Assembly: GCF_029784135.1 (NCBI RefSeq)
Contig: NC_073746.1
Location: 17,126,416-17,190,415 of the forward strand
Reading direction: 5' to 3'
DNA from: Toxorhynchites rutilus septentrionalis
Lineage: Eukaryota; Arthropoda; Insecta; Diptera; Culicidae
Length of the DNA: 64,000 nt
Shown: positions 1 through 64,000 of the stretch, piece by piece
Layout: each line of letters begins with the position of its first letter
How positions within the stretch are numbered: position 1 is the stretch's first letter
The notes under the pieces: model-generated
Told to the model about the DNA's origin: nothing
What the model saw: the letters and a program-made list of their open reading frames with translations, nothing else
Database searches by the model: none
Made by a program: the position numbers and the translations under genes

Positions 1-560
1 TATACCTGTTCCTCAGAAACGCCGATGTCAACGTTTAATGATGTTTCCTTCGTTGTGTCCACGTTTCATATCCCTCCTATCCGATCGATAAATTTTTACT
101 TAGTCGCGGCAACACATACACACACTCTTTACAGATGCACGGGCCGAAGGTTGTGCAGTCCACTGATCATTCAACAAGAGCCAAAGGTTGTACCGCTCAT
201 GACAACTCTACACGAGATGATGATTGCGCCGGCTAGTGACTATTCTATCTTGGATTCCTCGAGTCGAGAAAGACGCACCACGCTAGATATGGGGTACAGA
301 CTAGGGGGGCGTTGCTGATTAATGGTCAGCTGCATCCCAATAGGAAGTATCCCGTATCAGGCACACGTACAGAGCATCGAAGACTGCAACATACCAATTA
401 TGAGAACACTTGTAATACTAACCTCGAGCCAACCGCGAGTAATCGGTTACATATTACTAACATAGTTGTAAGACAAAAATTGTCAAAATATTGGACTCCC
501 GGCCCCGTCAGGCTAACGCCACATGTGCCTTAATAAAAAATATATTTTGAGAAAAAAAAA
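1..560 (+). mobile_element. I-like non-LTR retrotransposon, 3' end
   Basis: The first 38 bases encode the last residues of an RNase H-bearing ORF2 (YLFLRNADVNV then stop at 36-38). The 3' UTR follows and ends in an A-rich tail near 535-560. The whole stretch matches the reverse complement of 24409-24970, where the same family lies with its ORF2 end attached. The copy runs off the left edge of the window, so its 5' extent is unknown. Confidence 0.85.
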
Positions 561-566
561 ATGAAT

Positions 567-727
567 GAGGCGATCTGGCGTAGTGGTAACATCCATGCCT
601 CTCACGCTAAAGGTCACGAGTTCAATTCTCACTCCCGACATTCTTCCATAAATGGAAGTTAAAGTGACGAACCAGCCAAATGAGTTGAAAGTCACTATAA
701 TACAGTTAAAAAAAAAATAAAAAAAAG
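567..727 (+). mobile_element. tRNA-derived SINE (Feilai-like), copy 1
   Basis: A tRNA-like head carries an A-box-like GGCGTAGTGGTAAC and a B-box-like GGTCACGAGTTCAATTCTC, followed by a short body and an A-rich tail. The same sequence recurs inverted at 41026-41188 and, in part, at 23377-23459. It resembles the Aedes SINE Feilai, a name I give from memory. It lies between the poly-A of the preceding I-like element and an R4-like element. No clear target duplication is visible here. Confidence 0.8.
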
Positions 728-740
728 TGCAGTAAAGCTC

Positions 741-3056
741 ATGAACGAGCACGTTCTTCCGCTGCACTTGGTTGATGCTGAGAACATGGAGGAGCTGCAA
801 CTGAAAGTTTACTGTGCTGCTGTGGCGACCGCCAAAAGTTTAGGATACCGTATTAGGCCAAGAGGCGGACTGCTCCAACATCTCCGTGAAATGCGTGAGC
901 CTCCATGGCGAAGGAGATTGGAGCAACGGATCCTAAACAAGCGCGCCGCAATTGGAAGACTGATGGCGCACAAAAGAGGCAGCAGATCGGTGAAATTATG
1001 TCGCCAAGTTGCTGTGATCGTGCGGCCTACTGAACTTCGCCAGCTGGGAGCTCACCAGCTGACGGAAAAACTCGACACACTGGTACAGCAATTGAGCGTC
1101 CTTACAAAACGGCTGAAACGTTACTCTGACTCTGCAAAGCGCCAGGAACAAAATCGGATGTTCAGAGATAACGAGAAAGCGTTCTACGACCACATTAGCG
1201 ACGAGAAGCCCGACTACCGCGAAGGTTTGCCAGATATTAGCGATGTGACGAACTTCTGGGCTGGTATTTGGGAGACCCCAGTAGAATATCGCGACGGGCA
1301 AATGTGGTTAAGACGGGAGGAGGAGAGTTGTGGTGAAATTGGAGAGATGCCAGCTATCATCGTCGGAGAGAACGATGTCCGCGAAGCCTCGCGGTACCTG
1401 AGGAACTGGGCAGCACCGGGCCCCGATGGTGTCCAGAACTTTTGGCACAAGAAGCTGACCGTCGCACATCCAAAGATAGCTGAGTGCTTCAACATGGTGC
1501 TACGTGACCCACACAACCTTCCTGAATTCGCCACCCGTGGCGTCACCTTCCTCCTCCCGAAAGACAGCAACACATTGAACCCATCAAAGTACAGACCGAT
1601 AACGTGCCTATCGAGTCTGTACAAAATACTGAGCAGCATAATTACCGCCAAAGTTTCTGCTCACTGCGAACAGCATCACATCATCGCAGAAGAGCAGAAA
1701 GGATGCAGGAATAATACGTATGGCTGCAAAGACCAGGCCATCATCGACGCAGCCATAGTCGGCCAGGCGGTATATAACCAGCGGAACCTAAGTATGGCCT
1801 ACATCGATTACAGGAAGGCTTATGACTCCATACCTCACTCGTTTCTCGTCCGGGTATTGGAGCTCTACAAAATTGATCCCGTCGTCGTTGGGTTCCTGCA
1901 GCATGCGATGAGGCAGTGGAGTACGTCTCTGCACCTCAGTGATGGGGAAAATGTGTTGCAGTCTAGAACGCTGCAGATAAAGAGGGGGATATTCCAAGGC
2001 GACTCTTTCAGCCCGCTTTGGTTTTGTCTGGCACTGAACCCCCTCAGTAGGACGCTCAATAGAAACGGTCATGGCTATAAAATAAGGTATGGCGACGGCG
2101 CCCACGAAGAAGTGACCCATACCTTCTACATGGATGATCTCAAGGTCTACGCTGATTCACGTCAGCGTCTAGGTGTAGCTATCCGGGTTGTCGAAGACAT
2201 AAGCAGGGACATCTGCATGGAGTTCGGCCTCGACAAGTGCCGCTGTGTCCATCTGCTGAAAGGGCAGCTTACCGAATCCGGAGGTTACGAGGTCTATGAC
2301 GGCGAGTTTATAAGAGACATGGTTCGTGGCGAATCCTATAAATATCTTGGATTCCGACAGCTCACCGGGATTCGCCACTCCGACATCAAGACGGAGCTGC
2401 GAGACAAGTTCTTGAGTCGAGTGAACTGTGTCCTGAGGACTTTCCTCAACGCGGGGAACAAGGTTCGCGCGATCAACACATTCGCGGTTCCCCTGCTGAC
2501 CTTCAGTTTTGGTGTAGTCAAATGGAGCAAAACTGACCTAGAGGACCTTGAGAGGAGGATGAGGAAAGCATTTAAAGAGGCCGGAATGCACCATCCTCAA
2601 TCGGCACTGGAGAGAGTTTCACTGCCACGCAAAGAAGGGGGACTTGGAATAGTCGACATATCTGCACTGTGTGTTGCTCAGGTACGACAACTGCGCGAGT
2701 ACTTCGCAGAACGCGCCAACCAAAACGCGCTGTACCGGGCTGTCTGCGCCGCCGACAGAGGATACAGTGCTCTGCACTTGGCACAAGCGGAGTACCAACT
2801 CAACTGCAATCTGCAGACAGTGGAGGAGAAGATTGCAGCTTGGAAGCAGAAGGCAGTGCATGGTGCCCACCCCCATCAACTGGACCGGCCACACGTCGAC
2901 AAGGCCGCATCTAATCTGTGGCTAACGCGTGGTGAACTCTCTTCAGTAGTAGAAGCCGACATGATAGCCATCCAGGATAATGCCGACGAGAAACTGCAGA
3001 GCTTGACACTCAGAATGCATTCAAGGCGTGTTATTTGGCATAGAAATCTCAACTAA
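741..3056 (+). CDS. Reverse transcriptase of an R4/Dong-like element
   Basis: This is a 771-residue open frame, uninterrupted. RT landmarks are in order: a finger block with LLPKDSNTLNPSKYRPI (about residues 270-286), motif A with AYIDYRKAYDSIPH (about 353-366), motif B with KRGIFQGDSFSPLWF (about 413-427), and catalytic YMDD at codons 463-466 (2127-2138). The thumb region contains LPRKEGGLGIVDI. It should copy its own RNA at a nicked target. After the segment with HVDKAASNLWLTRGEL the frame ends, and I cannot see the CCHC finger and restriction-like endonuclease that R4-type proteins normally carry next. The start shown is simply the first ATG after the SINE. The true N-terminus is probably lost. 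Confidence 0.75.
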   Translation: MNEHVLPLHLVDAENMEELQLKVYCAAVATAKSLGYRIRPRGGLLQHLREMREPPWRRRLEQRILNKRAAIGRLMAHKRGSRSVKLCRQVAVIVRPTELRQLGAHQLTEKLDTLVQQLSVLTKRLKRYSDSAKRQEQNRMFRDNEKAFYDHISDEKPDYREGLPDISDVTNFWAGIWETPVEYRDGQMWLRREEESCGEIGEMPAIIVGENDVREASRYLRNWAAPGPDGVQNFWHKKLTVAHPKIAECFNMVLRDPHNLPEFATRGVTFLLPKDSNTLNPSKYRPITCLSSLYKILSSIITAKVSAHCEQHHIIAEEQKGCRNNTYGCKDQAIIDAAIVGQAVYNQRNLSMAYIDYRKAYDSIPHSFLVRVLELYKIDPVVVGFLQHAMRQWSTSLHLSDGENVLQSRTLQIKRGIFQGDSFSPLWFCLALNPLSRTLNRNGHGYKIRYGDGAHEEVTHTFYMDDLKVYADSRQRLGVAIRVVEDISRDICMEFGLDKCRCVHLLKGQLTESGGYEVYDGEFIRDMVRGESYKYLGFRQLTGIRHSDIKTELRDKFLSRVNCVLRTFLNAGNKVRAINTFAVPLLTFSFGVVKWSKTDLEDLERRMRKAFKEAGMHHPQSALERVSLPRKEGGLGIVDISALCVAQVRQLREYFAERANQNALYRAVCAADRGYSALHLAQAEYQLNCNLQTVEEKIAAWKQKAVHGAHPHQLDRPHVDKAASNLWLTRGELSSVVEADMIAIQDNADEKLQSLTLRMHSRRVIWHRNLN

Positions 3057-3127
3057 GTACTAATAAAAATGACGCAAGTAATACTACGTTGAGACGGCGA
3101 AGTTCCTCTAGGAACCTTAGTGCCATT

Positions 3128-3149
3128 GAAGAAGAAGAAGAAGAAGAAG
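3128..3149 (+). repeat. GAA microsatellite at retroelement 3' end
   Basis: Seven consecutive GAA units directly follow the 3' UTR of the R4-like element. They may be the element's tail or its insertion target. Confidence 0.9.
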
Positions 3150-5036
3150 GACCTACTGAGTCTTCATGATCAGATTAGTTTTTTTGTTGAAACTAACATC
3201 AAAAATTCAAATATGAGAAAAACATTTTTACCATCAAGTGTTTACCGCTAGACGGGCAGAATGCCACCAAATTTTTCAATGTTTTTAGTTGTTTTTGTAT
3301 TGAAAAACAACCTAGAACTTTCCAAGACATACGAGGTTGAACAGAGAGATTATTGGTACATGAAGCCAGCGATCAAGATGTGGGTTCATTGTTTATTTGA
3401 GCTGCCATTTGTGTGTTAAACATCTACATAATTTAACGCGACATTCTTATAACTTGAATAGCATGACCGATACCGATTTTTTCTATATCAATGCTACTTT
3501 GTTCCGTGATTCCAATAACCATTTTGTAATAAAGCCCTAGATTTCTTTGTCTGAATTTTTTTGAAAACATATACAGCTCAATTAACTTACGGCGGGTATT
3601 AATGGAGTATTGAAATAAAGAATTCTCGAGAATAGATTCACAAGTAAATTTTGTATGTGGATTTTAGCGGTGAAAACAATCTGACAACATAAGTAGAATT
3701 GGGAAGAAACTAAATAGCGATACAAAAAACTTTCCGGGGAATGTTGGAACACAAATAAATGAATTTTAAACGAACCGTTATTATTAATTAAGCTAACATT
3801 TTTATCCATAAAACTATAAAACTAGAAAATAGAAGCAATTCCAAAATGAAATTTAAGCGGAGTTCAATTTTATTTTTATCTTTTTAGAAATAATTGGTGT
3901 TATGTCCACGTGGACAAAAGGGGGAGGGGTATAGGAAAAGTCCACGTTTGTCCACGGTGGGTGTTCAAAACATGATTTCTCTGTCCACGTGTTATGTGGA
4001 CAGCCCTTAAAACAAAATAAAATAATTAATGAATAAAAATTATAATAGTTTCTTTACTCACCAATTGTATGATACATTTGTTTTTGTTTGAGATGACAGT
4101 TTAGCGATGAAGAAAAAAAAAGAATTACCAGTGATGCCAATTGGTTTTTTAATTATTCCGCATTTTCGACCAATGACGGTGATGTCACAGCGTTTTGGTC
4201 CACGTTAGATCGATGTTTTTTCGTCGATTGGATTGTGGGTCATTTTGAGCCCCTCAATTAATATTAGTTTATTTTTTCGAGCAAGTATTTTAATGGTTTT
4301 GTTATGTTATTATGTTATTTTTGCTAGAGAGGTAATTGGCTTTCCAACAATCTTCTGAAAACCATATTTCTATGAGACAACTGGATTTTGAATTACGATG
4401 TTTAGCTAAATTTAGTAAAGGAAAGGAACAAAGGCGATCGATCGATCAATCTTTCTGTGGAGACGGTTTATCAATAAGGATTTTTAAGAACACCGATAGA
4501 AGAAAACCAGAGGATGTCGAGTTGTTCGTATAAGGGGAATGGTGGTAGAGGCGAACACCTTAAGTAGGCGTTGATTTTTTCGTGAATTTCACAAAAAAAA
4601 TATAGCTATCTCGCTACAAATTGATATTCTAGGTCTCTTTTTATAATAAAATGTCTCTTTGAGGCTGAAATATTGCAATATGAATGTGTTCGGTATCTTT
4701 GAAAAAATAAGATTGAGCCGGGAAAGACAGACACTTGGCGGGAAAGATGGACAACTGGGGTGGGTAAGATGGACACTAACTGAAAATTCTACTTAATATA
4801 CTCTATAAGTTTTGGAAGTCTTCACCTAGATAAGCTTGTAATTTTTCTCATTTTTTCATGTCTTAAATAGCTTCCGGCATTCGGAATGACAAATTCGGAT
4901 TACGTTTTAAAAACCGCCCTGCTTATTCACCCATGCTATCTGGTTGCACTTGCGAACATAGTAAGTGGACATAGGTTAGAAAAAGAAGGAGAAGAAAATC
5001 AAATTGTTTTCAAAACAAAATTCTTTTCCCTTCCAT
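3150..5036. other. AT-rich intergenic sequence, no gene seen
   Basis: No reading frame or RNA gene stands out. At 4700-4760 there are repeats of GGGAAAGATGGAC type, and a related inverted copy occurs near 9840-9875. A cluster of palindromic TCCACG motifs is listed separately. Confidence 0.5.
3902..4011. repeat. Clustered palindromic GTCCACG motifs
   Basis: The palindrome TGTCCACGTGGACA sits near 3904-3917, and several more GTCCACG/CGTGGAC copies follow within about 100 bases in both orientations. It looks like the remnant of a short inverted-repeat element. Confidence 0.45.
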
Positions 5037-5365
5037 CCTACACTGGAGAAAAACTTTAGTAAATGCAGCTACCAAATCTTTAGTAGTCGTAACATTTGTA
5101 AAATGTACACATTTTGACGTAGGACTACGTCTTTCATTTCTATACCGGGGTGTAAAATCAAAGTTTCGAAAACGAAAGCGTTACGCCGGAGACCGAGATT
5201 TTGAGCGTTGATAGCTCCTAAACAACTGAACGAAATGGTATGATAAACACTTCATTCGAAAGATAAAATGTCTACGCGTTCTATACTTGTTACTTTTTGA
5301 TCCAAAAACTTGTTTCAATAGTCTTAAAATTGCTTTCAAAACAAGCTATTGAAATCACCAATCGG

Positions 5366-5402
5366 TATATAAGCGAGCGCCGCTCGGAAATCCACTGAGT
5401 TC
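5366..5402 (+). promoter_or_regulatory. TATA/initiator core promoter in element A
   Basis: TATATAAG at 5366-5373 is followed about 30 bases later by CTGAGTTC. In copies B and C the same position reads ACTCAGTT or ACTCAGTT-like, an insect TCAGT initiator. In A the initiator appears mutated. The spacing fits an RNA polymerase II core promoter of the kind used by histone genes. Function is inferred. Confidence 0.45.
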
Positions 5403-5580
5403 TAATTGAACAGTGATTGGAGCATGTTGTCGCTGTTGTGGTGAAGCTCTTTGTTTATCATGAAAGCGCGGATGAACGGTGTCAGCAAGAGCCTGTTTGT
5501 GCACCTTAGGCCAGAAGGGAATCCATCAGGAGGAGAGTGATGCCACAAACGGTTCCCCGGGAAGATCTCGAAGCAGCCGC

Positions 5581-5600
5581 TACACACACACACACACACA
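5581..5600. repeat. CA microsatellite in element A
   Basis: Ten alternating AC units. Shorter runs occupy the same position in the second block at 6368-6380 and in copies B and C. Confidence 0.9.
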
Positions 5601-5649
5601 TACATGCGCGGAATTCTTTCCGTTTGGATGCCATTCAGCATCGAGAAAG

Positions 5650-6860
5650 ATCCGGAAAATTATCTGCCCGTTCCTCTGGGAATTTAAAAATACATTCATG
5701 TGAAAGAGTTTATTTGAATGTTTTGTATCCATGTAACACTGTGACCAAATATTTTTCAATCAAGTGCTATTAACAGGTGGTTATCGAATTAGCATTAACC
5801 ACTGGTGGGCTTCCAGTATCGAGGAAAATGTGGAAATATATAATCGTTACTGAAAATAATCCGCCAGTTCCTCTGGGAATCCAAAAATACATTCATGTGA
5901 AAGAGTTTATTTGAATGTTTTCTATCCATGTAACACTGTGACCAAATACATTTGGTTTTGTGATTTTTCAATCAATCGCAATTAACAGGATAGGTTCTGA
6001 AGATTATTCTTCCCCATCAGTAGGATATTTCCGTATCAAATGTAGTATGCGCCCGCAATAGATTATTGCTCAGTCGCCGAAAGTTCCGAGCTCAGAGAGT
6101 TCATTCCTCTCTAGTTTGCCTTCCAAATTGCCATCGTAAACCACGCCTTCTCTCGATTCAATCACGCACAATAAACATACTTAAGCGATATTCTGGTGTT
6201 GAGACGCATTCATTTTCCGTGAGGACATCGACAAGACAACATTGTTGCTGAGGGTGCTGGAAGGATCGAGATCTGCCCTGAAACGCAAGCAGTTTGTTTG
6301 AAACTGTGAGGGAGCACAGACAAGCCGATCCTTCAGGAGAAGAGAAGGTGACCATCGAAGCAGCCGCTACACACACACATACATGCACGGAATTCTTTCC
6401 GTTTGGATGCCATTCAGCATCGAGAAAGATCCGGAAAATAATCGGCCAGTTCCTCTGGGAATTTAAAAATACATTCATGTGAAAGAGTTTATTTGAATGT
6501 TTTCTATCCATGTAACACTGTGACCAAATATGTTTCAATCAAGTGCTATTAACAGATGGTTATCGAGTTAGCATTAACCACTGGTTGGCTTTCAGTATCG
6601 AGGAAAATGTGGAAATATCCAATCGTTACTGAAAATAATCTACCAGTTCCTCTGGGAATTTAAAAATACATCCATGTGAAAGTGTTTATTTTAATATTTT
6701 CGATCCATGTAACACTGTGACCAACTATTTTTCAATCAAGTGCTATTAACAGGTGGTTATCGAGTTAGTATTAACCACTGGTGGGCTTCCAGTATCGAGG
6801 AAAATGTGGAAATATCTAATCGTTGCTGGAAAATAATCTGCCAGTTCCCCTTGGAATTGA
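5650..6860 (+). repeat. Diverged ~200-bp internal repeats of element A
   Basis: Blocks containing AGTTCCTCTGGGAATT, then ACATTCATGTGAAAGAG, then a CACTGTGACCAAATA segment recur near 5660, 5865, 6445, 6645 and, more diverged, 6840. Between blocks there is a conserved stretch with ATTAACCACTGG. Copy C has two such blocks at 38440-38720 in inverted orientation, so the array varies in number between copies. Confidence 0.65.
6066..6251 (+). other. 61-codon ORF shared by elements A and C
   Basis: A frame beginning MLSRRKFRAQRVHS is open for 61 codons here and for 61 codons in element C at 38141-38326 on the minus strand, with about 10 replacements. I do not recognise it. Repeat copies share reading frames by descent, so conservation alone is weak evidence for a protein. 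Confidence 0.25.
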
Positions 6861-7197
6861 AAATTACATTCAAGCGAAAGAGTTTAATTTAATATTTTCT
6901 ATCCATAAAATATCCATATAATACATTTGGGTTTGTGATTTGTCAATCAAATGCAGTTAGCAGGATAGCTTCTGAAGATTATTCTTCAGATCAAGGTTTT
7001 TTCGTATCCTATATTGGATGCATAAAACCTTGTGTCTCCAACGTAACATTCTCGTTTTCGAAGTCCCCCAAATATTAATTTATTCATTCATTCAGAATGG
7101 ATTTAGATTCAACTTCAAACAAATGATCTCTAAATGAACGATAGTCCTACGTCACCCTTGCGGTTATACCATAGATATAACCCACTTCCTGTTTTTT

Positions 7198-9972
7198 GTA
7201 AATATTACCAATACTTGGTTAAACTGATGTCAGATGCAATGATCCCTACCAATGATTCGTACATTTTACATCATAGCATGCGTAACCTTGAGTATTTTGA
7301 TTTCTAGCAACTGTGTGTGTGCAACAGCCATTTCTCTAATGGAAGCGAAGCGATTCGGGGGTAAACATTCGGTTTTTTTAAATCGTAGAAATCCATAGCA
7401 AAGGTTTCATGCAGCCGTAAGCGTTTAGATAAACTAAACATCAGAGGCCAACAACGGCGAATGTCGCCGTGCACAATTGATTGATGATCCGATTATTGTT
7501 TGATTGTTCCCCTTATTCTATTATCCGCAGATCGCAACCACAGCAGCAATGGACCGCCTCTTGATCGATTCGTTTTTCCAGGAAACGATGGATATTAGTT
7601 GAGCCAATCGTACCGTCAGCAGCGAGGAAACCAACAACAACCGTTTCACACTGAGCAATCAACAGCTAAAAAGACTACCAGCACCGATTCGGACAACATC
7701 GACTCGGATGACAAGTAACATAACTAGCAGTAGCAGTAGCAGTCTGCAGCAAAAACTCCACTAACTGATGAACGATATGCTACGGCGAAAGTTTAACAAT
7801 TTCAAACACATCGTCACGACAACATAAGTTCGACAGCAGTACTTGGCGACGGCACCCAGCGAGTGGAGGCGAATGAACTGCAAAGTTTAAAGCCTCTTAA
7901 AAACAAAGAAACAACAACCCAGCGAAAACCATCACCATCACTACCAGCGACAGCAGCCCACTAATCCTTCCATCGAAGGATCGGAGGGAAAACGATATGT
8001 GTTCTATTGACGACACAATTTCCTCCACAAATCACGACTTCACGGAGCTCAACAACAGAAAATCCGCGTCTGAGGATGATGGGTAGAGTCAGTTTGCGTG
8101 GTAAATTTGCTTCAAGGCGCTTCGTTGGTGGATCGGTACATGTTGCCTCCGCCGGGATTTGGAGCGTCACATCAAGCAGTAACATCTTTAATTCTGGTCG
8201 TATTGTCAGCGCGGAGGCAATCATTAGAAGCGCGACTGGAGCATTCGATCGGCAATCAAGCAATCCGCCAAAGGAAAGAAGTAGACAAAGGTAAAGATCC
8301 ATTGGTGAAGGCGGTCAATAGTGGCAATAATGAAGACGATTTGGTGCCGGTTTTGAAACCGGTCGACAGCGCTACGAATCTTGGCTATTTTAGATAAATT
8401 TCGTAGTTAGATATGTGAAAGATGTTCGGAATATTATTAATAACAAGGGTTTTCTTCCGGCAGATTTGATGTTCCGCTGTCACAAGATCAAAACGACGAG
8501 CAGGTGCTGCTGACTTCCGGCTTGGCGTACGGGAGTAACAACTTCGACACAGAGATGCAAATCCATCGTCGACACGGCAGAAAAAAATCGTCTAAAGCCT
8601 AGCGCCAAATCGAGTCAATTGCCCCTACTGGCATGTTCCCCTCGGACAACAACATCAACATAGGTTGGAAAACAACAGCCCACTGCAGAAGACTGCGATC
8701 TCGTCGAAGGCATTTTCCGTGACACATTCCACCGCGAAGAAGTATTTTTCCGATATCGAACTCTGAGGGAGATTTATTGGAAAATCGAAAATAATCACAT
8801 CCAATGTGCAATGTGCCAAAGGGAATTCCAGAAAAAATAGGTAAATGCTCCATCATTCTCAAAATATTTGGCACTGTGTTACGCAATTCGTTCTAATTTG
8901 TAGAAATAACGCTGTTCCATGTGTTGAACGCGGTTATCATACTTGGTAACGTATTCGAATAAGAGACACCCGTGACCAGTGTGAGCCACATCAAAGAAAT
9001 CGAAGAGCGTACGAGATGCATTATCGAGGGTCATTGTTTAGATGTCCCGTTCGAATACGTACGACGTGGTGCTGATTTCCGGCGTCAAATCATCTTCGAA
9101 GGCGAGAACGAATTAATGCAATTTGCGATCCAGCAAAATTTCGCAAGTGTCCGAAAAAGCACACTTTTGAGTACTGTGATACCCAACTCGCTCGCTAAAA
9201 GCCTGCGCGAAGAGCTTTTCAATATTTTATAAAAATAAAAATAGAATAAGAATATTAATAAGAATAAAATATTTGAAATAAAAATTATATTGAACCAATG
9301 GAGGGCCAATCAATCAGCCATTACTAAAAGCGAAATTGTGCCAACACTGGACTTACAAACCACAGTTTTGTTTGACATTTGTGTCTACCAATTTTTTTTT
9401 TCGTAGGATGTATCAATTATTAGTAGGGTAGAAAATGACTAGCGAATTGGTAATATTTACCAAAACATTGGTCATATATACTAAATTTTCCTCTCAGTAT
9501 ACCTGACATGATTAGTATATTTTTTTTTCGTCAATAGTTTTGGAGTAAAAATGAGAAAATTTCACCGCTGATTCGACAAACTGAAAGAGAAGAGATGTCA
9601 CGTAGTGAAAAATACCCCAAAAAATTACTCGACAACGATAATGAGAACCTTATTTTCTGTAGACGAAAATTTGCATCAAGTAGCTCTCTGTAGATTGCTT
9701 TTCTGTTTTTATTTACAACTTTAACAGAAGGCCAGCTAGGTGTACACAGTAAATGTCAAAGGTATTGTATTGCACTGTATTGCAGGTTTGTACATCATTA
9801 AAATTTTAAATAAAAATGTAATTTATCAATCATACATAGGTGTCCATCTTCCCCACCCTGTCTTTCCCGACTTTACCCTAATGCTGGAATATATGTTTGA
9901 TGTTTTCTCCGTGGATTTACAATTGAAAATTGGAAGCATTTTTTCGTTCGTCGTTCGTCAACTCGAAGCTAA
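7198..9972. other. Intergenic stretch with a decayed coding-like segment
   Basis: A degraded coding-like segment (7551-9232) is listed separately. Ends at about 5039-5090 and 9440-9503 look weakly inverted (ACTGGAGAAAAACTTTAGTA against ACTGAGAGGAAAATTTAGTA), so element A and this segment may lie inside an older, larger repeat. Nothing else is supported. Confidence 0.4.
7551..9232 (+). pseudogene. Decayed Q/N/S-rich coding-like segment, unidentified
   Basis: The composition is exon-like. There is a CAG-rich opening near 7540-7550, an AGC/AGT serine run at 7732-7750, and short open pieces in shifting frames, for example LPPPGFGASHQAV near 8140-8180, and one reading FDVPLSQDQNDEQVLL near 8469-8516. 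The last piece (8972-9232) is open for 86 codons. Stops and frame changes break every frame. It could be an intron-less retrocopy of a host gene. I do not recognise the protein, and the link between the pieces is inference. Confidence 0.35.
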
Positions 9973-11651
9973 ATGAAAACGGTCTCCGGTCTCCGGTCTA
10001 CGGAACTTTCTGCTGACTCGATCAGTGGAAAATGCAAACTATTTGCACGACAGCTCAAACGCGCTTTCAACGGTTCTACAGCTCAACCTGAACAGGTGAG
10101 ATTAGCTGTCCAGAATGCTCCTCGGGATGTATATAGCGTTGAAATGTTCGAAATATCTGAACAGAATGTAGTCAAAGCAATTCAAAGGCTTAAATTCTCG
10201 TATGCTCCAGGCCCGGATGGAATATCACCTGCAGTGTTGAAAAAATGCAGTTCTGTACTGGCCTCTCCGTTGACCAAACTTTTTAATCGATCACTGCAGC
10301 AACGTGTGTTTCCCTCGAGCTGGAAAAAATCGTACCTATACCCCATCCACAAGAAAGGAGATACACGAGATGCTAAAAATTATCGCGGCATTACTTCTCT
10401 TTGCGCCTGCTCGAAACTGTTTGAGATCATTATAAATGAATCGCTTTTTGCCAGTTGCAAGCAGTACATCTCAACGAATCAGCATGGTTTCTACCCACAA
10501 AGATCCGTGGGCACCAATCTAGTTGAGTTCTCATCGCGTTGTATTCGCACCATGGATGCTGGTAACCAAGTGGATGCTGTCTACTTGGACTTGAAGGCAG
10601 CTTTTGACCGGGTTGATCATCAAATCCTTCTCGAAAAACTAGCGAAATGTGGCGTTTTGGGTTGTTTTGTCGAGTGGTTCGAGTCATACCTGAAGAATCG
10701 AGCTTTGTGTGTGAGAATAGGGTCACATGAGTACGAGTCGTTCACAAACATATCTGGAGTGCCTCAGGGGAGCAATTTAGGTCCCTTACTTTTCGAATTG
10801 TTTATGAACGACGTGCCATTTATCCTGCCACGTGGAACGAGACTCTTCTATGCTGATGATTCTAAGGTCTACGTTATTGTCGAAGACATAAATGATTGTC
10901 ATCATCTTCAAGGCTTGCTGAACATTTTTGAGACGTGGTGTGTACGAAATTGTATGACGTTGAGCGTCGAGAAATGCCAAGTTATATCGTTCACCAGAAA
11001 GCGGAATCCCATCAATTTCTCCTACATGTTATCCGGCAAAGCCATCGAGCGGGTTCAACGAGTTCGCGACTTGGGTGTAATGCTTGTCAAGGAGTTCACT
11101 TTCATCTGCCACTACAACGACATCATCTCAAGGGCAAACAAGCAGCTCGGTTTTGTTTTGAAGGTCACCAATGGATTTAAGGACCCGCTTAGCTTGAAAT
11201 CTCTATACTGTGCGCTGGTTCGTTCTATCCTGGAATTTGCTTCTGTTGTATGGTGCTCCCCAGCATTTGGAAAGCGCGCATTGAATCTGTACAAAGACAG
11301 TTCGTACGTCGTGCTTTGAGGAATCTTCCATGGCTGAACCCAAGGGAATTGCCTCCTTACGAGGAACGCTGTAACCTGCTGCGAATTGATACTCTGGAAA
11401 ACAGGCGATCTGCAGCACAAGCCATGTTTGTTGCGAAGCTGCTGAGGAACGAGATTGACTCCCCTTTCTTGCTAGCTAATCTAAATATTTATGTTCCAGA
11501 ACGTACCCTACGTCATCGTGATTTCCTTAGGCTCGATTTCCGGAATAGTTTGTATGGCATGATCCGTTGGAGTTTATGTCTGCTACGTTCAATAGGATTT
11601 TTCACATCTTCGACTTTAATCTCGCTAGCAATGCGCTTCGGATTAGATTAA
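9973..11651 (+). pseudogene. Reverse transcriptase, frameshifted
   Basis: RT motifs in order: APGPDGISPAVLKK (codons about 77-90), WKKSYLYPIHKKGD, motif A VYLDLKAAFDRVDHQ (about 198-212), motif B SGVPQGSNLGPLLFELF (about 260-276), and catalytic FYADDSKVY (about 291-299). The C-terminal domain continues from about 11250 in another frame, with VQRQFVRRALRNLPW, so a frameshift lies near 11250-11300. The N-terminal endonuclease is absent. It is a dead copy of an element that would reverse-transcribe its own RNA. Confidence 0.8.
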
Positions 11652-11787
11652 ATGATTATTTTAGAATAAGTTGACACTCGCAATGCTTGTATTTGATACA
11701 GACTTGATTAGGTCCATTAGGAAAATTTGATGTCAGATGGATTAAATAAAATAAAATAAATAAATAAAATAAATAAATAAATAAATG
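9973..11787 (+). mobile_element. CR1/Jockey-type non-LTR retrotransposon, 5'-truncated
   Basis: The element consists of a reverse transcriptase frame (9973-11319), a frameshifted C-terminal part (11250-11651) and a 3' UTR ending in AAATA/AAAT tandem units (11742-11787). The endonuclease half is missing. The exact 5' junction and target duplication could not be set. Confidence 0.75.
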
Positions 11788-14502
11788 AATTGTTTCAGAT
11801 TTTTGCTATCACTACAACTCTTCAAGCCCGTTTGAAGTTTGGAGTTTTGAATGAGTTAAATTTACGGATTTCTGTACAGTTACAAAATTTATTTCAAAAG
11901 CAATTGTTTCAAAGCCCTACGTCAAGTTCCCGTCCGTGTCCGTGTCTCTAGGCACAGAGTTGTCTACTTTTTATTTGGTTCCAATTCATTCATGAACCGC
12001 TAGTGCCTTCTCCGTATTTAGTATTTCCGAATTACGTTAGATAGCAGAGTATTTCACTTTATTCTGGAAGCCACCTTACGTTTCGACTCTTTTTTGATAC
12101 CCGAGTCGGTAACATATGAGAACTCGACTTCAAATCTCACCTAGTGTCAAACTATAGTCACGTCATTCGCCCTCGGGGACACCGTAACTTGAGTCATCTC
12201 ACGTCATTCGCCGCGCGGAATAAAGGGGATTATCTGAAAATTATGCGACGTTTGCTTATGGTCAAATCGCCTACAATGATGGCGAAATAACTGATGGACC
12301 TTGCACCAGGACACAAAACTCAGAAGAACAGCGACATGTGGCTATTTAATAAACAAACCACCGATTTATTTTCTATTTTCTACTTTTGATTTATTTACAG
12401 ATTTGTATTACCTCCAGTTTGTTGTTCTTCCGCAAAGGAAAACACTAAGCCACAGAACAACAAGTCAGGTTCAAAGTACAGCGTTAGTTTCCAGTTTGTA
12501 TTTTCCATTGATATCGTGTGGATTCGCGCTCTGCATGTCAATTTGTGGACGTTATCACTGGAAATCAGTCCTCCCTCATGGGCAAATCGAATATCTTATC
12601 GCGTATGACTTTGGGGTAACGATTAACAGCGCTTCTGTTCAACCGATAATCCGTTAGCAAATTGGGAAATAATCCTTGCACACATAGATTTCAAATTTTA
12701 AAACCAACCGCCACGGGCATTGGAGCCCTTCGCATTCACGTGTGCAGCGAGGGCCAACCTGATTATTCCCGAGCGCGCGCGTGTTCTGCCACCTTTCGGG
12801 CTGTTATCATCGTGCGGAGCGCGGTTTTAATCGCGTTCTGATTTACGTCAGCGCTGCCTGTGGGTGTACTTTGACCGCACTGAACTCTTGTTTGTTTATT
12901 GTTTCACCCGATTCCGTCCGAACGTTGATGACTACCCACTTCGACTTCGACTGTGGCGAAAGAAGGGGGGCTCTTATCATTGGCAAGCCGAGCGTGTCAT
13001 TTCAAACTGCGTTTTGATGAGTGTTTTTATTTTAATGGGAACAGCACTGCTTCAACTCGATTCGAGCATTGTTTCAATCGTGGTCGTGGGTACTGGTCAA
13101 GTGCTGGGGAGCGATAAACGGTCACTCCACAGGGAGGGCTGCTTTACGCTGCCGATTAATCATTCGAAGAATTTTTGCACCACTGGCTGCGGACTCTGCA
13201 CAGACTTCAACGACCAAGTGGGTCATGTTTTGGGATTCGCACAAAAAGTAAACAGTTCCAAAGTACGAGTGTAGCGAGTGAGCTTTTTCGACTCTAGGAA
13301 GAGAATCCTCAGTACGGACATTCTCACGATGATAATGGTGGCGGTGATGGTTTTTTAATTCGTCTCATCTCGCTTGATGGTGCAAGAGTACAAGATTGTT
13401 TCGAAATGGACAAAAGTGCGCATCGCCGAAACAGATTAACATTTCTTCACTTATGGAGTAGAATGAATTTTTAAACTGATTGCGATTTCCTATCGAAATT
13501 TAATACCTCCTGAACTTCAATGGACTTGTTTTGCTTTGTATTTCTTAAATGGCACTAACGTTCTTAAAGGAACATCGCCGTCTCAACCTGCGGCGCTCAC
13601 CGTTCTCAAAGCAGCGAGGCAATAAAATTTCGAAATAACCTCTGGCTCTCTGCATTAATATGTACTGTTGATGGCTCGCTGTCTAGAGGGACAATGAAAT
13701 ATTCTGAAATAAAACGTTAAGCGTTGTTAAGCGTACAAAAATGTCGAGTTTTATTCCAAATAAAAAGCATTTGCGCTATTTATATTTTTTTTTCATTCAA
13801 GCGCTCGGTATCATCTGCTTGGCATTATGCTATTTCGAGAGACCAAAGCGCGAAGAAATCCCACCTCCCTGGAGCAGGGCGAAAGCTCAATCGCCAAAAT
13901 TGTTCGGCCAATGAGTGTCTGTTCGCGCAGCACTTACTTTCGTGGCTTTGAGTTTAAATAAAAAAAAACCATATCGGTAAAATGTTTATACTATACTTTT
14001 TATTAATTTATAGAGCGGATGGTTTGTAGTGCAGCTTTTTGCGAAACCCATATAATATGACTTTGGCATGTGTTATTGTTGTCAATTCATCTTCAAAATA
14101 AATAAAGTATTGCTAGATCATGTAAAAGTAGTCTACAAACTAAGTTTGATTTTCATTAAATAATTTCTACCCAAGTTGGGGTCAGAAAAGTCGCTTTGGG
14201 CGACAAACGTGTTAAGGATGGTCGGTCGAAGCAAGATGCATACAAGGGGATGCTTTGGGGAAATTGTCTTCGGCTGAGCTTGAGTTCTGAATCGCGAGAT
14301 ACCCTGCGTGTTATCTGAGGACTACAATGTTCTTCGACCATTTTACTCAGAACTGTCCAACATCGCGGAACCATTGTGCGTTTTGTTCGCGATCGTTAAT
14401 TATAAAAAAAAATTTTTTTGTATAACGTGGAGTCTTTACGATACTAAATTCGAATTGTTTCAGTGTGATCATTGTTCCTAGTAAGCAAAGAAACGCACAG
14501 TA
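11788..14502. other. Intergenic sequence, no gene identified
   Basis: Near 11916-11955 the sequence CCCTACGTCAAGTTCCCGTCCGTG resembles, in complement, the left terminus of element C (about 37381-37405), so a fragment of that family is likely. The 12.7-13.3 kb part is GC-richer and has overlapping open frames up to 136 codons with no recognisable domain. I treat these as chance frames. Confidence 0.4.
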
Positions 14503-14892
14503 AAAAAACAGGAAGTGGGTTATATCTATAGTATAAACGCAAGGGTGACGTAGGACTATCGTTGATTTAGAGATTATTTGTTCAAAGTTGAATCTAAATC
14601 CATTCTTCGAAAACGAGAACGTTACGTTGGAGACTCAAGGTTTTATGCATCCAATATTGGATACAAAAAACCTTGTTCTGAAGAATAATCTTCAGAAGCT
14701 TTCCTGCTAACTGCACTTGATTGACAAATCACAAAACCAAATGTATGTGGTCACAGTATTATATGGATAGAAAACATTAAAATAAACTCGCTTGAATGTA
14801 ATTTTCAATTCCAAGGGGCACTGGCAGATTATTTTTCAGCAACGATCACTTCTTTCCAGGTTTCTTCTCGATAACCAGCAAATGAAAAGAGC

Positions 14893-14926
14893 TGCGCGCG
14901 CGCGCGTGTGTGTGTGTGTGTGTGTG
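14893..14926. repeat. CG then TG dinucleotide repeat
   Basis: Alternating GC/CG followed by about ten TG units. It occupies the position of the CA repeat in element A. Confidence 0.9.
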
Positions 14927-15001
14927 GCGGCAGCTTCGATGTCTTCCCGGGGAACCGTTTTTCGATGCTGATACTCTCTTGATCACCTTCTCTTCTCCTT
15001 C

Positions 15002-15305
15002 GCACCAGCTGCAGGAAGTGTGAAGAAGCCACATCGCTATCTACCGGGAACTTTGCGTGAAATTCCTCGCTATCAGAAATCGACCGAATTGCTGATCCGC
15101 AAGCTACCTTTGCAGCATTTGGTTCGTGGAATTGCTCATGAATTCAAAACCGACTTGAGCTTCCAAAGTTCCGTGGTTATGACGCTGCAGGAGGCCTATT
15201 CGAAGATCCCAAATTGTGTGCTATCCACGCAAAACGCGTCACATCATGCCCAAGGACATTCAGCTGGCCCATCGTATCCGAGGAGAGCGTGCTATATTAG
15301 CTTAG
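15002..15305 (+). pseudogene. Histone H3 pseudogene inside element B
   Basis: Translation from 15002 follows core histone H3 from about residue 29: [10 protein letters not shown], then [13 protein letters not shown], then [10 protein letters not shown]. After a break it resumes in another frame with [10 protein letters not shown], and after a further break [16 protein letters not shown] close to the normal H3 C-terminus, with a stop a few codons later. Two residues are missing after PGT, about eight are missing before the LCAIHAK block, and a one-base loss follows RVT. There is no intron, as expected for a replication-dependent histone. The N-terminal tail (about residues 1-28) is absent. It cannot encode a working nucleosomal H3. 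Confidence 0.88.
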
Positions 15306-15317
15306 CATATAATCAAC

Positions 15318-15333
15318 GGCCCTTTTCAGGGCT
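15318..15333 (+). terminator. Histone mRNA 3' stem-loop after H3 pseudogene
   Basis: GGCCCTTTTCAGGGCT forms a 6-bp stem (one G-T pair) with a TTTC loop, the consensus shape of the stem-loop that ends replication-dependent histone mRNAs and binds SLBP. It lies about 15 bases after the H3 stop. Its integrity shows that the whole 3' end of a histone gene was acquired, not a polyadenylated cDNA. Confidence 0.85.
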
Positions 15334-16349
15334 CCAAATTTGATGGATTAGAGTTCAGAAACGTTTTTTACAGGCCGAACTGAAAGGAGCATTTAGCGAA
15401 AATCGTGGTGTCGATGATAATTCGATACTGATAGGTGCCATGAATATGGATTTGATAGTGAAGAATATGAAATACATGACATGATGTAGTGAATATTTCC
15501 CCATATCGAAGAAATCACTTTGATGAAACTACATTATAAAATTATTTGTGTACGAATGCCGCAATCGATAGTCGACTCTAATTTGTGCTGGGTAATTTCC
15601 TCGGAGGAATCGATTCCTCCTTTGAGCATTAATAATCTTTTTCTGGCAAAACGAAGTGGTATGAATCACATTATTCGAAAGATGAAATGAAGATGTTTTC
15701 TGCCAATTTCCTTCAACCTCCAAACATCTTTTTCTCCCGTTTGTCGATTTTGCGTTCGCTAATCCTTTCTCACAACACCCATTTCTCGTTTGAGAAATTG
15801 TTGAGTAAACGATGTTTGCCAGTGCGCGTAGAGCGGGAATTCCTAAAGATTCATTGCACCTCTAATAAATTGCCGGAAGACTTGGTCTTACGTTGATCGC
15901 ACTTGATTGAAAAATCCAAAACGAAATGTATTCGGTCGCATCATTATATGAGTAGGAAGCAAATAATCGCTCGAAAATTACATGATTTTCGCGATGTGAA
16001 AACGTTTTCCGTTTTTCATGTTATGCATCCAATATTGGATATGACAATTTTCTACTAATGGGGAGAAATAATATTCAGAAGCTTTCCTGTTAATTGAGAT
16101 TGATTGAAAAATCACAAAACCAAATGTATTTGGTTGCAGTGTTGTATGGATAGAAAGCGTGTATGTGTGTGTGGCGGCTGCTCCGATGTTTTAAGCGGAA
16201 CCGTGGCATCACTCTCCTCCTGATGGATTCCCTTCTGTCCTAAGGTGCACAAACAGGCTCTTGGTACACCGTTCATCAGCGCTTTCATGATAAACGAAGT
16301 TAGCTTCATCACAACAGCCACAACATGCTCCAATCGCTGTTCAATTATA

Positions 16350-16385
16350 ACTGAGTAGGTTTACGAGCGGCGCTCGTTTATATAC
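16350..16385 (-). promoter_or_regulatory. TATA/initiator core promoter in element B
   Basis: On the minus strand TATATAAAC (16376-16384) is followed about 25-30 bases downstream by TACTCAGTTATAATTG. It is the counterpart of 5366-5402 and 38979-39014. Confidence 0.45.
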
Positions 16386-16636
16386 CGATTAGTGACTTCA
16401 ATAGCCTGTTTTGAAAGCAATTTTAAGGCTATTGAAACAAGTTTTTGGATGAAAAAGTAACAAGTATATAACGCGTAGACATTTTATCTTTCGAATGAAG
16501 TATTTATCATACCATTTCGTTCAGTTGTTTAAGAGCTATTAACGCTCAAAATCTCGGTCTCCGGCGTAACGCTTTCGTTTTCGAAACATTGATTTTACAC
16601 CCCGGTATAGAAATGAAAGACGTAGTCCTACGTCAA

Positions 16637-17033
16637 TAACGAGCAACTAAGCGACTACTACAGGTACGAATATTGTATGATTCAGGGACATTTTTCTAAA
16701 TGTTAAAAAATTGCAAAAATTGGGAAATTCCTCTTGGCGAAACCCTGCTAACCAAAACGCGTCTGAGGCAATCGAACACGGCGAAAAGGCTGCACCGTTA
16801 CCATTGCGCCTTCAACGGACTCGCTGGAAGCTACCAACCGGCGGAGAATCCGCTGAGAAGAAGCAGAAGGAGTCGGTGTGGAAATTTGTGTCCTCACCGC
16901 TCTCCCCAGGTACCATGTAGTGTGTAGTTAATTGTCCATGTGCACATGTGATGTCCCCTTAGTTTAAGAAAAGTAAATGTACAAATAAATTGTATAAATG
17001 TAAACCGTAGTCTACCCATATGCCGAAATGTAG
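16637..17033 (+). other. Short stretch with a possible terminal-exon remnant
   Basis: A 69-codon frame (16711-16920) ends with KKQKESVWKFVSSPLSPGTM and a stop. AATAAA-like signals (ACAAATAAAT near 16981) follow. It could be the tail of a retrocopied gene, but I do not recognise it. The 15-mer GCAATCGAACACGGC occurs here and again near 17970. Confidence 0.25.
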
Positions 17034-17035
17034 TA

Positions 17036-17413
17036 CAGTAATCGTTCGCCAACTGGTTTAACTGGTCTGCTTTTTAACTGGGCGAACGTTAACTGGTCCT
17101 TGGACCAGTTAAAAAGCAGAATTTCGTAAACAATCGACGCCATATTCAAATGGAAGATTTGCTGTGAGGGACATTCGAATGTAATTTGAAATGTTATGAA
17201 AATTGACATTATTTTCGCATGACAAAAACATTGATTAAATTACAGAAAAATAATTTCCTCAAATTATATTTTCTCAATGCGAAACTTCCTTTGGAATCCA
17301 TTTGTTTATCTAATTTCATGATCAACGCGAATCAAACAATTCATTGAAGTTCCCCTCGATTTTATTTGACGTTTAACATGCCAGACCAGTTGAAACGAGA
17401 ATGCCGATAACTG
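17036..17413. mobile_element. MITE of Tc1/mariner type
   Basis: Inverted ends CAGTAATCG (left) and CGATAACTG (right), extending imperfectly to include CCAACTGG / CCAGTTG, are each flanked by TA. The length is 378 bp with no coding capacity. An internal 15-bp inverted pair (17067-17081 with 17105-17119) makes a strong hairpin. Confidence 0.55.
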
Positions 17414-17582
17414 TACTGTACTGTCTAGGAGTAAAAGTCGTACATGTGATCCTTCAAACATTCAATTTATTTTTTATTAAGGTTTCACGTTATCTATGAT
17501 TCGTAGTTGATGTTCGGAGTTTTTTGTGTTTCGCCTATGTTTCCCAGAGGGCCGTGCCAGTCTGGTAATTTGTTAGAGTTAC

Positions 17583-17765
17583 TTTTTTTTTATAAATTCG
17601 TTTATTTTTACAGGCTCAGTTACATAAGTTTAAAGGAGCCGAAATCTTAAATATATTTTTAAAACTATATATATGAACAATTTTCTTAAATCTATGGTTA
17701 GTAATGTGGGAAACCGATTACTCGTGGTGGACTCGAGATTAAAAGGGTGACATTTTCTCAGGAAA
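17583..17765 (-). mobile_element. I-like retrotransposon 3' tail fragment
   Basis: A T-run at 17583-17590 followed by GGCTCAGTTACATAAG and GATTACTCG-type sequence matches the 3' UTR of the I-like copy starting at 39499. Only the terminal ~180 bp is present, a severely 5'-truncated copy. From 17766 to 18120 I see nothing recognisable. Confidence 0.65.
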
Positions 17766-18120
17766 AGGAATGAGTTACGTTGCCTGTCATGAGAAAACCC
17801 TGTAGAGGTTTTCCGTCGATCTTAGGGTGATTCTCAAGTGTTTGGTGATATTTTTGGAGCTTCCTGCGGGCGTCTTCTGTCAGCATTCGCTGACTGGAAT
17901 TTATACAGCTCGACCGTTCTCCGATCCTTATAAAAGGACACAATTTAGGTCTGCGTGTCAGGCCTCTAGCTGGGCAATCGAACACGGCAATTGGTCCACG
18001 AAAGAGGTGGCGCTTAAGCAAATCGCTCGAGAAAGGACGGGTGGGGAGGCTAAACCTTTAGCCTTCTTCGAGCTGGCCGAAGGTTCCTCTGAAAACCCGG
18101 TCCGCTACAAGATGACCTGA

Positions 18121-18310
18121 ATGGGCCAGAACACCGCCCAAGCCATGAGAGACCCAATAAAAACAATTGAAACGTTATGGCAAACGCAAACGTATCCACC
18201 GTATTCTCCAGATCTGATCCCGCCAGATTATTGCTTCAATGGGATATACACTTGCAGCATAGCACTTTACCGAATAATGGGTCGACGTATATTTGATGAC
18301 GGGAACATAA
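18121..18310 (+). pseudogene. mariner transposase C-terminal remnant
   Basis: The translated segment contains YPPYSPDLIPPDYCF, which matches the mariner transposase block around the third catalytic aspartate (YSPDLAPSDYHLF in the family). Around it are ETLWQTQTYP upstream and MGRRIFDD downstream. No inverted repeats or N-terminal domains remain. Confidence 0.65.
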
Positions 18311-19059
18311 CCGTAGAGGCGTAGGACTACACTAAGGGCTGTCAATTGGAATAAAATATCGAATATCTAAGTAGTTTTTCTGTATCTCTTTGCAAAGTTA
18401 CATCTCCAACATCCCCAAAAACAGAGCGCACCTTTCGCAGAACGGCAACAGAAAATCCGTTCAGGGCACTATAGCATTCGCAGTGGAACGGATTCTCACC
18501 TTCGGTTTTCAAGCGATGAACACAGATCAAAACTATTGGACAATTTCTTCTTCCTATCCGGTTTGCAATGTGTTGTGGTTTAAGCCACTTTTAATCCGGA
18601 AAGAATACACGAACTCGTGATAATTGAATGATGGGTCGGAATGATGGTAATGCAAATTACTGGCACATATACGCAAACGTGGAGACGATATCTGTTATAT
18701 ACGGTAGTGTCGACTGGGGTATGCAGGGGGTGCGGACCGCCCCCGGGTACACGATTTTTGCGGTGCAGGAACACCCCTACATTAACAAATATCTCACCAT
18801 TCGGCACACACCATATACAGATAGCGAAGGAGAGGGTGTAGCAATCACTTCCGCCCCGGGTACGAAAGCACTCGACGCCACTGGTTATATGTATTCTATA
18901 CGCATATAGAGCCGTATAAAAGGATATACGATGCTTTTCACACTGATATGCGATTCGCGTTTTTGAATTTTATATTTTAGAATTTTGGCATAAATAATAT
19001 ACAAATAATCAATCCGTCATTAGTTTTTCGAAGAGCACGAATTTATTTACGTTGTTAAA
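18311..19059. other. Possible fragment of the palindrome-ended family (G) and unidentified repeat
   Basis: ACATAACCGTAGAGGCGTAGGACTACAC near 18304-18332 closely resembles the left terminus of element D (41440-41466). The following sequence shares short blocks with 53840-54010 (GCAACAGAAA, AATTTCTTCTTCC). No right end is found. The 18700-18870 segment is GC-rich with overlapping chance frames. Confidence 0.35.
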
Positions 19060-20296
19060 TGACAGATGGCACTTCATCGAACTTTCAAGCACACATGCGC
19101 CAATAACCTTAATTCAGCGAAAGCTATGCGTGTTCCCGGCGAACTAGAAGACTTTATGAATAAACATAATGAATTATTGAAGTTCTACATATCATACGTG
19201 CTCGGATTGCAAGGTGACAACCACGTTATTATCATTAATGAAACACCGACTGGAGAACACATGTATACATTCAATGCTTATGTTGTTGAAAACATGGCTG
19301 GAGTCATGGTAGGCGAATGCACAGCGACGCGAGAAACTATGATCCGAAGGAGAAACAGAAGAAACAATAATCTGGAGTTCATTATTGATATAAACCGTTC
19401 AGACCGCTCTCTCCATCTTCTTCTTCAATGGTACTATCGTTCCTAATGTTCCTAACGTTCACCATTTCAACGTAGAATTATATGCGAACGATAAAAAGGT
19501 AAAGAGCAAACGACTGCGATTCTAAACAATCAGAAGTGGTGTGAGGAAAAATACATTCATTTGCGAGACGCTATCATGAACAACGCCGACACAGCCTTTT
19601 CTATTGCCAGGCCTTAACGCATGCATTGCCATGATATTACAGCACGTGAGTAAATACACAAAAAATGAATGAAATGAAGAATTAACTTCATTGCAACATT
19701 AGACGTATTCGGTACCAGACCTTGCTGGGTGTATTCGATTGGATGGCAAAAGCGAGGATTACCTCATATGCACATTTTTATTTTGGGTAGTCGACAAAAT
19801 ACGCCCTGAGGAAATCGATAGTGTATTTTCTTCAAAAATTTCAGATACGTCCATTGATCAACTATTCACCCGTATTCTGAAATCCGATCGAGTGTCAAAA
19901 TTACCCGAATCGATTGCAAATTCTGTCATCCGTTCGACTTCCACTTGAAACGCAATGCCATATAGACGTCATTGAGCTTCGTGTTTCATTTCTGTGAAGC
20001 TTAAATGGTTATGAATTTTCGAGTGAAATAAACACGCTTTTAAAACATAAATTATGAAGGAAGTTTGGGACATCAAATTAACGAAAGGAATGGTTTGTTT
20101 TTTTTTAAACTTTTATCAGTAATAATCACTTTATTCCTCGGTATGTCAAACACAAGAGTCACGAACATTTCACGTATGTGTAGATCGTTAAAACATTTAA
20201 ACACACTTACAATGCATTAGTTATTTACCATTTAACAATCAACATATTCACTTCAAATAATTTTTATGTAAGAAAAACGTTTGTCGAGTCAGCTAG
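19060..20296 (+). mobile_element. Decayed autonomous Helitron
   Basis: Broken pieces of a Helitron Rep/helicase protein are followed by a Helitron-type 3' terminus, ACGTTTGTCGAGTCAGCTAG then T (20277-20297). This compares with GACGAAGTTTGCCGGGTCAGCTAG at the end of the non-autonomous copy at 53665. The 5' terminus is not found. Confidence 0.6.
19066..19948 (+). pseudogene. Helitron Rep/helicase N-terminal remnant
   Basis: The 126-codon piece (19066-19446) contains GEHMYTFNAYVVENMAGVMVGE and NNNLEFIIDINRS, matching the Helitron_like_N domain. Next come EKYIHLRDAIMNNADT (about 19548-19595) and, after a frame change, VDKIRPEEIDSVFSSKISD (from about 19789). This is the order found in intact Helitron proteins. 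Stops and frame breaks separate the parts, and the Rep HUH motif and the helicase motifs are not visible. It is an inactive copy of a rolling-circle transposon protein. Confidence 0.7.
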
Positions 20297-20382
20297 TTAT
20301 TAATACAAATTAAAATTTACTTTCTACTAAAATATTAATGGTTGTTTCTGATGATATACTTGATATGATATACGCGGAACAG

Positions 20383-20552
20383 TAGCCTTGAAGTTTCCGC
20401 AGTCTGCAGACTTTTTATCGTCCAATAGTTTGATCGGCCTGTTGATCAATACAGAGAGGTATGCATACGCGCACAATGCATCGATTCAGTTCGTTCGGTG
20501 TTTGCACTAGCCTATCGGCCGATGAAAAGTTTTCAGTCTGCGGAGGCTATTA
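20383..20552. repeat. Short inverted-repeat element
   Basis: AGTAGCCTTGAAGTTTCCGCAGTCTG at the left (key part CCGCAGTCTG) pairs with CAGTCTGCGGAGGCTATT at the right. About 170 bp in all with no coding capacity. It may be a MITE. Confidence 0.4.
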
Positions 20553-23500
20553 GTGTATGAGCGCAACAAAATTTATTTTTTTTTCCTTTTTTTATCTTAT
20601 TTGTTTATTTTAGGATCATTAGCATTTTAGCCGAATTTTAATCGTGTACATGTCACATATTTATCATATCTATAATTAGCACATTATACAGTTGCCATTT
20701 TTCGACGTAAGAGTATTCCCTTCAATACCATTACAAATGGTATATTTACACAGAAGCCATTTAGGCGTAAGAGTATTCCTTCTGTTCTTCCATTATCCAG
20801 ATAGACCAGCGGACAGCGGAAACAATTGATATGATCAGTTGATATGATCATTGAAACAGTTGATATGATGATTGTTGCGTGGACGTAGTTATTCTGTAAC
20901 AACACAAAGATGGTTAATGAGGGCCCAGAGTTTTGAATGTTCTTCTCTCGATTTTACAACATCATGTGTAACTTTTGAAGAACAAAACGTATCGTGATGA
21001 AATTTTGCCCGCTTAAAGAGAAACACTCTCAAAACAAGCTGATTTTGAATTGTAAGTGAAGGGGACATGCATTCAAGAAGGTGCAAGCCCAGTTTATTTT
21101 CACCTTATTTTCCTGTTGTATTCTGCCGTGATTTTTTGAAATCCATGGTCACAACTGTTCTAGTAAGCCAAGAAACTGGGTGGTGAAATATTACAAAATT
21201 CGTGGGACGTTATCATCTGTAAAAAAAAATAGACAATAAATTCAATGTTTATTTTACGAGCTTTAAAAAAACGAGATCAACATCGAGCCCGTGCTCAAAA
21301 CAGATGCGTACTACAATTGCACCTAAACTGTAAACAAAACAACGCAAGAGATAACCGAATTCACGTGTTAGCGGTTCACATCCGTCTGCTGGAAGCTGAT
21401 AATTCCACAAATAAAGACTTCACCAGTATGCCACTAATTATAATCGATGCAAAAGCGGAGAGAAAATTCCCATCATAGTTTACAAAACATGTCGTGCGAA
21501 GGGCAAAAACACTTTTTTTCCAATGACCTCACAGAGGAAAGGATGAAGCGTTGGCGAAACAATAGAACCAATCAACAGTGAAGAACACGTCAATCAGTTT
21601 GCAGTTATCGCCATGTGCATCCGATGACATTTGAAATGTTCACGCTGTCATCCTGATGTACAACCGGAATGACGTATGAACTGAATCGTTTTGCAACCAC
21701 TGGCCGTAACACTGATAGTAATTATTTTGCTGCGTTGAACAAATAAATCAGCGCAAAACAAGTGCCAAGCTAAGGACTGTGTGATACGATCATAAGTTGC
21801 TTCAGCTCCCGTACATTGTTATGATTTTCATCGATTCCAAGCGGTAAATAACACCCACTTAGCTTGTGTTGATTTGACTTCAAATTCATAACTGGTGTAT
21901 AAATATGACAACGTTTGGAAGGAAAATAATAAAAAAAGGTTCAAAGTGCAACGCGTAGCGAATTCCCATTGACTCATCCCTCATCCGGATGTGTGGAAAA
22001 TGAGTGCGCGGAGCGCGCGCGAATCGGAAAAAAAAATCATAAACATCACAATCACGTTCTCGACATCTCTTCCGCATTTTGCGTCTACAAAGATTCCGTT
22101 ATTCTACGGTTTGTGTTTTTCTCTATGCTAGAAAAATCACGATCACAACCAAATTATCTTTCTTTCGGATGCTGTCATTGAGTTTACCCGAGTCGCGCAT
22201 GACACGCGAAGAATAAAGACGCTGACAGTAAACAAACAAAGAGCGGCATATTAGGTAACGAAGATGCGGATTTCGCCGCGATTAAGTCAGAATGATTTAG
22301 CGAGAATATTGACCCAAAAGCTTTTAGTAACCATGAGTGAAAATTACCCGTTTGTTTTCCTGACAGCCGGCAATTAATGCACACAAAGGACGTTATCAGT
22401 TGAAGCATCCGAACGAGATGATCATTCTGTGAGTGTCAGTTGGGTTTTTTTGCGAGCAACCATGCGCCTAACGAGGTTCGATATTGTTCTCAGATTTTCC
22501 GCACCAAACTTGCGAACCTGAAACAATTGTTACCTATGGATTTAATTGCCACCATAATCAAATGCTGGAATTTTTCCACTTCTACCTTTGGTGGGGATTC
22601 TACGATGAACGAACCTGTTCGAACGTCCGTTCCGTACGGTCAGTCGTATTGATGATGCATTAGAATTTGTGATTACTGACGCGTACGCAACAATGTTGTT
22701 GTATCTGCCACAAATCGATAATGAGTAGCTTTCGTGTTTGTCTGAGAATTCGATGGAAAGCGTTACGTTACGCGGAACAATCTCTGAATGAAAAGTGATA
22801 TTCTGTTCAGTCGCTCATGTGCATAGGTGCTAATCGATGATCAGCGTTTAATCATTGGCGTAGTTGTTAAGTGCAACTACTAATTGACAATCATAGGATA
22901 ATTGCTTGATTATAGTCGACGTCGAGAATCTCATGGTCAATCGTGACTTGTTGGAGGCGAAAATCTCACCCGTGACGTTCACGGGAGATTTGTAATTCCT
23001 CATTTAATCGTGTTGGGCACTATCATTTTTCATTTGTGCTCAGAATAGGTGTGATGCTAATCATATATCAAATTAGATTAATATTCTACTTGGGAAACAA
23101 ATGCATTTTGTAATTGTATATGACAGGGTAATCTTTTTAGAAGTTCAAACCTTTATTCCTGACAGTCACGCTTTATTTGCAACATGCCACAAGAAAGAGA
23201 AACTCAGTTTGAACTACCATTTCATCATAGAAAGACTCACATCCGAGCACTTTATTACCGAAAGTCGAGCTCTTTGATAAATATGTTCGTGAACGCAAAT
23301 ACCATTTAATTATGCTCAGTGATGAAGCTCATTTCTGGACGAATGCATACGTAAACAAACGAAATGGTTTTTTTTTCTCTATTATGGTGACTTTCAACAC
23401 ATTTTGGCTGGTTCGTCACCTTTACTTCCATTTTTGGAGTGAGAATTGAACTCGTGACCAGAGATGCCAACCTTCCTGATTTTTCAGGATTTCCCAGACT

Positions 23501-24408
23501 TTTTTAAACGCTCCCTGATATCCTGACGAACACTTCAATTTCAGAAATGATCCTGATTTTTCCTGATTTTTGTACTCTTTACATTATCCGTTATAAATAT
23601 ACTGGTTTTCATGCCAAAGTTTTCTGTCATGATAGTTCTCCGGTTCACACTTGTATGTATCCTACATGAGGTTAAATTATCTAGACACAGCTTTTTTTAC
23701 CTCTACCCTCAATTGTTTCCATAACAGTGCTAGAAAATTTTATGAAACCAAATTGTCTGACGAATTTATGAATTTACAACGAGATTAAGTTTGAGGAGCA
23801 ACATTGCTTTATTGAGGATAATTTGTATGTAGATGTATCCCAGAGTTATTAATGTAGGAATACGTTTCAGAGTGTAAAATTACTCAAGAGAAATTTTTTG
23901 AATAATGATGGGACTATGGTAAATATATCTATAACCGTACTAAATTTAATAAAAATAAGGAAAAATTCAACAAGTCTTCCACTGTTGATATGCTTTCCAT
24001 ATTTGTTGATTAAAGATTCATTCCAAAGCATGGGTGATGAATTCAGTGAAAATTTGAATATTGATTTCTCTGCATTGACTGTAGTGATGCTATAGGTTTT
24101 TCGGAAAAAATATAAACGATCAAAAAGTCAGGCGAAATACTAACATTTCCGCTTATGCGAGGATTTATTCCATGCTTATTAATTGTTTTACTTATCCGGT
24201 CTTCTCCCGAAGGGAGATATACTCTGTTTCTGGTGAGATTTGGAATGGATTCCGTATAACGAGTTACTACCTGTTTATCACATGTATGGCTCGCAGCAGT
24301 TTTCGACGAGGAAAAATACGTGTTCTGGGAGGATAGAATATTTAAGCTGTGTGAAAGATGGCGAAAAATTGTGAAACAGGACTATGAATATAAAATTAAA
24401 TTATATAT
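20553..24408. other. Intergenic sequence, no gene identified
   Basis: No domain or RNA gene is recognisable. A partial SINE lies at 23377-23459. At 23461-23570 there is a repetitive segment with several CCTGATTTTTCAGG-like units. Open frames here do not exceed about 77 codons. Confidence 0.45.
23377..23459 (-). mobile_element. Partial SINE, copy 3
   Basis: The complement of this segment matches the body and B box of the SINE at 567-727 (GGTCACGAGTTCAATTCTC present). The A box and 5' head are missing. Confidence 0.7.
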
Positions 24409-24931
24409 TTTTTTTTAATCCAAAATATATATTTTTATTAAGGCTCATATGGCGTCAGCCTAACGGGGCCAGGAGTTCAATATTTTGACAATGTTTGCTT
24501 ACAACTATGTTAGTAATATGTAACCGATTACTCGCGGTTTGCTCGAGGTTAGTATTACAAGTGTTCTCATAATTGGGATGTTGCAGTCTTCAGTGCTCTG
24601 TACGTGTGCCCGACATGGGATACTTCCTATTGGGATGCAGCTGACCGTTAATCAGCAACGCCCCCCTAGTCTGCATCCCATATCTAGCGTGGTGCGTCTT
24701 TCTCGACTCGAGGAATCCAGGATAGAATGATCACTAGCCGGCGCAATCATCAGCTCGTGTAGAGTTGTCATGAGCGGTACAACCTTTGGCTCTTGTTGAA
24801 TCATCAGTGGACTGCACAACCTTCGGCCCGTGTATCTGTAAAGAGTTTGTGTATGTATTGCCGCGACTAAGTAAAAGTTTATCGATCGGATAGGAGGGAT
24901 ACGAAACGGGGACACAACGAAGGAAACATCA

Positions 24932-25748
24932 TTAAACGTTGACATCGGCGTTTCTGAGGAACAGGTATAGATGGAGCAGAAGATCAGGATCACGGCTACC
25001 TAAGATATCCCGGACGGGGATATCCGATTGTCTGCCTTGTGCCCTCAATGCTCTGGAGAGCTGAGAGCGGGCAGCATGGAACCGGATACACGACCAGACA
25101 ACATGCTCGATGTCGTGGTAGCCATCGCCACAATCACACAGATTGCTTGTTGCGAGCCCAATGCGATAAAGATGCGCGTTTAGGTTGTAGTGATTGGACA
25201 TAAGCCGAGATATCACGCGAATGAAATCACGACCTACATTCAATCCCTTGAATGCACTCGTCGAGACCTTAGGGATGATCGTGTGTAACCAATGACCGAA
25301 CTCATCTTCACTCCACATGCGCTGCCAACTTACGAGCGTGTGCTGACGAGGAATGTGGAAAAATTCATTATAAGCAATTTGCCTTTCAAAAAGTGTGCCT
25401 TCTAAAGCGCCCACCTTAGCTAGCGAGTCCGCATTCCCCGGAATCGCGCAATGAGAGGGATCCCATGCTAAGGTAATCTTGAATAATTTTTCGACCAAAA
25501 TACTCAATAGATGTCTTATTCTTGTTAGGAAATAAGATGAGCGTTTATCAACTTTAATTGAGCGGATTGCCTCTATTGAGCTGAGACTGTCTGAAAAAAA
25601 AAAATAATGGTCGATGGGCAGTTTTTCAATGATCCCTAGAGCATAGTATATCGCACCCAGTTCAGCGATATGCACGGATCAAGGATCTTTGAGTTTGAAA
25701 GAGGCACTGGAATTTTCATTGAAGATGCCGAAGCCAGTGGACCCGTTT
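24932..25748 (-). pseudogene. I-like ORF2, RNase H and C-terminal part
   Basis: Reading resumes right after the insertion with INGSTGFGIFNENSSAS. A stop before the next methionine separates it from the 247-codon open part that starts HIAELGAIYYAL. RNase H residues seen are the glutamate in AELGAI, the aspartate in FSDSLSS and the last aspartate in GNADSLAK, where two residues (usually EK) are missing. The C-terminus has a CCHC-like CDCGDGYHDIEHVVWSC. RNase H removes the RNA strand during reverse transcription. This copy is inactive. Confidence 0.8.
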
Positions 25749-25760
25749 ATGTATGAACCG
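25749..25760. repeat. Target site duplication, left copy
   Basis: ATGTATGAACCG is repeated exactly at 28715-28726 and brackets the RTE-like element. Joining the flanks across one copy restores the ORF2 frame TDGSYINGSTGF-like order seen in the related copy at 39499-40905. Confidence 0.9.
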
Positions 25761-28714
25761 GTACATTGGTAAATGGTTGGTAAATGACTGGACTAAGCGT
25801 ACCATCGGTACTTCGCGTACCTGCAGGCATAAAATAGACCCCATTCGTGGTCCTTAGCTTCCTGTCCAGTAACTCCTATCCCTACCTCCCAGTGGTGCCG
25901 GCTGGGGTACGAGTAACCATAATGAAGATCGGGTAACCAACCCCGGTGGGATCTTGGTCGTATGCTGACAGGGAAGGGGGTCTATCCGAGCGTCTGTTCA
26001 CCATGGAGGTGCGGCTCAAAACAGCGTCTGATCCCCATGTTAGGGGCGTCTGATCACTGTCTTCGTGCCAGCGGGGACTCTAAAAAGAGCTGTGCACGAC
26101 GGTCCTCCAGCGAGACAGGGGATTGGTGCAGGCCCTGCAAGCCATCCGTAAAAATAAAACGCACAGGAAAATTCACAAAGAAATTCGAGACAGGACAATC
26201 GGACTAGACCCACGCAAAGAACACGGACTAGAGATTGGAAACTCGGAACATGGAACTGCAAGTCTCTCAATTTTTTTGCGAATACCCGAATTCTTTCGGA
26301 AATATTGAGAGCCCGCAATTTCAACATCGTAGCGCTGCAGGAGGTGTGCTGGAAAGGTTCGATGGTGCGATCGTTCCATGGTGGATATACCATCTATCAG
26401 AGCTGCGGCAACACACACGAGCTGGGTACAGCTTTCATCGTGATGGGGGAGAGGCAAAAACGGGTGATTGGTTGGTGGCCGATCAATGAGAGAATGTGCA
26501 GATTGAGGATGAGAGGCCACTTCTTCAATATCAGCATTATCAACATCCACAGCCCCCATCTAGCTAGCACCGATGACGATAAAGAAGAATTCTACGCGCA
26601 GGTAGAGCGTGAATACGATCGCTGCCCAAAACACGATATCAAAATCGTCATCGGTGATTTGAACGCTCAGGTCGGCCAGAAGGAGGAATTCAGACCGGTA
26701 ATTGGTAGGTTCAGCGCCCATCAGCGAACCAACGAAAACGGCCTAAGACTTATCGAATTCGCTGCCTCCAAGAACATGGCCATACGTAGCTCCTTCTTCC
26801 AGCACAGCCTCTAATACCGTTACACCTGGAGATCACCACAGCAAACAGAAACACAAATTGACCACGTTTTGATCGACGGTCGGCACTTCTCGGATATCAT
26901 CAAAAAAAAAGCGCCGCCTGGAAGAGAAAGAGTGTGAGGAGATGGAGCTGCTTTATCGATCTCGAGAATCGCGGAAGTTCTTCAAGATACTAAACGCCTC
27001 GCACAAAGCTTTGCGCCGCGGGCCGAAATGTGCAGAAACAAGGAAGGAGGCATCTTGACGAACGAACGCGAGGTGATCGAAAGGTGGAGGCAGCACTACG
27101 ATGAACACCTGAACAGCGCGCAGACAGGAGACCTAGACGGCGTTGAGGAGGACTACACCGGTGCAATGAACAACGACGACGTACCACCCCCAACGATGGG
27201 TGAAGTTAAGGAGACCATTAATCAGCTCAAGAACCACAAAGCAGCCGGTAAGGATGACCTCGTAGCGGAGCTCTTCAAGGGAGGTCCGAGAAAACTTGTA
27301 GAGTGTGTGCACCGGTTGATAGTCAGGATTTGGGACACAGAACAGCTACCGGAGGAGTGAAAGGACGGGGTAATCTGCCCCATCTATAAAAAAGGCGACA
27401 AGTTGGATTGTGGGAACTATCGTGCCATCACAATCCTGAATGGTGCCTACAAAATTTTGTCTCAGATCCTCTTCCGCCGCCTATCGCCAATAGTAAGTAG
27501 ATTTGTGGGAAGTTATCAGACCGGATTCATGCCCGGTTGCTTGACGACGGACCAGATTTTTACACTGCGGCAGATCCTCCAAAAGTGCCGCGAGTATCAG
27601 GTCCCTACACACCACATCTTCGTCGACTTCAAGGCCGCATATGATACAATCGACCTACGACAGCTATGGAGGATCATGGACGAACACGGCTTTCCCCCAA
27701 AGCTGACAAGACTGATTCAGGCAACGATGAACGGTGTGCGGATCTCAGGTGAGCTGTCGGAATCATTTGAGACTCACACGGGACTTCGACAAGGCGATGG
27801 AATCTCCTGTCTGCTCTTCAACGTGGCGCTGGAAGGTGTTATGCGGAGAGCGGGCTTCAACATGCGGGGCACGATTTTCAACAAGTCTAGTCAGTTTATC
27901 TGCTTCGCCGACGACGTGGACATAATCGGAAGAACACATGCGACGGTAGCCGACTTGTATACCCGACTGAAACACGAAGCAGGGCTGATTGGGCTTGGGA
28001 TCAATGCGTCTAAGACTAAATACATGCTAGCTGGAGGGACTGATCGCAAAAGAGTTCTTCTTGGTAGTAGTGTTGTGATCGACGGCGACGAGCTCGAGGT
28101 AGTAGAGGAATTTGTCTACCTTGGCTCGTTGATAACAACTGACAACAACAACAGCCATGAAATTCGAAGACGCATTGTCAATGGATGTCGTGCCTACTAT
28201 GGGCTCCGCAAATCCTTGAGGTCCAACAAACTCCGACCCCATGTACAAATCCCTAATTCGACCGGTTGTTCTCTATGGGCACGAAGCATGGACGATGCTT
28301 GAAGAGGACTCACAAGCGCTTGGAGTTTTCGAACGCCGAGTGGTCAGAACAATATACGGTGGTGTACAGGAAAGCGGAGTATGGAGAAGGAGAATGAACC
28401 ACGAACTGGCGCAACTCTACGGCGAACCCAGCATTCAGAAAGTCGCCAAGGCTGGACGAGTGCGATGGGCAGGGCATGTTGCAAGATTGCCGGACAGCAG
28501 CCCTGCAAAGATGGTGTTCGCATCGAATCCGGTAGGAACAAGAAGGAGAGGAGCCCAGCGAGCGAGGTGGTTGGACCAGGTGGAGCAGGACTTGGCAAGA
28601 ATCGGTGCAGCCGGGAGTTGGAGAACTGCAGCCATGGATCGGAACTATTGGCGAAAAATTGTGATGAAGATCTAATCTCTCAATGGGATGTAGTATCATT
28701 GTAAATTAAAAAAA
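25761..28714 (+). mobile_element. RTE-like APE-type retrotransposon inserted in the I-like element
   Basis: The insertion is flanked by a 12-bp duplication and ends in ATTGTAAATTAAAAAAAA. Endonuclease and RT are encoded on the plus strand, and there is an internal deletion near 26905-26910. The architecture (single ORF with AP endonuclease and RT, short A-rich end, about 3 kb) fits the RTE group. Clade assignment is from memory of similar Aedes elements and is tentative. Confidence 0.8.
26180..28675 (+). pseudogene. RTE-like endonuclease/reverse transcriptase, broken
   Basis: The AP endonuclease begins with LGTWNCKSLNFFA (about 26240-26280), then LQEVCWKGS and IVIGDLNAQVG (about 26645-26675). 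A stop at 26812-26814 and a deletion of several hundred bases remove the endonuclease C-terminus and part of the linker (reading HVLIDGRHFSDII, then RRLEEKE-like sequence). The RT follows from about 27028, with a nonsense TGA at 27358. Motif A is FVDFKAAYDTID, motif B TGLRQGDGISCLLF, and the catalytic box CFADDVDII. A frameshift near 28240 leads to the C-terminal RWAGHVARLPD block. The four lesions make it inactive. Confidence 0.8.
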
Positions 28715-28726
28715 ATGTATGAACCG
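28715..28726. repeat. Target site duplication, right copy
   Basis: ATGTATGAACCG directly follows the A-run of the RTE-like element, identical to 25749-25760. The first A may belong to the tail. Confidence 0.9.
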
Positions 28727-31240
28727 TCAGTAAAGAACATTTTATCAGAACTAACTTTCCCATATTCTGCCGAAAATATCGGCGGAATAGAATCGGAGCG
28801 TAGGTGATCTGGGATTCCATGGATTTTTTGTCGCATGGACAGATAAAAAATAACAGAAGAATTGCAAAAGTATGGGAAGCAAACTTGGTCGGAGATGCTT
28901 GGTGAAGAGTGCACGTCGTGGGTAAGGTACTCATGGTATAAAGACATAAAACTTGACTGAGGAGTCAGTTGGAGTAGATTTTCGAAGTTATCGATCACCA
29001 ATGGATTCATGATCTTGCAACGGATGAGAAATCTGTAGGATAATTCTGTGAACCGAAGAGCTTCGAGACTCATCGTATGTGTCGAATGCAAACACCCCAT
29101 GGCTATACGCAAGCAACGATATTGTATCCTCTCCAGCTTGAGAATATGAATCCTGGCAGCTGATCGGAAGCAAAAACTGCTATATTCCAACACTGATAAT
29201 ATCCTTGTTTTGTACAACTTAATGAGGTCTCCTGGATGGGCGCCCCACCATGCTCCGGTAATTGATTGGAGAAAATTGATTCTTTGCTGGCATTTCTGTT
29301 TCAGATACGCAACGAGTCTTCCCCAGGTGCATTTAGAATCAGAATATACACCCAGGTATTTGAAAAACTTAGAGTGCATGATCGTTTTGCCGGATAGGTG
29401 AAGCTGGAATTGGGCGGGTTCGTGCTTCCTAGAAAAAACGACCATTTCAGTTTTCTCCGTAGAGAATTCGATACCCAGCTTGAGGGCCCACGTGAACAGA
29501 TTGTTCAGGGTATCTTGCAACGACTTTTGCAGAAAGACGGGATCAGTACCCGTGAAGGAAATGACTCCATCGTCTGCAAGATGTCTCAGCGCACAGTCTC
29601 TAGTTAGCGCGAGACAATCATTCGTCCCTTTACCTCGGCGGAAGCCAAACTGCGTATTTGACAGCAAATTGTTCGCTTCAACCCATTTGTCCAAACGAAG
29701 TAGAATCATTTTCTCTAACAATTTACGAATACAGGATAACATTGCAATCGGCCTATACGAATTGTGATCGCAAGCCGGCTTGTTGGGTTTTCGTATGGCT
29801 ATCACTCTCACTTGTCTCCAGTCATGCGGGACAATATTCAGCCCCAGAAACTTGTTGATCAAGTTCGGCAAACGCTGTTTTGCCAAGTCGGGAAGATTCT
29901 TGAACAAGTTGAATTTAATCTTGTCCGATCCCGGAGCTGAATTGTTACATGAGAGAAGGGCAATTGAGAATTCTACCATCGAATAATTCTCATAATCGCA
30001 TTGGAGCGGAATATCGCGTACGACGTTTTGTGCAGGAACGGAGTCTGGGTAAACCTTCCGTGCAAAGTTAAAAATCCAACGGTCAGAGTATTCCTCACTT
30101 TCGTTTGTATGGTTCCAGCCACGCATTTTCCTAGCCGTATTCCAAAGAGTGCTCATAGCGGTCTCCTTTGACGAACTTCCGCCAATATCCACGCTTTTTT
30201 GCTTTAATCAAACCTTTCAGTGTGGCTTCTAGAGCTTGGTACTTTCGAAACCATTCCACTAATCCAGTTTTCCTGAATTTTTTGAAAGCGGATGATTTTT
30301 CAAGGTAGACCTTTGAACATTCCTTGTCCCACCAAAGTGATGGAGGACGACGTCGGAAAGTGGTAGCCGGTACACGTTTCTTTTGAGCTTGAAGTGCGCT
30401 TTCGTAAATCAAACTCGATATAAAGTTATACTCTTCGAGTGGAGGAAGTTCATGCATTGAAACAATTGCTTCAGATATTATTTCCGCAAATGTTCTCCAG
30501 TCAATATTCTTCGTGAGGTCATACGAAATATTGACTGACTCACGAGAGCTTGATTCATTAGCGATCGATAAAATTATTGGTAGGTGATCACTACCGTGGG
30601 GATCTTGGATTACCTTCCACATGCAATCCAGGGATAACGAAGAAGAGCATAAAGATATGTCTAGCATGCTTGCCCGTGCAGGAGGATTGGCTATTCTGGT
30701 TGCTTCCCCAGTATTCAAAACTGTCAATTTGAAGTTGTCGCACAGATCATAAATCAAAGTGGCACGGTTGTCATCGTTGAGTGATCCCCATGCTGTTCCA
30801 TGGGAGTTGAAATCACCTAAGATTAACCGCGGCTCCGGCATTGCCTCGATAGTATCAAAGAACTGATGGCGGCCTACCGTAGTTCTGGGAGGGATATATA
30901 TCGAAGCAATGCAGAGTTCTTTGCCATTGATTTGTGTCTGGCAAGCAACAACTTCAATGCCTGTCATCGATGGGAGAGTGACTCTATAGAAGGAGTGACA
31001 TTTTTTATTCCCCAATAGTACGACACCAAACGAGTCATTTCGATCGAGGCGAATAATGTTGAAATCGTGGAAATTCAGCTCGTCGGCTGAAGAAAGCCAT
31101 GTTTCACACAGGGAAAATACATCACAGTTAGAGTTATGAACTAAAAATTTAAATTGATCTAGTTTAGGGATGATGCTCCTGCAATTCCACTGTATTACAG
31201 TGGTAAATTCCTTGACCTCTTGCACTGAATCAGGCATCAA
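28727..31240 (-). pseudogene. I-like ORF2, endonuclease and reverse transcriptase part
   Basis: The AP endonuclease frame (31240-30131) contains IQWNCRSIIPKLDQF, LCETWLSS, ILGDFNSHGTAWG and GSDHLPIIL, a complete set of endonuclease motifs. A frameshift near 30160-30190 leads to the RT frame (30192-28727), with APGSDKIKFNLFK and YRPIAMLSCIRKLLEKMI. An internal deletion then joins LALTRD directly to a remnant of the catalytic box (HLADDGVISF), removing motif A and motif B. It continues with FKYLGVYSD and ends in MFFTDGSYI, the first RNase H aspartate, where the RTE-like element is inserted. Confidence 0.85.
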
Positions 31241-32270
31241 GGGAAATGAACGCTGTCAAAAAACCACATTTTTCTTTCAAAAATGTTCTCACAATCGGAA
31301 GCAAACATAATATTATGCTTTTAAGAGGGTTGTTTATATTTAAAGCATTTAAAATGTTGTCCACCAGGTCAGAATGCGCAAGCAAGCCAGATTGTGGCTG
31401 TTGCCTCGACCGCGAAAAAGGAACAGACGTGTTGTGTGCTGCGTGCGTAGAAGAACCGCTTAAACCAGGAGGTACTTGCTTCGGTCTATTCTCAGCACGT
31501 TCAATTCGAGTTTTCATTCCAACTTGGGAAGTTTCGGTCGTCTTTCTGGGGAGTGATGGAAAAGAAGTAATTTTTCTTTTCCTGACGGCACCCTGCGATG
31601 TACCGGAACTTCCAGCATTGGGAGCGTCAGCAACAGGCTCGTCGTTCTGCAGAATGGAGTAGGGATTGTCCTGAGTCGTTGGAACGGAACTCTTAAGCAT
31701 TTCTGCATAAGTCCGCTATAAACGTTCCTTTAAGGAACGCTTGATTTTTCCCCTCGTTGTTTGTACACCGGGCATTGAATAATATCATGAGGAGTCCCGC
31801 CGCAATGAAGACACTTGTGCTCTCTCGTGCAAGGATTCTCATCATGGCTCTCTCCACAATCTGCGCAACGTTTTTTTATTGCAACAAAAGGCGGCCGTGT
31901 GACCGAGTTGCATGCATTTGTTGCATTTCATTACCCGGGGTACAAACAACCGAACAGGTAAACGAAGTGCACCTATTGCAACGTAGTTTGGAAGGGCGGA
32001 ACCCTCAAAAGTCACACGAAAAGAGTTTGTTCGATTGATGACAAAAGAGTTGTTATTTTTAAGTGACACAGATTTCAGTCGCATGCAAGAATCTTCACAC
32101 TTTTAAGTGAAGAGTTCTTGAAGCGACCGACACCATCGAGTATCTCTTTTCGAGTCAAACCCTTTTCGTTTATTACACCGTCTATTTCAACGTTGCAACA
32201 GGGTACGTATACGCGATACTCAATCGCAAAGAGATTACACAAGAGATTATAATTGTGTATGATCATTCCT
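31230..32270 (-). pseudogene. I-like ORF1, gag-like protein with CCHC knuckles
   Basis: From the minus strand there is an N-terminal RNA-binding part (VEIDGVINEKGLTRKEILDG near 32160), then three zinc-knuckle-like motifs. CNKCMQLGHTAAFC lies near 31880-31920, followed by CADCGESHDENPC and CLHCGGTPHDIIQC (about 31770-31860). The C-terminal part runs from 31700 to the stop and overlaps the start of ORF2 by about 11 bases. The reading frame changes at least twice (near 32080 and 31850), so this copy is broken. The protein would bind element RNA. Confidence 0.75.
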
Positions 32271-32290
32271 TAAGATTCAACTATGTTTCC

Positions 32291-33400
32291 ATAGCAATCC
32301 TAGGAGTAAACGCACGCACAATTAAGCTAATCTGACGAAACATAGTTCAATTTAATTTCAAAGTAAGTCGTCTATTTCTATCTGCTAATCAGCTAAAATT
32401 TCATTGAATTGAAATTCATTATTAGGACCTCAAAAGGAAGTCGATATTTGTTCGAGGAGTAATTAGGCTCGAGGGCCGTACCGAATTTGTAAGCTCGTTG
32501 AACGATAGATTTATTCAATATGTAATAATTAATGAAATATAAAATTTCTAGCTTTAAGCATTACGCTAAAAAGAATCGGTGTTTGATTTTATTCCCGAAC
32601 AAAGTATATGGTGAAGATGAAGTGATAACAGATGACTCTTCCTGTCACCAACTAGGTAAATTTAATGATTCGTCGAAACAGCAAGGTCAAAATCAATGAA
32701 TTTTCCCAATTTTTCCATCACTCAATGCAAGTATTGTATGAAAATACTAAAGTTACACATACCCTTCACACAAGTAATATTCATTCATCAATGCCGTTCC
32801 CAACATTTCACCAAACACAATTCATATTCTTCCGAAGGCTGATAACAGTGATGACAATAGCAATGCGCTTTAGTTACTCCAAATAAACACACCGGATCGA
32901 ACGGAACGCACAAAGCCGCTCCGATGACAGTAAGTATGTAAGTCAACAACACCTCCAACCTCCGCTGCTGCAGTCGAACCGTCTTCGAGGTTCAAACTTG
33001 TTATCGGGGTGATTATTGATGATTAATTTCCCTTGCAGCGTGTTGTGTACATATTGAAGAAATACACCCAAACAGCCTCCTCCCAATCATCGTCATCGGC
33101 GCGGGTTGCATTCGACCCATTTGCCATCGATGAACTTCGGAGCGCGAATCGACGAAGCGAATTCACCCGGTTTAGAGGCACCCGTTCTGTTGTAATGTGT
33201 TGGCTGCGGCGGCGGCGGCTGCGGAGGAGGCCTCTCGCATAGCTCACATACCCGAGGGCGGCCAGTTGTTCTTTGTCTTTGGTTTGAGTTAGATCGTTTC
33301 GGCTGTAACTTCTATCGAATCGAATCGGTCGCGTTTCGCGTTCGGTTCTCTGTATCGCGCAAATCAATCTGCGTTTATATTTTATTTTGTTCTGTGACGC
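32291..33400. other. Gene-upstream region, no coding feature
   Basis: Single-copy-looking sequence with no domain-bearing frame. It contains a GCGG-rich run near 33207-33235, which reads as CTGCGGCGGCGGCGGCTGCGG. It may hold promoter elements of the downstream ABCG gene, but I see no decisive core motif. Confidence 0.35.
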
Positions 33401-33760
33401 TGCTAACTGATAATAGTCGTGTTCAACAAATTGGTAGCGTCGAAGAAGCTTGTCTTCATTTGTTCACTGGACAGCGGTCAGAGTGGACCAACGACTGCTG
33501 GTAAAAGCTCTCCCCCAGGTCCTAACTGTGGGAAGACCAGAAAAGAAAGAAAGAAAAATTGACGATCTTCGCTGAAGATGAAATAGTGGGTGAAGAGAAA
33601 GAAAGTACATCAAAGTGATTCTTCTGTTTTTGTGAATGGTCGGCGTGATTCATTAGAAAGTACGCCAGAATTCTTCGAAGGCAAGACAAAAACCGAAAAG
33701 AGTGAGAAGAAATAAAAGTGATTTAAGAGAGCCAAAGTGTGTGAGTGGGTGTACAAAAGC
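33401..33760 (+). other. Probable 5' UTR of the ABCG gene
   Basis: A purine-rich stretch with many GAA/AAG words and stops in all plus frames leads directly into the ATG at 33761 (context AAAGCATGG). No splice acceptor is obvious close to the ATG. The transcription start is not determined, and upstream non-coding exons are possible. Confidence 0.4.
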
Positions 33761-34061
33761 ATGGATATTCTGCAGCAGGAAGTGCGGGGCATTGCTCTTT
33801 CCACGATCAGCGTGGATCCGCATGCTCCGGTTTATGGTGCAACGACGGTTCCCCTGAACCGCAAGGACTCGAGAAATCTAGACCAGGCGATGGTGTTGAA
33901 TAACACTGGTCATGGCTATAACAACAACAACGGTCACTATCAGTCGCACAACGATATCGAGGCGCATCACATTCGTACGTTCCAGAATCTGCCACCGTGC
34001 GAACCGGTGGATATCCAGTTCAAGGATGTGTCGTACTGTGTTAGCATGGGATTCAGGAAAG
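33761..34061 (+). CDS. ABCG1/4-like half transporter, coding exon 1
   Basis: The ATG at 33761 opens MDILQQEVRGIALSTISVD. The exon encodes 100 codons plus one base and ends at a good donor (AAAG|GTTAGT). The N-terminal tail is polar (NNNNGHYQSHND). It is followed by the start of the nucleotide-binding domain, VDIQFKDVSYCVSMG, the usual A-loop/first strand region of ABCG proteins. The split codon joins exactly with 62259 to give FRKGQKEILHKVNG. ABCG half transporters dimerise in membranes and use ATP to export lipids or sterols. The substrate here is unknown. An upstream in-frame GTG at 33737 exists but ATG is the better start. Confidence 0.88.
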
Positions 34062-35256
34062 GTTAGTGAGTTAAGAATGTGGCTTCAAAGAGGAGCAGCG
34101 GACGTGAATCGATTAAAATCAATCTCTATGGTTGACTATAAATTTCAAAAGTTGTTTTTTATTGTCGTGAAGCAAAATGACGGAGATGATGGAGAAAAAC
34201 CATTCACATGGAAAAATTGCTCCCAAATGATCATGAAGAGAGTTTTTTTTTGCAATTCGATACCCACGGAAATTAAATGAACGACAACAATGACCGAGTG
34301 AAAAAAAGGGTATTTCACACTGTTTTATAATCATATCAAATATAGATTGTGTTACTTGAGAAATCAATATTGTTGACATGATTAATACAGCTGATTTGTT
34401 TGGATCAATCTGACGATGATGGAATTTTCCGGTCTATTGTTGTTGCGAGTTAAATTAAGGGCGAAAAAAAAACTCGAATTGTACATAAGTTAAGGAGCCG
34501 CGATGATATGATGAAAAGTGGTTCATGGCACAGTATCTGCTCGACTGATGAACAAACAAAAAATAATTGGGAATCACGTTTAGTTTATTCAGGATACTCA
34601 AAAATTATGAAATTACCGTTATGGTTCACCGTTTCGGTTATGTCAAATTCATTCTGAGCTGGGTCGCTTTGAATAGATTTTTTTTATGAATAGTGAGTGT
34701 GTTAATATTATGTTATATTATGGGGTCCATATTTATTAAGCAGGGAATATGCGGATATCTCGTCTTTATTTAAAATTATTTGGTTCATACCAACATAGGC
34801 TATAATGTTGATTTTCAATGAAATGTACGTATCTCAAAGACTGAATTAGTCCTTTCATTTGTGACTTTTCAAGGTTAGGCAAGCTTAATTGATAGACATT
34901 TTAGAAATATATGGTTATATATGGTGAATCAGCAACAATCTATAAAATAAATGAATATCCTGTTAAGTTCTGAAGATAAGGACTTACCCAAACGATTGTC
35001 TTCTTCTACTGAAATGCATCTCGTATCCGAAACAGTTTGTTGTTTGAGTTTCCGAAATGATTTTCTTATCTATTGAAAAGGAAAGTATCCAATAATATTT
35101 GAATTATTGTCGACAGTTAACCAATTCTATTGGTTTTGTTTAGAAAGTCCGAAATTTCCAAAAATGTCTTTTCTATGAATTCAAAACTTTTTAACCACTG
35201 GAGCGATTTAGACGATCGATCATATTCAATTTAAATCAATGAGTATTTTTTGAAAA

Positions 35257-37224
35257 TCTATATATATAAATGGATTTCTGTCTGTCTGAAAACATAACAC
35301 AACACAAATTTCTGCGTAGCTCGAGAGTTAATCAAACAAATCGAGCCAAATTTTGCAGCTGGAGGTTTTAGGGGGCAATAAATGTTTTGAAGGATCACAC
35401 CATTGAGGAATTAGGAATTAGGGATTAGGGAAGTAGGGATCGATTCGTATGCTGTGATTGTATGTATGCGTTCGGCTCCTGTTCTGCTGTGCATCGGGTG
35501 TTCGTGTTGGTTGTGGATTTGTCATACACACTGCTTTTGATGGGAATGGAGTGGTTTGGTTGGGGAATAGGATAGGGATGGAAATGGGGCATTATTTCAT
35601 GGGTTCATTCGCGCTGTCGGTCGCGAACATGTTTCAATGGTGGTTTGACACTCTTCCCCCTTTAAAAAAGAGGGGAGGGGGAGGGTTTGAATAACTCAAA
35701 GACTAGTCAAGCAAATGGAATTAAACTGGACATATAGAGGTTTTAGGGATCGATAAACGTTTCTATGGTGGTTCGACACTCCTCCTCTCTTTCTAAGGAG
35801 AGGCTATCATACAAATGAAACACAAATTTATGCATAATTCGAGAACTATTCAAGCAAATCGAGCCAAATTTGGGATGTGAGGGTTTTTGGGTACGAAAAA
35901 TGTTTTTATGATGGTATAACACTCCTCCCACCTCTGGAATGGAGCGGGTCCCGTAAAAATAATACACATATTTCATCCAAACATATTTCAACCAAACATG
36001 ACAATTGAAATTTTACGGAAAACGCTGGAGAAAAAGGAGTAAATGGGAAAATTCGGATTTTTAATTGCTTCCAATTCGTATAAGAATATGGAAAAGTTCA
36101 ATCGCTCATTTCTCCACACCTAATTATAAATCACTCTTGTATCTGCTTGGAGTAATCATGGGGAAAAGAATGCAGCAAGCAATCGTGAGATTGCCCGATT
36201 AATCATTTTTCACTCCCCGACCATCTTCAATCGGGACTGAGAGTGAACATAACAAAACAAAGAGTGAAAACCAACATTTAATGAATGAATACTCCTTTGG
36301 AAGGATCGCACGAAACAAAATAACGAGTGAGGCAAAACAGACTGAATGTGTATGTATGATTTTATTTTCCCTTGTACTCTTTTCCTTGTCAGCATTCAAG
36401 TGCACATCCAATAACTTACGTTAATATGATATTTCAAGTTGCGTGAATATGGTATTTTGCGTTGGCTTAGATCGTTTCATACTAGAAACAAAAAATGTCA
36501 TTGCAATAGTGCACAGGAAACAACTCGATTTCAACTATCTACCTATATTTCACTGCCGCGATCGAAGCTCAATGATTGTTATTGGAGTGAAAAACGAATG
36601 ATTTTACAGAGACACTAGCTGCCTCAAGCAAAAATTTCCAATAGAAGGATGAGTTTTATCTGTGAATGAGTGTTGTTGAACGAATTTAGATGCGATTTTG
36701 CCCATATCTGCGCATAAGTTCTACAATTACATAGTGACAATTGTTGATAGTCCATTGGATGCTTGCGCAAACGAAATTGATCTTTGTTCGAAAGCCGAAA
36801 TGGATTTCAATGCGATAAAACGCACTCCTATATCGACTCCTATCTATATAAACGAAAATGGATCGCCGGATATGTTGATAAGAGCAAAACTCGAGGAAGG
36901 CATTGTCCGATTTAAGGCTGTCTTTATTCTATCATATTTTCTGTATCAAACATTTATTCCATATAACGGAAAAAACATGTTATTTGCAAGTGGTTGAAAA
37001 ATCTTGAACAAGAATTGTGTCTGAAAATAATCTGATATTATTATGACGAGTTTTGGTAGAAGGATTGAAATTTTATAGTAAAAAATAATTTTAAAGGATC
37101 GATTAGAAGATCAATCAATGAACAGTTCTGCGATTGGGCCCATGAACGTGCGCTTAGTAAGAGAACGTGAATGTGATAACGAAAAATAAATTTTGTGCGG
37201 TACGAAGTTTGCCGGGTCAGCTAT
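35257..37224 (+). mobile_element. Non-autonomous Helitron, copy 1
   Basis: It starts TCTATATATATAAATGGATT and ends GAAGTTTGCCGGGTCAGCTAT, where the last base of the usual CTAG is changed. The interior has diverged ~130-bp units (ATACAAATGAAACACAAATTT, then ATCAAGCAAATGGA, then CACTCCTCCC). The 36698-36997 part has an open frame with no recognised domain. It shares ends and interior with 49438-53665. Confidence 0.7.
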
Positions 37225-37505
37225 TGAATAATAAAGAAAACATTTTTTTCGCAAGCGTAGTATTTATAAAAAAAAACTAGCTCATTGTTCTATTTCCATC
37301 ATCAGAATCAGTCCATTGGTTCAAAAGTTATGAAATTTCGAAAAAAATATTTTTTTGGAAAAACAGTACAAGGGTGTAAGCCTAGGGGCACGGACGGAAG
37401 TGTGACGTAGGACTGTGATTGTTCGGAACAGTTGGTTTTTTTTAATGTAATTCTCTCCATTGTTCAGAAATCTATTATTTTAAATCTTTTGAAACTCCAA
37501 ATGGT

Positions 37506-37521
37506 GGCCCTGAAAATGACC
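37506..37521 (-). terminator. Degenerate histone-type stem-loop in element C
   Basis: On the minus strand GGTCATTTTCAGGGCC keeps the TTTC loop and five of six stem pairs (one G-T) of a histone 3' stem-loop. The GG..CC outer pairs are retained. No histone codons were recognised upstream on that strand. Confidence 0.4.
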
Positions 37522-38978
37522 GTTTGTTATATGTACCACAAACATTATTTGCTTTTCATCAGAGATCGGAAAGTAACCTTTAAAAGATGTTTTGCCTTGT
37601 TGAAAGAGACGATGTATCAGACAATTAAATCATCAATAATTAATTCTGAGGTTAATGTAATGGGGACGAAGACCCTATTTAATGCGGATAAGGAATCGAG
37701 GCGGCTCCAAGCCGCCGAGGTGACGTGATCAGAGTCGGCCGCCGAACCGCCGTCGGAAGTGGCGGCCTCTCGCAAGCAAACATGTGTTCCACTGATTGCC
37801 CGGTTAGTTTAAAACATAGGAGACGATTCTTTAGTAAGGTCCGACCATGTTTTATAGGTAGTTTTTTCCGGGCCTATCTTGATAAGTTCCAACTTGATAG
37901 TTCCGCTCTCAAGCTGTTCGATGGCATCCTTCACTTCACCTATCGCTGGGAACTGCCATATCTGCAGTATTTTGCATCATGTCTGAAAAAATCTAGCTTT
38001 TGCTGTTTTTTTAAGCATTGAAAACACAAAACGGAGTTTAAACGCTAGAATAAACGGCTTCTCTGTGCTCCCTCACAGTTTCAAACAAACTGCTTGCGTT
38101 TGTTTGCGGGCAGATCTCGATCCTTCGCCGTCCAGCACCCTCAGCATCGATGTTGTCTTGTCGATGTCCTCACGAAAAATGAATGCGTCTCACCACCAGA
38201 ATATCGCTTAAGTATGATTTTTGTGCGTGATTGAATCGAGAGAAGGGTTGTTTTAAGATGGCAATTTGGAAGGCAAACTAGAGGGGAATGAACTCTCTGT
38301 GCTCGGAACTTTCGGCGACTGAGCAATAATCGATTGCGTGCGCGTACAATATTGGATACGGAAATATCCTACTGATGGGGAAGAATAATCTTCAGAAGCT
38401 ATCCTGTTAATTGCGATTGATTGAAAATCACAATACCAAATGTTTTGGTCACAGTGTTACATGGATAGAAAACATTAAAGTAAACTCTTTCACATGAATG
38501 TATTTTTAAATTCCCAGAGGAACTGGCAGATTATTTTCAGTAACGATTAGATATTTCCACATTTCCCTCGATACTGGAAGCCCACCAGTGGTTAATGCTA
38601 ACTCGATAACCACCTGTTAATAGCACTTGATTGAAACATATTTGGTCACAGTGTTACATGGATAGAAAACATTAAAATAAGCTCTTTCACATGAATGTAT
38701 TTTTCAATTCCCAGAGGAACTGGCAGATTACTTTCCGGATCTTTCTCGATGCTGAATGGCATCCAAACGGAAAGAATTCCGCGAGTGTATATGTGTGTGT
38801 AGCGGCTGCTTCGAGATCTTCCCGGGGAACCGTTTGTGGCATCACCCTCCTGATGGATTCCCTTCTGGCCTAAGGTGCACAAACAGGCTCTTGGTGACAC
38901 CGTGCATCCGCGCTTTTATGATAAACGAAGAGCTTCACCACAACAGCAACAACATGCTCCAATCGCTGTTCAATTAGA

Positions 38979-39014
38979 ACTGAGTGGATTTCCGAGCGGC
39001 GCTCGCTTATATAC
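38979..39014 (-). promoter_or_regulatory. TATA/initiator core promoter in element C
   Basis: On the minus strand TATATAAG (39006-39013) is followed about 25 bases later by CCACTCAGTTCTAATTG. TCAGT at this spacing is an insect initiator. Copy C has the least altered version of the three. Confidence 0.5.
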
Positions 39015-39498
39015 CGATTGGTGATTTCAATAGCCTGTTTTGAAAGCAATTTTAAGGCTATTGAAACAAGTTTTTGGATCAAAAAGTAACAAGTATATAA
39101 CGCGTAGACATTTTATCTTTCGAATGAAGTGTTTATAATACCATTTCGTTCAGTTGTTTAGGAGCTATTAACGCTCAAAATCTCGGTCTCCGGCGTAACG
39201 CTTTCGTTTTCGAAACTTTGATTTTACACCCCGGTATAGAAATGAAAGACGTAGTCCTACGTCAAAATTCGTTAGGTAGTGTCATTCCCGAGACCCAAGG
39301 GGTGGTTGGTTCAGTGTCACCGGTCGGATTAGGGTAACCTTCCCCTATGGTATAGCAATATAAGATCAATATGAGCAAGTGAAACAAGAGACACATTGCA
39401 AATTCGCGTACACTGCCACATACACGGCCCAGATCGAGATGGATATAGATCTCCTGTATGCTTTCTTTTTTACTCTAAGAAAACACTTTCCAACTTAA

Positions 39499-40905
39499 TT
39501 TTTTTTTTTTTTTTTTCTAGTTCATTTATTTGTAAGGCTCAATCGCATAAGCTTTGCGGAGCCGCTAATTCAAGGTTTGTTTATACAAAGTTTCAACTAA
39601 TTTCTATGTTTAGTAGGATTCGACCGAATACTCGCGGTTTACTCGAGGTTAAAAGGGCAACATTTTTGTGGGACGGGTCAGGTTGGGGATATGGATATGA
39701 GGTATCGTTGTCTCAACCGAGGGTTGCCGCACGCACTGTAGCATTGTGCATAATGACCAGGGATAGCATCTGGTGTTCGACTAGCTGTCGAGGGTGGGCG
39801 ACGGTGAGATGGGGGGACAAGACAAACAAACTAATAACGAAAAAGAAAAACACAAAAGCATTAAATACTTATACTAGACCGTTTCACAAACATATAGATC
39901 AACTGCATATAGCAGATGTCGCGAGTTCCCAACACGTCTCTAACAGGAACATAGGGTTGTCTTCCTTGGACCTCAAGGGCATTCAAAAGGTACTCTCTGG
40001 CTGCGTAATTATCCGTACATTGCCAAACTGCGTGATCGATGTCATCGTAACCGTTTCCACACCGACAGACGTTGCTTTGAACAAGATTTATTCTGTGGAG
40101 ATGCACATCTAGCGAGTAGTGGTTGGACATAAGTCTACTCATTACACGAATGAAGTCACGACTTACGTCCAAACCTTTGAACCACGCTCTCGAAGAAACC
40201 TTTGGAATAATTGAATATAACCACCGCCCAAGACTTCCAGTGTCCCAATCGGTTTGCCAACTCAAGGGGGATCTCTGACGCAGTAATTGGAAAAATTCAT
40301 CGTATGAAATCTGTCTATCAAACAATTCGCCTTCCTGGGCACCCACCTTTGCGAGAGTGTCCGCTTTCTCATTGCCAGGAATTGAGCAATGAGCGGGGAC
40401 CCATACAAAGGTTAACTTATAAGATCTTTCGATCAGTGCACTCATATGCTGCCTCACTTTTGCGAGGAAATAAGATGGGTGCCTACTAGTTTTCATCGAC
40501 TGGAGAGCCTCAAGCGAACTGAGACTATCCGAGAAAATGAAGTAATGGTCTGCAGGCTTGTTGGAGATCATCCCCAATGCGAAGTCGATTGCTGCCAGCT
40601 CAGCAACATAAACGGAACAAGGTTCCTGCAGTTTACGGAAGGCGCTTGAATTTTCATTGAAAACACCGAAGCCAGTGGATCCATTGAGGCGAGACCCATC
40701 AGTGAAGTATCTTTTCATGCAATTGACTTTTTGGTACTTTCGGTTAAAAATACGGGGAATGAAAGTTGGTCGAAGCTGATCTGAAATCCCAAGTATTGCT
40801 TGTTTCATCGACAGATCGTATTCAATTGAGGAACTGCTGATCAACTTTATTTTATAATGAGTTGTAATATTATCACGCAATTACACAACAGCACCCCTAG
40901 CTATG
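39499..40905 (-). mobile_element. I-like retrotransposon, 5'-truncated, intact RNase H
   Basis: A T-run (39499-39517) marks the 3' end on the minus strand. The 3' UTR follows with the same GATTCGACCGAATACTCGCGG-type sequence seen at 17583 and 24500, then the ORF2 C-terminal frame. The RT and endonuclease are missing. The 5' junction is approximate. Confidence 0.75.
39861..40880 (-). CDS. I-like ORF2 C-terminus: RNase H and CCHC-like tail
   Basis: This is a 339-codon open frame with all RNase H catalytic residues: aspartate in YFTDGSRLNGS (about residue 60), glutamate in VAELAAI (about 92), aspartate in FSDSLSSL (about 115) and the terminal HCSIPGNEKADTLAK histidine/aspartate (about 165-180). 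After it, DVSRDFIRVMSRLMSNHYSL and CRCGNGYDDIDHAVWQC form the C-terminal domain. It is the best guide to the frame of the interrupted relative at 24932-31240. Without RT it cannot act alone. Confidence 0.8.
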   Translation of the reverse strand: MRDNITTHYKIKLISSSSIEYDLSMKQAILGISDQLRPTFIPRIFNRKYQKVNCMKRYFTDGSRLNGSTGFGVFNENSSAFRKLQEPCSVYVAELAAIDFALGMISNKPADHYFIFSDSLSSLEALQSMKTSRHPSYFLAKVRQHMSALIERSYKLTFVWVPAHCSIPGNEKADTLAKVGAQEGELFDRQISYDEFFQLLRQRSPLSWQTDWDTGSLGRWLYSIIPKVSSRAWFKGLDVSRDFIRVMSRLMSNHYSLDVHLHRINLVQSNVCRCGNGYDDIDHAVWQCTDNYAAREYLLNALEVQGRQPYVPVRDVLGTRDICYMQLIYMFVKRSSISI

Positions 40906-41025
40906 TGGATAACGTGGTCGTGTAAAACTACCTTGCATTCCTGCTGGCCTACGATCCTCGTTGTCAACGTTTGGATTTTTTTTGGATGCAATCCCAAGCT
41001 GACGTTCACTCTGAGAGAAAGAGAT

Positions 41026-41188
41026 TTTTTTTTTTTTTTTATTATCTGTATTATAGTGACTTTCAACTCATTTGGCTGGTTCGTCACTTTTACTTCCATT
41101 TTTTGGAAGAATGTCGGGAGTGAGAATTGAACTCGTGACCTTTAGCGTGAGAGGCATGGATGTTACCACTACGCCAGATCGCCTCCAC
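41026..41188 (-). mobile_element. tRNA-derived SINE, copy 2, with target duplication
   Basis: It is inverted relative to copy 1 and complete: head with A and B boxes at the right, body, and T-run (A tail) at the left. The 12-bp duplication AGAGAAAGAGAT lies at 41014-41025 and again at 41189-41200. This fixes both ends of the SINE. Confidence 0.88.
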
Positions 41189-41595
41189 AGAGAAAGAGAT
41201 GTCTTCTCCCATACATACAAACATTTCAAAGCGTTTGAAACAGATGCTTTTATTTGTTCATTTCACCTTCAGCACACGAAAAAGCTTTTTTTTCTGCCGA
41301 AGATTCAATTTTTTCTGGCAACGTTAGTTTGAGTGTACATTGATTGATCTTCAAATTGACCTTTTTCAAAGTACGAGACGAATGAATTTTGTATTTTATA
41401 GCCTCTACAATAAAAAAAGACGGGTGGGTAATGTCGGGGACATAACCGTAGTGACGTAGGACTATACAAAGGGGACAGCTTTTGTTAAATATATATTTTA
41501 AATATATTGTTTTATTTTCTTCTCCTACGTGAATACCTACCTAGCTACCTGAAAAATGGATTAGTTTACTGTTTACTCTTTATGAACATGTTGGT

Positions 41596-41611
41596 GGTTC
41601 TGAAAAGAAAC
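41596..41611 (-). terminator. Degenerate histone stem-loop downstream of H2A copy 1
   Basis: On the minus strand GTTTCTTTTCAGAACC keeps the TTTC loop and most stem pairs. It lies about 240 bases downstream of the end of H2A similarity at 41851, on the same strand. Confidence 0.45.
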
Positions 41612-41850
41612 TTTGGTGTTGTGTTTTTGTTATCACTCGATATTCCCATCTTGTTCGGTTAAACATTCCTGTTTAGCTGTTGCGTTTACCACTCGCCACA
41701 GCTTTCACAGTTGGAAAATTTCTTCCCATCCAGCTTGTGACATATTGTTCAGTAAATTACATTTAATGCGACGTGCCGGAGAAACACTTTGCCACTCACT
41801 GAAACTAATTGTTGCCTTGATGAGCGCCGAACCAAAGCTGCTCTGTTCTT

Positions 41851-42080
41851 GATGCGGGTTTTCTGATTGTCGTGAGCAGCTTTGCAAGCCAACACGAGCA
41901 CTCCGACGGCTGAAACTCTATAATCGCTGTAAGGTATACTGGTGCTCCGGCACCAATCCGTTCGGCATAGTTACCCTTGCGGAGCAATCAGTGAATGCGA
42001 CCAACAGGGAACTGGAGACCTGCACGGTTCGAGTGAGACTTTGCCTTTCCCTTAACTTGTCCTCCTTTGTTACGTCCACG
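41851..42080 (-). pseudogene. Histone H2A pseudogene, copy 1
   Basis: One minus-strand frame reads [21 protein letters not shown], then LQFPVGRIH, a stop in place of R, then [31 protein letters not shown] and ending at KPASR. This tracks H2A from about residue 3 to the region before RIIPRHLQLAI. The start codon is lost, a stop interrupts the first helix, and the docking-domain end is replaced by unrelated sequence shared with copy 2. There is no intron. It cannot make a functional H2A. Confidence 0.88.
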
Positions 42081-42318
42081 AAGCCGATGCCGTACAACCA
42101 CACGGGTTTACGGTTTGAAAGAAAATAAGATATTTTTTTGGGGTCCGCGTGTTTTATACTCTAGCGGTACACACTCACAGGATAGAGACAAATCGGCAGA
42201 CTCAGCCAGAGGGGCGAGTCCAACGAGACGAACGAATGAGCGTTAAAAGGGAGCGATGGCAAAAAAATACATTCATTACGATTTGTTCGCTCGTTGGATT
42301 CACATGCAGGCTAAAAAG

Positions 42319-42334
42319 GGTCCTTTTCAGGATC
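42319..42334 (+). terminator. Histone stem-loop on the opposite strand (H2B-side remnant?)
   Basis: GGTCCTTTTCAGGATC forms a full 6-bp stem (one G-T pair) with a TTTC loop and is preceded by a TAA. H2A and H2B genes are commonly divergent. This signal on the plus strand, upstream of the minus-strand H2A, is where an H2B 3' end would lie if its coding part had been deleted. The H2B link is inference. Confidence 0.6.
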
Positions 42335-42915
42335 ACAACATTATCTTTAATCTGAAGAGTTTAATGTTTTGTTATCACTCGATATCCCCATCTTGTTCGG
42401 CTAAACCTTCCTGTTTAGCGATTTGTTGCCACTCGCCACAGCTTTCACAGTTGGGAAATTTCTTCCCATCCTGCTTGTGACATGTTGTACAGTAAATTAC
42501 ATTTAACGCGACGTGTCGAAGCACCATTCAGTGTCGCATTGGAGGCGATTTTAACCTGTAATTGAACAGTGGTTCAGTGTCGACTTTCAATGTGGGGTCA
42601 TAATTTGGATCTCTATGTTTACAAAAATGTCCAACTAAATAAGTCGCATTACATGTCCGTCCAATTAGCTAAATGTCGAACTAATTGTAAATTACTGTAC
42701 TTTCAATCTGGAAACAATTTAAGAATTGGTGAAAATTGAATAATCAGGAAAGTCCCCAACTATCAATAAGCTCAGAACAACTGCCAAATTCACATACTCA
42801 TCAGATCCTGGCAAACAAATTATGAAAAAATCAATTTGTGTTTTATTATTATTTTGGATATTGTTTTAGAAAGCATTGAACTGTATTTGCTAAACTCTTT
42901 TTTGGAAGGTTTAAT

Positions 42916-42931
42916 GGCCCTGAAAAGCGCC
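42916..42931 (-). terminator. Histone stem-loop downstream of H2A copy 2
   Basis: On the minus strand GGCGCTTTTCAGGGCC keeps the TTTC loop and five of six pairs. It lies about 235 bases downstream of H2A copy 2, the same spacing as in unit 1. Confidence 0.5.
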
Positions 42932-43166
42932 TTGTTTTATGGAATGGTTCCAATTTAGAAAACTTAGTACTCGTGGTTTTGAAAAAAACTATTTCGAACG
43001 CCCTCGATGCCGCCTTGTTCTGGATTTGCCACCAAAGCAGTTTGTATAAAGAACAAACTTTTTTCTTCTGCTACCTGCTGCCGTTTTGCGATTGCGTTTG
43101 CCACTCGCCACTCGCTGCAACTGCCTGTTGTCTTGATGTCCACCGAACCGAATGTGTTCTGTTCCG

Positions 43167-43374
43167 AATGCGGGTTTTCTTATCGTCGCGAGTAGCTTTG
43201 CCAGCCAACTCGATCACTTCGGCGGCCGAAGCTATATAACGCCGGCTAGGTGGACTGGTGCACTGGTTCTAAAACGTTCGGCCTAGCTACCCTTGCGGGG
43301 AACTCCAGATCAACACGGTTCGAGCGGGATTTTGCCTTTCCCTTCACTTTTCCTTCTTTACCATGTCCAGACAT
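43167..43374 (-). pseudogene. Histone H2A pseudogene, copy 2
   Basis: The minus strand retains a start codon: MSGHGKEGKVKGKAKSRSNR, then VDLEFP. A deletion removes the VGRIHRLL region. The similarity continues at nucleotide level through the [17 protein letters not shown] and EYLAAEVLELAGNA regions, with frame changes (readable pieces: AAEVIELAGKATRDDKKTRI in one frame). It ends at the same point as copy 1. The two copies are diverged, so they did not arise by a very recent duplication. Confidence 0.85.
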
Positions 43375-44454
43375 GGCTGCTTGGGTTGGTTTGTTGATGT
43401 GTTGTGATGCGAACCGATGTGGTGTACGGTTTGAATGAGAATGATCGTTACGGAAGGAAGGAAGGAAGGTATTGTATTATAGAGACTTTAAACTTTTGCA
43501 GTTCATTCGTCTCTAGCCTTGAGAAAGGCCCTTTGAAAACTCTACTCTACTTTACTCCAGCGCTACCACCTCCGACCATTTGCCTTGAGAAAGGCACTCG
43601 ATCCCTCGCCGTCCAGCTCGTCCAGCAACGATGTTGTCCAGTCGGTGTCCACACAAAAAATGATCGTTACGGCAGCGGAGCGGGGATTTTTAAGCTGACT
43701 GGCTGGCTCGAGAATTACGCATGTGTGAGACTGCGACCAATGTTTCGTTAATTTTTTTCTTTTTCCTTTCCAATCGTGCTTCATTCTATTTCGCTGCTGC
43801 TCTGGTTGCCCGTTTTGGTCGGTACGATTTGAGGAGCACAAAATGGACCAATAAAAAATGGGCACATAGTGCATTTTGACAATGCTTGATATTAAACAAT
43901 TATTTAATTATTTATCCCAAGAAAAATTAAATGTTATTCGTTATGATAGATGCGTAGGTATATTTCCTATCAATTGATGCAAAAACCTTTGCGATCTATT
44001 GAGAAATGCTCGAGTTATGAGCGTTCCAAATCTTGCATTTTTTCCTACTTGTTCAGTGCCTAGATTTGCATTTCACCCCCTATATCTTTCGGTTAGACGT
44101 AGTCCTACGTCAAAAAAATATGAGAAACAGAATATTTTCGTAGCTTCCAGCACAAGTATATAAAAAAAAATGGAGGTTGTGTCCAAAATACGACCTCATT
44201 GTTGACGTAGAACTACTGTTATTTTGTATAAGTCGCATGTTTATAACTTCGTATACTATTTTATAATGCTGTGAAATTTTAGAAATAACTGTTTGGTAGA
44301 ATGTCATGTCATCATGCTACATGTTATTTAGTATCGCCTCAGTGGAATCGCACCTTTAGGCATCGTTCTTACAACGTAAACCAAGCGCCAAACAAGCGTT
44401 CGCCATAGAATGCATACAGAGCCATACATTGGTGGCTTGAAGCTACTAAGCCTA

Positions 44455-45751
44455 AAGGGTGTGTCACATCAAATTGCATCACGGAAAAAGCGCTGTAGAA
44501 ATTAATTTTTTAGGAATTATATCTTCAGCTTTCGCTTATAACCAGATAAGAGTGTATAGATCACGTTGACCATGCTTCACTGTCAATTTTTCGTAAATTT
44601 GGAAAAATGTCGTCGAACGAAAAAGAGCGTCGTGAATTAATCCTGTACACTCATTTCGAGAATCCGGAGTTGTCACATCGGGACATCGGTAAGATGCTGG
44701 GAATCGTCTAATCCACGGTCAGCAGAGTACTAAAACGATACTTCGAGAACCTAACCATCGACCGGAAGGTGAAGAACGGCAAAAATGGATGCTCCGTTAG
44801 TGAAAAAGATCACAAGCGCGTAGTTAGGCAGTTTAGACGTGATCCGAGAAGTTCGGTCCGGGATGTCGCCAATAAGCTGAATTTGTCAAGTTCATTCGTC
44901 CAGCGGACCAAGCAGCGGGAGGGCCTGCGTACATAAAAGGTTCAGAAGGCTCCTAACCGCGACGAAAGGCAAAACATGGTGGGGAAGACGCGAGTCCGGA
45001 AGCTGTACACCGAAATGCTGACGAAGCCGCATTTCCTGGTAATGGACGACGAAACCTACGTCAAAGCGGACTTTCGTCAGCTGCCGGGCCTGTTGTTCTT
45101 CTCCGCAGAGGACAAATTCAGCGTTCCGAAGGAGATTCGCAAGCAGAAACTATCCAAGTTTGCCAAAAAGTACATGGTGTGGCAAGCGATCTGCTCTTGC
45201 GGAAAGCCGAGCGCCCCCTTCGTGATGACCGGCACGGTAAACGGGCAGGTTTACCTTAAGGAGTGCCTACAGAAGCGCTTACTACCACTATTGAAGCAGC
45301 ACGAGGGCCCGACCATCTTCTGGCCGGATCTCGCTTCGTGCCACTATTCAAAGGACGTGTTGGAGTGGTACGAAGCCAACGGGGTCACTTTCGTGCCAAA
45401 GGAAATGAACCCGCCCAACGCGCCGGAGCTTCACCTAATAGAGAAATATTGGGCGATTATGAAGCAGGCCCTCCGGAAGAACCCAAAAGTTGTCAAATCG
45501 GGGGCGGACTTTAAGAGAAAATGGATTTCTGTTAAAAAAAACCACAACCTGACGTTGTACAGAACCTTATGGACGGGGTAAAGAGGAAGGTGCGAGCATA
45601 CGGGCTTGGGCTCGAAGTATGAATAAAAAGAAAATGCCAAAAGTTGTTTAATAGTTTTTATTTTACTGTCTAAAATTTTCAAAAGGATCGGTCTACTGGG
45701 CGAATTTCTACAGCGTTTTTTCCGTGATGCAATTTGATGTGACACACCCTT
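44455..45751 (+). mobile_element. ITmD37E transposon
   Basis: The two ends are near-perfect inverted repeats of about 48 bp, starting AAGGGTGTGTCACATC, each flanked by TA (44453-44454 and 45752-45753). The length is 1297 bp with a single transposase frame, the organisation of the mosquito ITmD37E family of the IS630-Tc1-mariner group. Confidence 0.9.
44607..45622 (+). pseudogene. ITmD37E transposase, broken
   Basis: It starts MSSNEKERRELILY and has a helix-turn-helix region (SHRDIGKMLGIV, then STVSRVLKRYF). Catalytic residues are the aspartate in VMDDETYV, the aspartate in FWPDLASCHY and the glutamate in LIEKYW. Exactly 37 residues separate the last two, which defines DD37E. In-frame stops follow GKMLGIV (near 44710) and QREGLRT (near 44936). 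A frameshift in an A-run near 45533-45541 shifts the last ~25 residues (DGVKRKVRAYGLGLEV ends at 45622). The enzyme would cut and paste the element at TA sites, but this copy is dead. Confidence 0.88.
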
Positions 45752-47005
45752 TATAAACACTGTAGCGCCCCTTAATAAGATTAATAAGATATCTGTTCCA
45801 ACTAGAACTGAGAGTGGATTCATACATGATTTTCGAATAAGAATATCGGAATTTTCCATACACATGGAAAATTCCATAAATCGTGAGATAGAACGGTAGA
45901 GAGATAAACAGAGAGTAGGTAAGAATAAACAAACTCTGCATGTGGAGTGCAGTCGGTAGGAATTTAGATTAAGAATGTTTCGTTAAGAAAATTGCATAAA
46001 ATAAACGTAAGTCGGAACTCACAGCTTGGAGTAAAAAGTTGTTTTATTTCCTAAAGAAAGTGGCTTAGACCGCTCGGGCGCACCTCTCATCATTTTGCAT
46101 TATTATCAAAAGAAACGCTTCTGTTAATATTACTGGTCTCGGAAAAAGTTACATTATTTCCTCATGCTTAAGATAAGCGCAGCTGTCATATACAAATGGG
46201 GTTTCAGCGTAGCGAAGATGCACTATTTTTACGGGTTATGAAGCACGCACGTACGCACACAGATATCCACATATCGATAGCTTGAAGCAATTAAATATAC
46301 CCACACTTATCTCCGTTTTGCGCTCTTCTCAACAGAAGCCCTTCCTGTTTATATTATCAGTCTAGATTAGCTTAGCTCTCATCCTTTGTGGAGAGAGTTT
46401 GCGAAACCAAAATTCCAGAACATTTATTTTCTAGCTTGATGATTCCCCACACAATTGTGTAGCTCAGAACCTTAATGCAACGGCGTCAGTTTGATGAAAT
46501 GATTGCCAGAGATATCAGCGAGTTAGAAATTTGGTTGCACAGCTCAATCCGAAATGAAGACATGTGATGACGCACAAGCGATGTTCATTGCCTTGAATAC
46601 AGAACGTGATACACTGTTTACACTCTAGGCAAGTATTCCCCTTCATTCTTTTTCTTCTTTTCCTTTGTTCACGGGAACTTTAAATCTTATGATTTCCCCT
46701 TCGTTGCTCGGCGATAAGTTGCGCGTTATTGCCAGCTCTGTTCGGGAAAACACATAAATGGACTGAACAAATGTATGGGGAAATTGAAACGCTTATAGTT
46801 TTCATGAATTTTAACCATTTACACACCAGGGGATCGTAATGTATAGCATATCAAACAAATCTTAGGGAATTTTCGATTCGTTTGGTATGTAAATCGCCAA
46901 AATCCGTTCATGGCAAAAATTGTTATTCACGTTAACTTTATTTCATAAAAACGTGACCTGTTTTCTGATTTGGCACCCTTAATGAAAGACGTAGTTCTAC
47001 GTCAA

Positions 47006-49437
47006 AAAGAAACATTTTTGATGTGACAATATGTTGAAGGGTTTCATCGATTCAATATTTTTTAAAAAATCTCTCTATTTATAACCTGTTATATACATTA
47101 GCTCATAATTTTCCAAATTGGACTATAAAACCCTTTGCATAATTATTCTTCAGCAGACCTATTTTGAAATTCCATCTACAAAACATGGAAAGACGGAATA
47201 TTGCCGTTGCCAAATTTCAGACGCATATCTTAACTTCATTATTCACAGATTTATGCAACTCATTCTGCCTGCAAACAACCAGAAAGCCTTCACATTCTTC
47301 AATCGAACAGAATTTTCCACTTACACGAACGAATTTCATTCAACTTCTCGTCAACCAACGATTCCATTGCTCACTGTGTCAGTGATGTTGTTCTACAAAT
47401 CATGACTGGATTAAGCGACTCCTACTCTCGCATATTCTCGGTGGCTTACTTCAACCAATCGACGGAAGAATTCTTCTGTGCAGTTTCGTCACAATATTTG
47501 CACAAAAGTCAAGGTCAGCCGGTTGAAACCCATCTGTTCGTAAAATTCGCAAGAAAATAAAACACGCAATTCACTCGTGTGCAAAGTTGTCTAAATACAT
47601 ATGAGTTACTCAAGGTTAACGAACGCGGTAATAACAATCTTCTCTCGGACGCGCAACGGATGAAAAACGTCTTTCATCCGGTCGGTGATTATCCCGCCGA
47701 TGATGATGCACCATAAAAGGAATCGAACCAGTTTGCAGTTTGCGAGATAGCGAGATCACACGTCGATAGATATCTAGGCATCTCAGCATCAATCTGTGCC
47801 TAAGGAAATGATGCAGAACGACCGGTTCTAGAACGAGCGTCACGGCGTGATTTAATTATATAACTGTAAAGCCTGCAGTCTGAATGGTGCAATAATGTTT
47901 TCCCCCGGTGGAACCGGTTGTCATTGGGTAGAGCAAATTTAGCATACGAACCGGCGGCAGTTCCTGACAGCGACACTTTCTTTGTTTTCGTCTGATCACG
48001 CAGCGGTTTTCCGAATGACTTTGATTGATGCGTTTAATCAGCGGACCTCACAAAGTGCGATCGCTATCGGTGATGCCGCGCGCTTTCGATCGCTGTCGAT
48101 CAGCTGCTGTCTGCACTATCAGTTCGCCTCATGCTCGCCCGATTCAGTTCCAAGAGGGGTGAATGTCTTTAAATGGAGCAGTCAGCGAAAACAAAAGGGT
48201 ACTGCTCACGTTTGTGCTCGTGATTCGAGACGAATCTGCTGATTCAGAAAATTAAGACTCCGATTGAGACTCAACATAACCGTTGTTTGTTGCTATTTTT
48301 GCCGCAGTACATCAAACTGATTCGATACGAGAAGTTGAGCGCTGCTTGCGATGGGTCACTCGAAGAGAAAAACTGGTTATTCGAAACTAATTAGCATATT
48401 CGGTCCACCCCCGCTCTATCCTTTGTGTACCATTGAGCCAAGAACGCACAAAAGAACTTGTGTAATTTTCCAAACCATCCAACCGCAAAGCCGGTGCTGC
48501 ATTCGCAATCAGGTCTCGAGTGTGGAATCGCTAATGACCGAGACACGAAATACGACGTCACAGAAGACGGCGAACTTCGCGCAGAGAATCGATTCGTCCA
48601 TCCAAAAAAAATAAATGATAATAACAAAGCCGGTCGAAAAAAAAAACTGTAAACAACACCGAAGAACAAAGAAAGTGATCACCCAGGTGTCGACTGATAA
48701 ATTATCGGCGTGTGAATACTGCCCAATGAAGAGACGCGCGAACTCATTCGCGATTAATTGAAACGCGTATTACATCTATTTCGCGACACGTACGACGAAG
48801 TCGTGTCTAGTTACCGGTACGACCCGGTAGCATATTGTTTGAGTAAATGGAATTGGCCATTTATGAGCCGGCGCTATCCACCTCCGTCCTGATTGATAGC
48901 GAAACCATGTCGTAGTTGATAGTTCTCCTCGGCGGGTTGCATTTTAATTGTGCCGATTGCTAGAATCGTTTGAATGGGATGGATTTGATGGGTTGTAATG
49001 AATGATTGATAACGAAGGATATACGGATTCCTAGGATTTTTTTTTGTATTCATCTGGTTTGCATATTTCAATGGATTGTGAATTACTCATGTCGTTTTTT
49101 GGAACCTTTCCGAACTATTAGTAAGTTGAAGTCAAAATTATATAGCATAATTGTTCAAACACTCGAGTTTACTCAGTTGACGATTCTCTGAAACAAAACA
49201 GGCTTGTAAGATCATGGATTTTTTTAATTTTGTTCAAACGGATGAATCCGGGAAAAGATAATTTTGCATAATTGTTTTAAAAATCAAGTATAAGAATACT
49301 GTCACAAAATATATTTCAATTACAGATTGGAGGTTATTTTGTGCATCTATATTTACTTTGAGCCTGTTTTTTGACGTTGAGTGCAATTACTCTCATTTGA
49401 AATTGACAATGCATTTTTTAAGAAAAATGAGAGATAG
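47006..49437. other. Repeat-poor intron segment, no gene identified
   Basis: Compared with its surroundings it has few recognisable repeats and, at 47600-48800, more CG-containing words. Several open frames of 60-95 codons overlap on both strands without a domain, so I do not call genes. It is a candidate for intronic regulatory sequence. Confidence 0.35.
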
Positions 49438-49589
49438 TCCATATATATAAAAATGGATTTCTGTCTGTCTGTCTCTCTGTCTGATTCTTATGGACTCGGA
49501 AACTGCTGAACCGATCGACATGAAAAATGGTTTGTAGGGGGTTTTAGGGGGCGGGGAAGGTTTTCATGATAGTTTGAGACCCCTCCCCC

Positions 49590-50110
49590 CTCTCTAAGGG
49601 GGGCTGCAATACAAATGAAACACAAATTCCTACATTACTCGAGAATTAATCAAGCAAATGAAACGAAATTGGGCATGTGAAGGTATTGAGGTACGATAAA
49701 TATTTTTACGGTGGTTATGTACTCCTCCTACCTATTTTTGGGCGGCTGCCATACAAATGAAACACAACTTTCTACATTACTCGAGAATTAATCAAGCAAA
49801 CGAAACCAAGTTAGGTATATGGAGGAGTCATACAAATGAAACACAAATTTCTGGATAACTCGAGAACTAATCAAGCAAACGAAACCATATTTGGCGTGTG
49901 GAGGTTTTGAATGGTGGTTCGACACTCCCCCTCTCTTGGGGTAGGCTGTCATACAAATGACAAACAAATTTCTGCATAACTCAAAAACTAATCAAGCAAA
50001 TGGAGCCCAATTTGGCATGTGAAGATTTTAAGGGGCACGAAACGTTTCTATGGTAAATATACACTCTTCCCCCCTCTCTAAGGAGCGAAGAGGAGAGGGG
50101 TCTGTCTTTA
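49590..50110 (+). repeat. Tandem ~130-bp units inside the Helitron
   Basis: Units with ATACAAATGAAACACAAATT, then ACTCGAGAATTAATCAAGCAAA, then GGCATGTGGAGGTTTT and CACTCCTCCC recur about four times. Related units lie at 35280-35970 and 58940-59130. Confidence 0.75.
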
Positions 50111-50280
50111 TTCTATCATGTTTTCTGTATCAAACATTTATTCCATGTAACGGAGAAACATGTTATTTGCAAGTGGGTGAAGATTCCTGAACGGGAATTG
50201 TGTCTGAAAATGATCTGATATTATAATGATGAGTTTTGGTAGAAGTACTAGGAAAAAAAAGGTAAACTAGGTACTAGGAA

Positions 50281-53130
50281 TGATCGCCCGAGACAACCCG
50301 ACCTCCATACAGAAGCTCAACGAAATCATCACCGAGGTAGCAGAATCCGCCATCCCTAAAACAAAGCCCAACCCTGGAAAGAGAGCGCTGCACTGGTGGT
50401 CTGAGGACATCAAAAAAGAAATCAAGAAACGGAGGAAGTTCCTGCGTGCGACAAAACGAATCCGGTACGATGGTCCGGAGAAAGAAACGGCAATGAACAG
50501 ATACCGAGCGCAGCACATAAGGGTGAGGCGAATAGTGAGACGGGCCAAACTAGACAGCTGGACCGGCTTCCTGGAATCCATCAACGAAAGTCAGTCCTCT
50601 GCGGACCTATGGAGACGTGTTAACGCGCTGAATGGGAAAAGAAGATTCCAAACCCCTATCCTGCAAGCGAATGGCACGACCTACAGCGATCCAGTCGACA
50701 CCGCGAACATGCTAGGGAAATATTTTGCTGAACTGTCCTCGATTTCGGGATACGATTCCGAGTTCATCCGACAACAAAAAGCGGACACGAACTCAGTCGA
50801 TCGATTCGTGGTTCCGAATGATCGGGTTGGAAAACCGTTCAACAAACCCTTCTCCGTCGAAGAACTCATCGTCGCTCTGCGCTCCACCAAAGGGGAGTCC
50901 ACTGGTCCCGATCACATCGGTTATAAGATGATCAAGCAGCTGTCCCCGTTAGGTCAAACCACTCTCCTCGACATTTTTAATGATCTCTGGTTGAAGCACG
51001 ACTTCCCAGCGGAATGGAGACATAGTATTGTGATCCCCATCCCCAAAGTCGGCCAGTGAAAGGATACCGACCAATATCCTTGACCTCCTGTACGTCCAAG
51101 ACCCTAGAGAGGATGGCGAACCGACGGCTCGTCACCTACCTGACCGAAAACAAGAAGTTGGACTGCCGACAGTTTGCCTTTCGACCGGGGATGGGCACAA
51201 ACACGTATTTCGCATCCCTTGGAGAGGTGGTAGCTGAGGCCAGAAAAAATCGACAGCATCTGGAGATGGTAGCCCTGGATCTAGAGAAGGCGTACAACCG
51301 AACCTGGATTCCATTAGTTCCTGCAACGGCAACCTGCTGCACTTTGTTCAAAACTTCGCGACAAACCGGACCTTTGAGGTAAAAGTCGGGAACACCAGCT
51401 CCAGGCGCTTTCATGAAGAAACTGGTGTACCTCAAGGTTCCGTCTTAGCCGTCACCCTCTTCCTGATAGCGATGAACAGCCTGTTCCGAGTTATACCGAA
51501 GGGAGTATGCGTATTCACGTATGCGGACGACATCCTTTTGGTAGTGGTGGGGAACACGCACAGGGCACCACGCATCAAGATCCAGGCAGCTACCAATGCT
51601 ATCGGTAAATGGGCTGTCGAACGAGGTTTTCGACTTTCGGCGCGAAAGAGTGGTCACATGGTGGTATGCAGTCACAAACACCAAGGTTGCAATTCGGGAG
51701 TCAAAATCTACAACGACCGCATTCCCCGCCGTAGAACGTTGAGAATCCTGGGAGTGGTGGTCGATTGCAACCTGAACTTCCAGCACCATTTCGACGAGGT
51801 GAAGAAAAGCTGTGCCACCCGGTTAAACCTCTTAAAAACCATCTCCAAACCTCACCGGAGTAACAACCGAACGATCCGTTTACGGGTGGCCAAAGCCATC
51901 ATCAATAGCCGCCTCACCTACGGTCTCGAAGTGACATGCCTGGCCAGAGATAAACTCCTAAAAACTCTATCACCGATTTACAACAATGCACTACGGATTA
52001 TCTCTGGTCTGCTACCATCAACACCAGCAGCCTCGGTATGCGCCGAAATAGGAGAACCTCCGTTTGACATTTTTGTGGACGCGGCGATAGTTTCCAGAAC
52101 TGCGAGCTTTCTGTCTAAAACCAGCGGAGGTAAGGAGACACACCTGACTATTTTAACGAACGAAATCTTGCAGCAGGTGACACACTCAAACCTCCCATCG
52201 ATAGCTAAACAGCTTTGGTTTGGGACTAACGACTGGAGGTTGCCGGTGGTCCAAGTGGATGATACAATCAGGAACAACTTTCGAGCTGGGGCAAGCTCTG
52301 TGGGTCTGGAGCAAACCTTTGTCGAACTTGTCTCAAGAAAATATCACAATTATGAAATTCGCTACACGGACGGTTCCAAAGGGATGCAAGGAGTTGGTTT
52401 CGGGGTAAGCGGTCATAATAACTCTCTTATTTCCAGCAAGAAGCTCGTCGACATTTGCTAGGTTTTCTCGGCCGAAGCTGCCGGAATATTTGAAGCTGCC
52501 ACTATACCGTCAAGCAAATCGATCCTGATAGTTACCGACTCGGCTAGCGTCATCGATGCCGTTGGCGCGGCTATAACTAGGCACCCATGGATACAAGCTA
52601 TCAGGAGGTATCTGCTGCCGGATACAGTCCTCATGTGGGTCCCCGGACATAGTGGCATAGCCGGCAATGAAGCGGCCGACCGTTTTGCTGGAATCGGTCA
52701 CCTTGGACAACTTTTGACGCGCAAAGTACCGCTAGACGACATCAGACTATGGATCGCCAACACATTCAAAACTTTTTGGGCGGAAAAATGGTCCGTTGAA
52801 GCGACGTTGTTCCTCCGGAGAATCAAAGGATCCATCACAAGATTCGAAGACGTCAAAACGATGAGAGAGCAACGAATCTTATCCAGGTTAAGAACCGGCC
52901 ACTGCAACATGTCACACAACTTCAACAGAGGACCCTTTCATCCCCTTTGTGACTTGTGCGAGGTTCGCAATTCAGTCGAACACATCCTCTGTATTTGCCC
53001 AAAGTATGAGAACCTCCGGAACTCACACGGGATCAGCGGGAGCATTCGAGATGTGCTTGGCGACGACCCTTCACAAACTACTGCACTGCTCTGTTTTTTG
53101 GAAGATGCCGATCTGTACTTTGAAATTTGA
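50281..53130 (+). pseudogene. Reverse transcriptase/RNase H polyprotein, broken
   Basis: The first open part (to 51059) is the linker and RT fingers (SVEELIVALRSTKGESTGPDHIG). A frameshift at about 51056 is followed by KGYRPISLTSCTSKTLERM. Motif A is VALDLEKAYNRTW, after which part of the RT is deleted. Motif B is TGVPQGSVLAVTLFLI and the catalytic box is YADDILLV (about 51520). A stop interrupts the RNase H (after KKLVDIC, 52459-52461). RNase H pieces are YTDGSKGMQG, ILIVTDSASVID and VPGHSGIAGNEAADRFA. The C-terminal finger is CDLCEVRNSVEHILCIC. It ends at 53130. Confidence 0.83.
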
Positions 53131-53471
53131 CCAAAAAACTTGTGATTAAATCGAAGATCCTTGTTCCTTCCCCTTCGCGATAAGGGGAACAAGAACAGTC
53201 GGCATCTTCGAGTGGCGCGGATTCCCCATCTGTGGCCTGGGGCCATGGCAAGCGGACATCCTCGTCAAACCAGGGGGACAAAAAAAGCTCAAATGCGTAG
53301 AAATTCTTGTGACGAGATCTGTTTTTGTTTTATTGTTTTATTGTTAATTGCTTGTCCGTATGTGCATGTAAAATGGATAGTAAGCGCACTTTGCGGCATG
53401 GTTTCGGCCGTTTTTACTGAGACGAACCAGCCCAGGAGGCTGAAAGTCTCAAAAATAAAGAAAAAAAAAAA
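50281..53471 (+). mobile_element. RNase H-bearing (Loa/I/R1-type) retrotransposon, 5'-truncated
   Basis: It is flanked by TAGGTACTAGGAA at 50268-50280 and 53472-53484, a 13-bp duplication, and ends in an A-run. About 3.19 kb remain. The endonuclease half is absent. It lies inside Helitron copy 2, so it inserted later. Confidence 0.88.
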
Positions 53472-53665
53472 TAGGTACTAGGAAAAAAAAATTAAAGGTA
53501 AATTCAACGGGGTCGATTAGAAGATCAATCAATGAACAGTTCTGCGATTGGACTCATGAACTTGCGCTTAGTAAGAGAACTGTTTGAACTGTTGAAGTGA
53601 ATGTTTGAAGGTATTGAGAACAAAAAACAAATTTTGGGTGGGACGAAGTTTGCCGGGTCAGCTAG

Positions 53666-54975
53666 TTGTTAAAAAATAATTGACTTAATTGTTTGAAAAG
53701 TTGCAAAATTTTGTGATGTGAAAAGCTGTAATTTTGTGATGAATTTCGTAACCTGAAGCTATACTTATATAATATGCTTTTTTCAAAGCTACAAATTTTA
53801 GAATCTATTACTCACACATTTATGTATTTTTGTTGGAAAATTAATCCTAAATCGGCAACAGAAAGTCCTAAATAATTTGTGTGGGCGGCAACTATAGCAA
53901 TCGCAGTGGAATGAGTTTCCACCTCCAGTTTTCAACCAAAGAACAAAGCTATCACAGTTGGAAAATTTCTTCTTCCCATCCGACTTGCAATGATGTCACT
54001 TTTAACCCGGTAACAATGTACAAATTTGCGAAAATTGATTGTTTGATCGGAAAGTCACCAAACACTAACTAACCTCAAAACACTCCTAAATTCGCACGAG
54101 CTTTTCAATTTGCTTTTTATTATCTCTATTCTCAGTTTAGAATAGAACGAACTGTTGCGTTGAACTGTATTGAAATAACTCTTTGGGATTCAGTCTCGTG
54201 TCGCTATGCGTCGCCAAATTCGTGTCTGTATTGTACCAATTATCTCTTCTCCCGGACAAACTGGATGTAGCCACATTCAATTTTGCATCAGAATCTTCAC
54301 TGGATCGATTACACGAATGTGATGGGTGACGGTTACCCCCTGAATGCCAGGAAAATTTAAATTCGTTGGTTAGTGCTACTGCTACCCACTGCTGAGAATA
54401 TTGGTGATGCTGTTATGCTACAGTTCCTTCGTGGGTGTGTGCTATTTTGCGGGTAGAAAATGAATGATCGGTTCGGAAAGTTTCGAAATTTATCCGAATT
54501 GACTGGCTGTAGAATCACACAAGGGTGGGATTTACGACGCGAAGTTTCGCTATTCCTTTTTATTGTTATTCCCTTCTAATAGAATAATATGCACAATGGA
54601 TAGCTACGATTTTGCAGTCGTATCAATGTTTTCAAAATGTAGTCCGCTGTTAGTGGAATTTTTTGGTCGGTACAATTTGAGGAGCACAAATTAGGCCAAT
54701 CAAAACGTAAGAATTAGCGCGTTTAGATAATGCTAGACAATTGACAAGCATTGAATTGTTTATCTCAAAAAATATTTATTTTATTTATTGTGATAGATGC
54801 GTGAGAATACTTTTAATCAGTAGATGCAAACATTTTTGCGATCTATTAAAAAAATATTAGCAAATGGTTGACTTATTAGCCATCTAAATCTATCATTGTT
54901 TCCTACAAGTTCAGTATTCTGTTTAATTTTACCCTCTATATTTGACTGTTAGTCCTGGTTCTACGTCAATAAAAT
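53666..54975 (-). mobile_element. Palindrome-ended element H (relative of D), one end clear
   Basis: The right part (54640-54975) aligns with the right part of element D: GTACAATTTGAGGAGCACAAA, then GATAGATGCGTGAGAATA, ending with a diverged TAGTCCTGGTTCTACGTC. The segment at 53930-53990 (TCACAGTTGGAAAATTTCTTC) matches D near 41705 and 42445. The left boundary is not defined. I recognise no histone codons at 54110-54500. Confidence 0.45.
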
Positions 54976-55894
54976 GAATGAAAGCAAAGGACTACGAAAT
55001 TATATAATTCAAAGCACTTGTTTATGCCTTCATATAGTTTCTCTGAATGGTAAAAAATTGGACAATTAACGCAGTGAATTATCTACGAATACTATGAATA
55101 TTAGGCAACTGCATACCCCGAGTCCACGTATGCACATCAATCACGGTGCGAACTGATGAACTCCGAAATTGTCCGTTGAAATGTTTTTTATTTCTGAGCG
55201 GAAAAATAATATCAGCTTTCTAAAAATCACAAAAAACTGTCTTCTACTCTTTTGTTGTGTTTACAAAAACCTAGTAAAAAATATAACATTCCATTTCCAA
55301 ACATAATCCCGTAACGACAGTTTTCAATTTTCAAAAATAATACGATAACACGTACACTCATTAGGCCAAATAAGGCATTTGAAGCAACGAAAGCATATTT
55401 TTTGAATTTGCGTTCCCACCAGACGGTTATTGGTTTACCCAGCTCATGAATTGTCTCATGTTCCTCCGGATTTTATCTGATAGACAGAAAATATATCAAG
55501 ATTATACAAGAATTTTAGAAAAAGTATAACATTTCCAGCTATGTCGAAAATCTAATTTAACTGCAATGATGAAAAGTGAAAAAATCTAAGAAACATACCC
55601 ACTTTGTTCGTTAAATTATTTACTCATTTTACCATCTTCACTATTTGTGTCTTAAGCGAAAAAAAAACTGAATAATTTTCTCATCTGGTCGGTGTTAAGT
55701 CAGACCGGACCATGTGACATTTTTATGATTTCGAGAAAAACGAGTTTGAAGTTTGGTGCTATAAGGGGTTTTCATTGAGCGTTCAAAACAATTTCGATAA
55801 GTTATTCCTGCTGTACGCGTTATTTTCCAAATCTGATAAATGTGGAATGTAGCTCACAAAATGTTTAAGCTAGTGCAAAGAATAACTCGATTTT
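54976..55894. other. AT-rich intron segment, nothing recognised
   Basis: No domain, RNA gene or clear repeat end is seen between elements H and F. Confidence 0.5.
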
Positions 55895-56901
55895 TTGACG
55901 TAGAACTACGTCTTTCAGGAAGGGTGCCAAATCAGAAAACAGGTCACGTTTTTGTGAAATAAAGCTAACGTTGATAACTTTTTTTCACAGAGAACAAATT
56001 CTGATACTTTGCACACCAATGGAATCGGAAATTCTCTAAGATTCGTTTGATATACTATACAGTACAATTCACTAAAGCCTAAACAGTTTAAATTAATGAA
56101 AAATTGAACCATTCTCATTATCCCATACATTTGTTCTGCCGATTTGTGTGCATTCCCGAACAGAGCTGTCAATAACGAGCAACTGACATTCGTTTTTGCC
56201 CGTTTTCAACATATTTGATTTAAATAAGCCATCCGCGATTTGAAGCCACACCACTTCTCGTTTGGTGGTCATCGAAGCAACATGGTTGCCACAGAGCGTC
56301 TAGCGGGAGAGGATTGTTTTCTTGTCGGGTGAAGGAGAAGTATGGAAAAGAGTATGGAAGAGACTTTCCACAAGGGTCCTTTTCAGGCGGAAACTGAAAG
56401 GAATAGAATGAAAACACAGATGCGAGTGAACTAGCATAACACAACGATCGGATATCATTCATACTTAATGCTGGTTTCACACACATACACACACAGTTAA
56501 ACACAAGCAGAGGAAACCCTCTGTAATTCCAGCAGGGTAACCTTACTGTTGCATGTTGTGAGGTTCGATCACATCTCAAGCGGAATATAGGAGCATAAGG
56601 ATTCATAGTTTGTGATCGATATCTGAGTGGGAAGGAGAAAGGCTTTCGACTCTACTCGACTCTTTCGGGTCTACTGAAGTAATAAAAAATTAAATAGCTA
56701 AAAAGATATAACAAAAATTTCGATGCATTCTAAAATAATATCCGAAGTGATAAACAAGTGGATTGAATAATATAATTCCGCAATTCTACGTCGAAAACTG
56801 CAGTCGTGTCCTAGATACAACCCATTACAGTTTTCAATTTTGCGACATGCTCCGTTCTGAGACCCCTCTATATAGAAATAAAAGACGTAGTTTTTCGTCA
56901 A
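55895..56901. mobile_element. Palindrome-ended element F
   Basis: Both ends carry the palindromic motif: GACGTAGAACTACGTC (55897-55912) and the altered GACGTAGTTTTTCGTC (56884-56899). The inner right sequence (CTATATAGAAATAAAAGACG) resembles A-C. The inner left sequence (TTTCAGGAAGGGTGCCAAATC) matches the right end of E. A stem-loop-like GGTCCTTTTCAGGCGG lies at 56375-56390 on the plus strand with several mismatched pairs. The length is about 1.0 kb with no transposase. Confidence 0.55.
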
Positions 56902-58939
56902 AAAACTCTAGAGAAATAGTCATTGTATCATTGTGAAAATGCGGCACCAATCAAACGATAGAGAACGATCAATTGTTTTGTTGTTAGCACCGTCTATGCA
57001 CCGAGTTTTGCGCCGTTAATCTATACCTGTTTTACACCACGCTTGAATCTGGTGTGCTCTCTCTGTTGAGTTATTTTTCATCACACAAGCGCATACGGTT
57101 GGTATGGAGGCGCGCGGTTGTTTTTATGCCTTGCTTAGAACGAACGAAGACGAAGCGGACGTTAGAATTTGATGCATGTGAGGCGCGCATCACACATGTG
57201 AGAAGCGATGTTTAGTATCTGAATTCTGCGCTGTGTTCATTCGGCGCTCTCTTGTTTATGAATTTGGTACACTCCGTGTTTTTTATGAACGCGTGCTGAT
57301 GAAAATTGAACTCAAACGCAGCGCAGCGTATGTTTTCGGAAGAGTGCGGGAACGCGGGAACAAACCCTCAAATTGACAGCTCAAATCAACGATGCCGATG
57401 TAGCTCGTATAGACGTAATTTTGCTACTCTTTCGGAAATTCAGTCTATTTCGATCCTCCACGACCCGAAATAGACTGAATGTCTCTCGCTGCTAGACCTT
57501 GCCTTTATGCAGCTTTGACCAGGGCTTGGAAATATTGAGCTTGTAAGTAAGATTGAAAATATATTTTTATCTGTGTAACGCGTTTATTTTGCTTGTCGAT
57601 GCTGCTGTCGTTCATTCGACGGCAAACAAATTTACAACTGCGTTCATTCATATTCATTCTGTGCTATCTGAGCTTTCCTTAAAGCTCGAGTCATGAGAAT
57701 TCATTCACATTTATTCATTGCCATTGAATTGTCAGGAATGTTGTGACTGTTCATTTTCAATATCTCGATATGTGTGTGATTTTCTCATTGAGTCAGTGCC
57801 TTGGCTATTCAGTTATTTTTGAAGTTACTCCGAAATGGCAACGCAAATCGGTGGCGCAAGCGGAAATGACAACAAAAGAATGACAAAACTAGGAATATTT
57901 CCTTTTGCTCACATTTCGTGAACGCAGAACAGAACGAAAAACAGAATGAACAAAACTGGATGAATACAACTGTGAGTAGCTTGCTGTGATCGTGAGGTTT
58001 GGCGTTGTTTCATTTTCGGTATCCCGAATGCAATGATATAATGATCGAATGTAGCCGGAAATTCAGCTGAAAAGATAGATGTGATACAGACATTTCCAAG
58101 CACTGGTTTTGATTGGATTTTTTTTCTCGATTTTTTTTTCGTTACTTTGCAGGGACATTTAGCGATTTGCACTAATATTTGTTCACGATTAAGAAGAAGA
58201 GCTGCTGTCGCTTGATTATATCATTAGTCATGATGATGATGTTTTGAACGGCTTGAAAAGATCAATTTGAAATATTCAAACAAGAGGCGAAAGAAACTCT
58301 CCGGGTTTGAAGTCTCTACCATGAACAAAAACGACACCTTAAACTAATCTCTCGACCTTTAGAAACATGTAATATGTGTGCCGTACATCAGCAGAAAAAC
58401 GAGCAGATACACATATTTCATTGCACAGTTTCGTATTTTTATTTCTACAGAGTGCAGATGCACTGGATGTGAGAGAAAAGATTGCTTTTGCAAATCGACT
58501 AATCGAAACGCGAAATTTCCATTGTGATAATGTTTCAGATTTTTCAATTGTTTTATGGTTAGTTTGAAAAAATATACTATTTTCTTCATTGTCATAAATT
58601 GTTATGAAGTGCTCGAATCGATTGATGCAAAAATCTCGTGAATCCTTCAGGCAATCACTGAGCAATAATTGTGAGTACAAGGGGAAGCTTGTGTCTTCGA
58701 TTTCGACCAATCAAAACGCGGAATTTTCGTTTGGATATTGCTTGTGATTTTTCAATTGTTCGACAGTTAGTTTCATGATATATATATATATACGGCCATT
58801 CCATGCCAAACCGATATAGTGGTTGTCAGATTTTCGTGAAAAGTGGTAGTTCTGTTCTTTGCCGCAAAACATTAGACCCGTATTTTTAATGTTTTCATCA
58901 GGGTGACCATTTCCATTTAAGGGTTGTTCGAAAAATGGG
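56902..58939. other. Intron segment, no gene identified
   Basis: A 15-bp hairpin is listed separately. Some CG-rich words occur at 57090-57420. Frames up to 123 codons on the minus strand show no recognisable domain. Confidence 0.4.
57438..57480. repeat. Perfect 15-bp inverted repeat (hairpin)
   Basis: ATTCAGTCTATTTCG at 57438-57452 pairs with CGAAATAGACTGAAT at 57466-57480 around a 13-base spacer. It could fold as a hairpin or be the end of a small foldback element. Confidence 0.7.
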
Positions 58940-59325
58940 TTGCCATACAAATGAAACACAAATTTCTACATCACTCAAGAATTAATCAAGCAATGGATGC
59001 ATTTGCTTGATTAATTAGGCATTTGGAGGTTTTAGGGCGCAATAAATGTTTCTATGGTGGTTAGACACTCCAGCCTCTAAGGGAGAGAAGATTTTAGGGT
59101 GCATGAAATGTTTCTATGTTGAATAGACACTTCTTCCCCCTCTCTAAGGGGAGAAGAGGGGAAGGGTCTGTCTTTGTTCTATCATATTTTCTGTATCAAA
59201 CATTCATTTAGGAATTTTATAGTAATTATAATAGCTATAAACATTATTTAGGAATTTTATAGTAAAATGTAAATTCAACGGGGTCGATTAGAAGATCAAT
59301 CAATAAACAGTTCTGCGATTGGAAA
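58940..59325 (+). mobile_element. Helitron fragment, copy 3
   Basis: It shares the ATACAAATGAAACACAAATT units, the TCTGTATCAAACATT segment and GGGTCGATTAGAAGATCAATC with copies 1 and 2. Both Helitron termini are missing. Confidence 0.7.
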
Positions 59326-59572
59326 AACGAACAATTCACACCGAGACGTGTCAGTCGACCATTCATGCTGAGGCCATTCGATAGATTTTTTAGGAGCCTT
59401 GAACCATCGCGATCATCAGTTTGATCTATTGTAGTGAATCCATGAGATGGTTTCATTATTTTTCCTATTGATTGAATATAGTATTCATGAAAACTTTTTT
59501 GTGTTTGCACCTCATTGTTTGTCCGCGATGATATTACCATCCCATTTCGTGGATAATTGGGGCTCTACTGTA

Positions 59573-60873
59573 CAGGGTTTTCCATTTCGGGCTTCCGAAA
59601 GTATACAGCCCTGCGCTGACAACCGTTTGACATAGCTGTCAACCAAAGCGTCATATCGTTAGTTGAATGTCTGCCATTTTACAATATGGATCGTTTTAGC
59701 ATCGCACAACGTGTTAATTTTGTTAAATTATACTATAAAAATGATGAAAAAACCAGCAAATGTTTTACGAGCATTACGGACGGGTTTTGGTCGTCATGGA
59801 AGGCCTACAGAGCACACACTCGCTAATGTAGTGCGTAAATTCGAACAAACTGGATCCGTAGCGGATATTGTGAAACCTGTGCATCATCGCAATGTGCGTT
59901 CGGCCGAAAATATTGTTGCTGTTGCTGCCAGTGTGGAGGATGACCCGAATGTTTCGATTCCACGGCGTGCTCAGCAATTGGGCTTGTCAAACACATCATT
60001 GTGGCGAATTTTGCATTTGGACTTGCACCTACATCCATATAAAGTCCAACTGGTACAAAAATTAGAGCGTGGTGACCATGGAATGCGTCGGGCATACGTC
60101 GATTGGGTGCACGAACAACAGCAGCAAAATGCTGAATTTTCGCATCAAATTTTCTTCAGCGATAAGGCACATTTCGAGCTCGGTGGCTATGTGAACACCC
60201 AAAATTTCCGTATATGGGGCTCAGCAAATCCACACGTGATTTTTGAGAGGCCATTGCATCCGCCAAAAGTCACTGTTTGGTGCGCATTATGGTCTGGTGG
60301 AGTCATCGGACCGTATTTCTTTGAAAATGAGGACGGCGAGACGGTAAATGTGAATGGTGAGCGCTATGGCCGCATGTTAGCCGATTTTTTTTGCCACAAA
60401 TTGAAGATGGATACGGATGACATGTGGTTTCAGCAAGACGGCGCCACGTGCCACACAACACGACCGAACATGGCCATATTGCGAAGGAAATTTGAGGGAC
60501 GCATAATTTCGCGTTTTGGTGATGTCAATTGGCCGTCCAGATCATGCGATTTGAACCCGCTAGACTTTTTTTGTGGGATTATGCGAAAGACCGTGTCTAT
60601 GCCAACTCTCCGAAAACTCTTGAACATTTGAAAGACAACATTCGTGAAGTTACGACCGAGATACCGCCCCATATGTGCCGAAAAGTCATCGAAAATTACC
60701 TGCTCCGGATCAAGGAGTGCGAGGAAGCCCTAGGTGAACATTTGAATGATGTTGTATTTCACACATAATGGCATAAACCAAACTTTAATTTGAAATAAAA
60801 GTTTCATCGAAATTCGAATTCTAAGTGTGTTTTATTTCAATTTACTTTCGGAATTTAAAGTTGGAAAACTCTG
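59573..60873 (+). mobile_element. DD41D (rosa-like) IS630-Tc1-mariner transposon
   Basis: Inverted ends CAGGGTTTTCCA (left) and TGGAAAACTCTG (right) are extended imperfectly by CCGAAAGT / ACTTTCGG further in. TA flanks both sides (59571-59572, 60874-60875). The length is 1301 bp with one transposase. Confidence 0.82.
59686..60768 (+). pseudogene. DD41D transposase, two frameshifts
   Basis: The likely start is MDRFSIAQRVNFVKLYY at 59686. A frameshift near 59740-59755 moves to the frame RALRTGFGRHGRPTEHTL. The recognition helices follow (VRKFEQTGSV, then SIPRRAQQLGLSNTSLWRIL). Catalytic residues are the aspartate in FFSDKAHFEL, the aspartate in FQQDGATCH and the aspartate in DLNPLDFF, with 41 residues between the last two (DD41D). 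A one-base loss in the T-run near 60567-60575 shifts the rest, which continues LWDYAKDRVYANSPKTLEHL and ends at 60768. Otherwise collinear with the family, so decay is recent. Confidence 0.87.
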
Positions 60874-62258
60874 TATATTATTTTAAATTGCAATTGTGCT
60901 CTTTGAACTGCCTGGGAAATGGATCAACTGCGGATGGTCAAGTGATCCAGAGAGGAGATATTTGGATTCAGGTACACGAATTATTGGTCGAGCATAGTAG
61001 TCAAACACTATCAGAATTGGTAGCACTATCAAATGTCGATCAAACAACGTTTGAAAGTAAAGATTAAAAAATCTAGTAACTATTTTCCTCGAAATTGAAA
61101 ATACAAAGACGTACGATACTTTGAGAACCGATTAATGAAGGACTGATTCTACAGTTTATTTGGCGAGAAGCTCATAATACTGAAGCAAACTCATCTTGCG
61201 TTTGACAACGTTTTTCGAGCAATGAATTAGAAGCGTATTGGAAGACATCGTAACTACCACCTTTGTAGCGACGGAACAAATGACACGTTGTGTCACAGAA
61301 ATGCTACTATTCTGTGGTCCTGGATTTACCCGAGAAATGGAGGAATACAATACTTTGATTATGATGGAAGTCTATGGAACACAGGACACGTGTCTAGTGT
61401 AAATATTCTGAGTCAAACGATCTTTTCTGACCTAGCAACTACTGATTGGAAGCAACCGAATCCACGTGCATTGCGCAGTTTTCGAGCATATGTTCTTCCT
61501 ATGCAAGCCTTCCGAAATTGACCACAAGCCGCACAGGTATTCACCGATAAAACCTAATCTCACCTCCGATACGATAACAAACTCCGTCCCGTACCTTTGG
61601 AACTCGGATGTGTCATCGTCCCCTGAAATGCTCCCGATATGACAACTTATCAATGAGACCAACGAAGGCTTCTCTCTCGGATTAACTTAATCGAATTTGG
61701 TGGTGGTGGGTGGAACATTGTGTTAATACCGCCTGTGTATTAAGATAAGGTTTCGGAAGGCTATGACCGTGGAATATGGAGTGCGTACATTTAATGCGCC
61801 ATAGATCATGATTCAAGGTTCGAACGCATAGTTTAATCTGACAATGTCGTTTCTGTTTACTATCGAAACGCACATGAATCAATTCCAGCGGCTTATCAGG
61901 ACACGGTGATTCAATTCAGAATGCCCGTGTTCTGTTGTGAGGGTGCTAGGGTTTCTTATTTTTGTCAACAAACTCAAGTGTTGCTCTGTGGTACAAAGTC
62001 CGCAGAGGTTTTGTCAATATTTTTCCACCCGTTAGTGTCAACGATTCTTATCGGGCGTGCTCGACGTTGTAAACCATCGGTCAGTTTGCATCTGCGAACT
62101 TTGGAATCGCAAACACACACTTCAGTTGACAACGGGGCTGTTACAGTTGCACTTTAATTTCGTTGCATTGATAAGATATTGAAAGATAGAAACACCTGCG
62201 TCATGCGAGCGTTTATTGATGCGTTTCTATTTTTTTTTTGTAAATGTTTAATCCCTAG
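60874..62258. other. 3' end of the long intron, nothing recognised
   Basis: No domain-bearing frame is seen. It ends with a T-rich tract and the acceptor TTTAATCCCTAG at 62247-62258. Confidence 0.5.
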
Positions 62259-62566
62259 GTCAAAAAGAGATTCTCCACAAAGTGAACGGAAAATTTCCCG
62301 GATCGCAACTCATTGCCATCATGGGCCCTTCGGGTGCCGGTAAATCGACCCTGCTGGATGTTCTGTCCGGTTACAGGCGGACCGGAGTGGAGGGAGCCGT
62401 GTATGTGAACGGCCGTATCCGAAAGTTGAACAGCTTCCGGCGTATGACCTGCTACATAACCCAGGACGATCGGTTGCAAACGCTGCTAACGGTACTGGAA
62501 AACATGAGAATCGCTGCTGATCTGAAGCTGGGCCCGGAGGTGTCGAAGCATGAGAAAGAGTCGATC
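62259..62566 (+). CDS. ABCG transporter, coding exon 2 (Walker A)
   Basis: With the single base from exon 1 it encodes GQKEILHKVNGKFPGSQLIAI, then Walker A GPSGAGKST (62324-62350), which binds the ATP phosphates. The Q-loop region follows as CYITQDDRLQTLLTV. The donor is TCGATC|GTAAGT. A total of 308 bases plus one gives 103 whole codons, so the next exon begins in phase 0. Confidence 0.93.
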
Positions 62567-62621
62567 GTAAGTGGTCACGGATTGCTTCTTTTGAAAGTAG
62601 TGATTTTGATTTTCATTCCAG

Positions 62622-62768
62622 ATCGAGGATATCCTGACCGTGTTGGGTCTCTATGAACACCAGTACACCATCACCAGTCGGTTATCGGGCGGTCAGAGGA
62701 AGCGGTTGTCTATAGCATTGGAGCTCATCAACAACCCTACGATAATGTTTCTGGATGAACCAACCACG
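62622..62768 (+). CDS. ABCG transporter, coding exon 3 (signature and Walker B; extra base)
   Basis: The acceptor is TTCATTCCAG. It encodes [20 protein letters not shown], the ABC signature LSGGQRKR (62682-62705), then [16 protein letters not shown] (Walker B). The family continues TTGLDS or TSGLDS, with the codon split into exon 4. Here the bases after GATGAA are CCCAACCAC, one C more than CCAACCAC requires. The exon is 147 bases where 146 would keep the frame into exon 4. As written, the frame reads DEPNH and then shifts. This is either a sequence error or a true frameshift. Confidence 0.9.
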
Positions 62769-62826
62769 TATGGAGCTAAGCCAATAATCTAGAACAATAA
62801 TCATAACCTCAATTTATCATTCATAG

Positions 62827-63065
62827 CGGTTTGGACAGCTACTCCTGCAATCAGGTGGTGGAGCTCTTGAAGACACTGGCTAAGCAGGGACGCACCATCA
62901 TCTGCACCATCCATCAACCGTCGGCCAAATTGTTCCAGGAGTTTGACCAGGTGTACGTACTTTCTAACGGCGAATGTATGTATCAGGGGTGCACCAACAG
63001 CCTCGTGCCATTCCTGCAGTCAGTCGACATGCCCTGCCCGGTGTACCACAATCCTGCGGATTACG
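62827..63065 (+). CDS. ABCG transporter, coding exon 4 (D-loop, H-loop)
   Basis: The acceptor is CATTCATAG. The first base completes the split codon and GLDSYSC (D-loop) follows. [27 protein letters not shown] includes the H-loop histidine that contacts the ATP gamma-phosphate. [12 protein letters not shown] and [10 protein letters not shown] end the nucleotide-binding domain. The donor is TTACG|GTAAGT, phase 1. Confidence 0.93.
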
Positions 63066-63129
63066 GTAAGTGCCTTTGTTGATCCCCATCAGTACACCAT
63101 TGTTTATATCTCTCTTACCCTACGAACAG

Positions 63130-63543
63130 TCATTGAATTGGCCTGCGGAGAGCACGGCCCGGATAAGATCCAAACCATGGTCATGGAGATGGGCAACGGA
63201 GAAAGCACCGATTGGTTTGGGGACCGGCGGAAGATTCTCAAACTGGAGCAGCTGCGGAAAAAGTATCCGCTCAAGAAGATTATCGAGCAGAGCGAGGATC
63301 TGCATGCGACTTCCCAGTGGCACCAGCTGGAGGTACTGATCAAGCGGGGGATTATCAAGGCCAAAAGGGATGCCACGCTGACTCACTTACGTTTCGGGGT
63401 CAACATTAGTATCGCTGTCATGTTGGGGTTCTTGTTCATCAACGCCGGTAATGAGGGCTCGCGAGTGCTGGACAATTACAACTTGCTGTTTTCGATTCTA
63501 ATGCATCACATGATGGCGACCATGATGTTGACGGTGCTGACAT
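63130..63543 (+). CDS. ABCG transporter, coding exon 5 (linker, first membrane helices)
   Basis: The acceptor is ACGAACAG. It encodes VIELACGEHG, a charged linker with EQLRKKYPLKKIIEQSE, then RDATLTHLRFGVNISIAVML, where helix 1 of the transmembrane domain starts. LDNYNLLFSILMHHMMATMM is helix 2. The donor is ACAT|GTAAGA, phase 1. Nucleotide-binding domain before membrane domain is the ABCG order. Confidence 0.93.
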
Positions 63544-63601
63544 GTAAGAATATTGGCTTCTTATGTTATACCGTTCCGTTTTAATGTTAGTTCTCCTACA
63601 G

Positions 63602-63702
63602 TCCCCACCGAGATGGGAGTGATCCTGAAGGAACACTTCAACCGTTGGTACACGCTGAAAAGTTACTATTTGTCCGTGAATATCCTTGATCTACCACTTT
63701 CG
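63602..63702 (+). CDS. ABCG transporter, coding exon 6
   Basis: The acceptor is TTCTCCTACAG. With one base from exon 5 it encodes FPTEMGVILKEHFNRWYTLK and SYYLSVNILDLPLS, the intracellular loop and start of helix 3 typical of ABCG1/4. The donor is TTTCG|GTAAGT, phase 0. Confidence 0.92.
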
Positions 63703-63765
63703 GTAAGTATTTTTGAGATTATTCGGAGTCTAGTGAATCATGATTAAATATATTCGTAATTCTAG

Positions 63766-63921
63766 TTCACCTGCTGTATGATCTTCACCTGTATAATCTA
63801 CTTCATGAGTAGTCAACCAATGGAACTGTCCCGTTTCGGGATGTTCTTTGCGATCAGCTTCCTGATAGTGTTGATCGCACAAAGTATCGGTCTGGCGATC
63901 GGAGCGTGGTTCAACGTTGTG
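63766..63921 (+). CDS. ABCG transporter, coding exon 7
   Basis: The acceptor is GTAATTCTAG. It encodes FTCCMIFTCIIYFMSSQP (helix 3 end and loop) and MFFAISFLIVLIAQSIGLAI (helix 4). It is 52 whole codons with donor TTGTG|GTAAGT. Confidence 0.92.
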
Positions 63922-63979
63922 GTAAGTATCATATTTCGGGTTCATTGCGACACTACCTTCATCTGAATGTCCGTTGCAG

Positions 63980-64000
63980 AACGGAACCTTCCTCGGTCCG
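63980..64000 (+). CDS. ABCG transporter, coding exon 8 (partial at window edge)
   Basis: The acceptor is CCGTTGCAG at 63971-63979. It encodes NGTFLGP in phase 0, which matches the loop after helix 4 in ABCG proteins. It continues beyond the window. Helices 5-6 and the extracellular loop are not in this window. Confidence 0.85.

Follow-up and report, generated by a model that had tools for sequence, protein, structure and literature searches.

Histone gene pieces carried by non-autonomous Helentron-type elements in the genome of Toxorhynchites rutilus septentrionalis

Elements and histone pieces in the window

The window, by which we mean the whole stretch of 64,000 nucleotides analysed here (NC_073746.1, positions 17,126,416–17,190,415), contains six elements, designated A to F, which we describe as HINEs for reasons given below; other loci of the assembly are referred to by L numbers. 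Element D, of the gamma subfamily, is 2.7 kb long including its terminal Ts and has both termini. It occupies 41412–44111 on the minus strand, with its 5′ end at 44111. An earlier note, based on the sequence of the window, had already recognised this element at 41417–44113; its limits are here corrected to approximately 41412 (with Ts) and 44111. The element is 95.6% identical to the copy at L029 over 2066 bp. Its 5′ terminal palindrome GACGTAGGACTACGTC (44096–44111, minus strand), located by pattern search and folded as a hairpin, has the T-run outside it and forms one part of an asymmetric terminal inverted repeat (ATIR). The 3′ copy of this repeat, which reads TAGTCCTACGTC in the 5′ to 3′ direction of the element, was placed at 41453–41464 (minus strand) by comparison of 3′ ends, and a subterminal hairpin, GGTTATGTCCCCGACATTACC, was identified at 41427–41447 (minus strand) from folding and from the pairing of 17 variants described below.

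Between these ends lie two H2A pieces, both on the minus strand. Piece 1 (43158–43374; tblastn, three fragments, E 2e-13) is frameshifted and interrupted and is also present in L028, L029, and L033; a pattern search identified a stem-loop-like site behind it, GGCGCTTTTCAGGGCC, with one stem mismatch (42916–42931, minus strand). Piece 2 (41857–42083; tblastn match 42083–41898, E 2e-28) contains a TGA stop that is common to sister copies, and its DNA matches a functional H2A at 73.5%. A third stem-loop-like site at 41596–41611 (minus strand), identified by pattern search and alignment of sister copies, is degenerate in D, with three mismatches, and is a perfect stem, GGTTCTTTTCAGAACC, in four sister copies (L029, L052, L054, and L055). 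On the plus strand, the stem-loop GGTCCTTTTCAGGATC at 42319–42334 (a 1-mismatch match) is placed and oriented as in the captured H2B gene discussed below; tblastn found no H2B coding sequence in D, and did find it in L033.

Element B (14502–16634, minus strand, paired ends, 5′ end at 16634) belongs to the alpha subfamily. It contains a frameshifted H3 piece antisense to the element (15002–15293, plus strand; tblastn, E 7e-36), followed by the H3 stem-loop GGCCCTTTTCAGGGCT at 15318–15333 (plus strand, a 1-mismatch match). The H3 piece in B and the two H2A pieces in D had been read from the sequence in the earlier note, and the tblastn matches agree with that reading. Element A (5116–7197, plus strand), also an alpha HINE, has a paralogous empty site in L038 and contains 197-bp tandem units at 6433–6906; similar units occur in B and C, and resemble the central repeats of HINEs. 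Element C (37359–39263, minus strand) has an alpha-type 5′ end and a stem-loop-like site with one mismatch at 37506–37521. The two beta HINEs are E (44162–47003, minus strand) and F (55897–56836, plus strand), the 3′ end of F being read by eye and lying outside the 30 paired ends considered below. Within E there is a transposase-like frame of 214 residues, which by eye we take to be Tc1/mariner-like and which is perhaps a nested insertion.

F has a weak stem-loop-like site at 56375, with three mismatches. The earlier note had suggested histone pieces in both C and F. The stem-loop-like sites are there; however, at E ≤ 10 no histone coding sequence was found in C, and F gave a single 12-residue H3 match at chance level (E 5), so that histone content is not confirmed and the claim for these two elements is weak. 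In the window as a whole there are six histone stem-loop-like sites against 1.00 expected, the largest number in any shuffle being five. Four of them have a single mismatch (15318 in B, 37506 in C, 42319 and 42916 in D). We also note a 161-bp repeat at 41025–41185 and 567–726, with copies 96% identical, which presumably resembles a tRNA-derived SINE, judging by its A and B boxes.

Termini, insertion sites, and element class

The GACGTAG palindrome has 17 matches in the window at up to three mismatches, corresponding to 10 distinct places because most are counted on both strands; 0.62 matches are expected, and none of 100 shuffles reaches 17. Across the genome (902.6-Mb assembly, 514 contigs) there are 32,014 exact sites, and none for the reversed pattern used as a control. 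The palindrome marks the 5′ end of a numerous group of transposons, and the family with shared termini proposed in the earlier note is supported. Oriented copies were taken from two sets of 20 anchor loci, from the 6 window elements, and from 8 short loci, 7 of which cover sites already represented; they read Ts followed by GACGTAG(G/A)ACTACGTC, and the sequence outside is unrelated between copies. At least TT precedes the palindrome, except in L010 (one T), L032 (TTTTC), and L020 (a reversed reading). The sequence inside the palindrome falls into three main types: alpha (A, B, C), beta (E, F), and gamma (D). When the 40 anchor loci were sorted automatically, 19 fell to alpha, 15 to beta, 4 to gamma, and 2 to other types; L031 and L041 are misplaced in this sorting, and the gamma count is safe. 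Degenerate palindromes at 54952–54967, with gamma-like inner sequence, and at 56884–56899, with alpha-like inner sequence, are probably older members of the same group.

The 3′ end has a common layout, seen in 34 candidate ends: TAGTCCTACGTC, then 5–9 nt, a hairpin, approximately 8–12 nt, and a T-run, with a poorer fit in L010, L014, L035, and C. The inverted repeat is asymmetric, being at the tip of the 5′ end but approximately 40 bp inside the 3′ end. The sequence of the hairpin varies by type while its pairing is kept: over 17 distinct variants, 83.0% of cells are paired, compared with 34.6–39.2% when the structure is slid. These variants were picked by eye from the 34 ends and L052, omitting L043, C, and the second copy in L040; the structure was named by hand. 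Against column shuffles the margin is modest (83.0 vs. 80.7% of cells paired, 27 of 500 as high); the covariation score is 0.237 against 0.191 (4 of 500 as high), and 10 cells are changed on both sides against 5.7 (6 of 500). In the same 17 variants, the number of pairs changed on both sides (2) and the number of pair types (8) are not above column shuffles, and pair 6–20 is unpaired in 10 of the 17. Folding of single sequences gives weak z-scores, namely −1.5, −0.7, 0.0, −0.7, and −1.7 for five 3′ ends and −2.1 for the 5′ palindrome.

Pairing of ends by a nearest rule gave 30 elements with both ends, or 29 independent ones, as an inverted copy in L048 is counted twice; for L010, L014, and L035 the 3′ end is uncertain. 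The flanking T-runs are 0–7 long on the 5′ side and 4–10 on the 3′ side, and no other common flank was seen. When the flanks are joined, they match element-free sequence contiguously, and the match is clean for 5 of the 30 elements: A (against L038), L019, L021, L022, and L030 (against the window). A match for L041 was rejected as an artefact, hitting the end of another element, and matches for L030 against L028 and for L032 were poor or unclean and were not counted. Each clean empty site has a single T-rich run where the flanks meet, from which we conclude that the elements insert into T-runs and duplicate nothing else. In L048 (positions 601–1163), the same HINE is present twice together with its flanks, the two copies facing opposite ways, which represents either an inverted duplication or an assembly fold-back.

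These features can be set against those of Helentrons and HINEs. The palindrome follows straight after the 5′ Ts and TAGTCCTACGTC lies approximately 40 bp before the 3′ terminus, where the palindromic subTIRs of a mite HINE lie 2–4 nt from the 5′ end and 38–60 bp from the 3′ end, as given in the description in PMC4067079. A hairpin is found within 8–35 bp of the 3′ end, and the target is TT in T-rich DNA, with a variable number of terminal Ts and no other duplication. Because of the palindromic ATIR at both ends, the 3′ hairpin, the variable terminal Ts, and the T-run empty sites, we classify the elements, on sequence grounds, as non-autonomous Helentron-type rolling-circle elements (HINEs). 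Helentrons are separated from other Helitron2 elements by an endonuclease domain in the partner. A canonical Helitron (Helitron1, with 5′ TC, 3′ CTRR, and insertion at A/T) was rejected, as the ends are GACG… and …TTTT and the target is a T-run.

A profile search with PF14214 gave at least 132 Rep matches among the best 150 of 1313 candidates scored, some of them in open frames of up to 1674 amino acids, and a rolling-circle enzyme is probably encoded in the genome. Non-autonomous Helentron and HINE copies have been described as more than 95% identical to their autonomous Rep/helicase partner. The GACGTAG palindrome (up to three mismatches) is absent from 2.7-kb stretches around two Rep frame starts, L050 and L051, each including approximately 2.1–2.2 kb before the frame, and neither of these two loci yielded an autonomous element ending in GACGTAG palindromes. 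A different palindrome, TTAATCGAACGATTAA, is present at L051:684–699, approximately 1.4 kb before the Helitron-Rep frame, with a 30-bp match recurring in L048; it may mark the 5′ terminus of a separate Helentron family.

Histone cargo across the genome and its source

Histone pieces are present downstream of the palindrome in 5 of the 40 anchor loci: H2A in the gamma loci L018, L028, L029, and L033, and H3 in the alpha locus L027. The anchor loci are the first palindrome sites on C1, rather than a random sample of the genome, and 20 of them reach only 2 kb past the anchor, so that five is a minimum. H2A thus occurs in all four gamma anchor loci or, with D, in five of five. In the opposite direction, an H2A protein search was used, in which the best 150 of 20,768 first-look candidates were scored. 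Of these, 64 are full length without stops, and come mostly from arrays on C2, C3, and small contigs. Among the other 86, there are 63 that have exactly one TGA and one TAG and run from H2A residue 3 or 4 onward; C3:272064500, with the same stops but 90% identity, was left out of this number. Five dispersed matches, chosen at about even steps down the table of 86, all lie in gamma elements, with a 3′ terminus and a differing flank in four, while the fifth stretch ends within the terminus.

The gamma 5′ end (a 43-mer, up to three mismatches) has 8680 sites in the genome, and a 51-mer from H2A piece 2 has 4604, both with reversed controls of zero. Roughly, then, either half of gamma carries the cargo, or the 51-mer counts only the less diverged copies. 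The two are linked. Upstream of 24 of the 26 exact cargo sites in C1 0–19.74 Mb there is a same-strand exact gamma end at a distance of 1.49–3.74 kb, with none on the wrong side and none on the opposite strand; random placement gives a mean of 0.326 and a maximum of 3 in 2000 trials. Of the two unlinked sites, C1:3503820 has a bare palindrome 1.7 kb upstream, and C1:11960787 has no palindrome upstream among the sites listed. Reciprocally, an exact cargo site accompanies 24 of the 100 exact gamma ends listed and is missing from the other 76; with mismatches allowed, the genome totals point to about half. The remaining gamma elements may have lost this H2A piece, changed it, or never had it. Dispersed copies with shared breakpoints, a possibility raised in the earlier note, are found. 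It had also named two ways of being wrong, namely that the termini are unrelated to the histone segments or that these are pseudogenes of a single locus; neither is what the linkage shows.

The alpha subfamily carries an H3 piece separate from the gamma cargo, in at least two copies: B and L027 share the piece and its stem-loop, in an alpha background and antisense to the element, the 3′ end of L027 lying beyond the stretch examined. A Pfam scan at E ≤ 0.001 gave nothing in D (one frame) or in 10 elements (three element-sense frames). It also missed the H2A of D and L033, which served as a positive control, and is therefore silent on other cargo.

The copy at L033 shows the form of the captured DNA. 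Here H2B and H2A pieces are divergent and approximately 300 bp apart, compared with approximately 260 bp in the functional pair at L049. A gapped alignment of the two covers approximately 930 bp of L049, starting approximately 24 bp outside the H2B stem-loop, crossing H2B and the region between the genes, and ending at approximately codon 76 of H2A. BLAST gives H2B (66% over 361) and H2A (77% over 226) as separate matches with the promoter unmatched, and the intergenic part can be aligned only by opening many gaps; the promoter itself was likely captured as well, although this is weakly shown. Because two divergent genes in one block cannot derive from one mRNA, capture was at the DNA level, as the earlier note had favored over retrocopying. 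A retrocopy or processed pseudogene was rejected on the same block, which also runs past the H2B stem-loop. Both H2A pieces of D run into related sequence after about the same codon (41791–42068 against 43107–43359, 71%), which would point to an internal duplication.

Of four host H2A genes, the one in the C3 array is nearest to the cargo. For H2A piece 2 of L029, differences at codon positions 1, 2, and 3 are 15/82, 11/82, and 22/81 from the C3-array gene and 18/82, 11/82, and 45/81 from the C2-array gene, third positions over the other three genes ranging from 45 to 49 of 81. L033, L053, and H2A piece 1 of L029 agree on the C3-array gene as nearest; piece 1 of L033 aligns poorly and is uninformative. 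On this comparison the cargo appears to have come from a C3-like histone array. The C3 array (L057, C3:233553741) and the C2 array (L049, C2:101654744) encode an identical H2A protein and differ at 36 of 82 third positions; main-array H2A and H2B are 100% and 94% identical, respectively, to Drosophila-type proteins.

The cargo of L029 is approximately 20% diverged from the nearest functional H2A compared (48 of 245 sites), and six gamma copies differ pairwise by only 1.9–4.0%; the capture is therefore older than the burst. Minority letters in eight gamma copies are distributed 12/12/12 by codon position over 82/83/83 columns. Such numbers are to be expected without selection, and the cargo decays. 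Inclusion of the divergent copy L018, which dominates the count, gives 22/24/34 over nine copies.

Probable capture by HINEs, rival explanations, and known systems

The observed termini, empty sites, shared breakpoints, copy number, divergent block, and neutral decay are very probably explained by HINEs that captured a divergent H2B–H2A block, which then decayed and was amplified to thousands of copies, the alpha subfamily having a separate H3 piece. Non-autonomous HINEs would move by rolling-circle copying, with Rep/helicase supplied in trans. The gamma ancestor would have taken up a genomic block, consisting of the divergent H2B–H2A pair of the host with its stem-loop, from a C3-like array, either by end-bypass or after inserting beside a histone gene. 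The histone module would then have been partly duplicated inside the gamma element and have decayed to a pseudogene before being passively amplified to thousands of copies. Of these steps, we infer the rolling-circle copying, the supply of the enzyme in trans, and the route of capture.

The earlier note had described a Pack-type element, that is, a DNA transposon with terminal inverted repeats, MULE-like, which took up histone pieces and inserts with a target duplication. Pack-TIR and Pack-MULE elements have symmetric TIRs and fixed-length target duplications, neither of which is seen here. An inverted repeat is indeed common to both ends, and T-runs at both sides could mimic a duplication. 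However, the repeat is asymmetric, the flanks share only Ts in varying number, and the empty sites matched by the joined flanks contain just one T-rich run, so that this description did not hold up and we regard it as highly improbable. If instead local tandem histone pseudogenes or retrocopies merely lay near unrelated palindromes, the decay of the window pieces and the duplicated H2A within D would be natural; but breakpoints and stops are common to dispersed copies, cargo and 5′ end are linked in 24 of 26 cases where 0.33 is expected, and one captured block holds two divergent genes, which is impossible for a retrocopy. The reverse search and the linkage refute this explanation, to which we give practically no weight.

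It is also conceivable that gamma gained its cargo in another species and entered by horizontal transfer, which would fit a cargo approximately 20% from the nearest functional H2A compared and copies only 1.9–4.0% apart. The cargo is, however, clearly nearer to the host C3 array than to the other three H2A genes, which makes such a transfer very unlikely. Capture from the host by HINEs remains our preferred explanation. A more speculative and improbable extension is that Helentrons favor replication-dependent histone genes as cargo, possibly to their own benefit, through action in S phase near histone loci. If true, capture would be repeated, as for H2A/H2B and H3 here and the two fragments reported from Culex, and what is kept of the promoter and stem-loop could provide transcripts made in S phase without poly-A, or link the element to the regulation of histones.

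Genome-wide capture of histone sequence by non-autonomous Helentron-type elements is thus strongly supported. Once captured by a Helentron-type element, a histone block of several genes can come to rank among the commoner repeats of a genome, and this case offers a readable source of capture, breakpoints, and later decay. In practical terms, similarity-based annotation of histones in such genomes would be swamped by thousands of transposon-borne pieces.

Of the earlier interpretation, the family of shared termini, its dispersal, and DNA-level capture stand; the Pack type is not supported, the histone content of C and F is not confirmed, and the novelty does not stand. The note had known of no description of such elements; however, Helentron-Cq-32A of Culex quinquefasciatus was reported in 2014 to have histone fragments in eight copies, and, according to PMC4067079, no other organism had a documented case of a Helentron capturing histone sequence. 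Among the open-licence PMC papers listed, we found no later report of histone capture by a Helentron or Helitron. As described there, Helentron-Cq-32A shares with the present elements decayed histone fragments, palindromic subTIRs, a 3′ stem-loop, TT insertion, and variable Ts; its family has an autonomous Helentron, and its gene fragments are of the “H4 superfamily”/smart00428 and H15 (PMC4067079). The two families, compared by description, differ in that here there are thousands of copies, an H2A/H2B block, and H3 in another subfamily. With Culex, recurrent histone capture becomes a testable idea.

According to the corresponding sections of PMC4067079, HINE/DINE-1 elements likewise have ATIRs, a 3′ palindrome, central tandem repeats in some cases, very high copy number, and a T-run target, and the layout found here is that given for HINE-Mo and the Culex Helentrons. 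Gene fragments are described there as less frequent in Helentrons and HINEs than in maize or bat Helitrons; the present elements differ from those HINEs in that approximately half of the gamma ends go with a counted cargo site. Helitron2/FoHeli elements, as outlined in PMC5148889, resemble them in having an ATIR with the 3′ copy approximately 20–50 bp inside the end, hairpins at both ends, and, for Helitron2, a T-rich target; unlike them, FoHeli is fungal, and histone cargo is unmentioned in that outline. Pack-TIR and Pack-MULE elements also capture and copy pieces of host genes, as summarised in PMC8277862. Helentron histone capture is therefore known in kind; its scale and its H2A/H2B content are new.
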